The translations under genes and the position numbers were made by a program. A stretch of 64,000 nucleotides of DNA from Rhodospirillaceae bacterium MC! (lineage in GTDB: Bacteria > Pseudomonadota > Alphaproteobacteria > MC1). Shown here in pieces: positions 1 through 64,000 of the stretch (positions are counted from its first letter, which is position 1; each line of letters opens with the position of its first letter). The stretch spans positions 1 to 64,000 of the forward strand of contig NQOV01000018.1 of assembly GCA_002632265.1 (NCBI GenBank). The letters run 5' to 3'. Below the pieces are notes generated by a model that searched no databases, was not told the DNA's origin, and was given only the letters and a program-made list of their open reading frames with translations.

Positions 1-273
1 CAAAAAAACTACAAACAAGCCCAAAAATACTTCCTTATGGCCCAGGCAAAAAACCACAGTCTATCAGGCTACCCATATTTATTATACATAGCCAAATACA
101 TTTCAAAAGACACAAATCTTTACAATCAATATCTCCACACCTACACCTCCACCCCCACCAACCTCCAAGACTGGCAAGACCGCTTTTCCTCTGGCACCAT
201 CCTAAAATCCAAAATCGAAAATTACGTAATTACCCACAAAAAAATTGCCCAAACAGCCTACGACCAACGATAA
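1..273 (+). CDS. C-terminal part of a TPR/Sel1-like or unknown protein (5' end outside window)
   Basis: The reading frame is open from base 1 without a preceding stop, so this is the last ~90 residues of a gene that begins before the window. The residues are helical and rich in Lys, Asn, Tyr and Gln. The pattern NYKQAQKYFLMAQ followed by a second Tyr-rich helix resembles one helical hairpin of a TPR or Sel1-type repeat, but one repeat is too little for a firm family call. The internal ATG at 37 is in frame and is probably not the real start because the frame continues upstream. It converges with the sugar ABC permease gene on the other strand and they share the hairpin at 322-370. Function unknown. 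Confidence 0.5.
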   Translation, partial: QKNYKQAQKYFLMAQAKNHSLSGYPYLLYIAKYISKDTNLYNQYLHTYTSTPTNLQDWQDRFSSGTILKSKIENYVITHKKIAQTAYDQR

Positions 274-321
274 CATTCATAAAAAAAATTAACCTTGACT
301 ATTTGCCCTAAAAAATGCTAA

Positions 322-370
322 AAAAAACAAACTTAAATCATATAATACAATGATTTAAGTTTGTTTTTTT
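322..370. terminator. bidirectional rho-independent terminator
   Basis: Near-perfect inverted repeat: the arm ACAAACTTAAATCA ends at 340, the 10-nt loop is 341-350, and the complementary arm starts at 351. An A-run lies on the left and a T-run (364-370) on the right, so it can work for both converging genes. Confidence 0.85.
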
Positions 371-390
371 ATTGATTGTTATAAAGATAT

Positions 391-1218
391 TTATTTCCCC
401 ATACCACCTAGACCGTTAACGATATATTTTTGTGTTAATAGATATAAAATTAATAGTGGAATTACGGAAATGAATACGGATGCCATCATAGGGCCCCACT
501 CGGACATATGTTCGCCTTTAAAGGTAGATAATCCTAATGGTAGTGTGAACTGGCTTTTGTCTGATAGTAATAAGCTGGCAAGGAAAAATTCGTTCCATGT
601 GGCGATTACTTGGATAATACAAGCGGTCATAATTGCAGGTCTAGAAAGTGGAATAACGATTCTGAAGAGAATTTGGAAGTTATTAGCACCGTCTATTTTT
701 GCCGAGTCTTCTACTTCATGGGGGAAATCGATAAAGAAAGAATATAAAATGATCGTCGCAAAGGGAATACCGCCAGCAGTATAAGGAAATATTAAACCCC
801 AAGAGCTATTTGACAAGTGTAATGTTGTCATTAAATTATATAACGGCACTAATAATCCTTGTGGTGGCACAGCGTATAAAACGATAATAAATATATACAC
901 TATCTTATTGATTTTAAAGTTAAGTTTCGCTAAAGCATATGAAACACCAGTGGCGATTGATACGGTTAAGCAGGTTGTACCTACGGTTACTAACATGGAA
1001 TTTAAAAAGTAATCTTTAATACCGCTATCCCAAGCTTTCATATAGTTAGATAATAATACAGCTTTTGGAAAAGCCATAGGATCAACAAATATTTCACTAT
1101 TATTTTTTAAGGATGTCATTAATAGCCAAAATGTTGGCACTAATATAATCATGCAATAAATGACAATAAATAAGTATGCCATAAGTTGATTTGGTTTTAA
1201 TTTGTTTAAGTTTGACAT
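391..1218 (-). CDS. carbohydrate ABC transporter permease, MalG/UgpE type
   Basis: Inner-membrane permease subunit of a CUT1-type sugar importer. The 275 residues contain about six hydrophobic segments. The EAA loop that docks onto the ATPase is at roughly residues 175-200 (EDSAKIDGANNFQILFRIVI, followed by P), and its spacing matches MalG-class permeases, as does the length. The start ATG follows an AAGGAT sequence. It lies 12 bp downstream of the partner permease and is the last gene of the cluster SBP - permease 1 - permease 2. No ATP-binding subunit is encoded nearby, so the pair probably uses a shared MsmK/UgpC-like ATPase from elsewhere. The substrate cannot be read from the sequence; the neighbourhood suggests an oligosaccharide. 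Confidence 0.9.
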   Translation of the reverse strand: MSNLNKLKPNQLMAYLFIVIYCMIILVPTFWLLMTSLKNNSEIFVDPMAFPKAVLLSNYMKAWDSGIKDYFLNSMLVTVGTTCLTVSIATGVSYALAKLNFKINKIVYIFIIVLYAVPPQGLLVPLYNLMTTLHLSNSSWGLIFPYTAGGIPFATIILYSFFIDFPHEVEDSAKIDGANNFQILFRIVIPLSRPAIMTACIIQVIATWNEFFLASLLLSDKSQFTLPLGLSTFKGEHMSEWGPMMASVFISVIPLLILYLLTQKYIVNGLGGMGK

Positions 1219-1230
1219 ATGGATAATCCT

Positions 1231-2115
1231 TTATCTTGCATTGCGTTTATTTATAAACAATTGAAGTACACCTACTAATCCAGCTATAACCAATAAAGCC
1301 ACGGAAATACAATCTGCATAGCCCATTCGTGATAAATTAAAGGCGTTATAAATGATGTATGTTCCTACAACTTCCGTTTGATGGCTTGGGCCTCCGTCAG
1401 TTAAGACTCTGATTAAATCGTAACACTTAAACGCACCGATGACGGTAATTAAAGCACATAGCATTAAGACATTTTTACAATTTGGAAGAGTAATACTAAA
1501 GAATTGACGAATGGGGCCAGCTCCATCTAAGGTAGAGGCCTCATATAAATCTTCTGTAATACCAGCCATTGCGGCGATCATGATTATCATCATAAAGCCC
1601 ACACGTTGCCAACAACCAGCAGTGATAATACATACCATTGCTACATATCTTGAGCCTAAGAAACCGCATTCTGGGGCATTTAATCCTAAGGAATCAAAAA
1701 TATTAATTAGTTGGCCCACATTCATATCGTAAATTAGTCCCCAAAGTAGAGCAATGGCAACACTTGAGAAAACAATGGGCATAAAAACAATGGTTCTAGC
1801 TAATGCAGATGTTTTTCTTAAACCTCTAGATGTGATAGCAGCTAATATTGTTCCTAAAGATAGTTGAATAATTATAGAAAGTGTTGCTACCATAAGGTTA
1901 TTTAATAGGGATGTATAGAATATCTTATCTTGAAATAATTCTATATAGTTATTTAATCCGACCCATTGCATACCTTTGGATATTAAAGAGAATTTGAACA
2001 ATGAATCTGTTATTGTGCGTAATAATGGATAAAAAGTAAAAGTTCCCATTATTACTATTGCTGGCAAGCTTAAAATTATACCAGCTATGCAAGAACTTTT
2101 ATTAGAAGTTTTCAT
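1231..2115 (-). CDS. carbohydrate ABC transporter permease, MalF/UgpA type
   Basis: Second membrane subunit of the same importer, 294 residues with about six transmembrane segments and no large periplasmic P2 insertion, as in UgpA/MsmF rather than enteric MalF. The EAA loop is visible near residues 190-215 (EASTLDGAGPIRQFFSITLP). The start is preceded by CAAGGAAATATT, a good ribosome-binding site. It lies 153 bp downstream of the binding-protein gene, separated by a stable hairpin (2210-2238), and 12 bp upstream of the second permease. This is the standard layout in which the binding protein is expressed at a higher level than the permeases. Confidence 0.9.
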   Translation of the reverse strand: MKTSNKSSCIAGIILSLPAIVIMGTFTFYPLLRTITDSLFKFSLISKGMQWVGLNNYIELFQDKIFYTSLLNNLMVATLSIIIQLSLGTILAAITSRGLRKTSALARTIVFMPIVFSSVAIALLWGLIYDMNVGQLINIFDSLGLNAPECGFLGSRYVAMVCIITAGCWQRVGFMMIIMIAAMAGITEDLYEASTLDGAGPIRQFFSITLPNCKNVLMLCALITVIGAFKCYDLIRVLTDGGPSHQTEVVGTYIIYNAFNLSRMGYADCISVALLVIAGLVGVLQLFINKRNAR

Positions 2116-2209
2116 AATATTTCCTTGTAATTTTATTTATATTTATATTTATATTTGTATTTATTCTTGTATTTTATTGTAATGGCATGTAAATAAAGCA
2201 CCCATACGC

Positions 2210-2238
2210 ACAGATGTATTTTTAATATATACATCTGT
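2210..2238. promoter_or_regulatory. intergenic mRNA hairpin between binding-protein and permease genes
   Basis: Perfect 10-bp stem ACAGATGTAT (2210-2219) / ATACATCTGT (2229-2238) with a 9-nt loop. No T-run follows on the minus strand, so it looks like a stabilising or attenuating intercistronic hairpin rather than a full terminator. Such hairpins after the binding-protein gene commonly raise its mRNA level relative to the permeases (inference). Confidence 0.6.
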
Positions 2239-2268
2239 TTGTATGAATAAAATTAAACTACATAAGTA

Positions 2269-3510
2269 TTATTTGTTTAGTTTTACTGCCATATTATGCA
2301 CATCTTGCATGACTTGTTTTGGTGTCATAGATCCGCCTATAAGAGATTGAACATCTGTTAAATATGTTTCACTTAGTACATGATCCATATATACATCTAT
2401 TGCATATACACCATGTTTTATGGTTTTTAAATCTTTGATAATCGCAGGAGAAAATCTATGTTTATATAAAACATTATGATATTTTGCCATACTATTAACA
2501 AATGCTTTTGATAAAGATAAAACCTTTGTACCCTTATGAATCATAAATCCACTGGCCGCAGACAAGTTATATTCCTGTACGTTTTTCACAATTGCATCAT
2601 TTGGCAAAGGAAGTCTTGTAACAGTACCTAAATTTTTACCTAAAGCTTCTAAATATCTTGAATTATTCCAAGTACCTGAATATTCTGTTAGGGTTTTATT
2701 ATTTTCAAATAATGAGGCAATAACATCATTCTTTGTGGTGTTTGGAGAGCGTTCAAAGCATTTATTGTCTTTCATTTCTTTTAAACGTTCTAAAGATTTA
2801 ATATAGCCTGGATTAGTAAATATTTTTTTAATAGAGCTATCCCCGAAATAATCTTTTTTTAGTTCTGCCATAGGAACGTAATAAGCGTTTAATTGAGATA
2901 CAATATGAATCGCACGCCATTTGGTTAAATTCCCAAGACCAAAAGGGATCATTCTAGAGTTTTTCTTTTTTGATATCTTACAAATATTAATTAAATCCTT
3001 AAATGTTTTTGGCGGAGTTAAACTGTATTTTGCAAATAATTTCTTGTTATAGTACAAGTATTTTGTATTCTGAAATAGTGTATATCCATAATTTTTTCCT
3101 TTATATACACCGTATAAATCATAAAAGGCGGGCGTGGTGTAGTTTTTAGCTTTTAGTTGTTTAACAAAGCTTGTCATGTCATAGGAATAACCTGCATTAA
3201 TGAAATCAGCGGCCACTTTACCACCCCAATATTGAAAGACATCTGGTGCGTCATTTGATTTCATAGATACTTTAATAGAAACTTTATAAGGAGCATTATC
3301 CTTATGTACCCAAATTAATTTCGCTCCAGTGGTTTTTTTAAAATCAGCTGCAACGAGCTTTTCCCATTCGTCGTATACATCGCCTGCACCAGTTAGATAA
3401 TCCCATACTCGAAGAGTTTTTGTTTTAGCATTCGCATTAAACCCCATACTTAAAACTAAAGTAGATGTTGCTAAGCATAATGCAAGTTTTTTATTGATAA
3501 ATTTTTTCAT
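2269..3510 (-). CDS. extracellular solute-binding protein, family 1 (sugar ABC transporter)
   Basis: Periplasmic sugar-binding protein of 413 residues, the usual length for family 1 (MalE/UgpB-like). Residues 1-28 form a signal peptide (Lys-rich start, hydrophobic core, cleavage near ANA-KT). The mature part starts with KTLRVWDYLTG, a typical first beta strand, and DAPDVFQYWGG at about 85-95 matches the 'DAPDV' signature of the family. The start has AAAGGATTATTTAAA upstream. It is the first gene of the importer cluster and has a good sigma-70 promoter at 3590-3618. The substrate is unknown; aromatic residues suggest sugar stacking. Many Lys residues are consistent with an AT-rich genome. Confidence 0.9.
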   Translation of the reverse strand: MKKFINKKLALCLATSTLVLSMGFNANAKTKTLRVWDYLTGAGDVYDEWEKLVAADFKKTTGAKLIWVHKDNAPYKVSIKVSMKSNDAPDVFQYWGGKVAADFINAGYSYDMTSFVKQLKAKNYTTPAFYDLYGVYKGKNYGYTLFQNTKYLYYNKKLFAKYSLTPPKTFKDLINICKISKKKNSRMIPFGLGNLTKWRAIHIVSQLNAYYVPMAELKKDYFGDSSIKKIFTNPGYIKSLERLKEMKDNKCFERSPNTTKNDVIASLFENNKTLTEYSGTWNNSRYLEALGKNLGTVTRLPLPNDAIVKNVQEYNLSAASGFMIHKGTKVLSLSKAFVNSMAKYHNVLYKHRFSPAIIKDLKTIKHGVYAIDVYMDHVLSETYLTDVQSLIGGSMTPKQVMQDVHNMAVKLNK

Positions 3511-3589
3511 TTTAAATAATCCTTTGTGTATTAATTAATTGTAAAAGGCCTAACTTTTTATGTGTTTTTTTTAAGTTAAACCTATGGTG

Positions 3590-3618
3590 ATTGTATCTTA
3601 AATAAGAATACTTGTCAA
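3590..3618 (-). promoter_or_regulatory. sigma-70 promoter of the sugar ABC importer cluster
   Basis: On the minus strand TTGACA (3613-3618), a 17-bp spacer, then TACAAT (3590-3595). The leader to the start codon at 3510 is about 75 nt. No operator of the MFS type is seen here. Confidence 0.75.
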
Positions 3619-4288
3619 TATAAAAAAATATTTTATTGATATATTTTTAAATACCATGTGTAAGTTCTTTAAATACTTAAATAAAATATATGGTATAAGA
3701 ATGTGAATTAAATACGAGTTTTAATGAAATTTTTTTTATATAATCCTAGATTCGTATTTAATTTTATAAAACTATAGTAATTATTTATCCTAAAAATTCA
3801 ACTATCTAACTTAAGAAAAACGATTGGTACGTGTGGTATTTTAATAGGTCAAATGTGGAAGTTATATAAAATCACATTGTATACTTATAATTAAAAATAA
3901 AAAACAATATAATATTACACATCAGAAATAAGAGCTAAATAAACATGACTGATTTTATTTTAAAGTCTAATATGATGAATATGATATACAGATTTTAATT
4001 TTCAAAGGTTATCAGATAAATTTTCACAAAATTATTCCCATAATATGACAGACAATAACAACAAAAAAGCAATTGTTACAAATGGGATATTGAGTAATAT
4101 AAATACTCTATACAATATAAAAAACCCTAAGTATTGTAGGTATTTATTATACATTAGTATGGTAATTGTATACATGAAAACTATTATATATTTGCAATAT
4201 AGCAGACAATATAATAAAATATTTATTTGATATCTGTAGTATTTATTCTAATAATATCAATGTGATGTAGCTTTTTTATATTTTTTCT
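3619..4288. other. AT-rich intergenic region, no gene recognised
   Basis: About 670 bp between divergent promoters. It contains only short AT-rich frames without ribosome-binding sites. TACCAT (near 3650) and ATGGTATA (near 3690) form a loose inverted pair about 40 bp apart. Nothing else could be supported. Confidence 0.5.
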
Positions 4289-4327
4289 TTGACTTTAAAA
4301 TTAAATATTGATATGATATTATCATAT
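4289..4327 (+). promoter_or_regulatory. promoter with overlapping palindromic operator for the SSS symporter gene
   Basis: TTGACT (4289-4294), a 17-bp spacer and TATGAT (4312-4317). The -10 lies inside the perfect palindrome ATATGATATTATCATAT (4311-4327). The same TATGA-N5-TCATA arrangement over the -10 occurs in front of the second SSS gene (25475-25489), and the following bases (GATTAATTAA) are conserved too. A repressor binding here would block RNA polymerase directly. Confidence 0.7.
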
Positions 4328-4496
4328 GATTAATTAAGAGATCTATTATATCATAAATAATTTAGTTAGCCTTTACAATGAAAATTTGTATATGGCGATT
4401 CATCATCAAAATTATTATTATAAATTAGTAAAGTAATTTAAAAAATAAAGGTTAACTAAAGACACTAATATAAAAACAAAAAACAAGGAGATGATC

Positions 4497-6254
4497 ATGA
4501 CTGATCTATTAGTATTATTTGTCTATTTTGTATTTTTAGCCATTTTAGGTGTGGCCTTTAAAAATGCAGCAAGCTCAACGAGTGAGTACTTTAGTGGTGG
4601 CGGGAAGATGTTATGGTGGATGGTAGGATCTACTGCATTCATGACCTCATTAAGTGCCATGACTTTCACCGCTCTTATGGGTAAGGCACTAGTTGACGGT
4701 ATGTCGGTTGGTGTGGTATTCCTAGGGAATGCGGCAGGATACTTCTGTAACTATTTATTCTTTGCGGCGAAAGCACGTCAAATGAGAGTGATCAGCCCCA
4801 TACAAGCTATCAGATTAAGATTTGGTAAATTAAACGAACAAGTATTCACATGGTCGAATATTCCAATTAGTGTCATCAATGCAGGCATATGGTTAAACGG
4901 TCTAGCAGTGTTCACAAGTGCGGTAGTAGGATATTCATTAAATACTACTATCATAGTTACAGGTGCTATCGTGTTATTTATGTCATTAGTTGGCGGAAGT
5001 TGGGCGGTTATCGCCTCGGACGTACTACAAATGGTTATCATTACAATCATGACATTTATTGCGGGCATGGTAGCAATATGGAAATCTGGCGGATTATTTA
5101 ACTTATTACACAAAGGTTTACCAATACATCCTGTAATGGGTGCGGGATACAATCACGCATACTTATTTGTTGGTTGGTTTGTATTTATCTTTGTTAAACA
5201 ATTCTTTAGTACTAATAACATTGTAAGTTCTTACAGATATATCGCATCTAAAGATTCAAATCACGCAAGAAAAGCCGCTTTATTGGCTTGTGGTTTAAGT
5301 TGTTTAGGTCCTATCATTTGGTTCTTACCTGCTTGGTACGTATCAGGAAATTACCCAGATCCTACAACTTGGGGTTTACATGGTCTAGGAAATAAAATTG
5401 CTGATGCGACTTACTATATTTTCGTGAAAAGAGAAATGCCTGTTGGTATGGTTGGCTTAATGCTTGCGGCGATGTTTGCTGCTACCATGTCATCTATGGA
5501 TTCAGCGTTAAACAGAAATGCTGGTATTATGCTAACAAGTGTATATGAACCATACTTCTGTAAAGATACTTCTGATAAACATTTAATGTTCGTAAGTAAA
5601 TTATTAACTGCGGTATTTGGTATCATCATTATTGTTGTGGCTTTGGGTTTAACCAGCTTAAGACAATTCGGCTTGTTCGATCTAATGATGTTAGTTGGTA
5701 CTTTAGTTGGTTTCCCTATGTTGATACCGTCTATTTTAGGTTTCTTTGTTCGTAAAACTCCCGATTGGGCAGGTTGGGGAACTATTGCGGTTGGCGTATG
5801 TGTTTCTGCGATCATTTACTTCTTTATTACAAAAGAATCTATACATACAGTATTCGGCGTAATGCTTACTGATAGAGAATTCTCTGAAACAAAATCAGTA
5901 ACATGCGGAGTTGTTGGTCATATGTGTATCACTCTACCATTCTTCTTCCTAACAAAGCTCTTCTATAAAGAACCAGTAGGACAAAGAAAAGAAGAAATCG
6001 AAAAATTCTTCTATAACGTTACTACAGAAATCATCGTAGAAGACACTCCACTTAGTATCACAATGGATAATAGACAGAATTCCATTCTAGGTAAAATGTT
6101 GGCTATCTCTGGTATATGTGTACTTTCGTTAATGCTTGTACCTAATCCACTATGGGGCAGATTATTATTTGCTATCCTTGCAGGGATGTTAATACTTCTA
6201 GGCGGAGCTTTAATTCTCTCACAAAGAAAAGTACCTGCTGAACCTAAAAGCTAA
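4497..6254 (+). CDS. sodium:solute symporter (SSS family), paralogue 1
   Basis: Membrane symporter of the SSS (SLC5-like) family that couples solute uptake to a sodium gradient. It has 585 residues and 13-14 hydrophobic segments, with the substituted-amine loop EYFSGGGKMLWWMVG near the N-terminus and the helix FAATMSSMDSALNRNAG typical of the second inverted repeat. I place the start at 4497 rather than 4491: AAGGAG at 4485-4490 touches the first ATG but is 6 nt from the second. The paralogue at 23470-25239 also begins M-x-D-x-LV after an AAGGAG with an 8-nt spacer. The two paralogues are very similar along the whole length. The substrate is probably a monosaccharide or uronate released in this locus (inference from neighbours). 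Confidence 0.9.
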   Translation: MTDLLVLFVYFVFLAILGVAFKNAASSTSEYFSGGGKMLWWMVGSTAFMTSLSAMTFTALMGKALVDGMSVGVVFLGNAAGYFCNYLFFAAKARQMRVISPIQAIRLRFGKLNEQVFTWSNIPISVINAGIWLNGLAVFTSAVVGYSLNTTIIVTGAIVLFMSLVGGSWAVIASDVLQMVIITIMTFIAGMVAIWKSGGLFNLLHKGLPIHPVMGAGYNHAYLFVGWFVFIFVKQFFSTNNIVSSYRYIASKDSNHARKAALLACGLSCLGPIIWFLPAWYVSGNYPDPTTWGLHGLGNKIADATYYIFVKREMPVGMVGLMLAAMFAATMSSMDSALNRNAGIMLTSVYEPYFCKDTSDKHLMFVSKLLTAVFGIIIIVVALGLTSLRQFGLFDLMMLVGTLVGFPMLIPSILGFFVRKTPDWAGWGTIAVGVCVSAIIYFFITKESIHTVFGVMLTDREFSETKSVTCGVVGHMCITLPFFFLTKLFYKEPVGQRKEEIEKFFYNVTTEIIVEDTPLSITMDNRQNSILGKMLAISGICVLSLMLVPNPLWGRLLFAILAGMLILLGGALILSQRKVPAEPKS

Positions 6255-6284
6255 TTCGTAATATACAAATTAGTACCCTATAAT

Positions 6285-6324
6285 AATACGGATGTGAAAA
6301 TAATCTTTTTCACATCCGTATTTT
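6285..6324. terminator. bidirectional terminator between SSS symporter and glycosidase genes
   Basis: Perfect 16-bp stem AATACGGATGTGAAAA (6285-6300) / TTTTCACATCCGTATT (6307-6322) with a 6-nt loop, followed by a short T-rich stretch. It serves the converging genes ending at 6254 and 6338. Confidence 0.85.
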
Positions 6325-6337
6325 ATTTAATCTACAA

Positions 6338-7486
6338 CTATTTATCTAACTTATCTAGATTAATCAAAAATAGATTAGATGTGGAAAGCTTATACTTACC
6401 ACCAACAGCGGCCATAAATACCGCCTTTGGCTTGCCGTCTTCCATGTAAATTTGTGGTCGCTCATAACGGCCTTCACGTCCTAAGCCGTAAATGGGTTCT
6501 TTTGTGTAAGCGGTTACGCCACTATAAGATTTTACAGGATCGTTAAAATGGATTCCGTCATCGGATGACATGATAATCCCTCTAACATGATCTTCCATAC
6601 CCATATCTCGTGCTATCATATGATATTGATCTTTATAGAAAAAGACACTTGCGTCTTCCAGTTGGGCATTCTTTTTAAATTTAGAATAATCTATGGTAGG
6701 ATTTTCCTTATGTTTAATGTAAGGGCCTTCTAAATTATCGGCAATTGCCAAACCGTAGCAACGATTAACAGGCGAGTCAACACTATCCCACCCCTGACGA
6801 TTACACCCTTTATAATAGATAATATACCTATTATCAGGAGTTTTAATAAAAGCTGGATTAGAAGTTAAGGCTGAATCCCATGTGTTATTCTCGCCCACAT
6901 CTATAATTGGAGTAGTGCCAACTCTTTGCCAAGGACCGTAGGGCGTATCAGCAATGGCCATGCCCACACGCTGGCTTAAAACCACTCCATGATAAGCTTG
7001 CCACATTTTATTATCGAACTCTTCTTTAGTTAGATTTTGTAAGCCAAACTTTTCCATAATATGGTTATCTTTTGGGATGTTGGTTGGGTTCTCTTCCACC
7101 GATAATAAAAGATCTGATAACTCTTGAGCTGTATACTCGATATTCTTCCCAGATGATCCTAAATAAAGTAATACGTACTTGCCGTCAACTTCGGCGACTG
7201 TCGGATTATGGATTGTCCAAGCGTCCCAAGCGTCGCCACCTTGCCCTTCTAGAGCTGTACCTACAACCTTATAAGGGCCTGTGATATCATCGGCCACGGC
7301 GTGCATTACTTTACAGGAAATAACCCATGCAGCGTGGGGAGCGTCTTCTTCCCATTGGCTAAAAAATAAATGATATTTATTATCTGGACCTTTGACGCAA
7401 CTTGCCCCCCAAACCTGCTCGCCCTTAACTTCTAGAATCCTACTTTGAAATTCCAAAGAGCTAGCAAAATTACGTTGTACAGACAT
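6338..7486 (-). CDS. beta-propeller glycoside hydrolase, GH43/GH117-like, copy 1
   Basis: Predicted exo-acting glycosidase with a five-bladed beta-propeller fold, 382 residues, no signal peptide, so cytoplasmic. Each blade start is visible as a repeated 'x-G-K-Y-x-L-Y' strand: NKYHLFFSQW (~30), GKYVLLYLGSSG (~120), NRYIIYYKG (~230), DQYHMIARDM (~300). Acidic residues that could be catalytic sit in GDAWDAWTIHNP (~100), WDSALTSNP (~210) and LEDASVFF (~285). A perfect AAGGAGGT lies 7 nt before the ATG. It is 51 bp downstream of a close paralogue and downstream of a sulfatase, so the three probably form one transcription unit. The exact GH family and substrate are not decided; sulfated saccharides are implied by context. 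Confidence 0.7.
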   Translation of the reverse strand: MSVQRNFASSLEFQSRILEVKGEQVWGASCVKGPDNKYHLFFSQWEEDAPHAAWVISCKVMHAVADDITGPYKVVGTALEGQGGDAWDAWTIHNPTVAEVDGKYVLLYLGSSGKNIEYTAQELSDLLLSVEENPTNIPKDNHIMEKFGLQNLTKEEFDNKMWQAYHGVVLSQRVGMAIADTPYGPWQRVGTTPIIDVGENNTWDSALTSNPAFIKTPDNRYIIYYKGCNRQGWDSVDSPVNRCYGLAIADNLEGPYIKHKENPTIDYSKFKKNAQLEDASVFFYKDQYHMIARDMGMEDHVRGIIMSSDDGIHFNDPVKSYSGVTAYTKEPIYGLGREGRYERPQIYMEDGKPKAVFMAAVGGKYKLSTSNLFLINLDKLDK

Positions 7487-7492
7487 TTTAAC

Positions 7493-7545
7493 CTCCTTAA
7501 AACATATACTTACTTACTTATTGACTTACCTACTTACTTATTTAT
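7493..7545. repeat. tetranucleotide repeat (TTAC/TTTA) between the glycosidase genes
   Basis: The short intergenic gap is made almost entirely of degenerate 4-bp units (CTTA, TTAC, then TTTA) and sits just upstream of the ribosome-binding site of the second glycosidase copy. Copy-number slippage here would change mRNA spacing but no reading frame. Confidence 0.6.
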
Positions 7546-8671
7546 TTAACTTATCTAAATTAATTAAAAACAAGTTAGATGTTGAAAGCTTATACTTACC
7601 GCCAACGGCTGCAGTGAACATCGCTTTAGGTTTGCCGTCTTCCATATAGATTTGAGCTCGTTCATAACGACCCTCACGTCCTAAACCGTAAATTGGTTCT
7701 TTAGTGTAGTCAGCTACGCCACTATAAGCTTTTACAGGATCATTGAAATGGATTCCGTCATCGGATGACATAATAATCCCTCTAACATGATCTTCTCTTC
7801 CCATATCTCGTGCTATCATATGATATTGATTTTTATAGAAAAAGACACTTGCGTCTTCCAGTTGGGCATTATTACCAAAGGGCGAGAAATCTAAGATAGG
7901 ATTGTTTTCATACTTAACATAAGGACCCTCTAGTTTATCGGATGTTGCTAAGCCATATTGACGGTTGGCATTGGAATCATCCACATACCAGCCTTTAATA
8001 TTCCACCCTTTATAATAGATCATATATTTACCGTCTGGAGACTTGATAAATGCTGGGTTTGATGTTACCGCCGAGTCCCATTCTTCTGTTTCCCCTGCGT
8101 CGATGATCGGAGTATTGCCCACTCGTTTCCAAGGACCGTATGGAGTATCAGCAATGGCCATGCCCACACGTTTGGTCGCTACTACGCCACGGTAAACTTT
8201 CCACATTTTAGCATCGAATTCTTCTTTAGTTAGATTATCTATATTATAATTACCTTTTGGAACGTTGGTCGGGTTCTCTTCCACCGATAATAAGATATCT
8301 GATAGCTCTTGAGCGGTATAATCAGTGTTTTTGCCAGATGATCCCATATAAAGTAATACGTATTTGCCATCAACTTCGGCAACTGTAGGATTATGAACGC
8401 TCCAAGCGTCCCAAGCGTCGCCCCCTTGCCCTTCTAGAGCTGTACCTACAACCTTATAAGGGCCTGTGATATCATCTGCCACGGCGTGCATTACTTTACA
8501 AGAAATTACCCATGCAGCGTGGGGAGCGTCTTCTTCCCATTGGCTAAAGAATAAATGATATTTATTATCCTTATCCCTTACGCAACTAGCACCCCAAACC
8601 TGTTTTCCTTCAATTTCTAAAACTCTATTTTGAAATTCTAACGAGCTAGCAAAATTACTTTGTATAGACAT
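7538..8671 (-). CDS. beta-propeller glycoside hydrolase, GH43/GH117-like, copy 2
   Basis: A 377-residue paralogue of the glycosidase at 6338-7486, with the same blade motifs and the same probable acidic residues (GDAWDAWSVHNP, WDSAVTSNP, LEDASVFF). The first ~125 and last ~90 residues are nearly identical between the copies, including at DNA level, while the middle (residues ~125-240) has diverged. That pattern suggests recent tandem duplication with later gene conversion, or selection for different substrates. The ATG is preceded by AAGGAGAATAAC. No convincing promoter lies in the 178 bp upstream, so it is probably cotranscribed with the sulfatase. No signal peptide. Confidence 0.7.
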   Translation of the reverse strand: MSIQSNFASSLEFQNRVLEIEGKQVWGASCVRDKDNKYHLFFSQWEEDAPHAAWVISCKVMHAVADDITGPYKVVGTALEGQGGDAWDAWSVHNPTVAEVDGKYVLLYMGSSGKNTDYTAQELSDILLSVEENPTNVPKGNYNIDNLTKEEFDAKMWKVYRGVVATKRVGMAIADTPYGPWKRVGNTPIIDAGETEEWDSAVTSNPAFIKSPDGKYMIYYKGWNIKGWYVDDSNANRQYGLATSDKLEGPYVKYENNPILDFSPFGNNAQLEDASVFFYKNQYHMIARDMGREDHVRGIIMSSDDGIHFNDPVKAYSGVADYTKEPIYGLGREGRYERAQIYMEDGKPKAMFTAAVGGKYKLSTSNLFLINLDKLNK

Positions 8672-8849
8672 GTTATTCTCCTTACTTTATATTTATATTA
8701 TTATGTGTTATTATAACATATATTCTTATATTTCATATACTTATCTGATACACATTCATATTATGTATACGCATGTGATAGGACATAAAGACATAAGGAT
8801 ATAAGAATATATTGTTATACTCTTAAATTAGCTAAATAGATTAACTAAC
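8672..8849. other. intergenic region with a half operator site
   Basis: AT-rich gap between sulfatase and glycosidase. It contains ATGTATAC at 8763-8770, identical to the left half of the operator found before the MFS genes, but no matching right half and no TTGAC-type -35. No terminator seen, consistent with read-through from the sulfatase gene. Confidence 0.4.
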
Positions 8850-10340
8850 TTATTTAAAAAAGCCATTTTTAGCAGGCATACCGTAATTAGTTGAAATTCT
8901 TTCATATTCTTTCTTCATTTCCGGTCTTGATTTTAATTTCTCAATGTAATTAATAACAAGATTGCTATAGCTGGCCTGATGTAAAGGTCCACCCTCTTTA
9001 ATGATTCCCCACATAGGATCGCCACGTTCTGCTTTAAACATTTGATCACCCATCCAGTTATCGATTTTAAGCATTCCTAAGCCTACCAGATCTTGTCTTT
9101 CATTTGCTAAGTCATGTTGCTCATGTGGATCTTTATCCAAATCGAATAACATATATTGTGGATAGTTATTTGTACCACAATGATAAGTTCTCACAAGAAT
9201 ATAATCATCCCAACGTACAGATCTTTGGCAAATGTGCGTTCCGCTATCCATAACAAGATAATCACGTCCTTTTTTATTTTTATTTAAAGAAGATTTAAAG
9301 CTCTCTCCGTCCCAACTCTTAGGCTGTTCACGTCCTACAATATCCACTAGAGTCGCAGCTAAATCAAGTTGATAATGTAAACCATCACGCACTTCATTTC
9401 CTTTAGAAGCTAATCCGTTAGCTTTGATGATTAATGGAACTTTAGCAACCATTTGATCCGCTCCAGCATGTTCGCCCCAAGAATTTAATTCCCCAAAGCT
9501 TTCGCCATGATCAGATGTGATAATAATGATTGTATCATCATAAACACCTAATTTTTTAAGCTTATCAGTGATTTTTCCGATGAAGTAATCACTATAGCGT
9601 ATACCTGCGTCGTAACCGTTAATGATCTCTTTAGCGTCGTCTAAATTCTTAACTGATCCCTTACCCATTGACCAGAAATCCTGTAATTCATTGGAAAATC
9701 CGTTAGCGTTTTCGGCAGTATTCCACCCTGCTTTTCCTTGCATTCCCTCGATAACTTCTTCGGTAAGCCATTCTTTTACAGGCATATCTTTAAATTCATC
9801 GGCGAATTCTGGCGGATGATCGTAAGGAGTATGCGGATCCCAAAGATGAACATGTAAGAACCAATCATCATTTGCCCCATTGTTATCTAGCCAATCTTGA
9901 GCCATGCCATTTACTAGATCCCCTTGATCGCCATCACTTTCGGCGATAGGATCATGAACTTCATCGAATCCATATAGGAAATGATAAGCCGTATGACGAC
10001 TGGCAAAACTACTGATAGTTGTTGTTTTTAAGCCTGCTCTGTGGATCTGTAAAGCTAAAGCGTCTTGATAATGATTGCTTTTGAATCCACGTCCTGGCCC
10101 TTGTGGTTGAAGATCAGCATAAAGACCACCATGATTAATTACGCCAGTATTTATACCAAATTTACCTGTCCAAAATGCGGTTCTATTTGGCAAACATGGA
10201 GGGTTACTAGTGTAGTAATTGGTAAAACGTACCCCTTCTTCTGCAATTTTATCTATATTTGGCGATGTTGGTCTATGATAGCCGTAACAACCTAAATGAT
10301 CTGGTCTTAAAGTGTCTATATCTACTAATAAAATTCTCAT
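8850..10340 (-). CDS. sulfatase (alkaline phosphatase superfamily, Cys-type)
   Basis: Hydrolyses sulfate esters, here probably of sulfated oligosaccharides. The 496-residue protein carries the sulfatase signature C-x-P-x-R at Cys49 (CLPNRTAFWTG); this Cys must be oxidised to formylglycine by a maturation enzyme. Metal and sulfate ligands are visible: IDTLRPDHLGCYG (Asp9 region), WDPHTPY (His170), TSDHGESFGE (Asp277, His278) and the Lys of VPLIIK (~306). There is no signal peptide, so it acts in the cytoplasm, unlike most polysaccharide-locus sulfatases. RBS AAAGGAAAATACA precedes the ATG. It starts a unit that continues into the two glycosidases and has the same promoter-operator module as the MFS permeases. 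No FGE or anSME gene is in the window. Confidence 0.9.
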   Translation of the reverse strand: MRILLVDIDTLRPDHLGCYGYHRPTSPNIDKIAEEGVRFTNYYTSNPPCLPNRTAFWTGKFGINTGVINHGGLYADLQPQGPGRGFKSNHYQDALALQIHRAGLKTTTISSFASRHTAYHFLYGFDEVHDPIAESDGDQGDLVNGMAQDWLDNNGANDDWFLHVHLWDPHTPYDHPPEFADEFKDMPVKEWLTEEVIEGMQGKAGWNTAENANGFSNELQDFWSMGKGSVKNLDDAKEIINGYDAGIRYSDYFIGKITDKLKKLGVYDDTIIIITSDHGESFGELNSWGEHAGADQMVAKVPLIIKANGLASKGNEVRDGLHYQLDLAATLVDIVGREQPKSWDGESFKSSLNKNKKGRDYLVMDSGTHICQRSVRWDDYILVRTYHCGTNNYPQYMLFDLDKDPHEQHDLANERQDLVGLGMLKIDNWMGDQMFKAERGDPMWGIIKEGGPLHQASYSNLVINYIEKLKSRPEMKKEYERISTNYGMPAKNGFFK

Positions 10341-10377
10341 TGTATTTTCCTTTAATTTATTTAGTGAAGTATTTTAA

Positions 10378-10432
10378 ATATGTATGTATGTATACATAAT
10401 TTCATTATACCTTTATTTTGTAATATAGTCAA
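10378..10432 (-). promoter_or_regulatory. promoter and operator of the sulfatase gene
   Basis: Minus strand TTGACT (10427-10432), 17-bp spacer containing AAAATAAA, TATAAT (10404-10409), then after 6 bp an operator-like site ending GTATGTATACAT (10378-10397). The geometry is the same as for the five MFS genes, so coregulation is likely. The left half-site is degenerate (ATATGTAT). Confidence 0.75.
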
Positions 10433-10466
10433 GGAAAATATTCATATTTTTTTCCTTGACTATATT
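10422..10466. terminator. inverted repeat after the first MFS gene, containing the sulfatase -35
   Basis: Perfect 17-bp arms, 10422-10438 (AATATAGTCAAGGAAAA) and 10450-10466, loop 11 nt. It is 30 bp downstream of the first MFS stop codon and probably ends that transcript, although the following T-run is weak. The left arm contains the -35 hexamer of the sulfatase promoter, so terminator and promoter overlap. Confidence 0.55.
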
Positions 10467-10496
10467 TATATCTTATTCACATGAATAAAATCGTAC

Positions 10497-11849
10497 TTAT
10501 GCTTTATTTTCCAAGTGAGCAGTAACTCGTTTTTTGTCGTGTCCATTGGAATAAACCATTAATAGAGCTAAGATTATTGTACAGACAAATATAAATGCTG
10601 AAAGCTCAAAATAAGCATTTTGCCAACCTTGGCTTTTAAACATTCCACCAACTACCGCATTCCCAGCACTACCGCCGAGATTCGCAATGAAGTTGAAACC
10701 AACTAAAAAGGCTGTTCCTGCGATTTTCTTATCAAATGATGTAGTTACGTATGAAAGTATTACAAGATTTGCAAAGGGATTAACAATCGCTAAAGCATTA
10801 CCAGCTACAGTCATGGCAATAACTCCAGGAATATAATTACCGCCTACGCTCGCATCTCTAAATAATCCTGCTATGCCAAAGATACCTAAAGCCACACCAT
10901 AACACAACGCAAGTACTATTATACTTCTCGTAGGATTTAATTTTTTAATGAATCCAGAGGCACGAGTTAATAATAAGAAAATAAGAATGTTACATGGCAA
11001 ACCAATAAAGGCATTAACTCTCATTCCTAAAGCTTGTTTATCTGCAGGCCAGAACGTTAAACCATAACGTCCCACTTGTGGATATTGGGCAAAAATTACC
11101 ACCATAATGGTAATAGCTAAAAACGCCAGCACGTAAAAACGTGGATTAACAATCAATTTTTTAAGATCAACTAATTTAACTTTTTGTTTTGATGTGGCTT
11201 TTGTGTTTAGATTGTCAAAGGGTCTCACTTTTAAGCTAAGCAATGATAGAACCATCCCTAAAGCCGCTAAACTAGCTAAATAGAATCCCCATGTTGGATT
11301 AATTGTATATAAAATACTAAGAGAGAAACCCATTACCAACCAAGCTAAGAAGTTCGCTGCTCCCACTTTATCCAATGGTGCTCCATGGGCTTCAACGTAT
11401 CTGGCACAATAACTCCAAACCGCTGCTCCACCTGCGATAATTACATATCCGAAGTATACACCACCCAATAAACCTGCGGTATAAAATAGGGTTGGGTTGT
11501 GAGTCATTAATAATGGTTTATATACGAACTGGAAAAATGGCCCTGCACCAAGACCCGCAATGGCAATTGTTATTATAAAATGGATACGCAGTTGGGTTTT
11601 ATCCAACAACCACCCAAATACAGGCTTATAGAAAATAGCTACTACGGTTTTTAATCCTAAGAGTTCCCCAATTTGTAACGAATCCAAACCGACATTTTTA
11701 TTTAACCATATGGCAAATACGCCCGAAGCTAAAACCGCAAATATAGAGGCATGGAAAAAAGCAACTAAACAAATTTTTATTGTAGCAACTCTTTTTGAAT
11801 CGATGATCCCTTGGTCTTGTAGCTCTTTTATGCTATCGTAATCACTCAT
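10497..11849 (-). CDS. LacY-like MFS oligosaccharide permease, array copy 1
   Basis: Twelve-helix MFS transporter, 450 residues, cytoplasmic membrane. By eye it follows LacY of the oligosaccharide:H+ symporter family collinearly: IGELLG.. then YKPVFGWLLDKTQLR for the loop 2-3 motif, GAGPFFQFVYKPLL for LacY's APFFIFIFGPLL, GGVYFGYVIIAGGAAVW for helix 4, and the final GWQNAYFEL for LacY's GFQGAYLVL. The LacY coupling residues Glu126, Arg144, His322 and Glu325 do not seem to be kept, so substrate and mechanism may differ. It begins MSDYDSI like the other four copies but is the most diverged. It has its own promoter, operator and a 20-codon leader ORF overlapping its start codon. Probable substrate: an oligosaccharide handled by the sulfatase and glycosidases downstream. 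Confidence 0.85.
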   Translation of the reverse strand: MSDYDSIKELQDQGIIDSKRVATIKICLVAFFHASIFAVLASGVFAIWLNKNVGLDSLQIGELLGLKTVVAIFYKPVFGWLLDKTQLRIHFIITIAIAGLGAGPFFQFVYKPLLMTHNPTLFYTAGLLGGVYFGYVIIAGGAAVWSYCARYVEAHGAPLDKVGAANFLAWLVMGFSLSILYTINPTWGFYLASLAALGMVLSLLSLKVRPFDNLNTKATSKQKVKLVDLKKLIVNPRFYVLAFLAITIMVVIFAQYPQVGRYGLTFWPADKQALGMRVNAFIGLPCNILIFLLLTRASGFIKKLNPTRSIIVLALCYGVALGIFGIAGLFRDASVGGNYIPGVIAMTVAGNALAIVNPFANLVILSYVTTSFDKKIAGTAFLVGFNFIANLGGSAGNAVVGGMFKSQGWQNAYFELSAFIFVCTIILALLMVYSNGHDKKRVTAHLENKA

Positions 11850-11908
11850 GATCTCGCTCCTTTATTTTTAAGGTTCTTGTTATATGTATTTTTTGTTAAA
11901 GTTTTCAT
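11846..11908 (-). CDS. leader ORF coupled to MFS copy 1 (20 codons)
   Basis: ATG at 11908 has AAAGGAAAAGTAAA upstream, a good ribosome-binding site. The 20-residue reading frame (MKTLTKNTYN..., ending LKNKGARS) stops at a TGA that overlaps the permease ATG in ATGA. The last codons (AAAAATAAAGGAG) double as the permease ribosome-binding site. Equivalent leaders precede copies 2, 4 and 5. It lies entirely between operator and permease, so it is the first frame translated. Function inferred as translational coupling; the peptide itself may have no role. Confidence 0.6.
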   Translation of the reverse strand: MKTLTKNTYNKNLKNKGARS

Positions 11909-11937
11909 TTTACTTTTCCTTTCAGTTTTTTACTAAA

Positions 11938-11994
11938 AATGTATACTTGAGTATACATTAATCTAAGTATACATTTATTTTCTGATAAAGTCAA
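11938..11994 (-). promoter_or_regulatory. promoter and perfect palindromic operator of MFS copy 1
   Basis: Minus strand TTGACT (11989-11994), 17-bp spacer, TATACT (11966-11971), then 7 bp to the perfect palindrome ATGTATACTTGAGTATACAT (plus strand, 11939-11958; extended by one more base pair each side). The operator would cover the transcription start. This is the best-conserved site of the set. Confidence 0.8.
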
Positions 11995-11996
11995 GA

Positions 11997-12044
11997 AAAA
12001 AATAGCCAAGAAAAAATATGTCATACTTTTTTTGGCTATTTTTT
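11997..12044 (-). terminator. terminator of MFS copy 2
   Basis: Stem AAAAAATAGCCAA (11997-12009) / TTGGCTATTTTTT (12032-12044). On the minus strand the T-run that ends the hairpin leads straight into the -35 hexamer of copy 1 (11989-11994), so one transcript ends where the next begins. Confidence 0.8.
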
Positions 12045-12138
12045 ATATAAGTTATTAATATTAAATAACTTTTTACTTAACTAATATTTTACATTACAAT
12101 AAAGAGAATCTAAATCATAGTTAAGCTTATTATTATTC

Positions 12139-13497
12139 TTATGTTTGCTCTTTTGATCTAAAATGAGTAGAAACTCGGTCTTTATCCTTATTATTTGCAA
12201 ACTTGATTAAGAAAGCTAGAATTATGGTAGCAATGAAAATGAATATGGAAATTTCAATATATGAATGTCCCCAACCTTGATTCTTAAACATTCCGCCGAC
12301 TATACCATTACCAGCACTACCGCCTAGATTACATATGAAGTGGAAACCAACTAGTAAAGCCGTACCTGCCATTCTTTTATTAAATGAGGTAGTTACATAT
12401 GATAAGACAACAATATTAGTAAAAGGATTTACCACATCTAACATCTGACGGGCGATAATACTTGCCACAAGGCTCGGCACATAGCTACCGCCTGCGGTAT
12501 AATCCTTGAAAAATGACGCCAAAGCAAAACACAATAAAGATAAACCATAACAAAATGAAACCAAGACTAAAGTTCTACTAGGATTAAACTTTTTAATAAA
12601 TACCGAACATTTAAATAATAGCAATAAGTGAATGACAGCTATTGGCAAACCCATATAAGCCATGAATTTTAAACCATAATTCTGCATATCGTTGGGCCAG
12701 AAAGATAAAGAATAGCGTCCGATTTGTCCATACTGTGCATAAACTATGGTCATGGTACTAATCGCAAAGAAAGCTAAAACGTAAAAGCGTGGATTTATGA
12801 TCAGCTTTTTCAAATCAGTAAACTTAATTCTGTCTTTTGATGTAACTCTAGTATTTAGATTATCAAAGGGTTTTACTTTCAAGCTAAGCAATGTTAAAAC
12901 CATTCCTAAGGCTGCCAAACTAGCCAGATAGAATCCCCATGTTGGATTGATTGTATACAACATTGTAAGAATAAAGCCCATAACTATCCAACCCATAGAA
13001 CTTGATACGCCGAGTTTATCCACTGTACCACCATGAGCCTCAAGATAACGCCCAGTATAACCCCAAACCGCTGCACCACCAGCGATGATCACATAACCAA
13101 AATATATCCCGCCTAATACACCAGCAGCATAAAAAAGAGAAGGATTATGAGTTAACAAAAGCGGTTTATATACGAATTGAAAAAACGGACCAGCACCAAG
13201 ACCAGCAAGAGCCAAAGTAATTACAAAATGGATACGCAGTTGAGTTTTATCCAACAGCCAGCCAAATAATGGCTTATAGAAAATCGCCACAAGAGTTTTC
13301 ATTCCTAGAAGTTCCCCAATTTGCAGGGAATTCAAGTGCATTTGTTTATCTAACCATATGGCGAATATTTGTGAGGCCAGAACTGCAAAAACACAACTAT
13401 GAAAGAACATAATTAAACATCCTTTTATAATCGCCACATTTCTCGAATCTATGATTCCTTGAGACTGTAGCTCTTCAATGCTATCATAATCACTCAT
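12139..13497 (-). CDS. LacY-like MFS oligosaccharide permease, array copy 2
   Basis: A 452-residue, twelve-helix member of the five-gene array, beginning MSDYDSIEELQSQGIID. It shares with copies 3-5 the near-invariant block SLQIGELLGMKTLV-x-x-FYKPLFGWLLDKTQLRI (residues ~55-90) and the C-terminal block NKRMAGTALLVGFHF. Divergence is concentrated in the helices after the central loop (residues ~265-340), which in MFS proteins line the substrate path, suggesting related but not identical substrates (inference). The permease RBS AAAGGAG lies inside the end of a 26-codon leader ORF. Promoter and operator at 13603-13657, terminator at 11997-12044, so it is an independent transcription unit. Confidence 0.85.
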   Translation of the reverse strand: MSDYDSIEELQSQGIIDSRNVAIIKGCLIMFFHSCVFAVLASQIFAIWLDKQMHLNSLQIGELLGMKTLVAIFYKPLFGWLLDKTQLRIHFVITLALAGLGAGPFFQFVYKPLLLTHNPSLFYAAGVLGGIYFGYVIIAGGAAVWGYTGRYLEAHGGTVDKLGVSSSMGWIVMGFILTMLYTINPTWGFYLASLAALGMVLTLLSLKVKPFDNLNTRVTSKDRIKFTDLKKLIINPRFYVLAFFAISTMTIVYAQYGQIGRYSLSFWPNDMQNYGLKFMAYMGLPIAVIHLLLLFKCSVFIKKFNPSRTLVLVSFCYGLSLLCFALASFFKDYTAGGSYVPSLVASIIARQMLDVVNPFTNIVVLSYVTTSFNKRMAGTALLVGFHFICNLGGSAGNGIVGGMFKNQGWGHSYIEISIFIFIATIILAFLIKFANNKDKDRVSTHFRSKEQT

Positions 13498-13574
13498 GAT
13501 ACTACTCCTTTATTTTTAAGTTTATTTAATTTACTTTCCTTTAAAGTATGTATATTTAACGATGAATTTTCCAT
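13494..13574 (-). CDS. leader ORF coupled to MFS copy 2 (26 codons)
   Basis: Start ATG at 13574 preceded by ATAAAGGAAAAAGA. The frame reads MENSSLNIHTLKES... and ends LKNKGVVS, with TGA overlapping the permease ATG. The piece SSLNI matches SFLNI/SFLHI in leaders 4 and 5, so it looks like an internally shortened version of the same 38-39 residue leader. Confidence 0.6.
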   Translation of the reverse strand: MENSSLNIHTLKESKLNKLKNKGVVS

Positions 13575-13602
13575 TCTTTTTCCTTTATGTTTTAATTTAA
13601 AA

Positions 13603-13657
13603 ATGTATATCTGTGTATACATAAGCTTATTATATATTTATTTTAATGTAATGTCAA
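13603..13657 (-). promoter_or_regulatory. consensus promoter and operator of MFS copy 2
   Basis: Minus strand TTGACA (13652-13657), 17-bp spacer, TATAAT (13629-13634): both hexamers are perfect sigma-70 consensus. Six bp after the -10 lies the operator ATGTATATCTGTGTATACAT (plus strand, 13603-13622), one mismatch from a perfect 8-bp inverted repeat with a 4-bp centre. Such a strong promoter needs a repressor to be controllable. Confidence 0.8.
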
Positions 13658-13704
13658 GAAAAAAATAGCCAAGAATAAAATGTCTTACATTTTTCTTGAC
13701 TATT
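13653..13704 (-). terminator. terminator of MFS copy 3 with alternative stems
   Basis: Two overlapping pairings are possible: GTCAAGAAAAA (13653-13663) with TTTTTCTTGAC (13690-13700), perfect 11 bp, or AATAGCCAAGAA (13664-13675) with TTCTTGACTATT (13693-13704), one mismatch. The first pairing uses part of the -35 of copy 2. Confidence 0.65.
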
Positions 13705-13768
13705 TCGTCTTAATTACTAAGATTAGTAACTTATTATTTCAATGAAAAAAGAGCTATACTCTTGTATT

Positions 13769-15130
13769 TCATGATGTTTTTGATTTAAAATGAGAGCTAA
13801 CTCGCTCTTTATCTTTAGAGTTGGCAAATCTAATTAAGAAAGCTAAAAGTATGGTCGCAACAAAGATATACGCAGCAATCTCAACGTATGAACGCCCCCA
13901 ACCTTGATTCTTAAACATTCCACCAATGACACCATTCCCAACACTACCGCCGAGATTAGAGACAAAGTGAAAACCAACCAGTAAGGCAGTACCTGCAATT
14001 CTTTTATTAAATGATGTAGTTACATATGATAACACAACAATATTAGTAAACGGATTAACAACTTCTAAAAGTCTCTTAGCTACTATACTCATCACAAGAC
14101 CAGGCATATAACTTCCGCCTGTGCTTGCACTGTAATCCTTTAACAGAGCGGCTAAACCAAAGACTAATAGAGCTATAGCATAACCAAATGAAACGATTAA
14201 TAAGGTTCTACTAGGATTAAATTTTTTAATAAATATCGAACAAGTTGCCAATAATATTAATTGAAGTACGCTGAATGGTATACCGATATAAGCATCAAAT
14301 TTCAAACCATATATTTGCTGATCCTCTGGCCAGAAAGATAAAGTATAGCGTCCTACTTGTCCGTATTGGGCGTAAACTACAACCATAGTTGTAACTGCAA
14401 AGAATACCAATACGTAAAAACGTGGATTAATAATTAATTGTTTTAAATCAGCAAGCTTAATTTTTTGTTTTGATGTTGATATTGTGTTTAAATTATCAAA
14501 TGGTTTCACTTTTAAGCTAAGCAATGTAAGAACCATACAAAAAGCGGTAAAACTAGCTAAATAGAATCCCCATGTTGGATTAATTGCATACAACATTGTA
14601 AGCACAAACCCCATGAATATCCAAGCTGCCGAACTTGAAGCACCGATTTTATCAACCGTACCACCATGAGCCGAAACGTAACGCCCTGTATAACTCCAAA
14701 CCGCTGCACTACCTGCAATGATCACATAACCGAAGTATACACCACCTAGGAAACCCGCAAGATAGAAAAGAGTAGGATTATAAGTTAATAACAATGGTTT
14801 ATAGATAAATTGAAAAAATGGACCAGCTCCAATACCTGCAAGGCCTAGAGTTACTATAAAGCGGATACGCAGTTGAGTTTTATCCAACAACCAACCAAAT
14901 AATGGCTTATAGAAAATCGCCACAAGAGTTTTCATTCCCAAAAGTTCCCCAATTTGTAGAGAATCTAGATGTATTTGCTTATCTAACCATATGGCAAATA
15001 TTTGTGAGGCAAGCACCGCAAAGATACAACTATGAAAAAACATAATTAAACACCCTTTTATCGTTGCTACTCTTTTTGAATCTAATATCCCTTTTTCTTG
15101 TAGGGATTCTATACTATCATAATCACTCAT
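13769..15130 (-). CDS. LacY-like MFS oligosaccharide permease, array copy 3
   Basis: Array member of 453 residues, twelve helices, beginning MSDYDSIESLQEKGILD. It is closest to copies 4 and 5 at both termini (NQGWGRSYVE, RVSSHFKSK). It contains a small insertion after helix 9 (KDYSASTGGSYMPG against KDYTAGGSYMPS). Its RBS AAAGGAG is conserved, but unlike the other copies its leader ORF is broken by an early stop, so translation should depend on the permease RBS alone. Own promoter and operator at 15282-15336; terminator region at 13653-13704. Substrate unknown; oligosaccharide uptake inferred. Confidence 0.85.
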   Translation of the reverse strand: MSDYDSIESLQEKGILDSKRVATIKGCLIMFFHSCIFAVLASQIFAIWLDKQIHLDSLQIGELLGMKTLVAIFYKPLFGWLLDKTQLRIRFIVTLGLAGIGAGPFFQFIYKPLLLTYNPTLFYLAGFLGGVYFGYVIIAGSAAVWSYTGRYVSAHGGTVDKIGASSSAAWIFMGFVLTMLYAINPTWGFYLASFTAFCMVLTLLSLKVKPFDNLNTISTSKQKIKLADLKQLIINPRFYVLVFFAVTTMVVVYAQYGQVGRYTLSFWPEDQQIYGLKFDAYIGIPFSVLQLILLATCSIFIKKFNPSRTLLIVSFGYAIALLVFGLAALLKDYSASTGGSYMPGLVMSIVAKRLLEVVNPFTNIVVLSYVTTSFNKRIAGTALLVGFHFVSNLGGSVGNGVIGGMFKNQGWGRSYVEIAAYIFVATILLAFLIRFANSKDKERVSSHFKSKTS

Positions 15131-15269
15131 GATTTTACTCCTTTATTTATAAGTGTTTTTATATTTTGGTTTTTTGTGGTAGTATTTCCACAAAATTTAA
15201 TTCAGTTGAATTGAATTTAATTTAAATAATATATATTTAATATACTATTTGTATTTATTTTCTCTTCAT
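15127..15269 (-). pseudogene. decayed leader ORF of MFS copy 3
   Basis: At the position of the leader start there is ATG (15269) without a clear ribosome-binding site, followed after three codons by TAA. The frame that ends with TGA overlapping the permease ATG is still open for ~24 codons (ending KTLINKGVKS) but has no ATG of its own. This looks like the leader of the other copies after loss of frame. Confidence 0.5.
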
Positions 15270-15281
15270 TTCTGATTTAAA

Positions 15282-15336
15282 ATATACAGTCATGTATACA
15301 TAAGATCATTGTATATTTATTTTAGTGTAATGTCAA
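15282..15336 (-). promoter_or_regulatory. promoter and operator of MFS copy 3
   Basis: Minus strand TTGACA (15331-15336), 17-bp spacer with AAAATAAATA, TACAAT (15308-15313), then 6 bp to ATATACAGTCATGTATACAT (plus strand, 15282-15301). The promoter-proximal half-site GTATACAT is intact; the distal half is degenerate. Confidence 0.75.
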
Positions 15337-15342
15337 GAAAAA

Positions 15343-15384
15343 AAATAGCCAAGAAAAAATATTCTACATTTTTCTTGGCTATTT
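15343..15384 (-). terminator. terminator of MFS copy 4
   Basis: Perfect 16-bp stem, 15343-15358 (AAATAGCCAAGAAAAA) with 15369-15384, followed on the minus strand by a T-run that leads into the -35 of copy 3. Confidence 0.85.
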
Positions 15385-15449
15385 AGCCTAAATTACTAAG
15401 ATTAGTAAGTTATTATCTCAATGGAAAAAAAGACCTATACTCTTGTATT

Positions 15450-16805
15450 TCATGATGTTTTTGATTTAAAATGAGAAGTAACTCGCTCTTTATCTCTAGA
15501 GTTAGCAAATCTAATTAAGAATCCTAAAAGTATGGTAGCAATAAAGATATAGATACCAAGTTCAACGTATGAACGTCCCCAACCTTGATTCTTAAACATT
15601 CCACCAACTACGCCATTCCCAAGGCTAGCACCCAGATTAGAAACGAAATGTAAACCCACTAGTAACGCTGTACCACCCATTCTTTTATTAAATGACGCTA
15701 ACACATAAGATACCGCAACAACATTAGTAAAAGGATGGACAAATAATAACATTTGCTTAGCAATTACGCTTGCTATAAGGCTCGGCATATAGCTACCGCC
15801 TGCGGTGTAATCCTTTAACAGTGCAGCAAGACCAAAGCATAATAAGGATAAACCATAACCACTCCCAATCACTAATAATGTTCTACTAGGATTAAATCTT
15901 TTAATGAATCCTGAACAGGTTGCTAATAGTATGATTTGAACAATACTAAATGGAGCTCCAAAATATACATCGAATTTTAATCCGTATGTTTGCATATTAT
16001 CGGGCCAAAAAGATAAAGAATATCTTCCAATCTGTCCATACTGTGCATAGACTACAACCATGGTACTAAGGGAAAAGAAAGCTAAAACGTAAAAACGTGG
16101 ATTAGTAAATAATATCTTTAAATCAGTAAGTTGAATTTTTTGTTTAGAAGTAGCTTTGGTATTTAAGGTGTCAAAGGGTTTCACTTTTAAACTAAGCAAT
16201 GTAACCATAAGACCAAAAGCAGATAAACTAGCTAAATAGAATCCCCATATAGGATTGATTGTATACAATGCAGTAAGAATAAATCCCATAATTAACCAAG
16301 CTATAGAATTTGAAGCTCCAACTTTATCGACTGTTCCTGCATGAGCCTCGATATAACGTCCAGTATATCCCCAAATAACCCCACTACCAGCAATAATCAC
16401 ATATCCGAAGTAGATACCACCTAATAAGCCAGCGGCATAAAACAAGGTAGGATTATGTGTCATTAATAATGGTTTATATACGAATTGAAAGAATGGACCA
16501 GCTCCAAGCCCTGCAATTGCAATAGTTATTATAAATCTAATACGCAGTTGAGTTTTATCCAACAACCAGCCAAATAATGGCTTATAGAAAACAGATACCA
16601 GAGTTTTCATTCCCAAAAGCTCCCCAATTTGTAGGGAATTTAAGTGCATTTGTTTATCTAACCATATGGCGAATATTTGCGAGGCCAGAACTGCAAAGAT
16701 ACAGCTATGAAAAAACATAATTAAGCACCCTTTTAAGATCGCCACCCTTCTCGAATCTAGTAACCCTTGTGCTTGTAAGGGTTCTATGTTATCATAATCA
16801 CTCAT
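15450..16805 (-). CDS. LacY-like MFS oligosaccharide permease, array copy 4
   Basis: Array member of 451 residues, twelve helices, beginning MSDYDNIEPLQAQGLLD. It forms a close pair with copy 5: both have MLLFVHPF in helix 10 where copies 2 and 3 have LDVVNPF/LEVVNPF, and both have LGASLGNG in helix 11. Their leaders are also nearly identical at DNA level, so copies 4 and 5 come from the most recent duplication. The permease ATG overlaps the leader stop in TAATG. Independent unit with promoter and operator at 16951-17005 and terminator at 15343-15384. Confidence 0.85.
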   Translation of the reverse strand: MSDYDNIEPLQAQGLLDSRRVAILKGCLIMFFHSCIFAVLASQIFAIWLDKQMHLNSLQIGELLGMKTLVSVFYKPLFGWLLDKTQLRIRFIITIAIAGLGAGPFFQFVYKPLLMTHNPTLFYAAGLLGGIYFGYVIIAGSGVIWGYTGRYIEAHAGTVDKVGASNSIAWLIMGFILTALYTINPIWGFYLASLSAFGLMVTLLSLKVKPFDTLNTKATSKQKIQLTDLKILFTNPRFYVLAFFSLSTMVVVYAQYGQIGRYSLSFWPDNMQTYGLKFDVYFGAPFSIVQIILLATCSGFIKRFNPSRTLLVIGSGYGLSLLCFGLAALLKDYTAGGSYMPSLIASVIAKQMLLFVHPFTNVVAVSYVLASFNKRMGGTALLVGLHFVSNLGASLGNGVVGGMFKNQGWGRSYVELGIYIFIATILLGFLIRFANSRDKERVTSHFKSKTS

Positions 16806-16921
16806 TATTTTATTCCTTTATTTTTAAGTTTATTGTTATTTTTAACTGTTATTATATTACATCCAAAGCTATTTAAAAGTGTTGGCCTGCTATATTGTAT
16901 ATTTAAGAACGATTTTTTCAT
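16805..16921 (-). CDS. leader ORF coupled to MFS copy 4 (38 codons)
   Basis: ATG at 16921 with AAAGGATAATAAA upstream. Reading frame MKKSFLNIQYSRPTLLN..., ending KLKNKGIK, stop TAA overlapping the permease ATG by one base (TAATG). Residues SFL-x-I-x-YSRPTLLN-x-FG are shared with the leader of copy 5. Basic, 38 residues, no signal peptide or known domain. Confidence 0.65.
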   Translation of the reverse strand: MKKSFLNIQYSRPTLLNSFGCNIITVKNNNKLKNKGIK

Positions 16922-16950
16922 TTTATTATCCTTTATATTTATTGTTTAAA

Positions 16951-17005
16951 ATGTATATTTGTGTATACATAGATTTAGTATATATTTATTTTAAGACAAT
17001 GTCAA
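16951..17005 (-). promoter_or_regulatory. promoter and operator of MFS copy 4
   Basis: Minus strand TTGACA (17000-17005), 17-bp spacer with AAAATAAATA, TATACT (16977-16982), 6 bp, then operator ATGTATATTTGTGTATACAT (plus strand, 16951-16970). Confidence 0.8.
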
Positions 17006-17051
17006 GAAAAAAAATAGCCAAGAAAAAATCTAAAATATTTTCTTGACTATT
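17001..17051 (-). terminator. terminator of MFS copy 5
   Basis: GTCAAGAAAA (17001-17010) pairs with TTTTCTTGAC (17038-17047); alternatively AATAGCCAAGAAAA pairs with TTTTCTTGACTATT with one mismatch. As in the other gaps it abuts or overlaps the next -35. Confidence 0.65.
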
Positions 17052-17097
17052 TAATATGAATTACTAATATTAGTAACTTATTGTATTAATTTAAAAG

Positions 17098-18468
17098 CTA
17101 TGCTTCCGTTTCTCCTGATACTTTCGATTTCAAGTGGGAAAGAACTCTTACTTTATCTTTATAATTGGCAAACTTAATTAATAAGCCTAAAATTATTGTG
17201 GCAACAAAGATGTAGATAGCAAGCTCGACGTATGAACGTCCCCAACCTTGTGTTTTAAGCATTTCGCCAATTACACCATTCCCAAGACTAGCACCTAAAT
17301 TAGATACAAAGTGGAAACCTACTAATAAGGCAGTACCTGCCATCACTTTATCGAATGATGCGAATACATATGATAACACAACAACGTTAAAGAAAGGATG
17401 TACAAATAATAACATTTGTTTAGCAATGATACTTGCTACAAGGCTTGGCATATAGCTACCGCCTGGGTTATAATCCTTTAACAGTGCCGCACAACCAAAG
17501 GCTAAGAAAGATAAACCATAACCTACTCCGACCAGCATTAAAGTTCTACTAGGGTTAAACTTTTTAATAATTTTTGAACAAACTGCCAATATGAATATCT
17601 GAATAATACGCAATGGTAAAGTAAGATAAGCATCAAACTTTAAACCATATGTTTGCATATTTTTGGGCCAAAAAGATAAAGAGTATCTTCCGATCTGTCC
17701 ATACTGGGCGAACACTACAACCATGGTAGTAATCGCAAAGAAAACTAATACGTAAAAACGTGGATTAGAAACTAATTTCTTTAAATCAGCCAGTTGAATC
17801 TTCTGTTTAGATGTGGATTTGGTATTTAAGCTGTCAAAAGCTTTCACTTTTAAAGTAAGTAATGTAATAAACATCCCTAAAGCTGACAAACTAGCTAAAT
17901 AAAATCCCCATATTGGATTAATAGTATACAACATGGTCAGAATAAAGCTCATAAGCAACCAAGCGGTAGAATTTGAAGCAGCAAGTTTATCAACTGTACC
18001 ACCGTGAGCTTCAATATAACGTCCTGTATATGTCCAAACTACACCACCTGCAGCGATGATCACGTAACCGAAGTATACACCACCCAATAAGCCTGCAAGA
18101 AAAAATCCAGTTGTAGTATGACTCTCTAAGAGAGGTTTATATACGAATTGAAAGAATGGGCCAGCTCCAAGACCACCAATGGCAATCGTTATTATAAAAC
18201 GGATACGCAGTTGGGTTTTATCCAACAACCAACCAAATAATGGCTTATAGAAAACCGCCACAAGGGTTTTCATCCCCAAGAGTTCCCCAATTTGTAGGGA
18301 ATTTAAGTGCATTTGTTTATCTAACCATATGGCGAATATTTGCGAGGCCAGTACGGCAAAGATAGAACAATGAAAAAACATTATTAAACAACCTTTTATG
18401 ACTGCCACTTTTTTCGAATCTAGTATCCCTTGTTCTTGTAGGGATTCTATACTATCATAATCACTCAT
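17098..18468 (-). CDS. LacY-like MFS oligosaccharide permease, array copy 5
   Basis: Array member of 456 residues, twelve helices, beginning MSDYDSIESLQEQGILD; the C-terminus is a few residues longer than in the other copies (KVSGETEA). It is the first of the five in genomic order along the minus strand and faces the divergent DNA methyltransferase gene. The conserved loop 2-3 block (YKPLFGWLLDKTQLR) and helix 11 block (GTALLVGFHFVSNLGAS) are intact. The leader stop overlaps its ATG (ATGA) and the RBS AAAGGAG lies in the leader end. Promoter with consensus hexamers and operator at 18614-18668. Confidence 0.85.
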   Translation of the reverse strand: MSDYDSIESLQEQGILDSKKVAVIKGCLIMFFHCSIFAVLASQIFAIWLDKQMHLNSLQIGELLGMKTLVAVFYKPLFGWLLDKTQLRIRFIITIAIGGLGAGPFFQFVYKPLLESHTTTGFFLAGLLGGVYFGYVIIAAGGVVWTYTGRYIEAHGGTVDKLAASNSTAWLLMSFILTMLYTINPIWGFYLASLSALGMFITLLTLKVKAFDSLNTKSTSKQKIQLADLKKLVSNPRFYVLVFFAITTMVVVFAQYGQIGRYSLSFWPKNMQTYGLKFDAYLTLPLRIIQIFILAVCSKIIKKFNPSRTLMLVGVGYGLSFLAFGCAALLKDYNPGGSYMPSLVASIIAKQMLLFVHPFFNVVVLSYVFASFDKVMAGTALLVGFHFVSNLGASLGNGVIGEMLKTQGWGRSYVELAIYIFVATIILGLLIKFANYKDKVRVLSHLKSKVSGETEA

Positions 18469-18584
18469 GATATTACTCCTTTATTTTTAATTTTATTATT
18501 TTTTTTAACTGTTTTTATATGAAGTCCAAAGCAATTTAAAAGTGTTGGCCTGCTATATGGTATATGTAAGAATGATTTTCTCAT
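18465..18584 (-). CDS. leader ORF coupled to MFS copy 5 (39 codons)
   Basis: ATG at 18584 with AAAGGATAATAAA upstream. Frame MRKSFLHIPYSRPTLLN..., ending KIKNKGVIS, TGA overlapping the permease ATG. About two thirds of residues match leader 4, and several base differences between the two are third-position changes, which hints that the frame has been kept. Confidence 0.65.
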   Translation of the reverse strand: MRKSFLHIPYSRPTLLNCFGLHIKTVKKNNKIKNKGVIS

Positions 18585-18613
18585 TTTATTATCCTTTATT
18601 TATTTTATTTAAA

Positions 18614-18668
18614 ACGTATACTTGTGTATACATAAACCTATTATATATTTATTTTAATATCATGTCAA
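18614..18668 (-). promoter_or_regulatory. consensus promoter and operator of MFS copy 5
   Basis: Minus strand TTGACA (18663-18668), 17-bp spacer with AAAATAAATA, TATAAT (18640-18645), 6 bp, operator ACGTATACTTGTGTATACAT (plus strand, 18614-18633). The -35 and -10 are perfect consensus. Confidence 0.8.
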
Positions 18669-18824
18669 GTAAAATATTAATTTAACTATTGTATACCTTT
18701 TGTAAAACAATATTTATCTACTAATAAAGCTATATTATATATATTAATTTAACGCTTGTTTTTATTGGTTTTATTTTTAGATTCTCAATATTAACATAAA
18801 AATCAGAATAATATTTATTGGTTC

Positions 18825-18854
18825 TTGACTAATTTCTATAGAAAATGTTACACT
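18825..18854 (+). promoter_or_regulatory. probable promoter of the DNA methyltransferase gene
   Basis: TTGACT (18825-18830), then TTACAC (18848-18853) after 17 bp or TACACT after 18 bp. The transcript would start near 18860, giving a short leader of about 30 nt without a good Shine-Dalgarno sequence. The 150 bp between this and the promoter of MFS copy 5 hold nothing else recognisable. Confidence 0.55.
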
Positions 18855-18889
18855 CATGTATATGAATTGTATCCTTAAATAAAACACGA

Positions 18890-20146
18890 ATGAGTATTCC
18901 AATGACTTTAATATTAAATGATTATTCCTATTCTGAATCTGTATTGGCGGAGATTTTATCTGTATCTAAAAAAGCATTGGTACATTTGGAAGATCAAGGG
19001 CAAATAAAATCAACCTTAAATCAAGATACAGGAAAAAAAGAATTTAATATTCATGATATCAAGCATATGGACGCCATACAAGACCTTTTAAATTCTACTC
19101 TACTGGAAGAATTAAAGGAAAAACCATGCAAGGAATTTACATCCATAGAACTTTTTGCGGGTGCTGGTGGTTTGGCTTTAGGGCTTGAAAATGCAGGGTT
19201 TAAGCATGTGTTATTAAATGAAATAGATCGCCATGCAACTAATACTTTAAAGCACAACCGCCCCCATTGGAACATCATTAATGACGATATTTCCCACATC
19301 GATTTCACTCCTTACAGAGATAAAATTGATTTAATTTCTGGTGGATTTCCTTGTCAATCATTTTCCTATGCAGGGAAGAAAAAAGGATTTGCAGACACAA
19401 GGGGAACTTTATTTTTTGAATTCGCAAGAGCTATCCAAGAAGTTCAACCTAAAATCTTACTGGGGGAAAACGTTAGAGGCTTAAAAACCCATGAGAATGG
19501 CGACACCTTAGAAACCATCAAAAACACCATAAAAGAATTGGGATACAGCCTAATAGAACCGCAAGTCTTAAAGGCCATTTACTATCGAGTACCGCAAAAA
19601 CGAGAGCGTTTATTTTTAATCGCCATTCGTAATGATCTAGTGGAGAAATCTGATTTTTCATGGCCTTCCAAACACAATAGAGTAATGACCTTAAAGGACG
19701 GCTTAAAGGCTGGAGAATTATTCAAAACAGATGTGGAAAAATCCGCAGGACAAACCTACCCACAACGCAAAAAAGAAATCATGGATTTAGTCCCTGCAGG
19801 TGGATACTGGAAAGATCTAAGCGATGAATTACAAAGGGAATACATGAAAGGAAGCTACTTCCTAGGCGGTGGTAAAACAGGAGTGGCTCGCCGTCTTTCA
19901 TGGTTCGAACCGTCCTTAACTTTAACTTGCTCCCCTGCTCAAAAACAAACGGAGAGATGTCATCCAGAAGAAACCAGACCGCTAACATATAAAGAATACG
20001 CAAGAATTCAAACATTTCCAGACGATTGGGAATTCCAAGGATCTTTAACCAACAAATACAAACAAATCGGCAACGCCGTACCAGTGAATCTATCCCATGC
20101 TGTTGGCTCAAGTATCGTCAGAATGCTAAATAAAATCTACGCCTAA
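18890..20146 (+). CDS. DNA (cytosine-5)-methyltransferase with N-terminal MerR-like segment
   Basis: Transfers methyl from SAM to cytosine C5 in DNA. The 418 residues contain all core motifs: I FAGAGGLALGLENAGF (~89-104), IV GGFPCQSFSYAG with catalytic Cys155, VI GENVRGL (~192-198), VIII QKRERLFLIAIR (~235-246), IX in RPLTYKEYARIQTFPDDW and X QIGNAVPV near the end. The target-recognition part lies between VIII and IX (including TLTCSPAQKQTERCHP). The first ~65 residues are not part of the catalytic fold and look like a MerR-type winged helix (LAEILSVSKKALVHLEDQGQI). The start lacks a strong RBS; a second ATG 12 nt later is possible. No restriction endonuclease is adjacent, so it is solitary here. 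It splits the carbohydrate region. Confidence 0.9.
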   Translation: MSIPMTLILNDYSYSESVLAEILSVSKKALVHLEDQGQIKSTLNQDTGKKEFNIHDIKHMDAIQDLLNSTLLEELKEKPCKEFTSIELFAGAGGLALGLENAGFKHVLLNEIDRHATNTLKHNRPHWNIINDDISHIDFTPYRDKIDLISGGFPCQSFSYAGKKKGFADTRGTLFFEFARAIQEVQPKILLGENVRGLKTHENGDTLETIKNTIKELGYSLIEPQVLKAIYYRVPQKRERLFLIAIRNDLVEKSDFSWPSKHNRVMTLKDGLKAGELFKTDVEKSAGQTYPQRKKEIMDLVPAGGYWKDLSDELQREYMKGSYFLGGGKTGVARRLSWFEPSLTLTCSPAQKQTERCHPEETRPLTYKEYARIQTFPDDWEFQGSLTNKYKQIGNAVPVNLSHAVGSSIVRMLNKIYA

Positions 20147-20256
20147 TTTCTCGCTCTTGATATTCTCGCTTAAAATATAGTATATACGATCAACTAAATT
20201 TTATGCGACAATAATACGAGCAATACGAATAGAACAAATAACTAGAGAAACCAACA

Positions 20257-20299
20257 GACAAAAAACAACGACAATAAGTGCTTTTTCACAGTCCTTTAA
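20257..20299. repeat. dispersed ~43-bp repeat, copy 1
   Basis: This stretch, ending CTTTTTCACAGTCCTTTAAT, matches 25888-25933 (ending TTTTTTCACAGCCCTTAAAT) at about 35 of 43 positions. Here it lies directly after the stop codon of the heparinase-like gene, between two converging genes. The 110 bp before it hold nothing recognised, and no other terminator is seen. Confidence 0.5.
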
Positions 20300-22501
20300 T
20301 TACTTAAATGTTACCGCAGAGCTATTAGTATCAATAACAATAGTTTCATTGCCTAGATTGACTGTTACGATATTTTCGCTTGTTGTGATGTTAGTTGGTG
20401 TACCTTTTTCACAAGAGGCGATTACTAGATGATCTTTAGTGTTTGGAAGTTTCCATTCCATATGATAAACATCTTCACGAGCGTCAGAAGTTACTTTCTC
20501 GCCGTGGGTTTTATCTTGATCATAGCCGAAAACTATTGTGGGTTTAACATCCTGATGACTGTGTAAATTAAGTGTATAAGATAAATCTTTCTCTCTTAAA
20601 TTAACCTTATTATTATCTTCTTTACTCTCTAAATGCGAGTGAAGACGCCATTCTATAGACTGTTGCTCTTGTAAGCTTATGTGATCACAGATAATTAACC
20701 CTTTATCTTGAACTAAAATGATATTACGAATGAATTTTTCGCTCTTTTCATAGGCATTAGATAAATCCAATTGAACGAAATAATAAGAAGAGCTTGATTT
20801 TTCTTGTAATAATTTAGCGGTAGCAGATTCATTATTTAAGATCTGCCCTACTCCGCCAAGTAATGGCAAGTTATGGGCTTGAGTTGTGCGTGTCCATTCC
20901 TTATGATGTCCACTGCCGAACTTATAGCCGTAACTACCTGTAGGCGATAGAATACCGATTCCTGAATCAACAAAAGCAAAATTCCCTTGATCGCCGTGTC
21001 TGTGTGAGCTATTACCGAATCTACTAGCTCTAAAATAAAGCTCTTGACTATCTAAAACCGCTTTACCGTATCCTGCAAAGGCGTAATATTTATGATAATC
21101 ACGTGTGCGTTCCATATCTTTATTGTTGGCGTTTTCTGCGGATTTTTTTGATGCGTCCAGCTGTTTTACAGTAGGAACAACGTCTAATAAGTGCAATTTA
21201 TACCAATCTATGGCATTTTCTAGCTCTTGCGATATTTGTTTTGCCTGCTTATCGCCAAATCTATCGGCGTATATTCTAAGAGGATTTTGAGCGAAGAAAC
21301 CGGGCCATTCATCGCCCTCACGTTTACACCAAAAACCATCGCCGAACGGGTGAATGTCATTGTTATTAGCTAGGAAATCCACAGCGAAATTGTGATAATT
21401 CTTATAAAATGAATGATTATAGAATGAAAAATCGCTCAATCTTTCCACACTTAAGAAGAATGGATGTGTCCACTTACTATAAGAAGATGAATAGAAACAA
21501 CCCTCTGCCCAACTGCCGTCATTTCCGCCATAAAATGGTAATACGCCTCTATAAATCATTAGCGAATAATTTAACCAACGTTCGCAGACTGACACTTCGA
21601 ATTCCTTATGCAAAGCCAAAGCGGCCACGCCTAAATATGCGGGCAATCTTGAAGTGTGAGAGTGGCCTGGGAATTGTTTAAACATATCTTGTTCCAAACG
21701 TTCTTCCAACTGATAACCAATACGGATCAGCATAGGACGGATGAAACCCTTTTCGCTTTCGTTTAATAAGGGCGAAAGCCAATGATATGCTAAAAATAAA
21801 TTACGAGATAAAGACAAACCCACTTCATCGCCCCAAGTACAAGGACGCAACAAAGACGCAGGACCTTCAGGACTCCATTCGGCTAAGCGTAAAAGTAACT
21901 TGATAGCGGTCTCGCCATACTCTTTTTCGCCCCAAATTTTATAAAGAATAGTTGCGGCCATCAAATCCCTATCGATCCATTCACGTACATTAGTTATAGC
22001 CGTTCTTTTGCCCTCTTCTTCGCCTCTTCTGTAGTGTGCTTGATAGCTAATTTTATCTAGATTTACCTTAGAAGCAGTAGTTTTAAACTTCTCGTAAGCG
22101 TCCTGCGAATGTTCTTTAACTATGTTGATATCTTCATCAAAATACATTAGAAATTGATCTCGCCCTTTTGCCATATCAAATAGTTCTTTTGCTGTTGGTG
22201 GCAAATAATTTTCCGAAGTGTTATCTACGCTAAAGCTAAGCCATTCGGAAGTTTGATTTTTTGAATCAGTTACTCGCCATTGATAGTCCCCCATATCCAA
22301 CTTAGATGTAAGTTGAAAAGGCGAGCAAATATCCTTATGTTCCACATGATATGTTTTACTGGCATTTTGAATTTCTATTGTATACACATCTTCGAATTTT
22401 TCTTGCGGCCAATTAAAACTTGGTGGATTGATTTTAGTTATTTCTTTATCTGTTGGAGAAACAAACACTTGAAAATCATGGGTTCTTTCTAATTTTAACA
22501 T
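20300..22501 (-). CDS. DUF4962/heparinase II/III-like polysaccharide lyase
   Basis: Probable beta-eliminating lyase (or related enzyme) acting on uronate-containing saccharides. Of 733 residues, ~20-100 form an FN3-like domain starting with PPSFNWPQ, ~100-440 an alpha/alpha toroid of the DUF4962/heparinase II N-terminal type (LLRLAEWSPEGP, CTWGDEVGLSLSRN, FPGHSHTSRLPAYLG), and ~470-733 the beta-sandwich heparinase II/III C-terminal domain. The latter carries the family signature SHRHGDQGNF at ~499-508 and GSGHHKEWTR at ~529-538, holding the His residues used for catalysis or metal binding. There is no signal peptide, so it acts on imported oligosaccharides. It is 102 bp downstream of the acetyltransferase gene on the same strand and probably cotranscribed. 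Substrate (glycosaminoglycan-like or algal-like) is undecided. Confidence 0.8.
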   Translation of the reverse strand: MLKLERTHDFQVFVSPTDKEITKINPPSFNWPQEKFEDVYTIEIQNASKTYHVEHKDICSPFQLTSKLDMGDYQWRVTDSKNQTSEWLSFSVDNTSENYLPPTAKELFDMAKGRDQFLMYFDEDINIVKEHSQDAYEKFKTTASKVNLDKISYQAHYRRGEEEGKRTAITNVREWIDRDLMAATILYKIWGEKEYGETAIKLLLRLAEWSPEGPASLLRPCTWGDEVGLSLSRNLFLAYHWLSPLLNESEKGFIRPMLIRIGYQLEERLEQDMFKQFPGHSHTSRLPAYLGVAALALHKEFEVSVCERWLNYSLMIYRGVLPFYGGNDGSWAEGCFYSSSYSKWTHPFFLSVERLSDFSFYNHSFYKNYHNFAVDFLANNNDIHPFGDGFWCKREGDEWPGFFAQNPLRIYADRFGDKQAKQISQELENAIDWYKLHLLDVVPTVKQLDASKKSAENANNKDMERTRDYHKYYAFAGYGKAVLDSQELYFRASRFGNSSHRHGDQGNFAFVDSGIGILSPTGSYGYKFGSGHHKEWTRTTQAHNLPLLGGVGQILNNESATAKLLQEKSSSSYYFVQLDLSNAYEKSEKFIRNIILVQDKGLIICDHISLQEQQSIEWRLHSHLESKEDNNKVNLREKDLSYTLNLHSHQDVKPTIVFGYDQDKTHGEKVTSDAREDVYHMEWKLPNTKDHLVIASCEKGTPTNITTSENIVTVNLGNETIVIDTNSSAVTFK

Positions 22502-22603
22502 ATTACTTTACTTTCTTTATAATTATCTTAAGAGGATGATGAGCGAAAACATACTTTAATTTAGCTAATTTTACACGCCACTTTACTATTTTTTTAATCC
22601 AGA

Positions 22604-23149
22604 TTAGTTTTTAATCCAGTTATACTTACCTGTTTTAGGATCAATATGACCAATAACTTTAGCAGGACTTCCTGCCACAATAGAGTACGGTTCTGTGCTT
22701 TTAGTTACGACAGAGTTAGCACATACAAGCGTAGCTTTTCCTATTGTGATCCCTGGTGTGATTACCACTCCAGCGGTTAACCATACGCCGTCTTCTATGG
22801 TAACTTTACCATCTACAAGGGAAGTTCTATCACTAAAATAATCTGTAGTAGGATCATATAAATGATTTGAGGCTACGATAGAAACATGCGGGCCAATTAA
22901 AACATTCTTGCCGATAATCACATCGCCATTCACATATGAGTATATCCCCACATAAGAATTTTCGCCAATTTGATTACCTTTTATTCGCACAATTGATCCA
23001 GGAGCAATCCTTACTTTAGGATTAGTAAAGCCCATGATTTTGGCTCTAGTGTTATCATCTTCGAAATTGCCACTCTGTGTCATATATAGAGTGAATTTTC
23101 TGAATTCTTCTTCGGTTAACTCACCACCGAATTGCTTTTGTACAGACAT
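22604..23149 (-). CDS. hexapeptide-repeat O-acetyltransferase (MaaA/LacA-like)
   Basis: Left-handed beta-helix acyltransferase, 181 residues from the chosen start. The imperfect hexapeptide repeats run from ~60 to ~165 (IGENSYVGIYSYVNGDVIIG, VTIEDGVWLTAGVVITPG, ITIGKATLVCANSVVTK). The catalytic His is in SNHLYDP and the ending SIVAGSPAKVIGHID is typical of sugar O-acetyltransferases using acetyl-CoA. I prefer the ATG at 23149 to one 57 bp upstream because the beta-helix N-cap starts soon after and the earlier stretch is AT-rich leader. Role inferred as acetylation of an imported or released sugar to prevent futile use or toxicity. Promoter at 23233-23261. Confidence 0.8.
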   Translation of the reverse strand: MSVQKQFGGELTEEEFRKFTLYMTQSGNFEDDNTRAKIMGFTNPKVRIAPGSIVRIKGNQIGENSYVGIYSYVNGDVIIGKNVLIGPHVSIVASNHLYDPTTDYFSDRTSLVDGKVTIEDGVWLTAGVVITPGITIGKATLVCANSVVTKSTEPYSIVAGSPAKVIGHIDPKTGKYNWIKN

Positions 23150-23232
23150 ATTTAGAGTTCTTTCTTTATTTGTATCTAAAGAGTTAATTAAATATACATG
23201 AATCAATAGATATTCTATTAATCATATAAATA

Positions 23233-23261
23233 ATGATATCATTTTTTTATCTAAAAGTCAA
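23233..23261 (-). promoter_or_regulatory. promoter of the acetyltransferase-lyase unit
   Basis: Minus strand TTGACT (23256-23261), 17-bp spacer, TATCAT (23233-23238), followed by ATATGATTAAT. The arrangement and the ATATGATTAAT segment match the SSS promoter at 4289-4327, pointing to a common regulator. The palindrome AATGATATCATT (23232-23243) covers the -10. Confidence 0.65.
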
Positions 23262-23379
23262 AGCAAAAAATGTAAAGCTTTGAATTTACATTAATAAACA
23301 TTAAATATTAATTGTAGGATCATATCTTATTATCCTATCAATACTTGAACTTACTAATGGCTAGAATTTTATATATATA

Positions 23380-23437
23380 AAAGGAAAACACACATTTATT
23401 AATAACTTTAAATTATATTAAATGTGCGTTTTCCTTT
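23380..23437. terminator. terminator of SSS symporter 2
   Basis: Nineteen-bp stem with one mismatch: AAAGGAAAACACACATTTA (23380-23398) and its complement at 23419-23437, 20-nt loop. It follows the stop of the symporter gene on the minus strand. Confidence 0.7.
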
Positions 23438-23469
23438 GTTGTTATGTGTAAATTAGTTATATACTTATA

Positions 23470-25239
23470 CTAACTTTTCACTTTAATATCGTCAGTTATT
23501 TTTCTTTGTGCTTTGATTAGGATAAATCCAATTAAAGCCAACATACCACCGATGATGATGAACAGTCCTCTACCCCACATTGGATTAGGAACAAAGATCA
23601 ACAATGAAACAAAAGCCCCACCTGCTAGTAACATTTTACCAAGAACAGAGTTTTGTTTATTATCCATTTCGATACTTAACGGAGTATCTTCTACAACCAC
23701 TTCGGTATCAGTATTTTCAAAGAACTTCTCAATTTCTGCTTTTCTGTATCCTACAGGTTCTTTATAGAAGAAATGTGTTATACAGAAGAAAGGAAGAGTA
23801 ATACAAGTATGCCCAATTACGCCACATGTTACAGATTTTGTTTCTGAAAATTCTCTTGCACTAAGAGTAATTCCTAGAACATGCTTAAAGAATTCTGGTG
23901 TAATAACAATGTAGATCAATGCTGATACACAAATACCTACAAGAATTGTTCCCCAACCTGCCCAATCTGGTGTTCTACGAACGAAAAAGCACATGATAGA
24001 CGGTATCAGAATTGGGAAACCAACCAAAGTACCAACTAACATCATCAGATCGAATAAGCCGAATTGTTTCAAGCTTGTTAAGAATAAAGCCGATAAAATG
24101 ATCACAACCCCAAAGAACGCTGTTAAGATTTGACTCATTCTCATTAGGTTTTTCTCTGAAGTATCCTTACAGAAGTAAGGTTCATATACACATTTTAAGA
24201 CAATACCAGCATTTCTGTTTAACGCTGAATCCATAGATGACATAGTAGCAGCAAACATCGCCGCAAGCATTAAGCCAACCATACCCACAGGCATTTCTTT
24301 TTTAACGAAAATATAATAGGTAGCGTCTGTAATTTTTTTGCCTAAACCGTGGATATTCCAAGTTGATGTATCGCCATAATTACCAGCCACATAATAGGCA
24401 GGTAAGAACCAAATTAGCGGACCTAAACAACTTAAACCACAAGCCAATAAAGCGGCTTTTCTTGCGTGGTTTGTATCTTTAGCGGCGATGAATCTATATG
24501 AATCCACCATGTTATTAGTACTAAAGAATTGTTTTATGAAGATCAATAACGACCATGCCACAAATAAATAAGCATGACTGTATCCGCTACCCATTACATG
24601 ATGACCTACAGGCAAGCCTTTATTTAATAGATTACTAACACCGCCTGATTTCCAAATTGCAACCATTGCGGTTACAAATGTCATTACGGTAATTAAGATC
24701 ATTTGTAGAACGTCCGAGGCGATAACCGCCCAACTTCCGCCAACCAATGACATCAATAACACGATCGAACCTGTTGCGATAATTGTAACATTTAACGGTA
24801 AATCTACCACCGCACTGGTGAACACTGCTAAACCGTTTAACCAAATACCTGCTTGTAATACACTCACTGGGATATTTGCCCATGTGAATACTTGCTCATT
24901 CACTTTACCAAATCGTAATCTGATACCTTGTACTGGACTAATTACTCGCATTTGGCGAGCTTTTGCCGCAAAGAATAAATAGTTACAGAAGTAACCTGTG
25001 GCATTGGCAAAGAATACAATTCCCACCGACATACCATCTTGTAAGGCTTTACCCATTAAGCCAGTGAATGTCATGGCACTTAAAGCCATCATAAATGCGG
25101 TAGATCCTACCATCCACCATAGCATTCTACCACCACCACGGAAGTATTCACTTGTCGAACCTGCGGCACTTCTAAAAGCCCAACCTAAAACGGCTAGGAA
25201 TCCAAAATATACCAATACAACTAAAATATCAACACTCAT
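23470..25239 (-). CDS. sodium:solute symporter (SSS family), paralogue 2
   Basis: A 589-residue paralogue of the symporter at 4497-6254, almost collinear and highly similar: EYFRGGGRMLWWMVGSTAF, FAATMSSMDSALNRNAG and the C-terminal EDTPLSI-x-MDN are shared. The start is clear: AAGGAG lies 8 nt before ATG, with the next gene far away. About 13-14 membrane helices; cytoplasmic membrane. The two differ most in the loops around residues 200-215 and in the last 40 residues. Long leader of about 240 nt from the promoter at 25475-25512, with a further palindrome at 25306-25331. Substrate unknown; a monosaccharide or uronate product of the locus is plausible. Confidence 0.9.
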   Translation of the reverse strand: MSVDILVVLVYFGFLAVLGWAFRSAAGSTSEYFRGGGRMLWWMVGSTAFMMALSAMTFTGLMGKALQDGMSVGIVFFANATGYFCNYLFFAAKARQMRVISPVQGIRLRFGKVNEQVFTWANIPVSVLQAGIWLNGLAVFTSAVVDLPLNVTIIATGSIVLLMSLVGGSWAVIASDVLQMILITVMTFVTAMVAIWKSGGVSNLLNKGLPVGHHVMGSGYSHAYLFVAWSLLIFIKQFFSTNNMVDSYRFIAAKDTNHARKAALLACGLSCLGPLIWFLPAYYVAGNYGDTSTWNIHGLGKKITDATYYIFVKKEMPVGMVGLMLAAMFAATMSSMDSALNRNAGIVLKCVYEPYFCKDTSEKNLMRMSQILTAFFGVVIILSALFLTSLKQFGLFDLMMLVGTLVGFPILIPSIMCFFVRRTPDWAGWGTILVGICVSALIYIVITPEFFKHVLGITLSAREFSETKSVTCGVIGHTCITLPFFCITHFFYKEPVGYRKAEIEKFFENTDTEVVVEDTPLSIEMDNKQNSVLGKMLLAGGAFVSLLIFVPNPMWGRGLFIIIGGMLALIGFILIKAQRKITDDIKVKS

Positions 25240-25305
25240 GTGAGTATCTCCTTGTTTTTGTTTTTTATGTTTATATGTAATAGTTAAATTATTCTTATAA
25301 ATTTA

Positions 25306-25331
25306 TATATACCATTTTATGATGGTATATA
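25306..25331. promoter_or_regulatory. perfect palindrome in the SSS2 leader
   Basis: TATATACCAT (25306-25315), 6-bp centre, ATGGTATATA (25322-25331). It may be an operator for a nearer promoter (a weak TTGTAA-N17-TTATAT lies just upstream on the minus strand) or a leader hairpin. ATGGTATA also occurs before the first SSS gene (~3690). Confidence 0.5.
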
Positions 25332-25474
25332 ATTTTATATAAAAATTCTTTACAAATAACTATCGTTTTAAAGAAGAATTTATCTTGAAATTATTCTCTA
25401 TCCTTAGACGATCTCTTAATTCAAATAATATGATACAAACTGATATACAGAAATGAAATCAATTTAATTGATCG

Positions 25475-25512
25475 TATGAATAGATCATAACAATCATTTA
25501 CTAGAAAGTCAA
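25475..25512 (-). promoter_or_regulatory. promoter with overlapping operator for SSS symporter 2
   Basis: Minus strand TTGACT (25507-25512), 17-bp spacer, TATGAT (25484-25489) inside TATGA-N5-TCATA (25475-25489). The sequence TATGAT-x4-TCATA-x-GAT-x-AATTAA is shared with the promoter of SSS symporter 1. Confidence 0.7.
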
Positions 25513-25834
25513 GCTAAAAATTTAAACCATTGAAATAAAACATGAATTTATGAATATAAGCTATAGCAATCATTAGAATCGCATAAGCATTTTAGCTTAT
25601 TTATGATGTATTGTATTATAAATGAAAGTATACTTGCATACTGCTAAAGCTATTAAAATTCTGCTTTAATTTTTTATTTTAACCCTAAATTAAGATGTAT
25701 AAAGATGTATAAATAAGAGATTAAAGAAAGCATTTTTATTTCGAATCCACTAAGGATTATAAAAAATACTTGCATTGTGAAATTTATATTGATATTATAA
25801 GCCTGATATTATTTTACGATAAATAATAGAATCT
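25513..25834. other. AT-rich intergenic region before the uracil permease gene
   Basis: About 320 bp between divergent genes. A possible promoter for uraA is TTGCAT (25770-25775), 17-bp spacer, TATTAT (25793-25798). No coding frame or other structure could be supported. Confidence 0.4.
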
Positions 25835-25926
25835 AAGGGATGTGAAAATAAGTGAAAATACACTTTAACTCTCAATCCTAAAGGGGCGAGAAAAACTGCG
25901 ATAATGAGTATTTTTTCACAGCCCTT
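25835..25926 (+). promoter_or_regulatory. large hairpin in the uraA leader
   Basis: AAGGGATGTGAAAA (25835-25848) pairs with TTTTCACAGCCCTT (25913-25926), 14 positions with one mismatch, enclosing 64 nt that include GGGGCGAG. The right arm is also the second copy of the dispersed ~43-bp repeat (25888-25933). The hairpin lies 33 nt before the uraA start and could attenuate its expression. It does not match a PyrR-binding loop or a riboswitch that I recognise. Confidence 0.45.
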
Positions 25927-25933
25927 AAATTAC
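25888..25933. repeat. dispersed ~43-bp repeat, copy 2
   Basis: Matches 20257-20299 at about 35 of 43 positions, same orientation on the plus strand; includes CGATAATGAGTATTTTTTCA. It overlaps the 3' arm of the uraA leader hairpin. Confidence 0.5.
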
Positions 25934-25959
25934 AATAGTCCTTTATGAAGAGGTTTTAA

Positions 25960-27252
25960 ATGAATAATAATACGATTGTTTTAGATGTCCACGAAAGACC
26001 TAAAACCCTAGTTACTTGGGTAACTTTAAGCTTTCAACATTTATTAGCAATGTTTGGTTCAACGGTTCTTGTGCCAATTATTTTAGGATTAGATCCTAAT
26101 ACTGCGTTAGTTACTGGTGGTACTGGTACGCTAATATTTTTATTAATAACAAGAGGAAAAGTACCTGCTTATGTGAGTTCATCCTTTGCCTTTATCTCGC
26201 CAATAATTTTAATGCACAAGCAATACGGTTTGGATACTGCTTTAATATGTGCGTCTTTTTCTGGTGTGGTTTATGTGGCGGTTTCCATTGGTCTTAAGCT
26301 CTTTGGCAATAATTGGTTGTTAAAACTTCTACCCACTCATGTTACTGGTCCAGTAATGATAGTGATAGGTTTAGGTTTAGCATCTACGGCGGTAAGTGAA
26401 GCATTTACCTTAGATCATGCTTTTAATCACAATTATTTTTATGTTTCTATGATAACATTAGTTTCCACAGGCTTATTTGCATTATTGCTTCCTAAGCCTT
26501 TTTCTTTATCTCCATTCTTGTTTGCCATTGTTTTGGGATACATTGTATCTTACTTTTTAGGGATTGTCGATTTCTCAAAAATAGCGACTGCCCCTTTTAT
26601 ATCTGTACCACAATTTAGATATTCAGGATTGCATTTGTCAAATATCCATTGGATTGGTGTTGTGAGTATTATCCCCATTGCCTTTGTTACCATATCAGAA
26701 CACATCGGCCACCAACTGGTATTAAATACAGTAACAAACAAAAACTATCTAAAAACTCCAGGCTTACATATTTCCATTCTTGGCGATGGTCTAGCTACAA
26801 TTTTTTCAGGACTTTTAGGTAGTGTTCCAAATACCACTTACGGCGAAAACATTGCCGTTCTAGCAGTTACTAGAGTGTATAGTGTGTATGTGATCATGGG
26901 AGCGGCTATTATTGCGATAATCCTTGGATTTGTCGGCAAGATATCTGCCTTTTTACAAACCATTCCAGCTCCTGTAATCGGCGGATTTTCCATTCTACTC
27001 TTTGGGATCATCGCATCATCAGGCGTTAGAAACATGGTAGATAAAAAAGTTAATTTAGGTAGCACAAGAATTTTAATCATCGTATCGGCTATTATGGTTC
27101 TTGGTATCGGTTGCCTACCCGCATACGCCGTATCTTTCGGCAAACTACAACTTAGCGGTATGGGTCTCTCTGCCATTAGCGGTATCATCCTAAACGCCAT
27201 CCTACCAAAAACCAAAGAAGATAAAGAAGCCGAAAAATTAGACCTCATCTAA
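25960..27252 (+). CDS. uraA: uracil permease (NCS2 family)
   Basis: Proton-coupled uracil importer of the cytoplasmic membrane, 430 residues, the length usual for UraA, with 14 hydrophobic segments. Family signatures: FQHLLAMFGSTVLVPIILGL (~26-45), PAYVSSSFAFISPI (~70-83), ISEHIGHQ (~240, with the Glu/His pair lining the site), GSVPNTTYGENIAV (~285-298) and PAPVIGGFSILLFGIIASSG (~330-349). It stands alone, with a leader hairpin (25835-25926) upstream and a strong terminator downstream. Salvage of uracil fits a nutrient-scavenging lifestyle. Confidence 0.93.
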   Translation: MNNNTIVLDVHERPKTLVTWVTLSFQHLLAMFGSTVLVPIILGLDPNTALVTGGTGTLIFLLITRGKVPAYVSSSFAFISPIILMHKQYGLDTALICASFSGVVYVAVSIGLKLFGNNWLLKLLPTHVTGPVMIVIGLGLASTAVSEAFTLDHAFNHNYFYVSMITLVSTGLFALLLPKPFSLSPFLFAIVLGYIVSYFLGIVDFSKIATAPFISVPQFRYSGLHLSNIHWIGVVSIIPIAFVTISEHIGHQLVLNTVTNKNYLKTPGLHISILGDGLATIFSGLLGSVPNTTYGENIAVLAVTRVYSVYVIMGAAIIAIILGFVGKISAFLQTIPAPVIGGFSILLFGIIASSGVRNMVDKKVNLGSTRILIIVSAIMVLGIGCLPAYAVSFGKLQLSGMGLSAISGIILNAILPKTKEDKEAEKLDLI

Positions 27253-27285
27253 CCCCCTCCAACTTCCTTTGTCCGTAAATACATT

Positions 27286-27326
27286 AAAGTTACATATGAA
27301 TACTACATTCATATGTAACTTTTTTT
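27286..27326 (+). terminator. rho-independent terminator of uraA
   Basis: Perfect 16-bp stem AAAGTTACATATGAAT (27286-27301) / ATTCATATGTAACTTT (27307-27322), 5-nt loop, T-run to 27326. Confidence 0.9.
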
Positions 27327-27468
27327 ATGTTTAGAATCTTTAATTTATTTAAATTAGTTATTTTTAGAAAAAAAAATGGCCTTATAAAAACATAACCTTT
27401 ATTTATAAAAAACTAATATTTACTTAAATTAACTTACCCCACTATACATTAACCAAAATTTAATAATA

Positions 27469-27511
27469 TTGACTTTAATAGTTGATTATGTTAGTTTTAT
27501 CACAATCAACT
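27469..27511 (+). promoter_or_regulatory. possible promoter and dyad before the secreted repeat protein gene
   Basis: TTGACT (27469-27474) is followed after 17 bp by a weak TAGTTT. The dyad AGTTGATT (27480-27487) / AATCAACT (27504-27511) spans the putative core promoter and could be an operator. Confidence 0.4.
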
Positions 27512-27548
27512 TTCAAAATATTTCACTGTAAAGAATTATGATATCATC

Positions 27549-29765
27549 ATGACTAAATTTAAATTATTGACTATACTAGCTATATTCAGCTTGATATTAC
27601 CAACACAAAATACATTTGCTCGCTCTAATTATCAACCTGATGTAATTCTAACAAAATATATAATAAATGACTACGGTATATTACGCTACATCATCGCCCC
27701 ACAAGGCTTATCCGATACAGAACTTGCCGATTATGTAGAAAACAATAAGACACAACACTCGCTAATAGCTCCTGCCAATTTGTCTGACGATGAACTTTCA
27801 AAATACGAAGTGAACCAAAAACATATAGTGAATAATGTAGTAGATCAATCGGATTTATCAGAAGACGAGCTTACACAATACACCATTGATAATGATCATA
27901 TAATACACAGTCCAAAAACTTTACCACAAGACAAATACATAAATAACACGCTAAATGACGATCTAGAAAAAAACAAAGCATTTGGCAATAGATATGTAAA
28001 AGCTTATAATATATTACTAATGCATAACGGTAATATACACGATGAAAACAACCACATTTTAACCGTCCAACCAACAACTAAAAATATTGTTCGCCCTTAT
28101 ATTGCACAAGACAACACCATGCAAGATAAAATAACAATAAACATAAACGACTTAATTCCACACACTCTTTCTCAACTAATACATATTAGTAACAGTCATT
28201 ACAACCATAACAACTCCAACCATGCTCATTCTAACATCTTCCAACCCATACAACTCACACCAATTAACTGGACAACTATCAACAATAGCCAGCCTATTAC
28301 TTTCTCACCCCCTGTTAGAATACAGACCCAAACTATTGTACAACCGCCAATTAACGTACAGCCACCAATTAATGGGCCAAAATCAGCGAATAATATAACT
28401 GTATATTTAGCTGGTTATCACAACTATTTAGTGGATGCACACTTACCACCGCCTATTGTAACTCCCCCTGTTGTAAGTCCGCCTACCGGACCTGTTGGCT
28501 GGACTATTATGACACCTAGTATAGATAATACAGCTGGCAACAACTATGGTAATTGTTTTATAAGTACCCAACCTAATTGTGTTTCCACACCTGATACAAT
28601 GAAAAGCACGGGTGGTGTAGCTGGCTTGGATCATGCGAAAATTATTGCAAATTACGGTGCGGCCGCTTCAGCTTATGATAGTGAAATTCAACACAGAGAC
28701 TCTTATTTAACTGCTTGTAGTATTATTGACAGTGATTGCTCGCCAACTCTTGTGGCAGAAACCAGAGTGGCAACAGCTCAAAAAGAACTAGAATATCTAA
28801 TTGAAGCTCAAAAGAAATTAATAGCAAAATATGCCACAATATCCACCACCAAGGTTGAATACATTCCCAGCCCTGTTGTAACTTTATCCCAAGCACAAAT
28901 CGCAGAAATTCGTGCTTTAGCAAAAAGAGTATCCTCAGCTCAAGCAAAATACCAAGAAACATTAGAAGTATTAAAACTTACTAAAGAGTTTGAAGACAAA
29001 TACCTCGCACATAATAGTGTTGTAGAAACTAGAGCTATGGACGCCAGTCTGGACGCGTCCCTATTAGATCAACCAATATTTTCTTTAAGAGAAAAATTAA
29101 AGTCTGCAAAGCTAGCTCTTACACTGGCTACAACCAGTAGCGAAAAAGCTACCCAACTTGCTAAAATATCTAACTTACAAAAACAATTAGATCAATTAAA
29201 AGCAAAGCAATTAAGGTACACCCAAGCAGCAATCTATTTTGTAGATGAAATGGTTGGTAATCACTATTCTCCTAAAACTTCTCCAGCACCGCCAATGCCA
29301 GATGTTGATATGAGTATAATTCAGCCTATATATACACATCTAAACATTAAAAATCATAGAGCAAAATCATTAATAAGTTTACATTCTAGTAAAAAGTATC
29401 ATATTAAGAGTCAACATTCCCATTATAATCGCAAGAAAGCACGTAAGAATACTAAGGTTAGTTATTATTCGCATATTGTAAAGCATAAGGATATTAGTCA
29501 TAAAAAAGCTACTGTTCCTAGTCATGTGAGTATGGTGAGTCAGTCGCATTATGTGCATAAAAAGCATAAACATGTAAGTCATACACATACTACGACTAAG
29601 TACCATGCAGTATCTCACAGTACAATAACACAGCATCATTCATCCTTTAACTTCCATAAGACAAAAGCACATCATAAACATAAGCATAAACACAAACATC
29701 ATAAGCATATGAAACATAATCATAATCATGTACATCATAAAAGTATGAGTAAGAAACATCATTAA
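27549..29765 (+). CDS. large secreted repeat, coiled-coil and His/Lys-rich protein of unknown function
   Basis: A 738-residue protein I do not recognise. Residues 1-25 are a signal peptide (cleavage near FARS). Residues ~30-125 hold about four ~24-residue repeats with the core LSDDELxxYxVN (LSDTELADYVENN, LSDDELSKYEVNQ, LSEDELTQYTIDN). Residues ~200-310 are Asn-, Thr- and Pro-rich. Residues ~355-560 are helical with Lys/Glu/Leu/Ala patterns of coiled coil; two Cys pairs are present (GNCFISTQPNC, TACSIIDSDC). Residues ~610-738 are extremely rich in His, Lys and Ser (HHKHKHKHKHHKH), which suggests binding of metal ions or of an acidic polymer at the cell surface or periplasm (inference). Flanked by its own terminator; no related neighbours. 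Confidence 0.75.
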   Translation: MTKFKLLTILAIFSLILPTQNTFARSNYQPDVILTKYIINDYGILRYIIAPQGLSDTELADYVENNKTQHSLIAPANLSDDELSKYEVNQKHIVNNVVDQSDLSEDELTQYTIDNDHIIHSPKTLPQDKYINNTLNDDLEKNKAFGNRYVKAYNILLMHNGNIHDENNHILTVQPTTKNIVRPYIAQDNTMQDKITININDLIPHTLSQLIHISNSHYNHNNSNHAHSNIFQPIQLTPINWTTINNSQPITFSPPVRIQTQTIVQPPINVQPPINGPKSANNITVYLAGYHNYLVDAHLPPPIVTPPVVSPPTGPVGWTIMTPSIDNTAGNNYGNCFISTQPNCVSTPDTMKSTGGVAGLDHAKIIANYGAAASAYDSEIQHRDSYLTACSIIDSDCSPTLVAETRVATAQKELEYLIEAQKKLIAKYATISTTKVEYIPSPVVTLSQAQIAEIRALAKRVSSAQAKYQETLEVLKLTKEFEDKYLAHNSVVETRAMDASLDASLLDQPIFSLREKLKSAKLALTLATTSSEKATQLAKISNLQKQLDQLKAKQLRYTQAAIYFVDEMVGNHYSPKTSPAPPMPDVDMSIIQPIYTHLNIKNHRAKSLISLHSSKKYHIKSQHSHYNRKKARKNTKVSYYSHIVKHKDISHKKATVPSHVSMVSQSHYVHKKHKHVSHTHTTTKYHAVSHSTITQHHSSFNFHKTKAHHKHKHKHKHHKHMKHNHNHVHHKSMSKKHH

Positions 29766-29766
29766 A

Positions 29767-29810
29767 AAAACCAAGGCTCTTAGCGTATTGTTAAGAGCCT
29801 TGGTTTTATT
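29767..29810 (+). terminator. strong rho-independent terminator
   Basis: Sixteen-bp perfect stem AAAACCAAGGCTCTTA (29767-29782) with 29792-29807, loop 9 nt, T-rich tail. Confidence 0.9.
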
Positions 29811-29891
29811 TAATATTAAGATACAAACAAGCTTGGGATTCTAATTATTCAAAAATAAATATAATTATGCGTTATTTATGCGTTTATAACC

Positions 29892-29920
29892 TTGACAATG
29901 CGGAAAGTATATGATAAATT
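29892..29920 (+). promoter_or_regulatory. promoter of the amino-acid binding protein gene
   Basis: TTGACA (29892-29897), 17-bp spacer, TAAATT (29915-29920). Leader about 85 nt. Confidence 0.65.
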
Positions 29921-30013
29921 ACAAGTATAAGTTATAGAGATTAACAGATTGTTTCAAGATGAATTGGTTATCTTGAAAATATAACATTACTACATAATTA
30001 ACGGAGATATCTT

Positions 30014-30799
30014 ATGTCTATTTTAAAAAAATCACTTATTTCATTATCGGTTGTTGGATTGTTATCAACATCAATGGTGAGCATTTCTCATGCACAAACT
30101 AAAACATTAGTAGTGGGTACAAATGCTGAATATCCGCCATTTGAGTTTATTCATTTAGGAAAAAAGAAGGGGTTTGATATTGATCTTGCTACTATGATTG
30201 CTAAGAAATTAGGGATGAAAGTGAAATTTTCTCATATGCCGTTTGCATCTGTGATACCGTCAATTAAAAATGGGCGTTCTGATATGGGGATGTCTGCGAT
30301 TTCTGCCACTCCTGCACGTAAGAAAAATCTAGATTTTTCTATGGATTATCATACACCGGGCTTAGTTATTGTTACGAAACAAAGCTCGCCAATTAAAAGT
30401 CTTGCAGATATCAAGAATAAAAAAATCGCTGCAGGCGAAGGGACAATTCAAAAGGATTTTATCGATAGTCTAGAAAAATCTAAAAAGTATGGTTCTTTCA
30501 CTAAAAAGATCTATAAAGGCAATCCTATTATGGTTACAGAGTTAAAACTTGGACGTATTGACGCTATTATCACCGAAGATGTGGTAGGATATACTAACAA
30601 AGCAAAGAATAAAGGCTTTAAAGTTATCGATATTGAGAACTCTCTAATACCTAAGGGTATGGAATCAGGATATGCCATTGCATTCAAAAAAGGTAGCCCT
30701 TTAAAGGATAAAGTAAATAAAGTGCTAGCTCAATTGAAAAAAAGCGGTTATATCAAACAGTTAGAGAACAAATGGGTGAAATCAGCATTACCAAAATAA
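30014..30799 (+). CDS. amino-acid ABC transporter substrate-binding protein (family 3)
   Basis: Periplasmic binding protein of 261 residues with a signal peptide (1-28, cleavage after SHA). It begins the mature part with TLVVGTNAEYPPFEF, then GFDIDLA and ARKKNLDFS, the standard signatures of polar amino-acid binding proteins (GlnH/ArtJ/HisJ). The later block KIAAGEGTIQKDF and EDVVGY completes the two-lobe fold. RBS ACGGAGATATCTT. No permease or ATPase is adjacent. The next gene is argH, so arginine, citrulline or a related amino acid is a reasonable guess, but the ligand cannot be proven from sequence. Confidence 0.88.
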   Translation: MSILKKSLISLSVVGLLSTSMVSISHAQTKTLVVGTNAEYPPFEFIHLGKKKGFDIDLATMIAKKLGMKVKFSHMPFASVIPSIKNGRSDMGMSAISATPARKKNLDFSMDYHTPGLVIVTKQSSPIKSLADIKNKKIAAGEGTIQKDFIDSLEKSKKYGSFTKKIYKGNPIMVTELKLGRIDAIITEDVVGYTNKAKNKGFKVIDIENSLIPKGMESGYAIAFKKGSPLKDKVNKVLAQLKKSGYIKQLENKWVKSALPK

Positions 30800-30822
30800 T
30801 ATAATTTAAGTTGGAAAATGCC

Positions 30823-30862
30823 TTACAATCGTATGTATATTGACTTATATATACGATTGTAA
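30823..30862. promoter_or_regulatory. long dyad between binding-protein gene and argH
   Basis: TTACAATCGTAT (30823-30834) / ATACGATTGTAA (30851-30862), perfect 12 bp, extendable inward to about 17 pairs with one G-T. The loop contains TTGACT (30840-30845), a possible -35 for argH. It may be an operator or a terminator-like hairpin; there is no T-run. Confidence 0.5.
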
Positions 30863-30888
30863 TTTATATGGAAAAGAAAGAAAATAAC

Positions 30889-32202
30889 ATGGCTAAGAAA
30901 AAACCTTGGGAGGGACGTTTCAGTAAATCCCTAGATAAGGATGTACAAGAATTTAACAACTCAATCTCATTTGATAAAAAACTCGCAAGTTACGATGTTT
31001 TTGGTTCAATAATTCATGTTAGTCAGCTATCTAAAGTGGGCTTAATAGAAGAAAGTGAATCTGCTCTTATCATCAAATATCTTACACAAATCAAGGCAGA
31101 TGTGGAACAGGATAATATAACATTTCTTGATGAATTTGAAGATGTCCACATGAACATTGAACACATTTTAAATACAAGAATGGAAGAAGATGGCTTGCTT
31201 CACATTGCAGGAAAATTGCACACTGCAAGAAGTCGTAACGATCAAGTTGCCTTAGATACCAAGCTTTATTTAAAGGATTGCACAGTTAAAATTATTGAAA
31301 CAATAAAGCTAGTTATTTCTGCTATCGATGGGCAAATAGAAGACAATCAGGGCGTTCGCATTCCTGGATACACCCACCTACAAAAGGCACAACCTATCTT
31401 ACTTTCCACTCATTTAAATTGTTGGCAAGAAATGCTTAAAAGAGATGTGAAAAGATTCAAAAATAATCTCGAGCTAATCAACTACAGCCCCCTAGGTGCA
31501 GGAGCTTTGGCAGGCACAACTCTAAATCTAGATAGAGAATTCACTGCTAAAGAATTAGGCTTTGCTGGAGTAGTGGAAAACACTATGGATTCTGTATCTG
31601 ATAGGGATTATGTTATGGATTTCTGTTCTGCCTGTGCAACTTTCATGATACATTTATCGAGAATATGCGAAGAGCTGATTTTATGGTCCACATCAGAATT
31701 TAAATTCATTCATATTGATGACGCCTACGCTACAGGCAGTTCGCTTATGCCCAACAAAAAAAATCCTGATGTTCCCGAACTTATAAGGGGAAAATCAGGA
31801 CGAGTTGTCGGCAATCTCACAAGTATTTTAGTGATAATGAAATCCTTGCCTCTTGCCTATAATAAGGATATGCAGGAAGATAAAGAAATCATTTTCGATA
31901 ATGAAAAAACTGTTATACAGTGCGGATTCATTCTCTCAAAATTCATTGCTAATATTACTTTTAATCTAGAAAAATTAGCACAAGATACTAAAAGCGATTT
32001 TATTAGTGCCACCTATATTGTTGACGAATTAGTAGCTAAAAAAGTACCCTTTAGAGACGCCCACCACATAGTAGGAAATATAGTAAAATATTGTAACGAT
32101 AACAATAAAGATTTATGGGATCTAACACTTGAAGAAGCTCAAAATTTCAATCCACATCTAGATAGAGATATGAAAACAATCCTATCAAAATACTATAAAT
32201 AA
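30889..32202 (+). CDS. argH: argininosuccinate lyase
   Basis: Last step of arginine synthesis: argininosuccinate to arginine and fumarate. 437 residues from the chosen start, close to the usual 450-470. Fumarase/aspartase superfamily motifs: GRFSKSLD near the start, HTARSRNDQVALD (~110-122), TPGYTHLQKAQPI-type GYTHLQKAQPILLSTH (~160-175) and the signature GSSLMPNKKNPD (~283-294) with the catalytic Ser of the mobile loop. The ATG at 30889 is preferred to 30868: it has AAAGAAA upstream and yields MAKKKPWEGRF, matching other ArgH N-termini. No other arg genes are in the window. It is 89 bp downstream of an amino-acid binding protein. Confidence 0.92.
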   Translation: MAKKKPWEGRFSKSLDKDVQEFNNSISFDKKLASYDVFGSIIHVSQLSKVGLIEESESALIIKYLTQIKADVEQDNITFLDEFEDVHMNIEHILNTRMEEDGLLHIAGKLHTARSRNDQVALDTKLYLKDCTVKIIETIKLVISAIDGQIEDNQGVRIPGYTHLQKAQPILLSTHLNCWQEMLKRDVKRFKNNLELINYSPLGAGALAGTTLNLDREFTAKELGFAGVVENTMDSVSDRDYVMDFCSACATFMIHLSRICEELILWSTSEFKFIHIDDAYATGSSLMPNKKNPDVPELIRGKSGRVVGNLTSILVIMKSLPLAYNKDMQEDKEIIFDNEKTVIQCGFILSKFIANITFNLEKLAQDTKSDFISATYIVDELVAKKVPFRDAHHIVGNIVKYCNDNNKDLWDLTLEEAQNFNPHLDRDMKTILSKYYK

Positions 32203-32234
32203 GCGTCCCAACAAGATCACATACTCCTTAAGTT

Positions 32235-33278
32235 TTATAAGGGGTTGTGTTCGGTGGTGCTAAATAGGAATGTTGTAGAAGTTATCCACGGCTTACCTTT
32301 TTCCGCTAGCTGATTGGGAAAACTCTCAAGATTAAAAGAGTTAGGATAACCACCAGGTTCGATACAAAAGCCTGCATACTGTTTATGATCTACGTCTTTT
32401 CCTGATTTCGCATTTAAATTGCAAGCGTTATAAATAACAACTGCAGGCGAATTGCTTGAAACTTTCATGGAAATCCCTGTTTTAGGGCTATAAATACCGC
32501 CAATATATTCTTTGCTCGCACCTGCATTTAACGGATATGTATAATCTATAGCTTGATTGGGAATTATCTTCATGGCATCTTCAAGAGGGATATTTTTTTC
32601 TAAACATTCGATAGGCGAATTTTTCACATCAAATATTTTACCTGTTGCGTATCCTTCGCCACTAAATTCTAGATATTTCTTTGGCTCAAACTTGGCAAAA
32701 TGATCATGAATCGTCCCACTACCATTTAAGTTAAAATAAGCATGATTTGTAATACTAACTGGCGACATTGTTTCGCAATACGCTTTAATATCCATATTAA
32801 CTTCATTTTTATCGGTTAGTGTATATGTAACCGATGTTTTTAACTCACCAGGATATCCCTCTTCAAGATCAGCACTAATATATTCGAATTCAACGAAAGA
32901 TCCGTGATCATTATCTCCATAATCTAGCACAGTCCATAATTTATTCTCAAAGGGATCAACACCCCCATGACTATGGGTATTTGGCTTGGTTAAAGAAAGT
33001 TTGAACTCTTTACCATTCATATGAATACTTGCGTTTTGCGTCTTTCCTGCATATCTACCAATGATAGCTCCTTGGCGTGAAATATCGTCAACATATTCTT
33101 GGGCAGTGTCAAAACCCAAAACAACATCAACCATTTTACCACTTAGATCCTTAAGCTTAATAGCTTGGATTCTAGCTCCATAATTCGTGAAAGAAACTTC
33201 CATGCCGTTTTTATTAACTAGGTTAAATTTATAGATATCTTTATCTTTCATTTTACCAAATTGTTCTTTTTTTATCAT
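32235..33278 (-). CDS. galM: aldose 1-epimerase (mutarotase)
   Basis: Interconverts alpha and beta anomers of aldoses. 347 residues, the normal GalM length. Family motifs: FTNYGARIQAIKLKD (~30-45), GRYAGKTQNA (~75), NTHSHGGVDPFENKLW (~100-115, His), ITNHAYFNLNGSG (~181-193, His) and GFCIEPGGYPNSFN (~306-319) with the catalytic Glu. No signal peptide. It lies 51 bp downstream of nuoN on the same strand, so it may be read from the end of the nuo transcript, and it converges with argH. It could support sugar use by the carbohydrate locus upstream. Confidence 0.93.
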   Translation of the reverse strand: MIKKEQFGKMKDKDIYKFNLVNKNGMEVSFTNYGARIQAIKLKDLSGKMVDVVLGFDTAQEYVDDISRQGAIIGRYAGKTQNASIHMNGKEFKLSLTKPNTHSHGGVDPFENKLWTVLDYGDNDHGSFVEFEYISADLEEGYPGELKTSVTYTLTDKNEVNMDIKAYCETMSPVSITNHAYFNLNGSGTIHDHFAKFEPKKYLEFSGEGYATGKIFDVKNSPIECLEKNIPLEDAMKIIPNQAIDYTYPLNAGASKEYIGGIYSPKTGISMKVSSNSPAVVIYNACNLNAKSGKDVDHKQYAGFCIEPGGYPNSFNLESFPNQLAEKGKPWITSTTFLFSTTEHNPL

Positions 33279-33329
33279 AATATAATATTACCTTACTTTT
33301 TTATTTTGTATATATTTTAATATTTGCAA

Positions 33330-34799
33330 TTATCTAACCAATGTGGTTAGAATGTCCAAGAGCAGTCCTCCTGGTGCCAAGAAAAAGAATGCTAATATTG
33401 CTCCTGCAATGGTGGCTATCACAAGACCAGCTTGGCTTAATTCCATAACTGCCCCGCCATTTTCAGGGAATTTATCAAAATACATAACCTTAATTACTCT
33501 AATATAATAGAATGCAGAAATCACCGCAAATACTATGGCAAAAGCAACAATAACATATAAATGAGCCGATAAAGCGTCTTTTAGCACATAGAATTTAGCA
33601 AAGAACCCAGCAAATGGCGGAATTCCTGTTAAGCTAAGCATGTAAATAGTATACAATACCGCTATGAATGGATGTTTACTCGCCAAACCCGAAAAACTTT
33701 TCAGATTAGTTAAAGAATTCTTATTCTCATCCATTGCTCCCATAAGTACGCTAAAGACTCCGATGTTAGCAACAACATACAATGTTAAATATAATAAAAT
33801 ACTCACATGAGCGTTAACCGAATGAACATTATTACTTAACCCCATGGTAGCTATGGGAATCAGCAAGAAACCAATATTTAACACCGAAGAATAAGCCATC
33901 ATACGCTTCATATTTTCTTGACGTAAAGCCAACAAGCCACCTGATACAATGGATAAAATACTTAAAAGTCCGACAACTTGTCCCCAATCATGGGTTAAAT
34001 GATTTAACGGTTCAGTTAACACACGCAAAAGAATAATCAATCCTGCCACTTTAGGAGCGGTTGAAAAGAATGTTGTTACAGGCAAAGGCACGCCCTCATA
34101 AACATCCGCAACCCACATATGAAAAGGAGCTGCCGATATTTTAAAGGCCATACCAACCAACACAAGCACCAAGGCGATAATCACAACTTTATTGTAGCCA
34201 TGATGAGCAAATGCAATCGCCACGTTTTTATAGCTGATACTATCGGCATAACCGTAAATTAAAGATACACCATACAAGAATATCCCAGAAGCTAACGAAC
34301 CTAATACGACATATTTCAAACCTGCCTCGGCACTTTTCAAGCTTTTACGTTGGAAAGTGGCTAACACATATAAACTTAAGCTTTGTAATTCTAAACCTAA
34401 ATACATGGTCAAGAAATCGCCAGAACTGATCATAACCAGCATACCAACTATGGCAAATAAAACCACTATGGGATATTCAAAACGAGAGTTTTCCGCACAC
34501 ATTTTTATGAATTTCTTACTTAATAATAAAGAGACAATAGAAAGTACAACTATCAGCACCTTAGCATAAGAAATAAACGGATTGACAATAAACATACCTA
34601 AAAAGGCATGACTATCAACACTTGTAAAGTTACGAATTAGCATAACAAGAGTGATAATCAACACTCCTATGGACGCATACAAAGCTTGAACGGCTTTTCT
34701 TTTGGATTGCACAAATGAGAAGATTGCCACTAGTGCCACACTTGCAATACTTAAAAAGATTTCTGGAATTGCAGAAGTTATATTTAAAGAAGTTATCAT
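33330..34799 (-). CDS. nuoN: NADH-quinone oxidoreductase subunit N
   Basis: Membrane antiporter-like proton-pumping subunit of complex I, 489 residues, about 14 helices. Conserved features: GLELQSLSLYVLATFQRKS (Glu of TM5 at ~134), FKISAAPFHMWVADVYEGVPLPV (~223-245, Lys/His of TM7-8), LRQENMKRMMAYSSVLNIGF and SLTGIPPFAGFFAKFYVL (~390-408). Last gene of the nuo operon, 20 bp after nuoM. Confidence 0.95.
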   Translation of the reverse strand: MITSLNITSAIPEIFLSIASVALVAIFSFVQSKRKAVQALYASIGVLIITLVMLIRNFTSVDSHAFLGMFIVNPFISYAKVLIVVLSIVSLLLSKKFIKMCAENSRFEYPIVVLFAIVGMLVMISSGDFLTMYLGLELQSLSLYVLATFQRKSLKSAEAGLKYVVLGSLASGIFLYGVSLIYGYADSISYKNVAIAFAHHGYNKVVIIALVLVLVGMAFKISAAPFHMWVADVYEGVPLPVTTFFSTAPKVAGLIILLRVLTEPLNHLTHDWGQVVGLLSILSIVSGGLLALRQENMKRMMAYSSVLNIGFLLIPIATMGLSNNVHSVNAHVSILLYLTLYVVANIGVFSVLMGAMDENKNSLTNLKSFSGLASKHPFIAVLYTIYMLSLTGIPPFAGFFAKFYVLKDALSAHLYVIVAFAIVFAVISAFYYIRVIKVMYFDKFPENGGAVMELSQAGLVIATIAGAILAFFFLAPGGLLLDILTTLVR

Positions 34800-34819
34800 T
34801 ATTCTATTCCTTTCCTATT

Positions 34820-36334
34820 TTAAACACTAACGATGTGAATAAGATAATTACTCACAATGCCATGAACTGTAGCATCCATAATTTTTAACAAAGGAGCAGG
34901 ATAAACACCAAAGAACACAATTAGCAGAACTAAAACCGCATATACAATCAGTTCCAAAGAAGATAGATCTTTTAAGGCGTTAATAGCGTCCTTTGACACC
35001 GCTCCTAATATGACATGTTTAAACATATAGAGCATATAACACACACTAAGCACAACCGAAAGGATGGCAATCATAGTAACATATATATTAACTTGAGCGA
35101 TACCAATGAATGTCAAGATCTCGCCAACAAAAGGAGCAGTTCCTGGCACACCAACAGAGGCAAAGACACCAATCATAAAGACAAAAGCATATCGAGGAGT
35201 CTGATTGACAATACCGCCAAAAGCGTCGATATTATAAGTTTTAAAGCGATCAAATAGCGAGCCGATTAATAGGAATAACAACACAGCGGTTAAACCGTGG
35301 GTAATGGTGGCAAATATTGCCCCCTCGATACCTTGTTGATTTCCACTAAATATCCCGATACCAACCAAACCCATATGAGCCAAGGTTGCATATACCATCA
35401 TACGCTTAACATTTTTTTGTGCAATGGCCACCAATGAACCATAAACAATCCCGATACCGCATAACACAAATAACACCATGGCATATTCATGAGCAACTTC
35501 AGGAAATAAACTAAAGGAATAGCGAATTAAACCATATACACCCATTTTCAACGCTCCACCAAGAATGATAGTAGCCGAGCTTGGAGCTTTTTCATAGGCG
35601 TCAGGTTGCCAAGCATGAACAGGGAACATCGGCAATTTCACAGCGAAAGAAATGGTAAAGCCGATGAATAACATCAACTGTTCTTTGTATGTTAGCACGC
35701 TTAAAGAACCCATTAGATGTGTAAAGTTTGTTGTTTCCTGCGTGATCAAGATGTAAATGATCGCCACCAACATAAATAATGAACCTAAGAATGAGTATAG
35801 GAAGAATTTCAAGCCTGCTTTAACTTTATCGCCACTGCCCCAAATTCCAATTAATAGGAAGACAGGAACTAACATAGCTTCAAAGAACACATAAAATAAT
35901 ACAAGATCGTTAGCTAAAAAGATACCTAACATTGAAGTTTCAAGAACTAACAATGAGATCATTAACTCTTTGACTTTTTTTGTATCTTTTTTAATGGAAA
36001 ACAAAACCGCAATGGGCATAACGAAAGTCCCAAGAAGTACAAAGGGTAAGCTAATACCATCAACGCCAACAGTATATGACACATTAATATCAGAGAACCA
36101 ACGAATATTTTCCATAAACTGCATAGTTGATAAGGAATTATCAAAGCCGTTCCATACCATTAATGCCAAAATGAAACTTACAAAAGTCGTTAATACGGCG
36201 ATCAAATAAGAGCTATTTTTATAAGGCACATGATCATCATCATTAACTCCGTCATTACGTCCAACTATGGCAATAATAATCGCACCTACAATTGGCAGAA
36301 AAATAATGAGTGAAAGAATTGGTAAACCAAACAT
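34820..36334 (-). CDS. nuoM: NADH-quinone oxidoreductase subunit M
   Basis: Proton-pumping membrane subunit of complex I, 504 residues from the chosen start. Start at 36334 (MFGLPILS), one base after the nuoL stop codon, with GGGGG nine bases upstream; the longer frame would run into nuoL. Motifs: FYVFFEAMLVPVFLLIGIWG (Glu of TM5), KLPMFPVHAWQPDAYEKAPSSATIILGGALKMGVYG, and NVKRMMVYATLAHMG. These hold the conserved Lys/His/Glu of the proton channel. Confidence 0.95.
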   Translation of the reverse strand: MFGLPILSLIIFLPIVGAIIIAIVGRNDGVNDDDHVPYKNSSYLIAVLTTFVSFILALMVWNGFDNSLSTMQFMENIRWFSDINVSYTVGVDGISLPFVLLGTFVMPIAVLFSIKKDTKKVKELMISLLVLETSMLGIFLANDLVLFYVFFEAMLVPVFLLIGIWGSGDKVKAGLKFFLYSFLGSLFMLVAIIYILITQETTNFTHLMGSLSVLTYKEQLMLFIGFTISFAVKLPMFPVHAWQPDAYEKAPSSATIILGGALKMGVYGLIRYSFSLFPEVAHEYAMVLFVLCGIGIVYGSLVAIAQKNVKRMMVYATLAHMGLVGIGIFSGNQQGIEGAIFATITHGLTAVLLFLLIGSLFDRFKTYNIDAFGGIVNQTPRYAFVFMIGVFASVGVPGTAPFVGEILTFIGIAQVNIYVTMIAILSVVLSVCYMLYMFKHVILGAVSKDAINALKDLSSLELIVYAVLVLLIVFFGVYPAPLLKIMDATVHGIVSNYLIHIVSV

Positions 36335-36335
36335 A

Positions 36336-38288
36336 TTATAAACCCCCTTCAATGAATAACCATGAGACAATGACCACCAAGCCAAGACACATGACAAACG
36401 CATAATGATTAATGAATCCGCTTTGTGTTGTTTTCAAACCTTTAGCCAGAGCAGAAATAGAATTTGCCACTCTCACAATCAAGATATTTTCCAAGATGAA
36501 ATCTTCAATTGTAACCTTTAAAAACTTACCTAAAACAAAGATATTATTTGTAAAAATCACATCATAAATTTCATCAATATAATATTTATTAGCTAGCAGA
36601 GCAAAGATAAGAGATAGTTTCTTTTTAAGATTTTTGGCAATATTTGATTTTATTCCATATAATAAGAACGCTAAAACAATCCCAAGAACTGCCAACATAG
36701 ACGGTAAAGTTTTGATTATAAGAGGGATATCTTCAACATTTGCTACCGCTTTATGGCTTGGGAGTGTGAATATGGCATGTTGCCAAAACTCGCTATAATG
36801 TTCGCCCACAAGCGAGCTTGCGATATAGCCCAAACAAATAGCCCCAAGCACGAGCGGAATTAAAGGAATCCACATAATTGGGCTTGCTTCGTGTACGTGT
36901 TTTTGTTCTTCTTCAGATAATTTACACTCTCCATGAAAGACCATAAAAATCAATCTCCAAGAATAGAATGCGGTTAAAAAGGCCGCTAATGTACCAAGCA
37001 CATAACCGAAATGACCAACAACAGATCCCGAAGACCATAATACTTCTAAAATTTTATCCTTAGAGAAATATCCAGCCAGTGGCGGAATGCCTGCGAGTGC
37101 TAAATTACCAACCCACATGAAAATATAAGTAATCGGCAACGCCTTATACAAGCCCCCCATTTTTCGGATATCTTGTTCGTCTGATACTGCATGGATAACG
37201 CAACCCGCACATAAGAACAATAAGGCCTTAAAGAAACCGTGGGTAAATAAGTGATAGATCCCCACACCATAAGCCGAAACACCTAAAGAGGCGAACATAT
37301 AACCAAGTTGCGACATGGTAGAATAGGCAATGATCTTTTTAATATCGTATTGGGTAACTGCCACAGTGGCCGCAAGAAAGGCCGTTAACGCTCCAATTAT
37401 CACAATCAGATTTAACACCACTTGAGAGTATTCAAAGAGTGGCGATAATCTCGCAACCATGAAGACTCCTGCGGTTACCATAGTCGCCGCATGGATTAAA
37501 GCTGATACAGGAGTAGGACCTTCCATGGCATCGGCTAGCCAAGTATGTAAGCCGAGTTGAGCCGATTTCGCCATAGCCCCACCGAACAATAATAGGCAGA
37601 TCAAGGTAATTACATTAATTTGCGAACCAAATATCATAGTGTGAGTATCTACTACTTTAGGTATTTGAGTAAAAATCTCCTTAAGATTTAAAGTGTGAAA
37701 ATAGACAAATATTAAAGCTATTCCCAAAGTAAAAAAGAAGTCGCCACATCTATTAACAACAAAAGCTTTAATAGAAGCATTATTTGCCGAAGTCTTTTTG
37801 AACCAAAAACCAATCAGCAAGTAAGATGAAACACCAACACCCTCCCAACCGAAGAACAATTGTAAAATATTTGCCGATGTTACTAAAGTCAACATAAAGA
37901 ATGTAAACAAACTTAAATAAGACATAAAACGTCTTCTAGAAGTATCATGAGCCATATAGCCAATGGAATAAATATGCACCAACAAAGATACAGTTGAAAC
38001 AAGCAACAACATAATTCCAGTTAGTTTATCAAAGTGTAATTCCCATGAGATATGAAGATCTCCAGAAGATATCCAAGTAAATACATGAACAGTAGCATTA
38101 ATATTATGAACAAATGTCGCATATGCCACAGAAATACTCCCTATAAGCGATAAAATCATACCGATTACAGTAATAGCTACGGCAAAAGTATCATTATTTT
38201 CTTTTCCCTTTAATGATGGAGCATACAATACACTAAGACCAGCCAATATAAAGGCAATAAAAGGACTAAATACAGATAAAGTTATCAT
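36336..38288 (-). CDS. nuoL: NADH-quinone oxidoreductase subunit L
   Basis: Largest proton-pumping subunit of complex I, 650 residues, including the long C-terminal amphipathic helix that clamps the membrane arm (residues ~530-620). Motifs: FFGWEGVGVSSYLLIGFWF (Glu of TM5), KSAQLGLHTWLADAMEGPTPVSALIHAATMV (~228-258) and YDIKKIIAYSTMSQLGYM. Four bases separate it from nuoK and one base from nuoM. Confidence 0.96.
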   Translation of the reverse strand: MITLSVFSPFIAFILAGLSVLYAPSLKGKENNDTFAVAITVIGMILSLIGSISVAYATFVHNINATVHVFTWISSGDLHISWELHFDKLTGIMLLLVSTVSLLVHIYSIGYMAHDTSRRRFMSYLSLFTFFMLTLVTSANILQLFFGWEGVGVSSYLLIGFWFKKTSANNASIKAFVVNRCGDFFFTLGIALIFVYFHTLNLKEIFTQIPKVVDTHTMIFGSQINVITLICLLLFGGAMAKSAQLGLHTWLADAMEGPTPVSALIHAATMVTAGVFMVARLSPLFEYSQVVLNLIVIIGALTAFLAATVAVTQYDIKKIIAYSTMSQLGYMFASLGVSAYGVGIYHLFTHGFFKALLFLCAGCVIHAVSDEQDIRKMGGLYKALPITYIFMWVGNLALAGIPPLAGYFSKDKILEVLWSSGSVVGHFGYVLGTLAAFLTAFYSWRLIFMVFHGECKLSEEEQKHVHEASPIMWIPLIPLVLGAICLGYIASSLVGEHYSEFWQHAIFTLPSHKAVANVEDIPLIIKTLPSMLAVLGIVLAFLLYGIKSNIAKNLKKKLSLIFALLANKYYIDEIYDVIFTNNIFVLGKFLKVTIEDFILENILIVRVANSISALAKGLKTTQSGFINHYAFVMCLGLVVIVSWLFIEGGL

Positions 38289-38292
38289 TTTC

Positions 38293-38610
38293 TTACCCTT
38301 TCAACGAATTAATTTTGTCAATGGCAATAGTTTTGCGTTCTCGATAGAACACCACTAAAATCGCCAAAGCAATCGCCGCTTCCGCTGCGGCCACGGTTAG
38401 AACAAAGAGGCTAAAAACTTGCCCCGTTAGATCATCCAACTTAATAGAGAATGTAACAAAGTTAATATTTGCCGATAGCAAAATTAATTCGATACACATA
38501 AGAACTCTAATTAAACTTTTTGTATTAATAAATAGCCCCACAAGACCAATTACAAATATACAAGCAGAAACAATTAAATAATCTTGATAGTTAATATTTA
38601 ATAGATCCAT
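38293..38610 (-). CDS. nuoK: NADH-quinone oxidoreductase subunit K
   Basis: Small membrane subunit of complex I, 105 residues and three helices, the usual size. The conserved Glu residues of helix 2 and 3 are visible ([19 protein letters not shown] and [18 protein letters not shown]). Its start overlaps the nuoJ stop by one base (38610). Confidence 0.95.
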
Positions 38611-39368
38611 TATTTTTCTCCTGTTTTTTCAATGTCTGATGAAGAGTCAGAATCTTTATTAGAGTTAGAGTTAGAGTTAGAATTCGAGTTAGCGGTATCT
38701 GTTTCAGTAGATTTTTCATTTTCGCTATCTTTTTTCTCGTTATCGTTCTTCTGTGGTTCACTTTGAACTATACGCAGAGTATTGACATAAGTTCGCTCGA
38801 GCTGTTGGGAAATATCTTGAGTTTTAAAATCTTCTCTTTTATCTCGTAGGGTTAAAGATATCGCACCTAACATCCCAACTAGCAACACCAATCCGCCCAT
38901 TTGGAAGATATGAAAAAAGCGAGTATAAATCACCAAGCCTAAATCGGTAATGTTTGACACTTGTGTCGCATGAAATGCCAAATTTAAATCGGAATTAACG
39001 TGCGTTAATGGGATCTTCCAAGAAACAAAAGCCACAATTAATTCAGCTAGAAAGATCAATCCCAAGATCAAAGCCACAGGCAAAGCCTTTATTAAACCGC
39101 CTTTAATTGTATGGGTATCAATATCAATGAACATTACCACAAACAGGAACATAATCGCTACCGCTCCTGCATATACAACAAGCAAGGTAAAACCAATAAA
39201 CTCCGCACCTTCTAAAATAAATAAGGCACTGGCATTAAAGAATGTTAAAATTAAAAACAAAACCGAATGCACGGGATTTTTAGAAAATACCACAAACAAA
39301 GCCGATATAATCAAGACAAACGCAAATACATAAAATACTAAAGCATTTAGCCACATATAATTTTCCAT
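38610..39368 (-). CDS. nuoJ: NADH-quinone oxidoreductase subunit J with low-complexity tail
   Basis: Membrane subunit of complex I with five helices and the pi-bulge helix [21 protein letters not shown] (~60-80). The fold ends near residue 190. The remaining ~60 residues are a hydrophilic tail, [17 protein letters not shown] followed by a run of (Ser-Asn) units and [14 protein letters not shown], encoded by a 6-bp repeat (GAGTTA on the plus strand, 38660-38685). This makes it longer (252 residues) than typical NuoJ (~180-210). The tail would lie on the aqueous side. Confidence 0.94.
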
Positions 39369-39401
39369 TATATTTTTTCCTTTTCCTTTTTCCTTTATGT
39401 T

Positions 39402-39890
39402 CTAGCGGTAAGGTGCTTCAGAACGTTGTTTAAGAGCTAACACAGGTTCCCAACGGTCCCCATTATCCAATAGTTTTTCTTTATCATATATCAATTCGTT
39501 TCTTGTTTCCTTTGAAAATTCGAAGTTAGGACCAAGAACAATCGCATCAACGGGGCAAGCCTCTTCACATAAGCCACAATAAATACACTTTAAACAATCA
39601 ATTTCATATTTTGTTGTTCGCCTTGTGGAATCTGCCGTGCGTTCGGCGATCTTAATTGTGATCGCTTGAGCGGGGCAAGTGGCTTCACATAATTTACAAC
39701 CTATGCAACGTTCTTCCCCATTATCGTATCGTCGTAAGGCATGTTCTCCCCTAAAACGAGTAGAAAGGGGCATCTTCTCATAAGGATAATTAATTGTAGA
39801 TCTAGTTCTAAAGATTAATTTAAAAGATGTCTTCATACCTGTTAAAATTTCCAATAGGAATAGACTTTTTAAGAATTTAGTTATGTTCAT
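39402..39890 (-). CDS. nuoI: NADH-quinone oxidoreductase subunit I (two [4Fe-4S])
   Basis: Peripheral-arm subunit TYKY type, 162 residues, carrying clusters N6a and N6b: [12 protein letters not shown] (~62-73) and [12 protein letters not shown] (~101-112), each a CxxCxxCxxxCP motif. The N-terminal [17 protein letters not shown] is typical of alphaproteobacterial and mitochondrial homologues. 33 bp separate it from nuoJ and 11 bp from nuoH. Confidence 0.96.
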
Positions 39891-39901
39891 TGTTTTTCTC
39901 C

Positions 39902-40933
39902 TTATCCTATCATTATGTGTGGTACAAGATTTAAATTATAGTGAGCAATGAAAGCCAATATAATAAAAATCGCTAGACTTAATGGTAAAAAGACTTTCCA
40001 GCCCAATCGCATTAATTGATCGTATCTAAAGCGTGGCAAGGTTGCTTGTAACCAATATATAACAAATACCACCACCGCAGTTTTAGCAATTAACCATAAG
40101 GGGCCAGGAATCCAATTTAGCGGAGCAATATCGAAAATCGGCAACCACCCACCTAAGAATAGCGTAGCAAAAACAGCACTCATTAAGATAGTGTTACCAT
40201 ATTCCCCCATTTGGAATAAGGCAAATAGCACACCAGAGTATTCCACGTTGTAACCTGCCACCAATTCGGATTCCGCTTCAGGTAAATCAAAGGGATGGCG
40301 ACTTGTTTCAGCTAAAATACAAATAAAGAACATGATAGCTAAAGGAAAGAACGGAATAATAAACCAAATATGTTGTTGCGTTACCACAATCATACTTAAA
40401 TTCAAACTCCCTGTAAATATCAAAAGCGACGCCATGATCATCCCCATAGATACTTCATAACTTATCATTTGTGCGGTTGTACGCAAACCACCAAGAAAAG
40501 CATAACGAGAGTTAGAGGCCCAACCTGCTAAAACGATACCGTAAACATCCAAGCCAGAAATGGCGAAAATAAACAATACACCCAGATTAATATTAGAAAC
40601 CGTTAAGCCTGCACCAAAGGGGATCACTGCCCACGCAGTAAGCATAAGAACAAAGCTTAACATGGGAGCGATTAGGAAGACAGGTTTATCGGCAACCGCA
40701 GGAATAACCCATTCTTTTACGATAAGTTTCAAACCATCGGCTAAGGGTTGAGCCAAACCCCACGGACCGATAACATTAGGCCCTTTACGCAACTGCATTA
40801 CCGCCATGATCTTACGTTGATACAAACTAATATATGCCACCGCTCCCATTAATGGAATGACTACGCATAAAATTTTAATTACAATCCATATTAACGGCCA
40901 TAAATCTACGGTCCAAAATTCTTGAAAAGTCAT
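39902..40933 (-). CDS. nuoH: NADH-quinone oxidoreductase subunit H
   Basis: Membrane subunit at the quinone site, 343 residues. Motifs: [31 protein letters not shown] (~42-72), [15 protein letters not shown] (~150) and [26 protein letters not shown] (~212-237), which form the quinone chamber and E-channel. I place the start at the ATG 40933, two bases after the nuoG stop codon, with GGGAGAG upstream; a GTG nine bases earlier lies inside nuoG. Confidence 0.95.
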
Positions 40934-40935
40934 AA

Positions 40936-42996
40936 TTAACACTCTCCCTTATTAACGATAGTAGCAACGCATTTCGCCATGGTAGGCGAAAGTTTACTAA
41001 TAGTATCGCTTTGATAGTAATTCTCAAAGCTATTAGTGATTTTTTCTGCCTTATTGAGCTTAAATTCTTTTGCGTCGATTGTTTTGATAGTTTTAGTTTT
41101 AATAATACCTGCCTGATTAAGAGTAGCAAACTCTTTATATTCCTTAAGTAATAGAGCATGGACATCCGTATCAATATTAAGAGCGTTCACACCGAGAGCT
41201 TTAGCGATTAAGCTCATAATATCCAAGGAAGATTTGGCATTCTTAATGAAATCTACAACTTTTGATGTTTTCTGCACACGCCCTTCAACATTCACAAATA
41301 AAGATTCTTTTTCTGTATATGCTGTTGACGGCAAGATAATATCCGCATACTTAGTAATTTCCCCATCCCCATGATGACCAATTAACACAATAAAAGTATC
41401 TTTTATTTTTTCCATGTCAATATTATCAGGTTCGATTAGGATAGTTACTTTGATTTCTTTATTTAAGGATTTTTCATAAATATCCTTAATACCGTCAGGA
41501 CTAATGAAATCTATGGCCATTCCGCCCACTTGTGAGGCGTAATTATGTAGAACATTAAAGCCATTCCACTCGCTCGATACCACATTATATTTAGTTGATA
41601 TGGCTTGAACAAGTTTATAAATTTCCCAAGCGTCATCGGCTCTTGATAGTACATCATGACCAATGATAATAGTGGGCTTTTCTGCACTTTCTAAGATTTG
41701 TGCGAACTCGTTTGAGCCATCAAGAATGGATTCTAGCACAGATACATCATCGCCTAAATATTGATGATCGAATGTTAAATCATAGGCTTGACCCACTAGA
41801 GCCACCTTTAATTCTTCCTTAGATTTTAAGAATGTTTTTCTTAATCTTGCATTAATTAAAGGAGCGTCTTTTCGTAAGTTTGTACCAACGATCAAACAAG
41901 CGTCCGTTTGTTCGAGATCGGCAATGGGAGTATTAAATGTATAATCGACTTTATTATTTAAAATAAAACCGTCGGTTCTTACTTCATACATATGAGAGCT
42001 TAATGTCTCCAGTATTTTTTTAGCTACAAACATGGTTTCCACATCCACCATATTACCCGCTAGAGCTGATACTTGATTGTTTTCTCCTTTAGTTTCGTTC
42101 AGTTTTTCCACTAAAGATTTAATGGCTTCTTCCCAACTAACTGCTTGAAGATTATTGGCATTTCTCACATATGGAGTGTCTAGACGTTGCAGAGATAAAG
42201 CGTCCATGGCGTGGCGTGTTTTATCGCCGATCCATGTTTCATTAATCTCATTATTTTCCCTTGGGATAATGCGATAAACCTTATCATTAAGATGATTTAC
42301 CGTAATATTAGCCCCAACAGCGTCAAAAACATCAATACTAGGGGTAGATTTTAATTCCCATGTACGACAATCGTATTTATTCGGCTTGGAAGTTAAAGCT
42401 CCCACAGGGCAAATATCAGCTAAATTACCTGATAGTTCCGAAGATATGGCACTATCAATATAAGTACCGATCTCCATATGACTACCACGGAAGATAGCTC
42501 CCATTTCTGGCACGCCTGCGATTTCTTGGGAAAATCTTACACATCTTGTACAGTGAATACAACGTGTCATGAAATCTTGAATGATAGGACCGTAATTTTT
42601 CACACCGATAACTCGTTTTTCATCGTTCATGCGACCTTTAGGACGACCGTAAGCATAGGACATATCTTGTAAATCGCAATCTCCACCCTCGTCGCAGACA
42701 GGACAATCAAGGGGATGATTCACAAGTAAAAATTCCATAACACTCTTACGAGCATTCATAACTTTTTCGCTATGGGTTTGAACTACCATACCGTCGCCTG
42801 CTGGCATATGGCAAGAGGCCGCCAATTTCGGCATTCTTTCCACTTCCACAAGGCACATTCTACAACTACCTGCTATGGATAACTTAGGATGATAACAAAA
42901 ACGTGGAATTTCAACGCCATTATCTTCCGCCACTTGGATAAGTGTTTGACCTTGTGTGAATTCTACTTCGTTATTATTTAATGTTAACTTAGGCAT
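40936..42996 (-). CDS. nuoG: NADH-quinone oxidoreductase subunit G (Fe-S)
   Basis: Large peripheral Fe-S subunit, 686 residues, of the 75-kDa type. N-terminal ferredoxin domain with [17 protein letters not shown] (cluster N1b), then [16 protein letters not shown] and [10 protein letters not shown] with [12 protein letters not shown] (clusters N5 and N4). The molybdopterin-oxidoreductase-like region follows ([19 protein letters not shown] onward) without molybdenum ligands. The start ATG 42996 has AAAGGAGGT at the end of nuoF; longer frames overlap nuoF. Confidence 0.95.
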
Positions 42997-42997
42997 A

Positions 42998-44260
42998 TTA
43001 CATACCTCCTTTAAGAGTAGATTCGATTTCTGCTCTAAAATGCTTAAATAAACCTTGGATAGGCCATGCAGCCGCATCGCCTAAGGCACATATGGTATTG
43101 CCCTCGATTTGCTTAGTGATTTCCAACAGATCATCTATTTCATGAGAACTAGCTTGACCATTGGCAATACGGATCATGATTTGTTTCATCCAGTTAGTAC
43201 CCTCACGGCATGGGGTACACTGTCCGCAAGATTCATGAGCGTAAAATGCCGATAATCTAGTGATACATTTTACAAGATTGGCACTTTTATCCATAACGAT
43301 AACTGCCGCTGTACCTAGAGATGATCCCACTTCTCGCAAACCGTCGAAATCCATAATTGCCACATCGCATAAATTTTTTGGCAACATGGGAGTGGAAGAA
43401 CCACCTGGGATAACGGCCTTTAAGTTATCCCAACCGCCGATAACACCATCACAATGTTTTTCCAGTAATTCCTTAAGACTAATGCCCATTTCTTCTTCCA
43501 CTACACACGGTTTATTCACATGACCAGAAATGCCAAATAATTTAGTGCCATGATTGTTTTCACGCCCAATCCCACTAAACCACGACGCTCCACGACGCAT
43601 GATCGTACCAACACCTGCAATGGATTCCACATTGTTAACGGTTGTCGGCATGCCAAATAAACCAAACATAGCAGGGAACGGCGGTTTCAAACGAGGTTGA
43701 CCTTTTTTGCCTTCAATCGATTCTATTAAAGCGGTTTCTTCCCCACAAATATACGCTCCTGCTCCACGTTGAATATAAAAATCGAATTTTTCTCCTGTGC
43801 CACAAGCGTTATTGCCTAAATATCCCTTTTCGTAGCATTCATCAACTGCACGTTGTAAGGCTTCGGCTTCCCTAAAGAATTCGCCACGTATGTATATATA
43901 ACAAGCGGTTGCTCCCATGGCAAAGCTAGCAATGAAAGCCCCTTCGATGAGCTTAAAAGGTTCGTGTCTCATGATTTCACGATCTTTACACGTACCTGGT
44001 TCGCCCTCATCGGCATTGATAACAAGATAATGTTGTTTACCGTCATCCTTAGGCATGAAAGACCATTTCATCCCAGTTGAGAAACCCGCACCACCACGCC
44101 CACGTAAGCCAGATGATTTAACTTCATTAATGATCTCTTCTTTACCTTTAGCAATGATATTCTTGATATCCGAGAAATCTCCACGAGATACAGCACCTTT
44201 TAAGGTAACATCTTCAAAGCCATAAATATTAGAGTAGATTTTATCTTTTTCGTTTAACAT
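42998..44260 (-). CDS. nuoF: NADH-quinone oxidoreductase subunit F (FMN, NADH, [4Fe-4S])
   Basis: NADH-binding 51-kDa subunit, 420 residues. FMN and NADH sites: [16 protein letters not shown] (~52-67), [13 protein letters not shown] (~82-94) and [19 protein letters not shown] (~165-183). Cluster N3 ligands: [12 protein letters not shown] (~345-356) and [13 protein letters not shown] (~385-397). Its start overlaps nuoE by one base. Confidence 0.96.
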
Positions 44261-44901
44261 TATTTCACTCCATCGTTTTTGTCGGCGTCATCAGGCACGA
44301 GGCTCGGAGAATTAGCACAAGCACAATAATGGGGTTCTGCACCTTTGCGATTGCCATAAGATCCAACTTTTGGCTTTTTATCATTACGCAATTCATTAAT
44401 GATAGTGGAAACATTATCCGTAATTAAATCTTCGTAATAATCGTCATTAATTTGGATCATGGGAGCGTTGGCACAAGCTCCTAGGCATTCCACTTCTGAC
44501 AATGTGAATTTGCCGTCGCTTGTGGTTTCGCCCACTTCAACGCCCAATTCCTTTTTGCAAGCTTCGAGAATTTTATCTGATCCTCTTAAGTAGCAAGAAA
44601 TATTAGTACAAACTTGCACATGATTTTTACCCACAGGCTTTAAATTGTACATTGTATAGAATGTAGCCACTTCCAACACACGAATATATGGCATACCTAC
44701 AAGCTTTGCCACATGATTCATAACGCCAACACTTACCCAGCCGTCATTTTGACGCTGTCCCAGATCCAACAAAGGCATTACCGCACTTTGTTTTCTATCC
44801 GCAGGATACTTAGCAAATATAGCTTTAACTTTAGCTTGATTTTCGAGAGAAAATTCGAAAGTATCTGCATTTTCTTTTGTTTTATGTATTACTGTACTCA
44901 T
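44260..44901 (-). CDS. nuoE: NADH-quinone oxidoreductase subunit E ([2Fe-2S])
   Basis: 24-kDa subunit, 213 residues from the preferred start MSTVIHK at 44901, four bases after the nuoD stop. Cluster N1a ligands are CTNISC (~91-96) and CLGAC (~132-136), the thioredoxin-like arrangement. The C-terminus has an extra ~40 residues after the fold ([20 protein letters not shown]), a feature also known from alphaproteobacterial NuoE. Confidence 0.94.
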
Positions 44902-44905
44902 GATG

Positions 44906-46081
44906 TTATCTATCCGACTCCCCAAATACTATATCTATAGACCCCAAGATGGCTGGAATATCAGACAACATATGGCCTTTTGTCAACTCGTTCAATGCCG
45001 AAAGATGTGGAACAGAAGTTGTTTTCACTTTCACACGATAGGGTTTATTTGTACCGTCGGCAATGACATACACACCAAATTCGCCTTTTGGTGCTTCCAC
45101 ACTTTCATAAACTTCGCCCGCTGGCACATGATAGCCTTCGGAAAATAGTTTGAAGTGATGAATAAGAGATTCCATTGAGCTTTGCATTTTCTTACGTTTA
45201 GGATTGGTAAACTTTTCATCATCGGTTTTATGACGCCCTGCAGGCATATTTTTAATGAGCTGACGAACAATTTTAATTGTTTCTCGAATCTCAAACAATC
45301 TCACGGCATAACGTGCGTAGGTATCGCCATCGCTACTTACGGCAATATTGAAATCGATCTCTTCATAGGCGTCATAGGGTTGGGATTTTCTAATATCCCA
45401 CTCAACACCACAAGCTCGCAGATTAGGACCCGTAAAACCATAAGACAAGGCTTGCTTTGCCGAGATCACGCCAATATCAACGGTACGTTGTTTGAATATG
45501 CGATTCTCACTTAAGAGATCATCACATGCCTGAATGTCATTTGTTAGATCGTCCATATATGTAAGGATATCATCAAGTAACTCTTGTTTCATATCGAAAG
45601 ATACACCACCTGGGCGGATGTAATTACCGTGCATTCTCGCACCTGACGCTCGCTCACAGAATTCGGAAATACGTTCTCTAATTTCTAGCCCTAAGATTAG
45701 CGGAGTAATTGCCCCGACGTCGTTGGCTAACGCTCCCATAGATAGGGAATGACTACCAATACGAGAAAGCTCGGAAACTAGCATACGTAAATACTGACCC
45801 CTTTTGGGAACTTGGATTCCTGCAAGTTTTTCCACTGCTAGCACGTAGGCGTATGGCTGATTGATTGCACTCACATAATCCATACGCTCAAAAAATGGCA
45901 CATTTTGATTGTAAGCTTTATCTTCCATAAGCTTTTCACTACCACGATGTAATAAACCGATATGCGGTTCGGAACGCTCAATACGTTCGCCATCCAGTTC
46001 AACTATCAGCCTTAAGACCCCATGTGCAGCGGGATGTTGCGGGCCGAAGTTTAATCTAAAATTTTTAATTTCTGTAGACAT
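44906..46081 (-). CDS. nuoD: NADH-quinone oxidoreductase subunit D
   Basis: 49-kDa subunit that forms the quinone site with NuoB, 391 residues, not fused to NuoC. Motifs: NFGPQHPAAHGVLRL (~11-25, His of the quinone site), HIGLLHRGSEKLME (~41-54), GARMHGNYIRPGGVSFD and the ending LGSIDIVFGESDR, the invariant alphaproteobacterial and mitochondrial C-terminus. Confidence 0.96.
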   Translation of the reverse strand: MSTEIKNFRLNFGPQHPAAHGVLRLIVELDGERIERSEPHIGLLHRGSEKLMEDKAYNQNVPFFERMDYVSAINQPYAYVLAVEKLAGIQVPKRGQYLRMLVSELSRIGSHSLSMGALANDVGAITPLILGLEIRERISEFCERASGARMHGNYIRPGGVSFDMKQELLDDILTYMDDLTNDIQACDDLLSENRIFKQRTVDIGVISAKQALSYGFTGPNLRACGVEWDIRKSQPYDAYEEIDFNIAVSSDGDTYARYAVRLFEIRETIKIVRQLIKNMPAGRHKTDDEKFTNPKRKKMQSSMESLIHHFKLFSEGYHVPAGEVYESVEAPKGEFGVYVIADGTNKPYRVKVKTTSVPHLSALNELTKGHMLSDIPAILGSIDIVFGESDR

Positions 46082-46100
46082 TTAATTATCCTTATCCCCC

Positions 46101-46742
46101 TTATACATTAGCTTTTTCGTCGCCCGGCATGGCTACGGCTTGGGCTTGATCTTGTTGTGGTTGAGAGTTTAGACCCTCCCAAGGGCTTAGGGAGTTAAAT
46201 TGTCTATAATCCTGTTGTAATTTTACAGGCTCATAAATTACCTTGCCGACTTCTTCATCGTATCGTACTTCTGAATAACCATACACAGGGAAATCCTTAC
46301 GCAGTGGATGACCTTCAAAACCGTAATCCGTTAACAAACGACGCAAATCAGGATGAGCGTCAAAAGGAATGCCGAACATATCCCACACTTCACGCTCGAG
46401 CCAATCAGCACCAATAAAGAGATCGGTAATGCTTGGGATATCTTCATCAATATCCACAGAAACCACAATTTTCATATGAGTTTGTAATGAAGTGCTTGTT
46501 AGAATGTAGATAACATCAAATCTTTTTTCGTATCCCTCTTGGTTGATACGATCAACGCCAATAATATCGGTAATAAGATTAAACTTTAAGGCCGTATGAT
46601 CCTTTAATAGGGATATGGCAAGCTTAAGATCTTGTTTATCAACCACCAATTTAACTTCATTTTGTGGAGTTATTTCAACAGTTTTTTTAATGTCCGTTAA
46701 AACACCTTCTATATTTTTTAGTAATATTTTTATTTTTAACAT
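46101..46742 (-). CDS. nuoC: NADH-quinone oxidoreductase subunit C
   Basis: 30-kDa subunit, 213 residues. The family signature ERE-x-[YW]-D-[ML]-[FG] is present as [21 protein letters not shown], followed by [18 protein letters not shown]. The final ~35 residues (Gln-rich) extend past the conserved domain. It lies 27 bp downstream of nuoB. Confidence 0.95.
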
Positions 46743-46769
46743 CTTTTAACCTTTTTATAAATCCTTACT

Positions 46770-47294
46770 TTAACGAAACAATGTTGCTTCTCTGGCGATT
46801 TTTCTTCGCAATTGTAACAACGCATAGACCAAAGCCTCGGCGGTTGGCGGACAGCCTGGTACATAAATATCCACAGGGACAATCCTATCACAACCACGGA
46901 CAACCGAATAGGAATAATGATAGTATCCGCCACCATTGGCACAACTTCCCATTGATACAACGTATCGAGGTTCTGGCATTTGATCGTAGACTTTTCTAAA
47001 GGCTGGAGCCATTTTGTTGGTTAAAGTACCAGCAACGATCATGGCGTCCGACTGACGTGGCGACCCACGAGGCACAATTCCCATTCTATCAAGATCGTAT
47101 CTAGCATTATAGGCTTGCATCATCTCAAAAGCACAGCAGGCAAGACCAAAAGTCATCGGCCATATGGACCCTGCTCGGAAAGCTTTTATTACTGTATCGA
47201 TATTAGCTAAAACAAAACCTTGCTTTTTAAGATCATGGCTATAGTCCAGCAATATTTCATCTTGTGTTAAATTTTCTGCTATCTTTTGCACCAT
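46770..47294 (-). CDS. nuoB: NADH-quinone oxidoreductase subunit B (cluster N2)
   Basis: PSST-type subunit carrying cluster N2, 174 residues. Ligands: [10 protein letters not shown] (tandem Cys at ~54-55), [23 protein letters not shown] (~117-140) and [19 protein letters not shown] (~150). Short upstream gap to nuoA of 38 bp. Confidence 0.96.
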
Positions 47295-47332
47295 GTTTTA
47301 TCCTCCTATTCTTGTTCTTGCGTTTTGTGTTT

Positions 47333-47728
47333 TTACCATTCTAACGCACCTTTTTTCCATTCGTAAATGAAACCAACGGTAAGCACGATTAAAAAGATTA
47401 TCATAGAATAAAAACCTAAATCACCTTGAGCTTGAAAAGATACCGCCCACGGAAATAAAAATGTAATTTCCAAATCAAATAGAATAAATAAAATAGATAC
47501 CAAGTAAAAATGCACATGATACTTCACTAAACTACCTGAAAACGGCTCAAAACCACATTCATAAGTGGAAAGTTTCTCATCATCTGGATTTTTAGGAGAG
47601 AACATGTAAGATCCTATTACCATAGCCAAACACATGCCCCCAGCAATCCCTAAAAATACTAGAATTGAAAAATAATTACTAAAATCAAACAATTTAAAAT
47701 CCTCGAATTCAACATCAACAACATACAT
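47333..47728 (-). CDS. nuoA: NADH-quinone oxidoreductase subunit A
   Basis: Small membrane subunit of complex I, 131 residues from the preferred ATG at 47728 (MYVVDVEF); the usual length is about 120-130. Three helices, with KLSTYECGFEPFSGSLVKYHVHFYL (~60-84, containing the Cys-switch region) and FDLEITFLFPWAV. A start 63 bp upstream would add a Tyr/Ile-rich stretch not seen in the family. First gene of the operon; no convincing sigma-70 promoter was found in the AT-rich upstream DNA. Confidence 0.93.
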   Translation of the reverse strand: MYVVDVEFEDFKLFDFSNYFSILVFLGIAGGMCLAMVIGSYMFSPKNPDDEKLSTYECGFEPFSGSLVKYHVHFYLVSILFILFDLEITFLFPWAVSFQAQGDLGFYSMIIFLIVLTVGFIYEWKKGALEW

Positions 47729-48349
47729 TTCTAAATAAATTTTTATATAAATGTTACTGACTACAAAATTATAATAAATATACTTTATCATAATAACACA
47801 TATATTATAAAATTAAAAGGATTTAAATATAATAATATAATATGTTAATTAATTAATACTAAAGTGTTAAATTTTCACTATTTGACAAAATAAAAAACTC
47901 TTTAAATACAAAGCTTAAAATTTTTTATAAGCCTAATATTTATTTTAAATCAATTTTTGTCTAACAAATTTAAGAAGAAATAAACATTAAAAAAGAAAAA
48001 AAATAGCCGTAAATCTCCCTAAATGATTCGCAAACCATTATATACATATGTAGTACATAGATTATAAATAAAACTCATCATTTCATATCCCTACTCTTTT
48101 TTACTTCCACAACTCATCTTAAATATATACTTTAATTCTTGATAATATATGACAAATAACAGTAGTGGGTATATTTTATGTTGCATGTTGTATATTTATG
48201 TTGTGTATTTTCATTTTGAGAATTGAGATTGTTTTCATTTGTGTTTCTGTTGTTCTGTTTCGTATCTTGATGTGCTTTGTCGTGTCGTGTCATTTCTTTT
48301 CGTGCTGTTTTGTTTTGTTTCGTGCTGTGCTTTGTCGTGTCGTGTTGTT
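47729..48349. other. AT-rich intergenic region upstream of nuoA
   Basis: Contains the presumed nuo promoter, which I could not place. From about 48220 to 48345 the plus strand is T/G-rich and built of imperfect repeats of TTTGTCGTGTCGTGT and CGTGCTGT. Open frames here consist of Phe/Cys/Val runs from this low-complexity DNA and are not credible genes. Confidence 0.5.
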
Positions 48350-48645
48350 ATTCCAGATAACATCTTCCCCACACATAAAAACGCTCATTGTATATCATTT
48401 CTAGCACTTATATTTACAGGCCTAAACTAGGTATAATATAAATATATATAATACTACTTTAGATATATTATAACGAACTAATGGCGTATCCACCAATAGC
48501 TATTATATTAAAGTCTACTTAAAGTATTGTTAGATATACTAATTATATACTTATCTTTAGGCCAGAAAATATAATAACAAGCACAAGCACAATACAATCA
48601 TATTTTCTTTGTGGTATGGTGTGGTGTTCTGTTACAATATGGAAT
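48350..48645. mobile_element. nested palindromic (MITE-like) element, copy A
   Basis: Outer inverted ends ATTCCAGATAAC... and ...GTTACAATATGGAAT enclose an inner 149-bp core (48417-48565) bounded by CAGGCCTAAA and TTTAGGCCAG. The whole unit aligns with the reverse complement of 62706-62988: for example both contain CCAGAAAATATAATAACAA, TATATCAT-x-TCTA and ATATATTATAAC. No transposase or coding frame. Copy A and copy B differ in many positions, so they are old or fast-evolving. Confidence 0.65.
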
Positions 48646-48678
48646 GATGATATTATATTGTGCTATGCTGTGTTTGAA

Positions 48679-48803
48679 CCGTCTGGCAAGATATCTGCCC
48701 AAAGAGTGCGACCGTTTGGTAAGATATCTGTTGGAGAGAAATGATAAAACGGTCGGTTTTAGTTGGGATACACTATACACTATACACTATACACTATACA
48801 CTA
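48679..48803. repeat. direct repeats, hairpin and heptamer array
   Basis: A 19-bp direct repeat occurs at 48679-48697 and 48712-48730 (CCGTYTGGYAAGATATCTG, two differences). The second copy begins in a stem CGACCGTTT (48709-48717) / AAACGGTCG (48747-48755) followed by GTTTT. At 48771-48798 four exact copies of CACTATA follow. The GC content of the first part is clearly above its surroundings. Confidence 0.55.
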
Positions 48804-48859
48804 CATGCTATAAACTACATACTATAATATATTAGCTTTGCATTTTCTTTATAGTTAAG

Positions 48860-49411
48860 TTAAATTAGATTGAAGAGTTGGGTGTGCATGGGGCTTGGGG
48901 CTTGGGTGTTGAGTTCGGGGTGGAAAGTGGCAACGGTTACGTTTCCTTGTTTGACCCATACGGGATGATCTCGGTGGCTTGCTAGAATTTCGACGTTTTC
49001 GCCTATTTTTGAGATAATTGGAGCTCGGATGAAGGTAACATCGTAGCCATTGATTTGGGCTTCGTGGCTATCTTGTTGAGTACCGTAGCCGTTTCTTGTT
49101 ACTTCAATATCAATCATATTAAAGGAGAATTGTTCGGGTTGTTTTACTTCTCTTGCCAGTAAGATACAGCCTGCACAAATGCCCAATAAGGGGATTTCCT
49201 TTAGACGTTTGACAATGGCGTCAGTCATATCGAAGACATTGATAAGTTTTAGCATGGTAGAGCTTTCGCCACCTGGTAAGATTAGGGCGTCAATGGAATC
49301 TAGATCTTCTTCTCTTTTTACGTATAAAGCTTTTGCTCCTAAAGCTTCGATGTGTTTTTTATGTACTTCTATGGCCCCTTGTAAGGCTAAGATTCCGATT
49401 ACTTTAGTCAT
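48860..49411 (-). CDS. pdxT: pyridoxal 5'-phosphate synthase glutaminase subunit
   Basis: Class I glutaminase that supplies ammonia to PdxS for PLP formation. 183 residues, the normal size. Motifs: GILALQGAIEVH (~6-17), LILPGGESSTM (~43-53), GICAGCILLA with nucleophile Cys (~77) and VATFHPELN with the His/Glu of the triad (~163-171). Third gene of pdxS-queH-pdxT; 69 bp downstream of queH. The C-terminus is slightly short after the triad. Confidence 0.95.
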   Translation of the reverse strand: MTKVIGILALQGAIEVHKKHIEALGAKALYVKREEDLDSIDALILPGGESSTMLKLINVFDMTDAIVKRLKEIPLLGICAGCILLAREVKQPEQFSFNMIDIEVTRNGYGTQQDSHEAQINGYDVTFIRAPIISKIGENVEILASHRDHPVWVKQGNVTVATFHPELNTQAPSPMHTQLFNLI

Positions 49412-49480
49412 GTATATTCTCCTTTATTTTTGTTCTTTATATTACATTATTATATTGTTATATTATTCTATGATTATGTT

Positions 49481-50092
49481 TTAGGAATCACGTTGTTTAC
49501 GAAACTCATCTACATCTCTTTTAGAGTAAACACAGCCACAATATTGTTGACGGTAGAATTTTTCTTGTTTAGATACTTGATCGGCTAAGGTTGTACCGCC
49601 GTTTTTACGCCAATTAGCGTCCCAAAATTCGAGGTTTTCAAACTCTTTACTGACCTTACGCCCCCAACCATATACTTGAGCTTGATCCTTATGACGTGAA
49701 AATCCCAAAGTGGTGGAAAATAATTGAAAGCCTTTTTCGTGGGCAAAGCGTGCGGTTTCCCATAAACGCATATCAAAGCAAATATCACAACGTGATCCCC
49801 TTTCGGGTTCTTGTTCTAGACCTTTAGTTTTCTCGAACCAAGTGGGAGTGTTATAATCGCCGTCGTATATGAGAACATTATAACGTTCCATGAACTTTTT
49901 CATTTCTTCTTTACGAATCTCGTATTCATCACGTGGATGAATATTCGGATTATAGAAATATAAAGTTGGCTTAACTCCCACATGTAAGATTTTTTCGATG
50001 ATAGCTCCAGAACATGGTGCACAACATACATGTAATAATACTTCTGTTTCGCCATTGAGTGGCTTGGGATCTTCTTTATTTTTTCTTGCCAT
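49481..50092 (-). CDS. queH: epoxyqueuosine reductase QueH
   Basis: Last step of tRNA queuosine synthesis, reduction of epoxyqueuosine. 203 residues from the ATG at 50092; the longer frame would need a TTG start. Cys ligands of the QueH Fe-S and iron sites are visible: LLHVCCAPCSG (~19-29), RGSRCDICFDMRL (~110-122) and QQYCGCVYSKRD (~185-196). It lies between pdxS and pdxT, all on one strand with gaps under 90 bp, so it is probably cotranscribed with the vitamin B6 genes. No preQ1 riboswitch or other queuosine gene was seen. Confidence 0.92.
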   Translation of the reverse strand: MARKNKEDPKPLNGETEVLLHVCCAPCSGAIIEKILHVGVKPTLYFYNPNIHPRDEYEIRKEEMKKFMERYNVLIYDGDYNTPTWFEKTKGLEQEPERGSRCDICFDMRLWETARFAHEKGFQLFSTTLGFSRHKDQAQVYGWGRKVSKEFENLEFWDANWRKNGGTTLADQVSKQEKFYRQQYCGCVYSKRDVDEFRKQRDS

Positions 50093-50173
50093 TTTATATA
50101 ACAACACTTTATGTAACAACCCTATATAGAATCCAGATCCATATAGGGTATATTTTTCATTAGAAGTTAATTG

Positions 50174-51064
50174 CTACCAACCACGAGGAGCCATTAATTC
50201 TTCTTGTGGGATTTTGCTAATTTCCAAGCCTGTCATGGCTGCAGGTAAACCACGAGAGGCTTCAAGTACAGCTTTAGGATCGTCGAATCTTGCCACAGCT
50301 TCGACAATGGCTTTAGCAAACTTCAATGGGTTTTCCGATTTGAAGATACCAGAGCCAACGAATACCGCTTCAGCTCCCAACTGCATAGCAAGAACAGCAT
50401 CGGCAGGAGTGGCGATACCACCAGCAGAGAAATTCGGAACTGGCAATCTGCCTTCTTCCTTAACACGACGGATAACATCATAAGGTGCACCATGATTTTT
50501 AGCGATAGTCATTAGCTCATCGTAAGGAGCATTGACAATTTCACGGATACCAGCGTTGACAGTTCTTAAATGACGCACAGCCTCAACAATGTTACCTGTA
50601 CCTGGTTCGCCTTTAGTACGGATCATGGCAGCCCCTTCGCCGATACGACGTAAAGCCTCGCCTAAATTTGTAGCACCGCAAACAAATGGAGTTTTGAAAT
50701 CGTGCTTATTAATATGATATTCATCATCAGCAGGAGTTAATACTTCTGATTCATCGATGTAATCCACGCCCAATTCTTCAAGAATTTGAGCTTCGGCAAA
50801 ATGTCCAATACGACATTTCGCCATTACAGGGATACTAACCGCACCTTTAACTTCTTCGATTAATTCAGGGGGAGACATACGAGCTACACCACCCTCTTTA
50901 CGAATATCAGACGGTACACGTTCCAAAGCCATAACCGCAATCGCACCAGCTTCTTGAGCTATCTTTGCTTGTTCGGCCGTTACAACGTCCATAATTACCC
51001 CACCCTTTAGCATTTCTGCCAAGCCTGTTTTTAATTTATATGTACCGAAGTTTTCTTTTGTCAT
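50174..51064 (-). CDS. pdxS: pyridoxal 5'-phosphate synthase subunit PdxS
   Basis: Synthase subunit of the DXP-independent PLP pathway, using ribose 5-phosphate, glyceraldehyde 3-phosphate and ammonia. 296 residues, TIM barrel. Highly conserved segments: [21 protein letters not shown] (~17-37, Asp and start of barrel), [19 protein letters not shown] (~42-60), [17 protein letters not shown] with catalytic Lys (~80) and the second Lys in [32 protein letters not shown] (~127-158). Own promoter at 51111-51139. Most alphaproteobacteria use PdxA/PdxJ instead. Confidence 0.97.
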
Positions 51065-51110
51065 GTTAATATCCTGTTAAAATTTAAGTTTATATTATTC
51101 AACCATATGT

Positions 51111-51139
51111 AGTATAGCTAAAAATAAACGAAAAGTCAA
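51111..51139 (-). promoter_or_regulatory. promoter of pdxS-queH-pdxT
   Basis: Minus strand TTGACT (51134-51139), 17-bp spacer, TATACT (51111-51116). Leader about 40 nt. Confidence 0.75.
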
Positions 51140-51162
51140 TATATTTTATTAAAAATAGAATA

Positions 51163-51197
51163 AAAAAGAATTACCAAGATAGTTAGTAATTCTTTTT
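51163..51197 (-). terminator. terminator of the lipoprotein gene
   Basis: AAAAAGAATTAC (51163-51174) / GTAATTCTTTTT (51186-51197), perfect 12-bp stem, followed on the minus strand by a T-run. It ends the lipoprotein transcript just before the pdxS promoter. Confidence 0.8.
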
Positions 51198-51247
51198 CAT
51201 TTTTATTTAGATTATGCCAGCTAGTAAGCTATAAAATTACTAGAATG

Positions 51248-52462
51248 CTAGTTTGTAGCTTGGATAGTAAGAGCTTTTTCTTTATTCATGATTTTACTTT
51301 GAATATTTTCTAAAGTATCAGGAGTAACCGCTTTAACCGAGATGTGTAAATCCTTATTATTTAGCAGAGTATTAAAGATAACATCAACAAAATTATCTAA
51401 TTCTGTGTCAGTTAATAGCTTGTACTGACCTAAATATCCTTTATAAGCAATTTTTAACATGTCTTTAGATTTAGGATCTTTTAAGCTTTTAGAATATTGT
51501 TCTTTATTCTTAAGTTGATAATCCATAAAGCCGTTATTGGCGAAGTTCAAGATTATAGAAACAAACTTAGTTGTGTTCTTTAAGGAATCCGATTGAGTTT
51601 TAGTTGCGTCAAGATCGCCATTTAGAGCTTTTTTATACGAACCGAATAGAGATTTAATAACATTGTTATCCAACTGGATCTTAGTATCTTCTTTTACATT
51701 GGCGGTTTTAGATTTATCTGTAGAATCATAACCGATATTAAAATCAGAATTTGCAATGTAATTATTATCACTTACGCTCGCATTGGTTTTATAGAATGCA
51801 AAGCTACCCTTTAAAGATTCTAAGACACCTTGAGATTCTTCTGCAAGACCGTTACCAAAATCTAGACCTTGAGTATTGATGTTAAACTTTTCTACTCCTG
51901 CATCTGTGATTTTAGCTTGGAGATTTATGGAATCGATATTTATAGAGTAATCTTTTTCACGCACTGAAGTGTTGACCACAAGATTATCAGCCGACAAGGC
52001 AAGATCGATATTTTTTTCTTTAGATGTATCGCCAACAATGGTAATTTTTTTAACGGTTACATTTTTATTTTTCCCTTCTGCTGTGATATCTTTATATTTC
52101 ACATTTTCCATTTGTATAGATTTATTACTATCTTTTACCATGCGTTCCACAGTAACAATATTATGGGATTGATCTAATACTTTTAGGTTGGAAATATCGA
52201 AAGTATCTTGGTCCGCAACATAGTTATTTTCATCAAATGAGATTTCGCTTTTGTCATCTTTTTTAAGGTTTAAGACCTTACCCAGTGATGTTTTAATCTC
52301 ATCCACATGGCCAGTGGTTTTAGTTGTTGGAATGGCTGGAAGTGTTAATGCCACATGGTTAGTACTGGCAGATTTGTTTTTGCTATCATCAGAAAAACAA
52401 GCAGAAAGAGAAAGTAGTACTAAAGCACTAGCAAGCATTGTAGTTTTGAAATTTAATTTCAT
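51248..52462 (-). CDS. hypothetical lipoprotein
   Basis: A 404-residue protein with a lipoprotein signal peptide: Lys/Asn start, hydrophobic stretch and the lipobox LSAC with the acylated Cys at ~22. Residue +2 after Cys is Phe, then Ser-Asp-Asp. The mature part is rich in Lys, Asp, Asn and Ser and looks mainly beta (alternating patterns such as NLVVNTSVREKDYSINIDSINLQAKI), with a helical C-terminal third (LLNNKDLHISVKAVTPDTLEN). No known domain recognised; a loose resemblance to DUF945-type periplasmic proteins is possible but not supported by a motif. Promoter at 52540-52568 and terminator at 51163-51197, so monocistronic. Confidence 0.75.
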   Translation of the reverse strand: MKLNFKTTMLASALVLLSLSACFSDDSKNKSASTNHVALTLPAIPTTKTTGHVDEIKTSLGKVLNLKKDDKSEISFDENNYVADQDTFDISNLKVLDQSHNIVTVERMVKDSNKSIQMENVKYKDITAEGKNKNVTVKKITIVGDTSKEKNIDLALSADNLVVNTSVREKDYSINIDSINLQAKITDAGVEKFNINTQGLDFGNGLAEESQGVLESLKGSFAFYKTNASVSDNNYIANSDFNIGYDSTDKSKTANVKEDTKIQLDNNVIKSLFGSYKKALNGDLDATKTQSDSLKNTTKFVSIILNFANNGFMDYQLKNKEQYSKSLKDPKSKDMLKIAYKGYLGQYKLLTDTELDNFVDVIFNTLLNNKDLHISVKAVTPDTLENIQSKIMNKEKALTIQATN

Positions 52463-52539
52463 AATTAATCCTTAAATTATCTAAAATATACGGTATAAAA
52501 TATAAGATATGTACGATGTATGTTATTATATTAATTAGT

Positions 52540-52568
52540 ACAGTATCACAAAAGAAAATGCTTTACAA
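52540..52568 (-). promoter_or_regulatory. probable promoter of the lipoprotein gene
   Basis: Minus strand TTGTAA (52563-52568), 17-bp spacer, TACTGT (52540-52545). Confidence 0.5.
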
Positions 52569-52738
52569 GAGAAATATTAATTGAATGGGTATTTTTTCTT
52601 AAAAGACATCATTTGTTTTACTTTTAAGTTTAAATTAAAATAGAGAGTAAACTAAATCATAATAACTTGTTTTAATACTTTTATTATCCATATGAGAGCT
52701 AGGAAAGATCTCTTATTTTAAGTAAATTTTAAAAGGAA

Positions 52739-53548
52739 TTATTTGTGAAAAAAATCTACTAATTGTTTATTTAGAATTAAATTTGAGACAATAATACCGT
52801 TAGAACAATCGATCTCTTGATTTTTATCATAATCAGTTACTACGCCAGCGGTTTCTTTGGCGAAGAATTCGGCAACTTTTGCGGTAATATAGTCGGGTTT
52901 ATCTTGCCAAAATCCGTCCAACCTACCGCAACAAACGAAAGCAATATCCAAGCTTGCACAACCTGACGAGCGAACGCCTGTTGATTTTTTGCTTAAGGGG
53001 ATGACTTCCGAGACAATTCTTTTTTCATCTTCAATATAAGAGCCGAATAATGAGCGTTCCACCTCTCGAGTTTTGCCCACTCGCATACGGCTATGGCGTT
53101 TGTCGAATCCGTCATTTAAAATGAAAGCTCCTTTATTTTCTTGAGCATAAAACATATCGCCATGTAAGGGATCAAAGATCACAGCGTCAATTACTTTACG
53201 ATTTTCTTCAATGGCGATCATGAATGTATAAAAGGGATAGCCATTGGAGAAATTTTCAATGCCGTCGATCATTTTAATGAGGAATCTATGGGAAGAATCT
53301 TCACCGTTAATGCTTGTACCGTCATCAAAAATAAAGCCGTATCTGGGGCGTGATTGAGTGAAATATGTCAATAAATTTTCTTTATTGTAATTATATCCAT
53401 TGGTAATGAAATTCTTTAGATTGGGAGATCCTTGAAGTTGCCCGATATCTTTAAAGTCTTTTAGCAGATTTTTCCCTACTTCTTCCGCCATTTGTATTAA
53501 TATATTGACATTGGCACTCTTTACATGCCCACCTTCGTATTCACTCAT
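52739..53548 (-). CDS. inositol-monophosphatase-like (SuhB family) protein with lost metal ligands
   Basis: 269 residues, collinear by eye with SuhB/IMPase: KMIDGIENFSNGYPFYTFMIAI for the W-x-x-DPxDGTxNF block, DAVIFDPLHGDMFYAQENKGAFILN for the beta block, and SSGCASLDIAFVCCGRLDGFW for the G-S-A-A-LDLAYVAAGRLDGF block. Several metal-binding acids are changed: the first Asp of DPxDG is Lys92, the Asp of P-W-D-x-A-A is replaced (KPDYITA), and the EE of motif 1 reads DDG. Asp95 remains. It is therefore probably catalytically impaired or inactive. E. coli SuhB has an RNA-polymerase-related role independent of phosphatase activity, so a non-enzymatic role is possible. Single gene, RBS AAAGGAT. Confidence 0.7.
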   Translation of the reverse strand: MSEYEGGHVKSANVNILIQMAEEVGKNLLKDFKDIGQLQGSPNLKNFITNGYNYNKENLLTYFTQSRPRYGFIFDDGTSINGEDSSHRFLIKMIDGIENFSNGYPFYTFMIAIEENRKVIDAVIFDPLHGDMFYAQENKGAFILNDGFDKRHSRMRVGKTREVERSLFGSYIEDEKRIVSEVIPLSKKSTGVRSSGCASLDIAFVCCGRLDGFWQDKPDYITAKVAEFFAKETAGVVTDYDKNQEIDCSNGIIVSNLILNKQLVDFFHK

Positions 53549-53716
53549 GATGTGTAATCCTTTAATTTAAGCTACTTACTAACTTATATATATTCATATT
53601 TACTATTTTATAAAATATATTATGCCTTGTTATCGTGTAAATTACAAGACATTTTTTCTAATTTAGTAAAAAAATTATAATCATAGTAAGAAAATACAAG
53701 AAAAGAAAAGGAATAA

Positions 53717-54388
53717 TTAAGGGCGGTAATGATCATAAATGGTACGCTCTTGCGGATTAATACTCAAAGCTTTAATCAAATATTGCATATAGTCATTTGT
53801 TAAGACAGCAATATTTTTATAAAAATCATGGGTTGACTTTTTGGCAACAATATCAAAGAAATAAGGACACCAAGGTAGCAAATGAATTTCTAAAAAGTCA
53901 ATTAAATGTAGTTTGAAATTTAATTTGTCGTCGACATTTTCAAGCTCGGAGATTTGTGCGGCCATGTATGAAGAGAACATCAATTCCAAACCCATATGAT
54001 CTTCAGGTTCTCGGAGAGTGTTTTCGTATTCCAAGCCACATTTTTTATAGAAATTGCGAACATCGACGCTTTCATCGTCAAAAACTTCGCCATTTTTATT
54101 TAAATATACGGACGCCCAAGGAGGGGTTAATATGGGTTGTGCCGAGACAAATAGCCTATTATATTCTACTATCATATCGGTTTCGTCGTATTCCTTAATG
54201 GCTTGTAGATTATCATAGGCGATTTTACCCTCTCGTGATTGGAAACCAAAATTCCACTCACTATCAAATAAAGAAGATAAAATCTCACAATATTCAGTAT
54301 TGGGTTCTTTATGATATACGTTTGAAAAGAAAGACAGAACTTGGCTAACTTCTGACCATTCTTCATCTGATAATTTGATATTTGACAT
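53717..54388 (-). CDS. TorD/DmsD-type molybdoenzyme chaperone
   Basis: All-helical cytoplasmic chaperone that binds the twin-arginine signal or apo-form of a molybdenum enzyme. 223 residues from the ATG at 54388 (RBS AAAAGGAAT; the longer start lacks one). Family motifs: EYNRLFVSAQPILTPPWASVYL (~75-96), REPEDHMGLELMFSSYMA with the conserved ExPDH-type block (~130-147) and LPWCPYFFDIV (~175-185). No molybdoenzyme, moa/mob gene or electron-transfer partner lies in the window, so the client is elsewhere. Confidence 0.82.
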   Translation of the reverse strand: MSNIKLSDEEWSEVSQVLSFFSNVYHKEPNTEYCEILSSLFDSEWNFGFQSREGKIAYDNLQAIKEYDETDMIVEYNRLFVSAQPILTPPWASVYLNKNGEVFDDESVDVRNFYKKCGLEYENTLREPEDHMGLELMFSSYMAAQISELENVDDKLNFKLHLIDFLEIHLLPWCPYFFDIVAKKSTHDFYKNIAVLTNDYMQYLIKALSINPQERTIYDHYRP

Positions 54389-54433
54389 GTTATTTTTATT
54401 CCTTTTACTTACTTTGAAAAACTTCATGTTGTT

Positions 54434-54662
54434 TAGATTTTAACACCATTCCCCACCCTAAACTAGACCGACATGTACTCAATGCCTACACTAGACTTAG
54501 TTTAAGGTGCAGATTAGCCCATTTATCCACCACCGCAAGCCCCTAGGATTGGGAGAAATGGGATAAGATGTGCCTTTAATTAGGGCGACATGTACGACAT
54601 GTTTACCTTAGCCCTAATTAAAGGTGCAGATTAGCCCATTTATCACAATCCTAGATTTTAAC
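54434..54662. mobile_element. palindromic repeat segment flanked by 11-bp direct repeats
   Basis: Bounded by TAGATTTTAAC at 54434-54444 and 54652-54662. Inside, a 24-bp unit occurs twice (54504-54527 and 54621-54644, identical, beginning AAGGTGCAGATTAGCCC), and 54543-54586 is the imperfect inverted complement of 54611-54654 (44-bp arms, 24-bp centre). The innermost 14 bp CCTTTAATTAGGGC / GCCCTAATTAAAGG are perfect. Its base composition is richer in GC than its surroundings. It lies in the gap between the TorD gene and the aconitase-like gene and overlaps the last codons of the latter. Confidence 0.6.
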
Positions 54663-57246
54663 TGTTTTTGACTCGGTGATAGGCGATTAGCTCATCTTCT
54701 CTAAAGATGGCGACAACGGCGTCAACAGTAACATTTTTACTAGATTTTTGATTGTTGGTAATTATACATTTATGGTTTAAAATTAACTTTTCATTGTTAT
54801 CTTTTAATTTTGCACTGTTGCCGACTAGGATAATATCTAGATTTGAGTATCCGTATAGGGAATTGTTTTCAATCATGGTTTTATTTGTTATTACTACTGG
54901 TAATATGCCATTGAAGATTAAATCTCGCCTGAAGATATCATCGAAGGAAACGGCTATTACGGCTTTTATATCAAATAGAGTTAGCGAATATGCTACATTG
55001 TTGGCATTATTGTATAAGCCGAAGTTATTACCGCCAAATATTACAGTGCCTTTTAATCCTTGTGGGGAATTTTTTTGCGTTTTATAGATGTTTAGATAGT
55101 TTTCATCTTCATGGATAAACATCATATCGCCGTAATGGTTTTTCTTAAATAAATAATTTTGTAAACCTTTACTATTAAAGAGATTCCCTCTTAGAACCAT
55201 ATCGTTATTATTGTATGAACGTTGGAAATTAATATCTATGTTTTTCTCTATGGTATTTTGTAGAATATTGGTACTGGTTGATAGTTGGAAGTTTCCCATT
55301 AGCTGATCTGTTGTTATATTATCGCCAAATATCCCTAGAATATGTAAATTGTGATAGATTAATTTTGTGGGTACATTGCTGTTAGTGTGAGATTTAAAAT
55401 ATAGACTATGCTCCTGATGTTCATAGACAATTGAATTATCTGCTTGGGAACTGGTGTCTATTTTCTCCCACATGGTATCGGATTCTGTTTTGCTTAGGAA
55501 TCTGTTATGAATGCTATCACTTACATTATAATTTATCTTTTTTAGATTGGTTTTAAATTTGTCTCGCTCTATTGCTACTTCTTCATCTGTAGGCATGACA
55601 TTATGAGAATAAATTTGTCTAAATTTCTTCTTCACTAAAGGGGCTGATAGTAGATTATTGTTGGCTGTACCTTGTATGGCATACAGTAAGGTAAAGACAG
55701 GCGGAACAAAAATATTGAACTTTATGCTATCATTATAATGACGTGTTATATTATAACCGTAGGAAAATATCCCTGCTGTTTCTAGATCTTGACGTGTGGC
55801 AACTTCTTTTTCTATTTTTCTATCTAGGATGTATCCCCTGTTGGTTATGATATCTGCTCCGATGTGCGAAACAGAAAAGCCTATTTTTGCTAAAGCTTGT
55901 AAATATCCGTTGGCTTGCAAGATGTTATAGAGATCTAAAGATCTCACATTAAATACGGTTTTTACCCACGGTTTAGCCTTAACTCCCAATCTAGCTAATC
56001 TTTTAGCCAGTAAGCCGATATTGATTATCTGATCAAAATCTTCAAAAGCTATGGGCAGATCCAGAGCCGTAATTAAAATTGCTCCATCAGGTAAGGCTTT
56101 GCCCTTATAAGGAGTGGGAACTATGGGCGATTTAAATAGGGAAGGCGTGTTCATAATACTTCCTGCTGAAACCCTAGAATCTTTTGATAAGATAATGTTA
56201 AAAGGGACATTCTTTAAGGATATACTAATCTCATTTTCATATTTGGGCGTCTTCATTCTACTGATTAATAAATTTTGAGTCGACGCATAACGTTCTAATA
56301 ATTTAGGAGCGTTGGGCATATCAAAAAATTCGGCAACTAGTTTATCCATAGGGAAAAATACCTTGTTGCTAGAATAAGCTCCCACTAAAGACGCAATCTC
56401 CAAGCGATCGGATATGCTAAACTCATAGGGCGTAGATTGGAACTCTAAAATGGAATTCTGATAGCCCCTTTCTTTGGCTTTTTCTATGATACTGATAGCG
56501 ATATCGTAAATATTTTCATTCCCACTTAAGGCATTATAAATGGAAACACCGATAACATTAGGATGTTTAATAACTGTTTTGCCTGTGGTTAAAATATTCG
56601 GAATCTCTGTGATCGGCACTTGGATACTTAAAATCCCAAACGCTCCCAAAAGATTCGCCACACTATGATTACTAGCCACCACCTTAAAACGTACTGCACT
56701 TTGTTTCTTATTATCATGTAAGGGCGTGATCTTGAGAACTTTAACTAAATGATCTATGGCCAGTTGATCAACAGTACCTTTTCTTGGGGGGATAATGGAA
56801 ATATCTCGATTGTGAAGCTTTTGAAACCATTTTAAAAATGTGTATCGTTCATTGTTTATACGGAAATCTTTTTCCATACTATCCTTTAATTCGATGTTAG
56901 AATTTTCAACAACTACGGTTGTTTTGGTTTTTAATTTAAGCTTATCTTCATCCTTAGCCTGCCTTTGATTGAGCTTGTAAAAGGCAGTAGTAGCCGAAAC
57001 GTCATCCAAGATAACATCATCAATATTAATGGTAAAATTAACATCTTCTTTTTTTTCAAAGATAGCATCCACATAGGATTCATTTATGGTATCTTGATTG
57101 ATCACACTTTCCAACAAAAGATGAGAATATGCGGAAAGATTAGACAATGAAAATTTCTTACTAGTAGCAACCGAATAACTACTAGGAAAAATATATCCTT
57201 TGTTACTTAAAGAAAAAATATCTAAAATTTGGTTTTTATTAATCAT
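54658..57246 (-). CDS. aconitase A-like protein lacking the Fe-S ligands (pseudoenzyme)
   Basis: An intact 862-residue frame that follows AcnA/IRP1-type aconitase in order and spacing. Matches by eye: NNERYTFLKWFQKLHNRDISIIPP (~131-154), GVSIYN...DRLEIASLVGAYSSNKVFFPMD (~233-301), GLLAKRLARLGVKAKPWVKT (~411-430), PPVFTLLYAIQGTA (~515-528), LGIFGDNITTDQL (~637-649) and DIKAVIAVSFDDIFRRDLIFNGILP (~759-783). The active site is gone: the S-C-T-N-T-S block is LITALDLP (391-398), the G-C-x-x-C block is IGADIITN (462-469), the PPGTGIxHQ block is PPRKGTVDQ, and the only Cys is at ~827. It cannot hold the [4Fe-4S] cluster. Promoter at 57373-57401. The absence of stops or frameshifts argues for a retained, non-catalytic role; what that is remains unknown. 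Confidence 0.72.
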   Translation of the reverse strand: MINKNQILDIFSLSNKGYIFPSSYSVATSKKFSLSNLSAYSHLLLESVINQDTINESYVDAIFEKKEDVNFTINIDDVILDDVSATTAFYKLNQRQAKDEDKLKLKTKTTVVVENSNIELKDSMEKDFRINNERYTFLKWFQKLHNRDISIIPPRKGTVDQLAIDHLVKVLKITPLHDNKKQSAVRFKVVASNHSVANLLGAFGILSIQVPITEIPNILTTGKTVIKHPNVIGVSIYNALSGNENIYDIAISIIEKAKERGYQNSILEFQSTPYEFSISDRLEIASLVGAYSSNKVFFPMDKLVAEFFDMPNAPKLLERYASTQNLLISRMKTPKYENEISISLKNVPFNIILSKDSRVSAGSIMNTPSLFKSPIVPTPYKGKALPDGAILITALDLPIAFEDFDQIINIGLLAKRLARLGVKAKPWVKTVFNVRSLDLYNILQANGYLQALAKIGFSVSHIGADIITNRGYILDRKIEKEVATRQDLETAGIFSYGYNITRHYNDSIKFNIFVPPVFTLLYAIQGTANNNLLSAPLVKKKFRQIYSHNVMPTDEEVAIERDKFKTNLKKINYNVSDSIHNRFLSKTESDTMWEKIDTSSQADNSIVYEHQEHSLYFKSHTNSNVPTKLIYHNLHILGIFGDNITTDQLMGNFQLSTSTNILQNTIEKNIDINFQRSYNNNDMVLRGNLFNSKGLQNYLFKKNHYGDMMFIHEDENYLNIYKTQKNSPQGLKGTVIFGGNNFGLYNNANNVAYSLTLFDIKAVIAVSFDDIFRRDLIFNGILPVVITNKTMIENNSLYGYSNLDIILVGNSAKLKDNNEKLILNHKCIITNNQKSSKNVTVDAVVAIFREDELIAYHRVKNS

Positions 57247-57372
57247 TACTTTTTATTTCTATTTTTATAAATGACACAAAACATCATAACTTGAAAGCAT
57301 TATCGACCTTTCTGGCAATAAAATTTAACTCAAGTATGACTAGCACTGTCAAAATTAATTAACATTTGTATC

Positions 57373-57401
57373 ATTATAGCATAAATATAATTGCAATACA
57401 A
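57373..57401 (-). promoter_or_regulatory. probable promoter of the aconitase-like gene
   Basis: Minus strand TTGTAT (57396-57401), 17-bp spacer, TATAAT (57373-57378). CATTTGTAT and ATACAAATG form an inverted pair around it. The leader is about 120 nt and the start has only a weak RBS (AAAAAGTA). Confidence 0.55.
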
Positions 57402-57473
57402 ATGATATTTTCTATATTTTGTATACTTATTAACATAATTAGTGATTGTAACTATCAATATCAATGATAATCA

Positions 57474-58664
57474 TCACTTTATATGAGTACCACAAACATA
57501 ACCAGTGGCCCAAGCCCATTGCAGATTGTATCCGCCGAGCATGCCAGTAACGTCAATAACTTCGCCGATGAAGTATAAGCCTTTTACTTTGTTTGTTTCG
57601 AATGTCATGGGATTAAGTTCCTTGGTACTTACTCCGCCCTTAGTTACTTCGGCGATTTGATAGCCTTTGGTATCACGTGGAATAACGCCCCATTGATGAA
57701 TGAGTAAAACAAGCTTATTTAGATCCTTATTACTAAGATTGGCAAGCTGTATATTCTGCGTATTGGTTTGTTCGCATAACCAACTTACAAATGATTTAGG
57801 CAATTTATAATTTAAGATAGTTTTTACTAAACGCTTGGGATTATTGCTTTTTTCCTTTTGAATAAGTTCTTTAATATCATCATGAGGTAAGAAATTAATG
57901 ACTAAACGCTCGCCCATATTCCAATAATTGGAAATCTGCAAGGCCGCCGGTCCACTAATGCCTTGATGAGTAAATAAAAGATCTTCAATGATTTTCTTTT
58001 TACCGCATTTTATACTTACTTCTAAGGATACCCCTTTTAAATCGTAAGTGGAATCTAATAGATCTTGCTCGAAAATAAACGGCACTAAAGACGGATGAAT
58101 TTTCTCCACATCAATATCAAACTCTTTCGCCACATCATAGCCGAACATTGTAGCTCCCATTTTGGGGATCGACGCTCCACCAGTGGCAATTACAACATTC
58201 TTAGCTTGATATTCATCCGTATGAGTCTTGACGATAAATAAGTCATCGCTATCATTTTTTCCTATGCTGATCACTTCTTTTTCGAGCAGAACATCCACAT
58301 GATCATTATCAATGGTACTTTCCAAAGCTTCCACCAGATCCCTAGAACCATTGGTACAGAAAATTTGTCCCTTATGTTTTTCATGATAAGCAATATTATG
58401 AGACTTAAGAAATTCCAAGATATCATTGTGCGTATAGGATTTTAAAGCGTGATTTACAAACTTAATATTATTTGCCGATATATACTTATCGTTGCGAGTG
58501 TTGATATTGGTTACATTACAACGCCCACCACCTGATATAAATACCTTGCGTAAGGTATCCTTACCATTATCTAGCAATAAGATTCTCTTATTTTCACTGT
58601 AAGCTTGCGATGCACACATAACACCACTCGCCCCTGCTCCTATTACTATCGCATGATATTCCAT
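57474..58664 (-). CDS. BaiN/RdsA (HI0933)-type NAD(P)/FAD-dependent oxidoreductase
   Basis: Flavoprotein of 396 residues, normal for the HI0933/YhiN family. Dinucleotide-binding motif AIVIGAGASGVMCA at the N-terminus (~5-18), the family signature ISGGGRCNVTN (~43-53), NVVIATGGASIPKMGATMFGYDVA (~155-178), LLFTHQGISGPAALQIS (~226-242) and the C-terminal FIGEVIDVTGMLGGYNLQWAWATG (~364-387). The physiological substrate of the family is poorly known. Single gene on the minus strand between the aconitase-like gene and motB. Confidence 0.9.
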   Translation of the reverse strand: MEYHAIVIGAGASGVMCASQAYSENKRILLLDNGKDTLRKVFISGGGRCNVTNINTRNDKYISANNIKFVNHALKSYTHNDILEFLKSHNIAYHEKHKGQIFCTNGSRDLVEALESTIDNDHVDVLLEKEVISIGKNDSDDLFIVKTHTDEYQAKNVVIATGGASIPKMGATMFGYDVAKEFDIDVEKIHPSLVPFIFEQDLLDSTYDLKGVSLEVSIKCGKKKIIEDLLFTHQGISGPAALQISNYWNMGERLVINFLPHDDIKELIQKEKSNNPKRLVKTILNYKLPKSFVSWLCEQTNTQNIQLANLSNKDLNKLVLLIHQWGVIPRDTKGYQIAEVTKGGVSTKELNPMTFETNKVKGLYFIGEVIDVTGMLGGYNLQWAWATGYVCGTHIK

Positions 58665-58833
58665 ATTATTCCCTTACTTCCCTGTGGTAATTTAAGATGA
58701 CTAACTCTACAGTTCACACACAATTTTAATGACGCATATTATTACATATTACATATTATATGTTATATATTTTATATATCAGTGTTACATACCACAACGC
58801 ATGTAACAACCAGCTTACAGAAAGCAAGAATAA

Positions 58834-59928
58834 TTATTTATCGATCTGCTTGAATAAGTTATCTATATTTTTTCCGTCCTGATCTGGAGAAGTACCCTTC
58901 CCTTTAATTTCATCAGGGTTAAGTAATTGAGATTTACCTTCCATAATGTCAGACGCTGTTTTAATATTAGATAACGGAGTCGCAGGAGTACCATTTGGAG
59001 ACCATTTTTTACGCAGTAAAATAATACTAATACGTCTATTTTCACTGGCCATAGGATCTTTAGGATTTAAAGGTGCAGATCCACCCATACCAGTAACACG
59101 GGCGATTTTTGTAGGATCAAGCCCTAACGCTTTAAAGGCTAAACGAGCCGCATTAGCACGCTGTGCCGACAACATCCAGTTGGGATTCTTCTCATTATGA
59201 TAGAGAATCTTTTGTGTATGACCTTGAATGGCAATTTTATTGGGCATATCCTTAATTACACGGTTAACACGAGCTAACAATTCAAAAGCATGCTCATTTA
59301 ATAAAGTACTTCCTGTTGGAAACATATCCGTACCGTTTTTGTCAACAATTTGGATTCTCAAACCCTCGGGAATAATATCAGTTAGGATATTATCTGATAA
59401 GCCTTTTGTTTTAGCGTCCTTTTTAACTTCTTGGGCTAAACGTTGAATAGCTTTAGTAAAATCTTGGTTTTCCTGTTTGTCTTTATTCTCTTTTTTAGAG
59501 GGATTTTCAGGTGCACTTAATTCTTCTTCTGATACAACCTTACTTGTGGTATTTTCCACACTACCCGAGGGCTTACCCGCTTTCACATCGTCATCATCCA
59601 CAGGGGGAACTTTAGCCGACGATATATCCTTTGATTTGTTAGGAACGCCACCGCTACCATTGGCTTTACTTTCGCTTATGGTAGTACCTGATAAAATATC
59701 GCCACCGCCACTATTGGACGCCGATACAGAAGTGGGAGCGAAATAATCCGCAAGACCTTGTAAGGATTTTTGTGGCGTTGCATTTAATAACCACATTAAA
59801 AGGAAGAATGCCATCATAGATGTCATGAAATCCGCTAGAGCCACTTTCCAAGCACCACCATGATGACCATGACCACCTTTTTTAACTTTCTTTACAATTA
59901 TGGGAGCATCTTTTTTATCTTCAGCCAT
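58834..59928 (-). CDS. motB: flagellar motor stator protein MotB
   Basis: Stator subunit that anchors MotA to peptidoglycan. 364 residues: cytoplasmic N-terminus with GHGHHGG, one transmembrane helix with the proton-carrying Asp33 (VALADFMTSMMAFFLLMWLL), a long Ser/Lys/Glu-rich periplasmic linker (~65-165, unlike the shorter linker of E. coli MotB), and an OmpA-like peptidoglycan-binding domain (~175-305, NKIAIQGHTQ...LSAQRANAARLAFKALG). The tail after ~310 is low complexity. It lies 116 bp downstream of motA. Confidence 0.95.
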   Translation of the reverse strand: MAEDKKDAPIIVKKVKKGGHGHHGGAWKVALADFMTSMMAFFLLMWLLNATPQKSLQGLADYFAPTSVSASNSGGGDILSGTTISESKANGSGGVPNKSKDISSAKVPPVDDDDVKAGKPSGSVENTTSKVVSEEELSAPENPSKKENKDKQENQDFTKAIQRLAQEVKKDAKTKGLSDNILTDIIPEGLRIQIVDKNGTDMFPTGSTLLNEHAFELLARVNRVIKDMPNKIAIQGHTQKILYHNEKNPNWMLSAQRANAARLAFKALGLDPTKIARVTGMGGSAPLNPKDPMASENRRISIILLRKKWSPNGTPATPLSNIKTASDIMEGKSQLLNPDEIKGKGTSPDQDGKNIDNLFKQIDK

Positions 59929-60044
59929 AAATTGGTTCCTTAAAATTCTAAATTATTTTAGTATTGATAAATTATATCTTATATCTTTTTGAGTTGTTTA
60001 AATGTATTATATAGCTTGCACAAGCATACGCACATATGATACAT

Positions 60045-60908
60045 CTAAGCAAAGTTAGGTAAAGTTTGCAACATCTCATCCACTTCGGCAAAGGTAGGAC
60101 GATTCAGAGCCGATAGCGTCTGACGTGCGAACTCAACCGAAATTTGCGGAGCGTTTCCGTGCATGTGGGCAATCAACCCCGCTTTGATCGCTGCGAAATA
60201 GTGAGCGTCTTCAGCTTGAGCCTGACCGATAGCACTGGAAATGGGAGCGAAAATACCATAAGCGAAGAAAATCCCCATCATAGTACCAACCAACGCAGCA
60301 CCCACCATTTCACCCAGTACTTCAGGCGGTTCGGTTAAGTAACCCATGGTATGCACAATACCAAGCACGGCGGCCACAATACCAAACGCTGGCAGACCAT
60401 CCGCCATCCCTTGATAAGCCGCAGGGATTAAATGAACTTCATTGTGATGATTTTCTATCACTTCATCTATATTATCGCCCACTTCCATGGCGTTTGTGAT
60501 ACCTAAAGTTAACATACGTAAGTAATCGCACATGAAATCCACATTGTGATGATCTCCCACCACTGTAGGGAAGTTACTAAAGATAGTACTTTCTTGTGGA
60601 TTCTCCACATGGGATTCCAAAGCCAGATCACCCTTAGTACGTGCTATTCTAAATAGAGCATATAAACAGCCTAGTAACTCATTATAGTGATTCTTACCAT
60701 AAGAAGGACCACCAAGAACGGATTTAAAACCGCCGATCATCCCTTTAATAACAGTACCAGGGTTACCAACGATCATACTACCTACCGCAGCACCAAGAAG
60801 AATAAGAATCTCATACGGTTGGAAAACTGGACCCATAAGTCCACCCTCTGCCATATAACCACCAAACACACAACCAAAAAGAACGACCATACCTATAATA
60901 AAACGCAT
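60045..60908 (-). CDS. motA: flagellar motor stator protein MotA
   Basis: Proton-conducting stator subunit of the flagellar motor, 287 residues, four membrane helices. The cytoplasmic loop has the rotor-contacting Arg and Glu residues (YALFRIARTKGDLALESHVENP, ~83-104) and DGLPAFGIVAAVLGIVHTMG carries the conserved Pro of helix 3. Length and sequence fit the alphaproteobacterial and E. coli MotA group rather than ExbB. A promoter TTGTTT-N18-TATAAT is at 60962-60991. Confidence 0.96.
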   Translation of the reverse strand: MRFIIGMVVLFGCVFGGYMAEGGLMGPVFQPYEILILLGAAVGSMIVGNPGTVIKGMIGGFKSVLGGPSYGKNHYNELLGCLYALFRIARTKGDLALESHVENPQESTIFSNFPTVVGDHHNVDFMCDYLRMLTLGITNAMEVGDNIDEVIENHHNEVHLIPAAYQGMADGLPAFGIVAAVLGIVHTMGYLTEPPEVLGEMVGAALVGTMMGIFFAYGIFAPISSAIGQAQAEDAHYFAAIKAGLIAHMHGNAPQISVEFARQTLSALNRPTFAEVDEMLQTLPNFA

Positions 60909-60961
60909 TATTTAATTACCTCTATATTTAACTTTTTATATTGAATTCAACTATTGTCGCA

Positions 60962-60991
60962 ATTATAACATAAACAAACGAAAAAAAACAA
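60962..60991 (-). promoter_or_regulatory. possible promoter of motAB
   Basis: Minus strand TTGTTT (60986-60991), 18-bp spacer, TATAAT (60962-60967). The -35 is weak; no class-3 flagellar (sigma-28) box was recognised. Confidence 0.45.
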
Positions 60992-61259
60992 GTTATAAAA
61001 TTCTTTCTTTGGTAATATCTTATTTACATTCGATAAATTTTAAATTAATTCATATGCTTGAGCTATAAAAATACAATAAATCATATGAGTAATATTAGAA
61101 AATAAGATTATAGATTCGTTTTACTAGTGAATTTATTTTGGATTTTCTTTGTTTTTACTGTTAATTTTTTCCTGTTATTTTTTAACTACGAATCATCACT
61201 TTTTAATACTATATTGCAAGAAAAATACAAGAGAAGTACAAGGGAAAATGAAAAAACAC
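60992..61259. other. intergenic region between motA and cheW promoters
   Basis: AT-rich DNA between divergent genes. No further gene, RNA or repeat seen. Confidence 0.4.
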
Positions 61260-61288
61260 TTGACAAAATTATTTTTCATTAGTATAAT
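61260..61288 (+). promoter_or_regulatory. consensus promoter of cheW
   Basis: TTGACA (61260-61265), 17-bp spacer, TATAAT (61283-61288): both hexamers perfect. Leader about 105 nt. Confidence 0.8.
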
Positions 61289-61400
61289 ATTTATATTCAT
61301 GTAACATTGACTAAGTATATACATCTGTACAAGTAATAATACTTCATATGATATATGATACTTAAAAATGTTATAAATTTTCACAGGAGCAATAAACAAT

Positions 61401-61913
61401 ATGAGTGATCTAATCAAAGCAAGAGAAACCGAACATTCTTTAGTTGATACTTCAACACAAGAAGAATTTGTTACTTTTAGAGTTGAAAACCAATTATTTG
61501 GTATTCCCATTTTACAAGTACAGGATATTCTATCGCCAGAACAAATCGATCCCATTCCGTTAGCTCCTAAGAAAATTGCCGGTTCAATTAATCTACGTGG
61601 GCGTATTGTTACAGTGCTTGATATTCGCACCGTCTTAAATTTAACGCAAGTTAAAAAGAATCCTGAAGAAGTTGTTCCCGTATCTAAACCTATGGGCGTT
61701 ACAGTTGATTTTGAAGATGATCAATACACATTATTAGTAGATGAAATTGGTGAGGTACTTAAAATTGATAGTTCTAAAATAGATAAAAGTACTAATACAA
61801 TTAGTCCCGAATGGCGTGATAATGCTGATGGTATCTACAGATTAAACAATGAACTTATGGTTATTTTAGCTATTTCCAAAGTGATTGGCTTACCTGCAGA
61901 AACTAGTCTTTAA
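61401..61913 (+). CDS. cheW: chemotaxis coupling protein CheW
   Basis: Adapter that links chemoreceptors to the kinase CheA. 170 residues. SH3-like double beta barrel with FVTFRVENQLFGIPILQVQDIL (~23-44), PKKIAGSINLRGRIVTVLDIRTVLNL (~56-81) and TLLVDEIGEVLKIDSS (~113-128), all typical of CheW. RBS AGGAG nine bases before ATG. It lies divergent to motAB, agreeing with a motile organism. The kinase and receptors are not in the window. Confidence 0.94.
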   Translation: MSDLIKARETEHSLVDTSTQEEFVTFRVENQLFGIPILQVQDILSPEQIDPIPLAPKKIAGSINLRGRIVTVLDIRTVLNLTQVKKNPEEVVPVSKPMGVTVDFEDDQYTLLVDEIGEVLKIDSSKIDKSTNTISPEWRDNADGIYRLNNELMVILAISKVIGLPAETSL

Positions 61914-61955
61914 AATTGTCCAAGATAATTTAATGAAATTATAAAGGTTTTTACA

Positions 61956-62339
61956 ATGAAAAAAATACTATATATTGCACTATTTGCATTCTTTCCTTTA
62001 GTATTTACAGCAAATGTTGCATACAGCAATCCGTATGCGGTTTGCAGACATGCGAGAAATCCTAAAAGATGTTATTATAACATCAAACATCATCTTGAAT
62101 ACCGTGATCGTAGAGACGAACATAGAGCTGTTAAAAGAATCATCCGTCGTGAAGACAGACGAATCGATAACAGAGAGGAACGAAGAATCCAACGTAGAGC
62201 CGATGAAATTCATAGAAGAAACAAAAGAGAAAGAAGAGAAGAAGCAGGCACAGCAAAAACTGTAAAAATCATCAATGGCGTAAGATACGTACAATATTAC
62301 GACCGCTACGGAAAACTACGCACTAGAATCGAAAAATAA
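61956..62339 (+). CDS. small secreted Arg-rich protein of unknown function
   Basis: 127 residues. A signal peptide covers ~1-25 (MKKILYIALFAFFPLVFTAN). The mature chain has two Cys near its start (VCRHARNPKRCYY, suggesting a disulfide), a very Arg/Glu-rich middle (~48-95, e.g. RREDRRIDNREERRIQRR, probably one long charged helix) and a C-terminal VKIINGVRYVQYYDRYGKLRTR that resembles a beta hairpin. RBS AAAGG. 42 bp after cheW, so it may be cotranscribed, and it ends in a strong terminator. No family recognised. Confidence 0.7.
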   Translation: MKKILYIALFAFFPLVFTANVAYSNPYAVCRHARNPKRCYYNIKHHLEYRDRRDEHRAVKRIIRREDRRIDNREERRIQRRADEIHRRNKRERREEAGTAKTVKIINGVRYVQYYDRYGKLRTRIEK

Positions 62340-62381
62340 TTGGTTATAGATTCGGCTTAACTCCATTTATCCTTTTATTAT

Positions 62382-62425
62382 AATAAAGATCTACTATTTT
62401 TAAAATAGCAGATCTTTATTTTTTT
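62382..62425 (+). terminator. terminator after the Arg-rich protein gene
   Basis: Left arm 62382-62400 and right arm 62402-62420 (AATAAAGATCTACTATTTT and complement, one mismatch) with a one-base centre, then T-run to 62425. Confidence 0.85.
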
Positions 62426-62705
62426 AAGATGAAGATGAAGATGAAGACAAAAACAAAGGCGAGTAAACAATCCATATATGTTGCCCTGCTTATTCTAGTA
62501 AATTAATTTATTCTAACATATTCAGCTTTAGGCCTTTAAATGTCAAAAATATGAATGATGTTGTTATTCCAAGTTATAATGCTACAAAAAAATATTTATT
62601 GTAATTTATCTCAAAATAGATTCATATCGTACGAAATATAATAATAAAGTTTGCATGGTATCTTGATGAAGTTGAATACATATAGCTTGGGGTAATAATT
62701 TTGTT
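62426..62705. other. intergenic region with possible element remnant
   Basis: Contains a short GATGAA triplet-unit repeat (62429-62449), then TTTAGGCC (62528-62535) and GTTATTCCAAGTTATAATG (near 62562), which look like fragments of the nested palindromic element that follows. No coding frame supported. Confidence 0.4.
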
Positions 62706-62988
62706 ATTCCATATTATAAAAGAACATCACAAATAAAAAGGGTTATTTTATATTCTGTTTGTTATTATATTTTCTGGCCTAAAAGAAGTATACAATAAGT
62801 ATATATAATACTACTCTAAATATTATTTAATAAAATTACTGTTGTTGCATATATCACTAATAGGTTATAATATATTTAAAGTAGTAATACATATATTACA
62901 TTAGATTTACTTTAGGCCTGCAAGTACAAGCAATAGAGATGATATATAATTTGCATTGATATTTATTGGAAAAGATATAATGTGGAAT
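62706..62988. mobile_element. nested palindromic (MITE-like) element, copy B
   Basis: Outer ends ATTCCATATTAT (from 62706) and ATAATGTGGAAT (to 62988); inner core 62774-62920 (147 bp) bounded by CTGGCCTAAA and TTTAGGCCTG. Its reverse complement aligns with copy A (48350-48645) over the whole length. No coding frame. Confidence 0.65.
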
Positions 62989-62991
62989 GAC

Positions 62992-63052
62992 AATATAAAA
63001 TATAAAATATAAAATATAAAATATAAAATATAAAATATAAAATATAAAATAT
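62992..63052. repeat. heptamer tandem repeat (AATATAA)
   Basis: About eight and a half exact copies of a 7-bp unit, directly next to palindromic element copy B. A 7-bp array (CACTATA) also lies near copy A. Confidence 0.85.
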
Positions 63053-63084
63053 GCAATATAAAGTAACAATAAAACATCGCTATG

Positions 63085-63114
63085 TTCGGACTGTCGGTCC
63101 AGAGTCTGTCCGAA
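63085..63114 (-). terminator. GC-rich hairpin after the yqgE gene
   Basis: TTCGGAC (63085-63091) / GTCCGAA (63108-63114) with an inner GGAC/GTCC pairing, 20 bp downstream of the yqgE stop codon. No T-run, so it may be a processing or folding signal rather than a terminator. Confidence 0.4.
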
Positions 63115-63134
63115 TGGAGCGGGTAAAAGTTAGC

Positions 63135-63986
63135 TTAGGCGAAACCTGATGAGTGAGAGAGAGATTCTTCGGTAATGCCTAGGGATTCTAGGGCTTTGTT
63201 GTAGATGTCATCAACTGGGGTATTAAATAAGAGATCTGCTCCGCCGTCGCATACTATCCATGAGTTAGCTAGGATCTCATTATCAAGTTGTTCTTTGCCC
63301 CAGCCAGAGCAACCGATGTACATGGCGTAATGTTTGGGGTGGTCGTCGCCTGCTATGGAGTTTACAATCTCATTTGTGGCAGTTAGGCAAATGCCATTGC
63401 CGAAATCGACGGTGGTTTTTTGTTGATATTCATCAGAATGTAGAATGAATCCCCTACTTTCTTCGACAGGGCCGCCGATATATAGCATAATTTCACGTTC
63501 GCTGTAGCCTGTTTCCTTATCAACAAGATCAGATACCGCAGTTAAGGCGAATTCCTTATTAATAATAAAGCCTAAAACTCCGCCATAGCTGTGAGTAGTT
63601 ATAAAAACAACACTTCTTTGAAAGATCCCTTCTCGTAGCTCTGGAGTGGCGATTAGGAATTTGCCTTTTAAGGAATAGGGAGCGTCCACATCCCTACGTA
63701 GTTCTTGTTTTTTGCGTTCCACATATGCACGCAATTCTTCTTGAGTGAAGTTCATGATGTTTTCCAAAGTTTGCTCATCTTCATTCACTTCGACCACTGC
63801 TCCGCTTGTGCCGTCGGATAGAACTTCACGAATCTCGGCTTTTACTTTCATCTTAGGATTAAGTGGTTGCTTTTTATTTTCTTCGATAGCTTTATCTATG
63901 GCCGGAGTTTTTAGATTAGATTGAGATTCTTTATTTTCATCATTGCTATTGTCATTATTATTGTCATCATCATATGTATCAGTCAT
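63135..63986 (-). CDS. YqgE/AlgH family protein with acidic N-terminal extension
   Basis: 283 residues. The YqgE/AlgH domain (usual length ~185) occupies ~95-275: SLKGKFLIATPELREGIFQRSVVFITTH at its start, GVLGFIINKEF, MLYIGGPVEESRGFILHS, and YIGCSGWGKEQLDNEILANSWIVCD, all diagnostic of the family. The first ~90 residues are an added Asp/Asn/Glu/Lys-rich segment (DTYDDDNNNDNSNDENKESQ) and are not part of the fold. RBS AAAGGAATTTTTC supports the start at 63986. The function of the family is not established. Confidence 0.88.
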   Translation of the reverse strand: MTDTYDDDNNNDNSNDENKESQSNLKTPAIDKAIEENKKQPLNPKMKVKAEIREVLSDGTSGAVVEVNEDEQTLENIMNFTQEELRAYVERKKQELRRDVDAPYSLKGKFLIATPELREGIFQRSVVFITTHSYGGVLGFIINKEFALTAVSDLVDKETGYSEREIMLYIGGPVEESRGFILHSDEYQQKTTVDFGNGICLTATNEIVNSIAGDDHPKHYAMYIGCSGWGKEQLDNEILANSWIVCDGGADLLFNTPVDDIYNKALESLGITEESLSHSSGFA

Positions 63987-64000
63987 GAAAAATTCCTTTA

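Follow-up and report, generated by a model that had tools for sequence, protein, structure and literature searches.

Bacterial apo-aconitases that bind mRNA have been described for AcnB (PMC4150767) and for the AcnA of M. tuberculosis (PMC7527780), and SuhB, which acts as a Nus factor in a nonenzymatic role (PMC4807359, PMC6614801), provides a precedent from a metabolic-enzyme family, although that family differs from aconitase. The moonlighting of E. coli AcnB and M. tuberculosis AcnA has in common with the present case the idea that a cluster-free aconitase can have a noncatalytic role; however, theirs are reversible states of active enzymes, whereas the protein described here would, by its sequence, be permanently cluster free. 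IRP1 and IRP2 share the AcnA-type fold with it, and the apo form of an IRP is likewise noncatalytic, but the RNA-contact arginines are lost here, while IRP1 retains its cysteines. Aconitase A itself (AcnA; TIGR01341, PRK12881, and PRK09277) is matched in collinearity, domain order, and predicted fold, but the present protein has no cluster cysteines, has lost the catalytic residues along with the substrate arginines, and is approximately 22% identical. No class of cluster-less aconitases was found in the literature searched.

The source genome (2.05 Mb, 95.5% complete, one assembly) is the sole member of its order among the genomes compared, and the stretch of DNA analyzed (the window; 64,000 nucleotides) corresponds to its contig 13. 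Judged by gene content, the genome most probably belongs to the Alphaproteobacteria. The gene in question is the following:

54658..57246, minus strand, AcnA-derived open reading frame of 862 amino acids with replacements at every Fe-S ligand and at most positions of the active site

The frame runs through 862 codons from an ATG at 57246 to a stop at 54658, with zero internal stops, and its codon usage is ordinary. The initial annotation had these coordinates right but gave no strand, which is minus. Since an open run of 862 codons has a probability of approximately 7e-30 at the composition of this gene, the frame is not a chance one. The protein contains a single cysteine in 862 residues and has full-length aconitase domains in the AcnA order, with both Pfam matches above the cutoff (Aconitase, 6e-26; Aconitase_C, 4.8e-10). 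The NCBIfam AcnA models cover residues 9 to 854 (E values of 1e-68 to 3e-69), as the initial annotation had anticipated for a profile comparison, and its description of an uninterrupted 862-codon gene collinear with aconitase A holds on both the reading frame and this full-length match. However, the model scores (211 to 234 bits) did not reach the curated equivalog and subfamily cutoffs of 686 to 945 bits. The nearest solved structures by sequence were IRP1 and IRP2.

The positions of the three cluster cysteines were located in an alignment as follows:

56053..56055, minus strand, codon 398 (Pro), replacing the first cluster Cys (SCTNTS; IRP1 Cys437)
55855..55857, minus strand, codon 464 (Ala), replacing the second cluster Cys (GCTTC)
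55846..55848, minus strand, codon 467 (Ile), replacing the third cluster Cys (GCTTC)

When the protein was aligned by MAFFT with 29 AcnA sequences of the same class, 99 of the 311 near-invariant columns were kept, and within these columns none of the conserved cysteines (0/5), histidines (0/6), or methionines (0/7) remained. Losses were heavier at active-site positions, with 2/20 kept versus 97/291 of the other near-invariant positions (Fisher P = 0.02). The His of GICHQ has become D160, both the D and the H of TDSHT are lost, the two arginines of NRNFEGR are replaced by Y498 and H503, the SRRG block is deleted, and the SSR of GSSRD reads N746, N747, and A748. All of the class relatives inspected (56/56) retained the cluster and catalytic motifs. 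The alignment thus bears out an earlier reading of the sequence, in which the Fe-S cysteines, the catalytic residues, and the swivel-domain block had all been replaced. The product is predicted to be an AcnA-derived, catalytically dead protein; the gene is derived from AcnA but should not be classed as an aconitase, because the ligands and the catalytic residues are absent.

Structure prediction, which had also been proposed at that stage, gave a model collinear with AcnA and IRP1. AlphaFold2 supplied with an alignment of 37 AcnA sequences predicted an aconitase fold (pLDDT, 74.5; pTM, 0.79), in a model that leans on that alignment; without an alignment, the single sequence gave an uninformative pLDDT of 32, as is usual for lone sequences. 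Foldseek TM scores of the model were 0.82 to AcnA and 0.81 to IRP1 versus 0.36 to AcnB and 0.28 to 0.30 to AcnX, and membership in AcnB or aconitase X was therefore rejected. Model confidence was lowest around residues 650 to 710, where the SRRG block and some of the active-site positions formerly lay. An intact frame, the loss of the catalytic residues, and a predicted enzyme fold together fit a pseudoenzyme by sequence.

Orthologue searches in 58 and 385 genomes of the class returned ordinary AcnA only, at 22 to 27% identity. Scanning the genome collection and the viral collection with peptide patterns yielded zero orthologues, and an alignment-based genome scan found canonical AcnA only and no cluster-less orthologue. 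Two small genomes of the class (G098 and G374; loci L062 and L063) carry two tandem AcnA paralogues that are approximately 45 to 49% identical and have intact ligands, and these paralogues were consequently rejected as cluster-less relatives. Because NuoD of the source genome is mostly 52 to 59% identical to the same relatives, the divergence is specific to the aconitase-like gene and not lineage-wide. In the tree, the branch of the aconitase-like protein sits at the program ceiling (10), and the tree thus shows neither vertical descent nor transfer.

The surroundings of the gene contain these features:

57373..57401, minus strand, candidate promoter TTGTAT-17 nt-TATAAT with an extended -10 (TGCTATAAT), recognized by eye
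54456..54655, no strand assigned, two tandem hairpin repeats of approximately 110 bp, directly 3' of the stop
52739..53548, minus strand, SuhB-like open reading frame (inositol monophosphatase family) with its metal ligands lost

The promoter described as recognizable in the initial annotation is plausible by eye, but sigma-70-like sites near the gene are no commoner than in shuffled DNA (40 versus 33 ± 6). The hairpin of approximately 110 bp is a dispersed intergenic repeat, with 103 genome-wide matches (e.g., L158 to L187) versus 0 for a control pattern; its outer arms are conserved (TGGGCTAATCTGCACCTT), its inner stems are modular, and its arrangement is frequently tandem. The copies 3' of the aconitase-like gene could form its 3' end or a terminator; no intrinsic terminator was called there, and the next gene begins 231 bp away. 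The SuhB-like protein, encoded two genes downstream, carries K and T at the positions of E. coli D84 and D212, respectively, and this ligand loss may have a separate explanation, by analogy with the nonenzymatic Nus role of SuhB. Elsewhere in the window (10497-18468, minus strand), five consecutive and closely similar genes for MFS-type transporters of approximately 450 codons form a tandem amplification.

The initial annotation had raised the question of a normal acnA or acnB elsewhere in the genome, and neither was found; the only other family member in the source genome is LeuC. Citrate synthase is likewise missing from this genome, as are icd and the monomeric form of isocitrate dehydrogenase, and the sole PF00180 protein adjoins leuC and leuD and was read as LeuB. 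A joined E. coli query (GltA, SdhA, SucC, SucD, Mdh, and FumC) gave no GltA, SdhA, SucC, SucD, or Mdh match in the source genome and produced only weak matches within the fumarase/argininosuccinate-lyase superfamily. The whole TCA cycle thus appears to be absent. A normal cycle on a missing contig is unlikely, since several separate enzymes are gone together from a genome that is 95.5% complete. GltB, which scores well above its cutoff, and a GltD-like small subunit are encoded at L188:2212-8294 (minus strand), though no enzyme leading from citrate to 2-oxoglutarate was found.

Two further TCA remnants adjoin each other on contig 11:

contig 11, 326984-329470 (L068:14985-17471), plus strand, SucA-like open frame of 828 codons
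contig 11, 329474-331987 (L068:17475-19988), plus strand, SucB-like open frame of 837 codons

Both score far below their family cutoffs (354 versus 764 bits for the SucA-like protein and 86 versus 379 bits for the SucB-like protein). In the SucA-like protein, HRGR, NPSHLE, and the EGQGPEHSS loop are missing, but the NNQ motif persists, as does the Asp of HGDAA. The SucB-like protein no longer has the C-terminal DHR...DG motif or a subunit-binding domain; it has gained a long QPKDEQPQ repeat linker and has kept the lipoyl lysine. Because of the apparent TCA loss and the erosion of these two proteins, the finding is one at the level of a pathway, and relaxed selection becomes a stronger rival explanation than the initial annotation had allowed.

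Two genome-wide causes were considered and rejected. A lost capacity for Fe-S clusters is contradicted by LeuC, in which all cluster ligands are kept, and by the Fe-S subunits of Nuo, which score normally. A general mutator or genome-wide decay is contradicted by an intact MutS and by approximately two dozen other proteins in the window that are unaffected. Nothing comparable was seen either in 20 large proteins encoded in 120 kb outside the window, and the pyruvate dehydrogenase genes, complex I, ArgH, GltB, TrpB, MutS, and ValS all look normal.

The simplest form of decay, a pseudogene drifting neutrally, was the alternative named in the initial annotation. In simulations, real AcnA sequences evolved neutrally until their retention had fallen to the 32% seen here; over 30 runs per setting, the mean number of stops was 36 to 40 and the minimum was 23, whereas the gene has none. 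The approximately 29 insertions and deletions relative to the family are all in frame, in agreement with the earlier statement that no frameshift was present. Neutral decay was rejected on these two grounds, which also indicate that selection held the frame through most of the divergence.

We tentatively prefer the explanation that the protein has been retained for a noncatalytic role. An ordinary housekeeping aconitase A gene would have been the starting point; the lineage would then have lost the TCA cycle, which would have made aconitase catalysis useless, and the cluster ligands, the catalytic base, and the substrate-binding arginines would have drifted away. Selection would have kept the reading frame open through a very large divergence, as it would have for the SucA-like and SucB-like genes, and a folded, aconitase-shaped protein, noncatalytic and perhaps partner binding, would still be made. 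We infer that the protein is made, folds, and has a function, and protein binding or scaffolding is a more probable role than RNA binding of the IRP type.

Ranking nearly level with retention for a noncatalytic role is an eroding relic, which would have had no sequence-specific role since the TCA cycle was lost and in which only stops and frameshifts are purged, owing to harm from truncated or frameshifted products or from mRNA left untranslated, the amino acids drift nearly freely, and no present function exists. Residue-level constraint on the aconitase-like protein is weak, and much of the evidence is what such a relic would leave: the kept residues are evenly spread, without clustering (P = 0.46), the AcnA profile score (226 bits) is no different from the 217 to 226 bits reached by neutral simulations that reject stops, the pathway is gone, and the SucA-like and SucB-like remnants are in a similar state. 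However, purging of stops alone should not deplete cysteine, keep a codon-position signature, or make substitutions conservative. Cysteine makes up 0.1% of the protein versus 2.2% expected under neutrality (z, -4.9 to -3.6), purines at codon position 1 are above the neutral level (z, +2.6 to +3.4), and the substitutions are slightly more conservative than neutral (BLOSUM z, +2.2 to +2.7), all z values being approximate, as they derive from simple mutation models with sequences of relatives as ancestors. The cysteine depletion, the codon-position bias, and the slightly conservative changes are modest pointers to selection at the protein level. Nor is it obvious that nonsense mutations would be harmful through polarity, given the hairpins 3' of the stop and the distance of 231 bp to the next gene. 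A broader version of retention, in which the aconitase and the E1 and E2 of 2-oxoglutarate dehydrogenase were kept as a set of pseudoenzymes having structural or regulatory roles in common, seems unlikely.

A regulator that binds RNA in the manner of an apo-aconitase or IRP, permanently cluster free, is quite improbable. Binding of mRNA by the apo forms of AcnB (PMC4150767) and M. tuberculosis AcnA (PMC7527780) would make such a function conceivable, and loss of the cluster would lock the apo state. The strong hairpin 3' of the gene might be taken for a target, but as a dispersed repeat with approximately 100 copies it was rejected as a gene-specific one, and it is for the same reason not evidence for self-binding. 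Additionally, the IRP1 arginines that contact RNA (R536, R541, R699, and R780) correspond here to Y498, H503, a deletion, and A748, so that all of them are replaced or deleted, which counts against an IRP-type form of the RNA-binding role suggested in the initial annotation. Least probable by far is an active, cluster-free citrate/isocitrate isomerase or other lyase: the frame is intact and the fold family is that of aconitase, but with 2 of 20 active-site residues kept, the ligands, the catalytic base, and the substrate arginines missing, no enzyme found for making citrate or using isocitrate, and Fe-S chemistry available in the genome (LeuC ligands, Nuo), catalysis is virtually precluded.

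The suspected noncatalytic roles of aconitase and the 2-oxoglutarate dehydrogenase complex are inseparable from metabolism in ordinary cells, and a genome that lacks the pathway but in which the reading frames of the stripped proteins persist offers a natural case of separation of function. If the aconitase-, SucA-, and SucB-like proteins are made and constrained, noncatalytic roles would become directly testable, and if the three do form a set of pseudoenzymes, these enzymes would have functions on which selection can act apart from their chemistry. If they are not made or constrained, the locus would instead be a striking example of how far unbroken enzyme genes can drift, which would bear on how pseudogenes form in bacteria and how they are counted.
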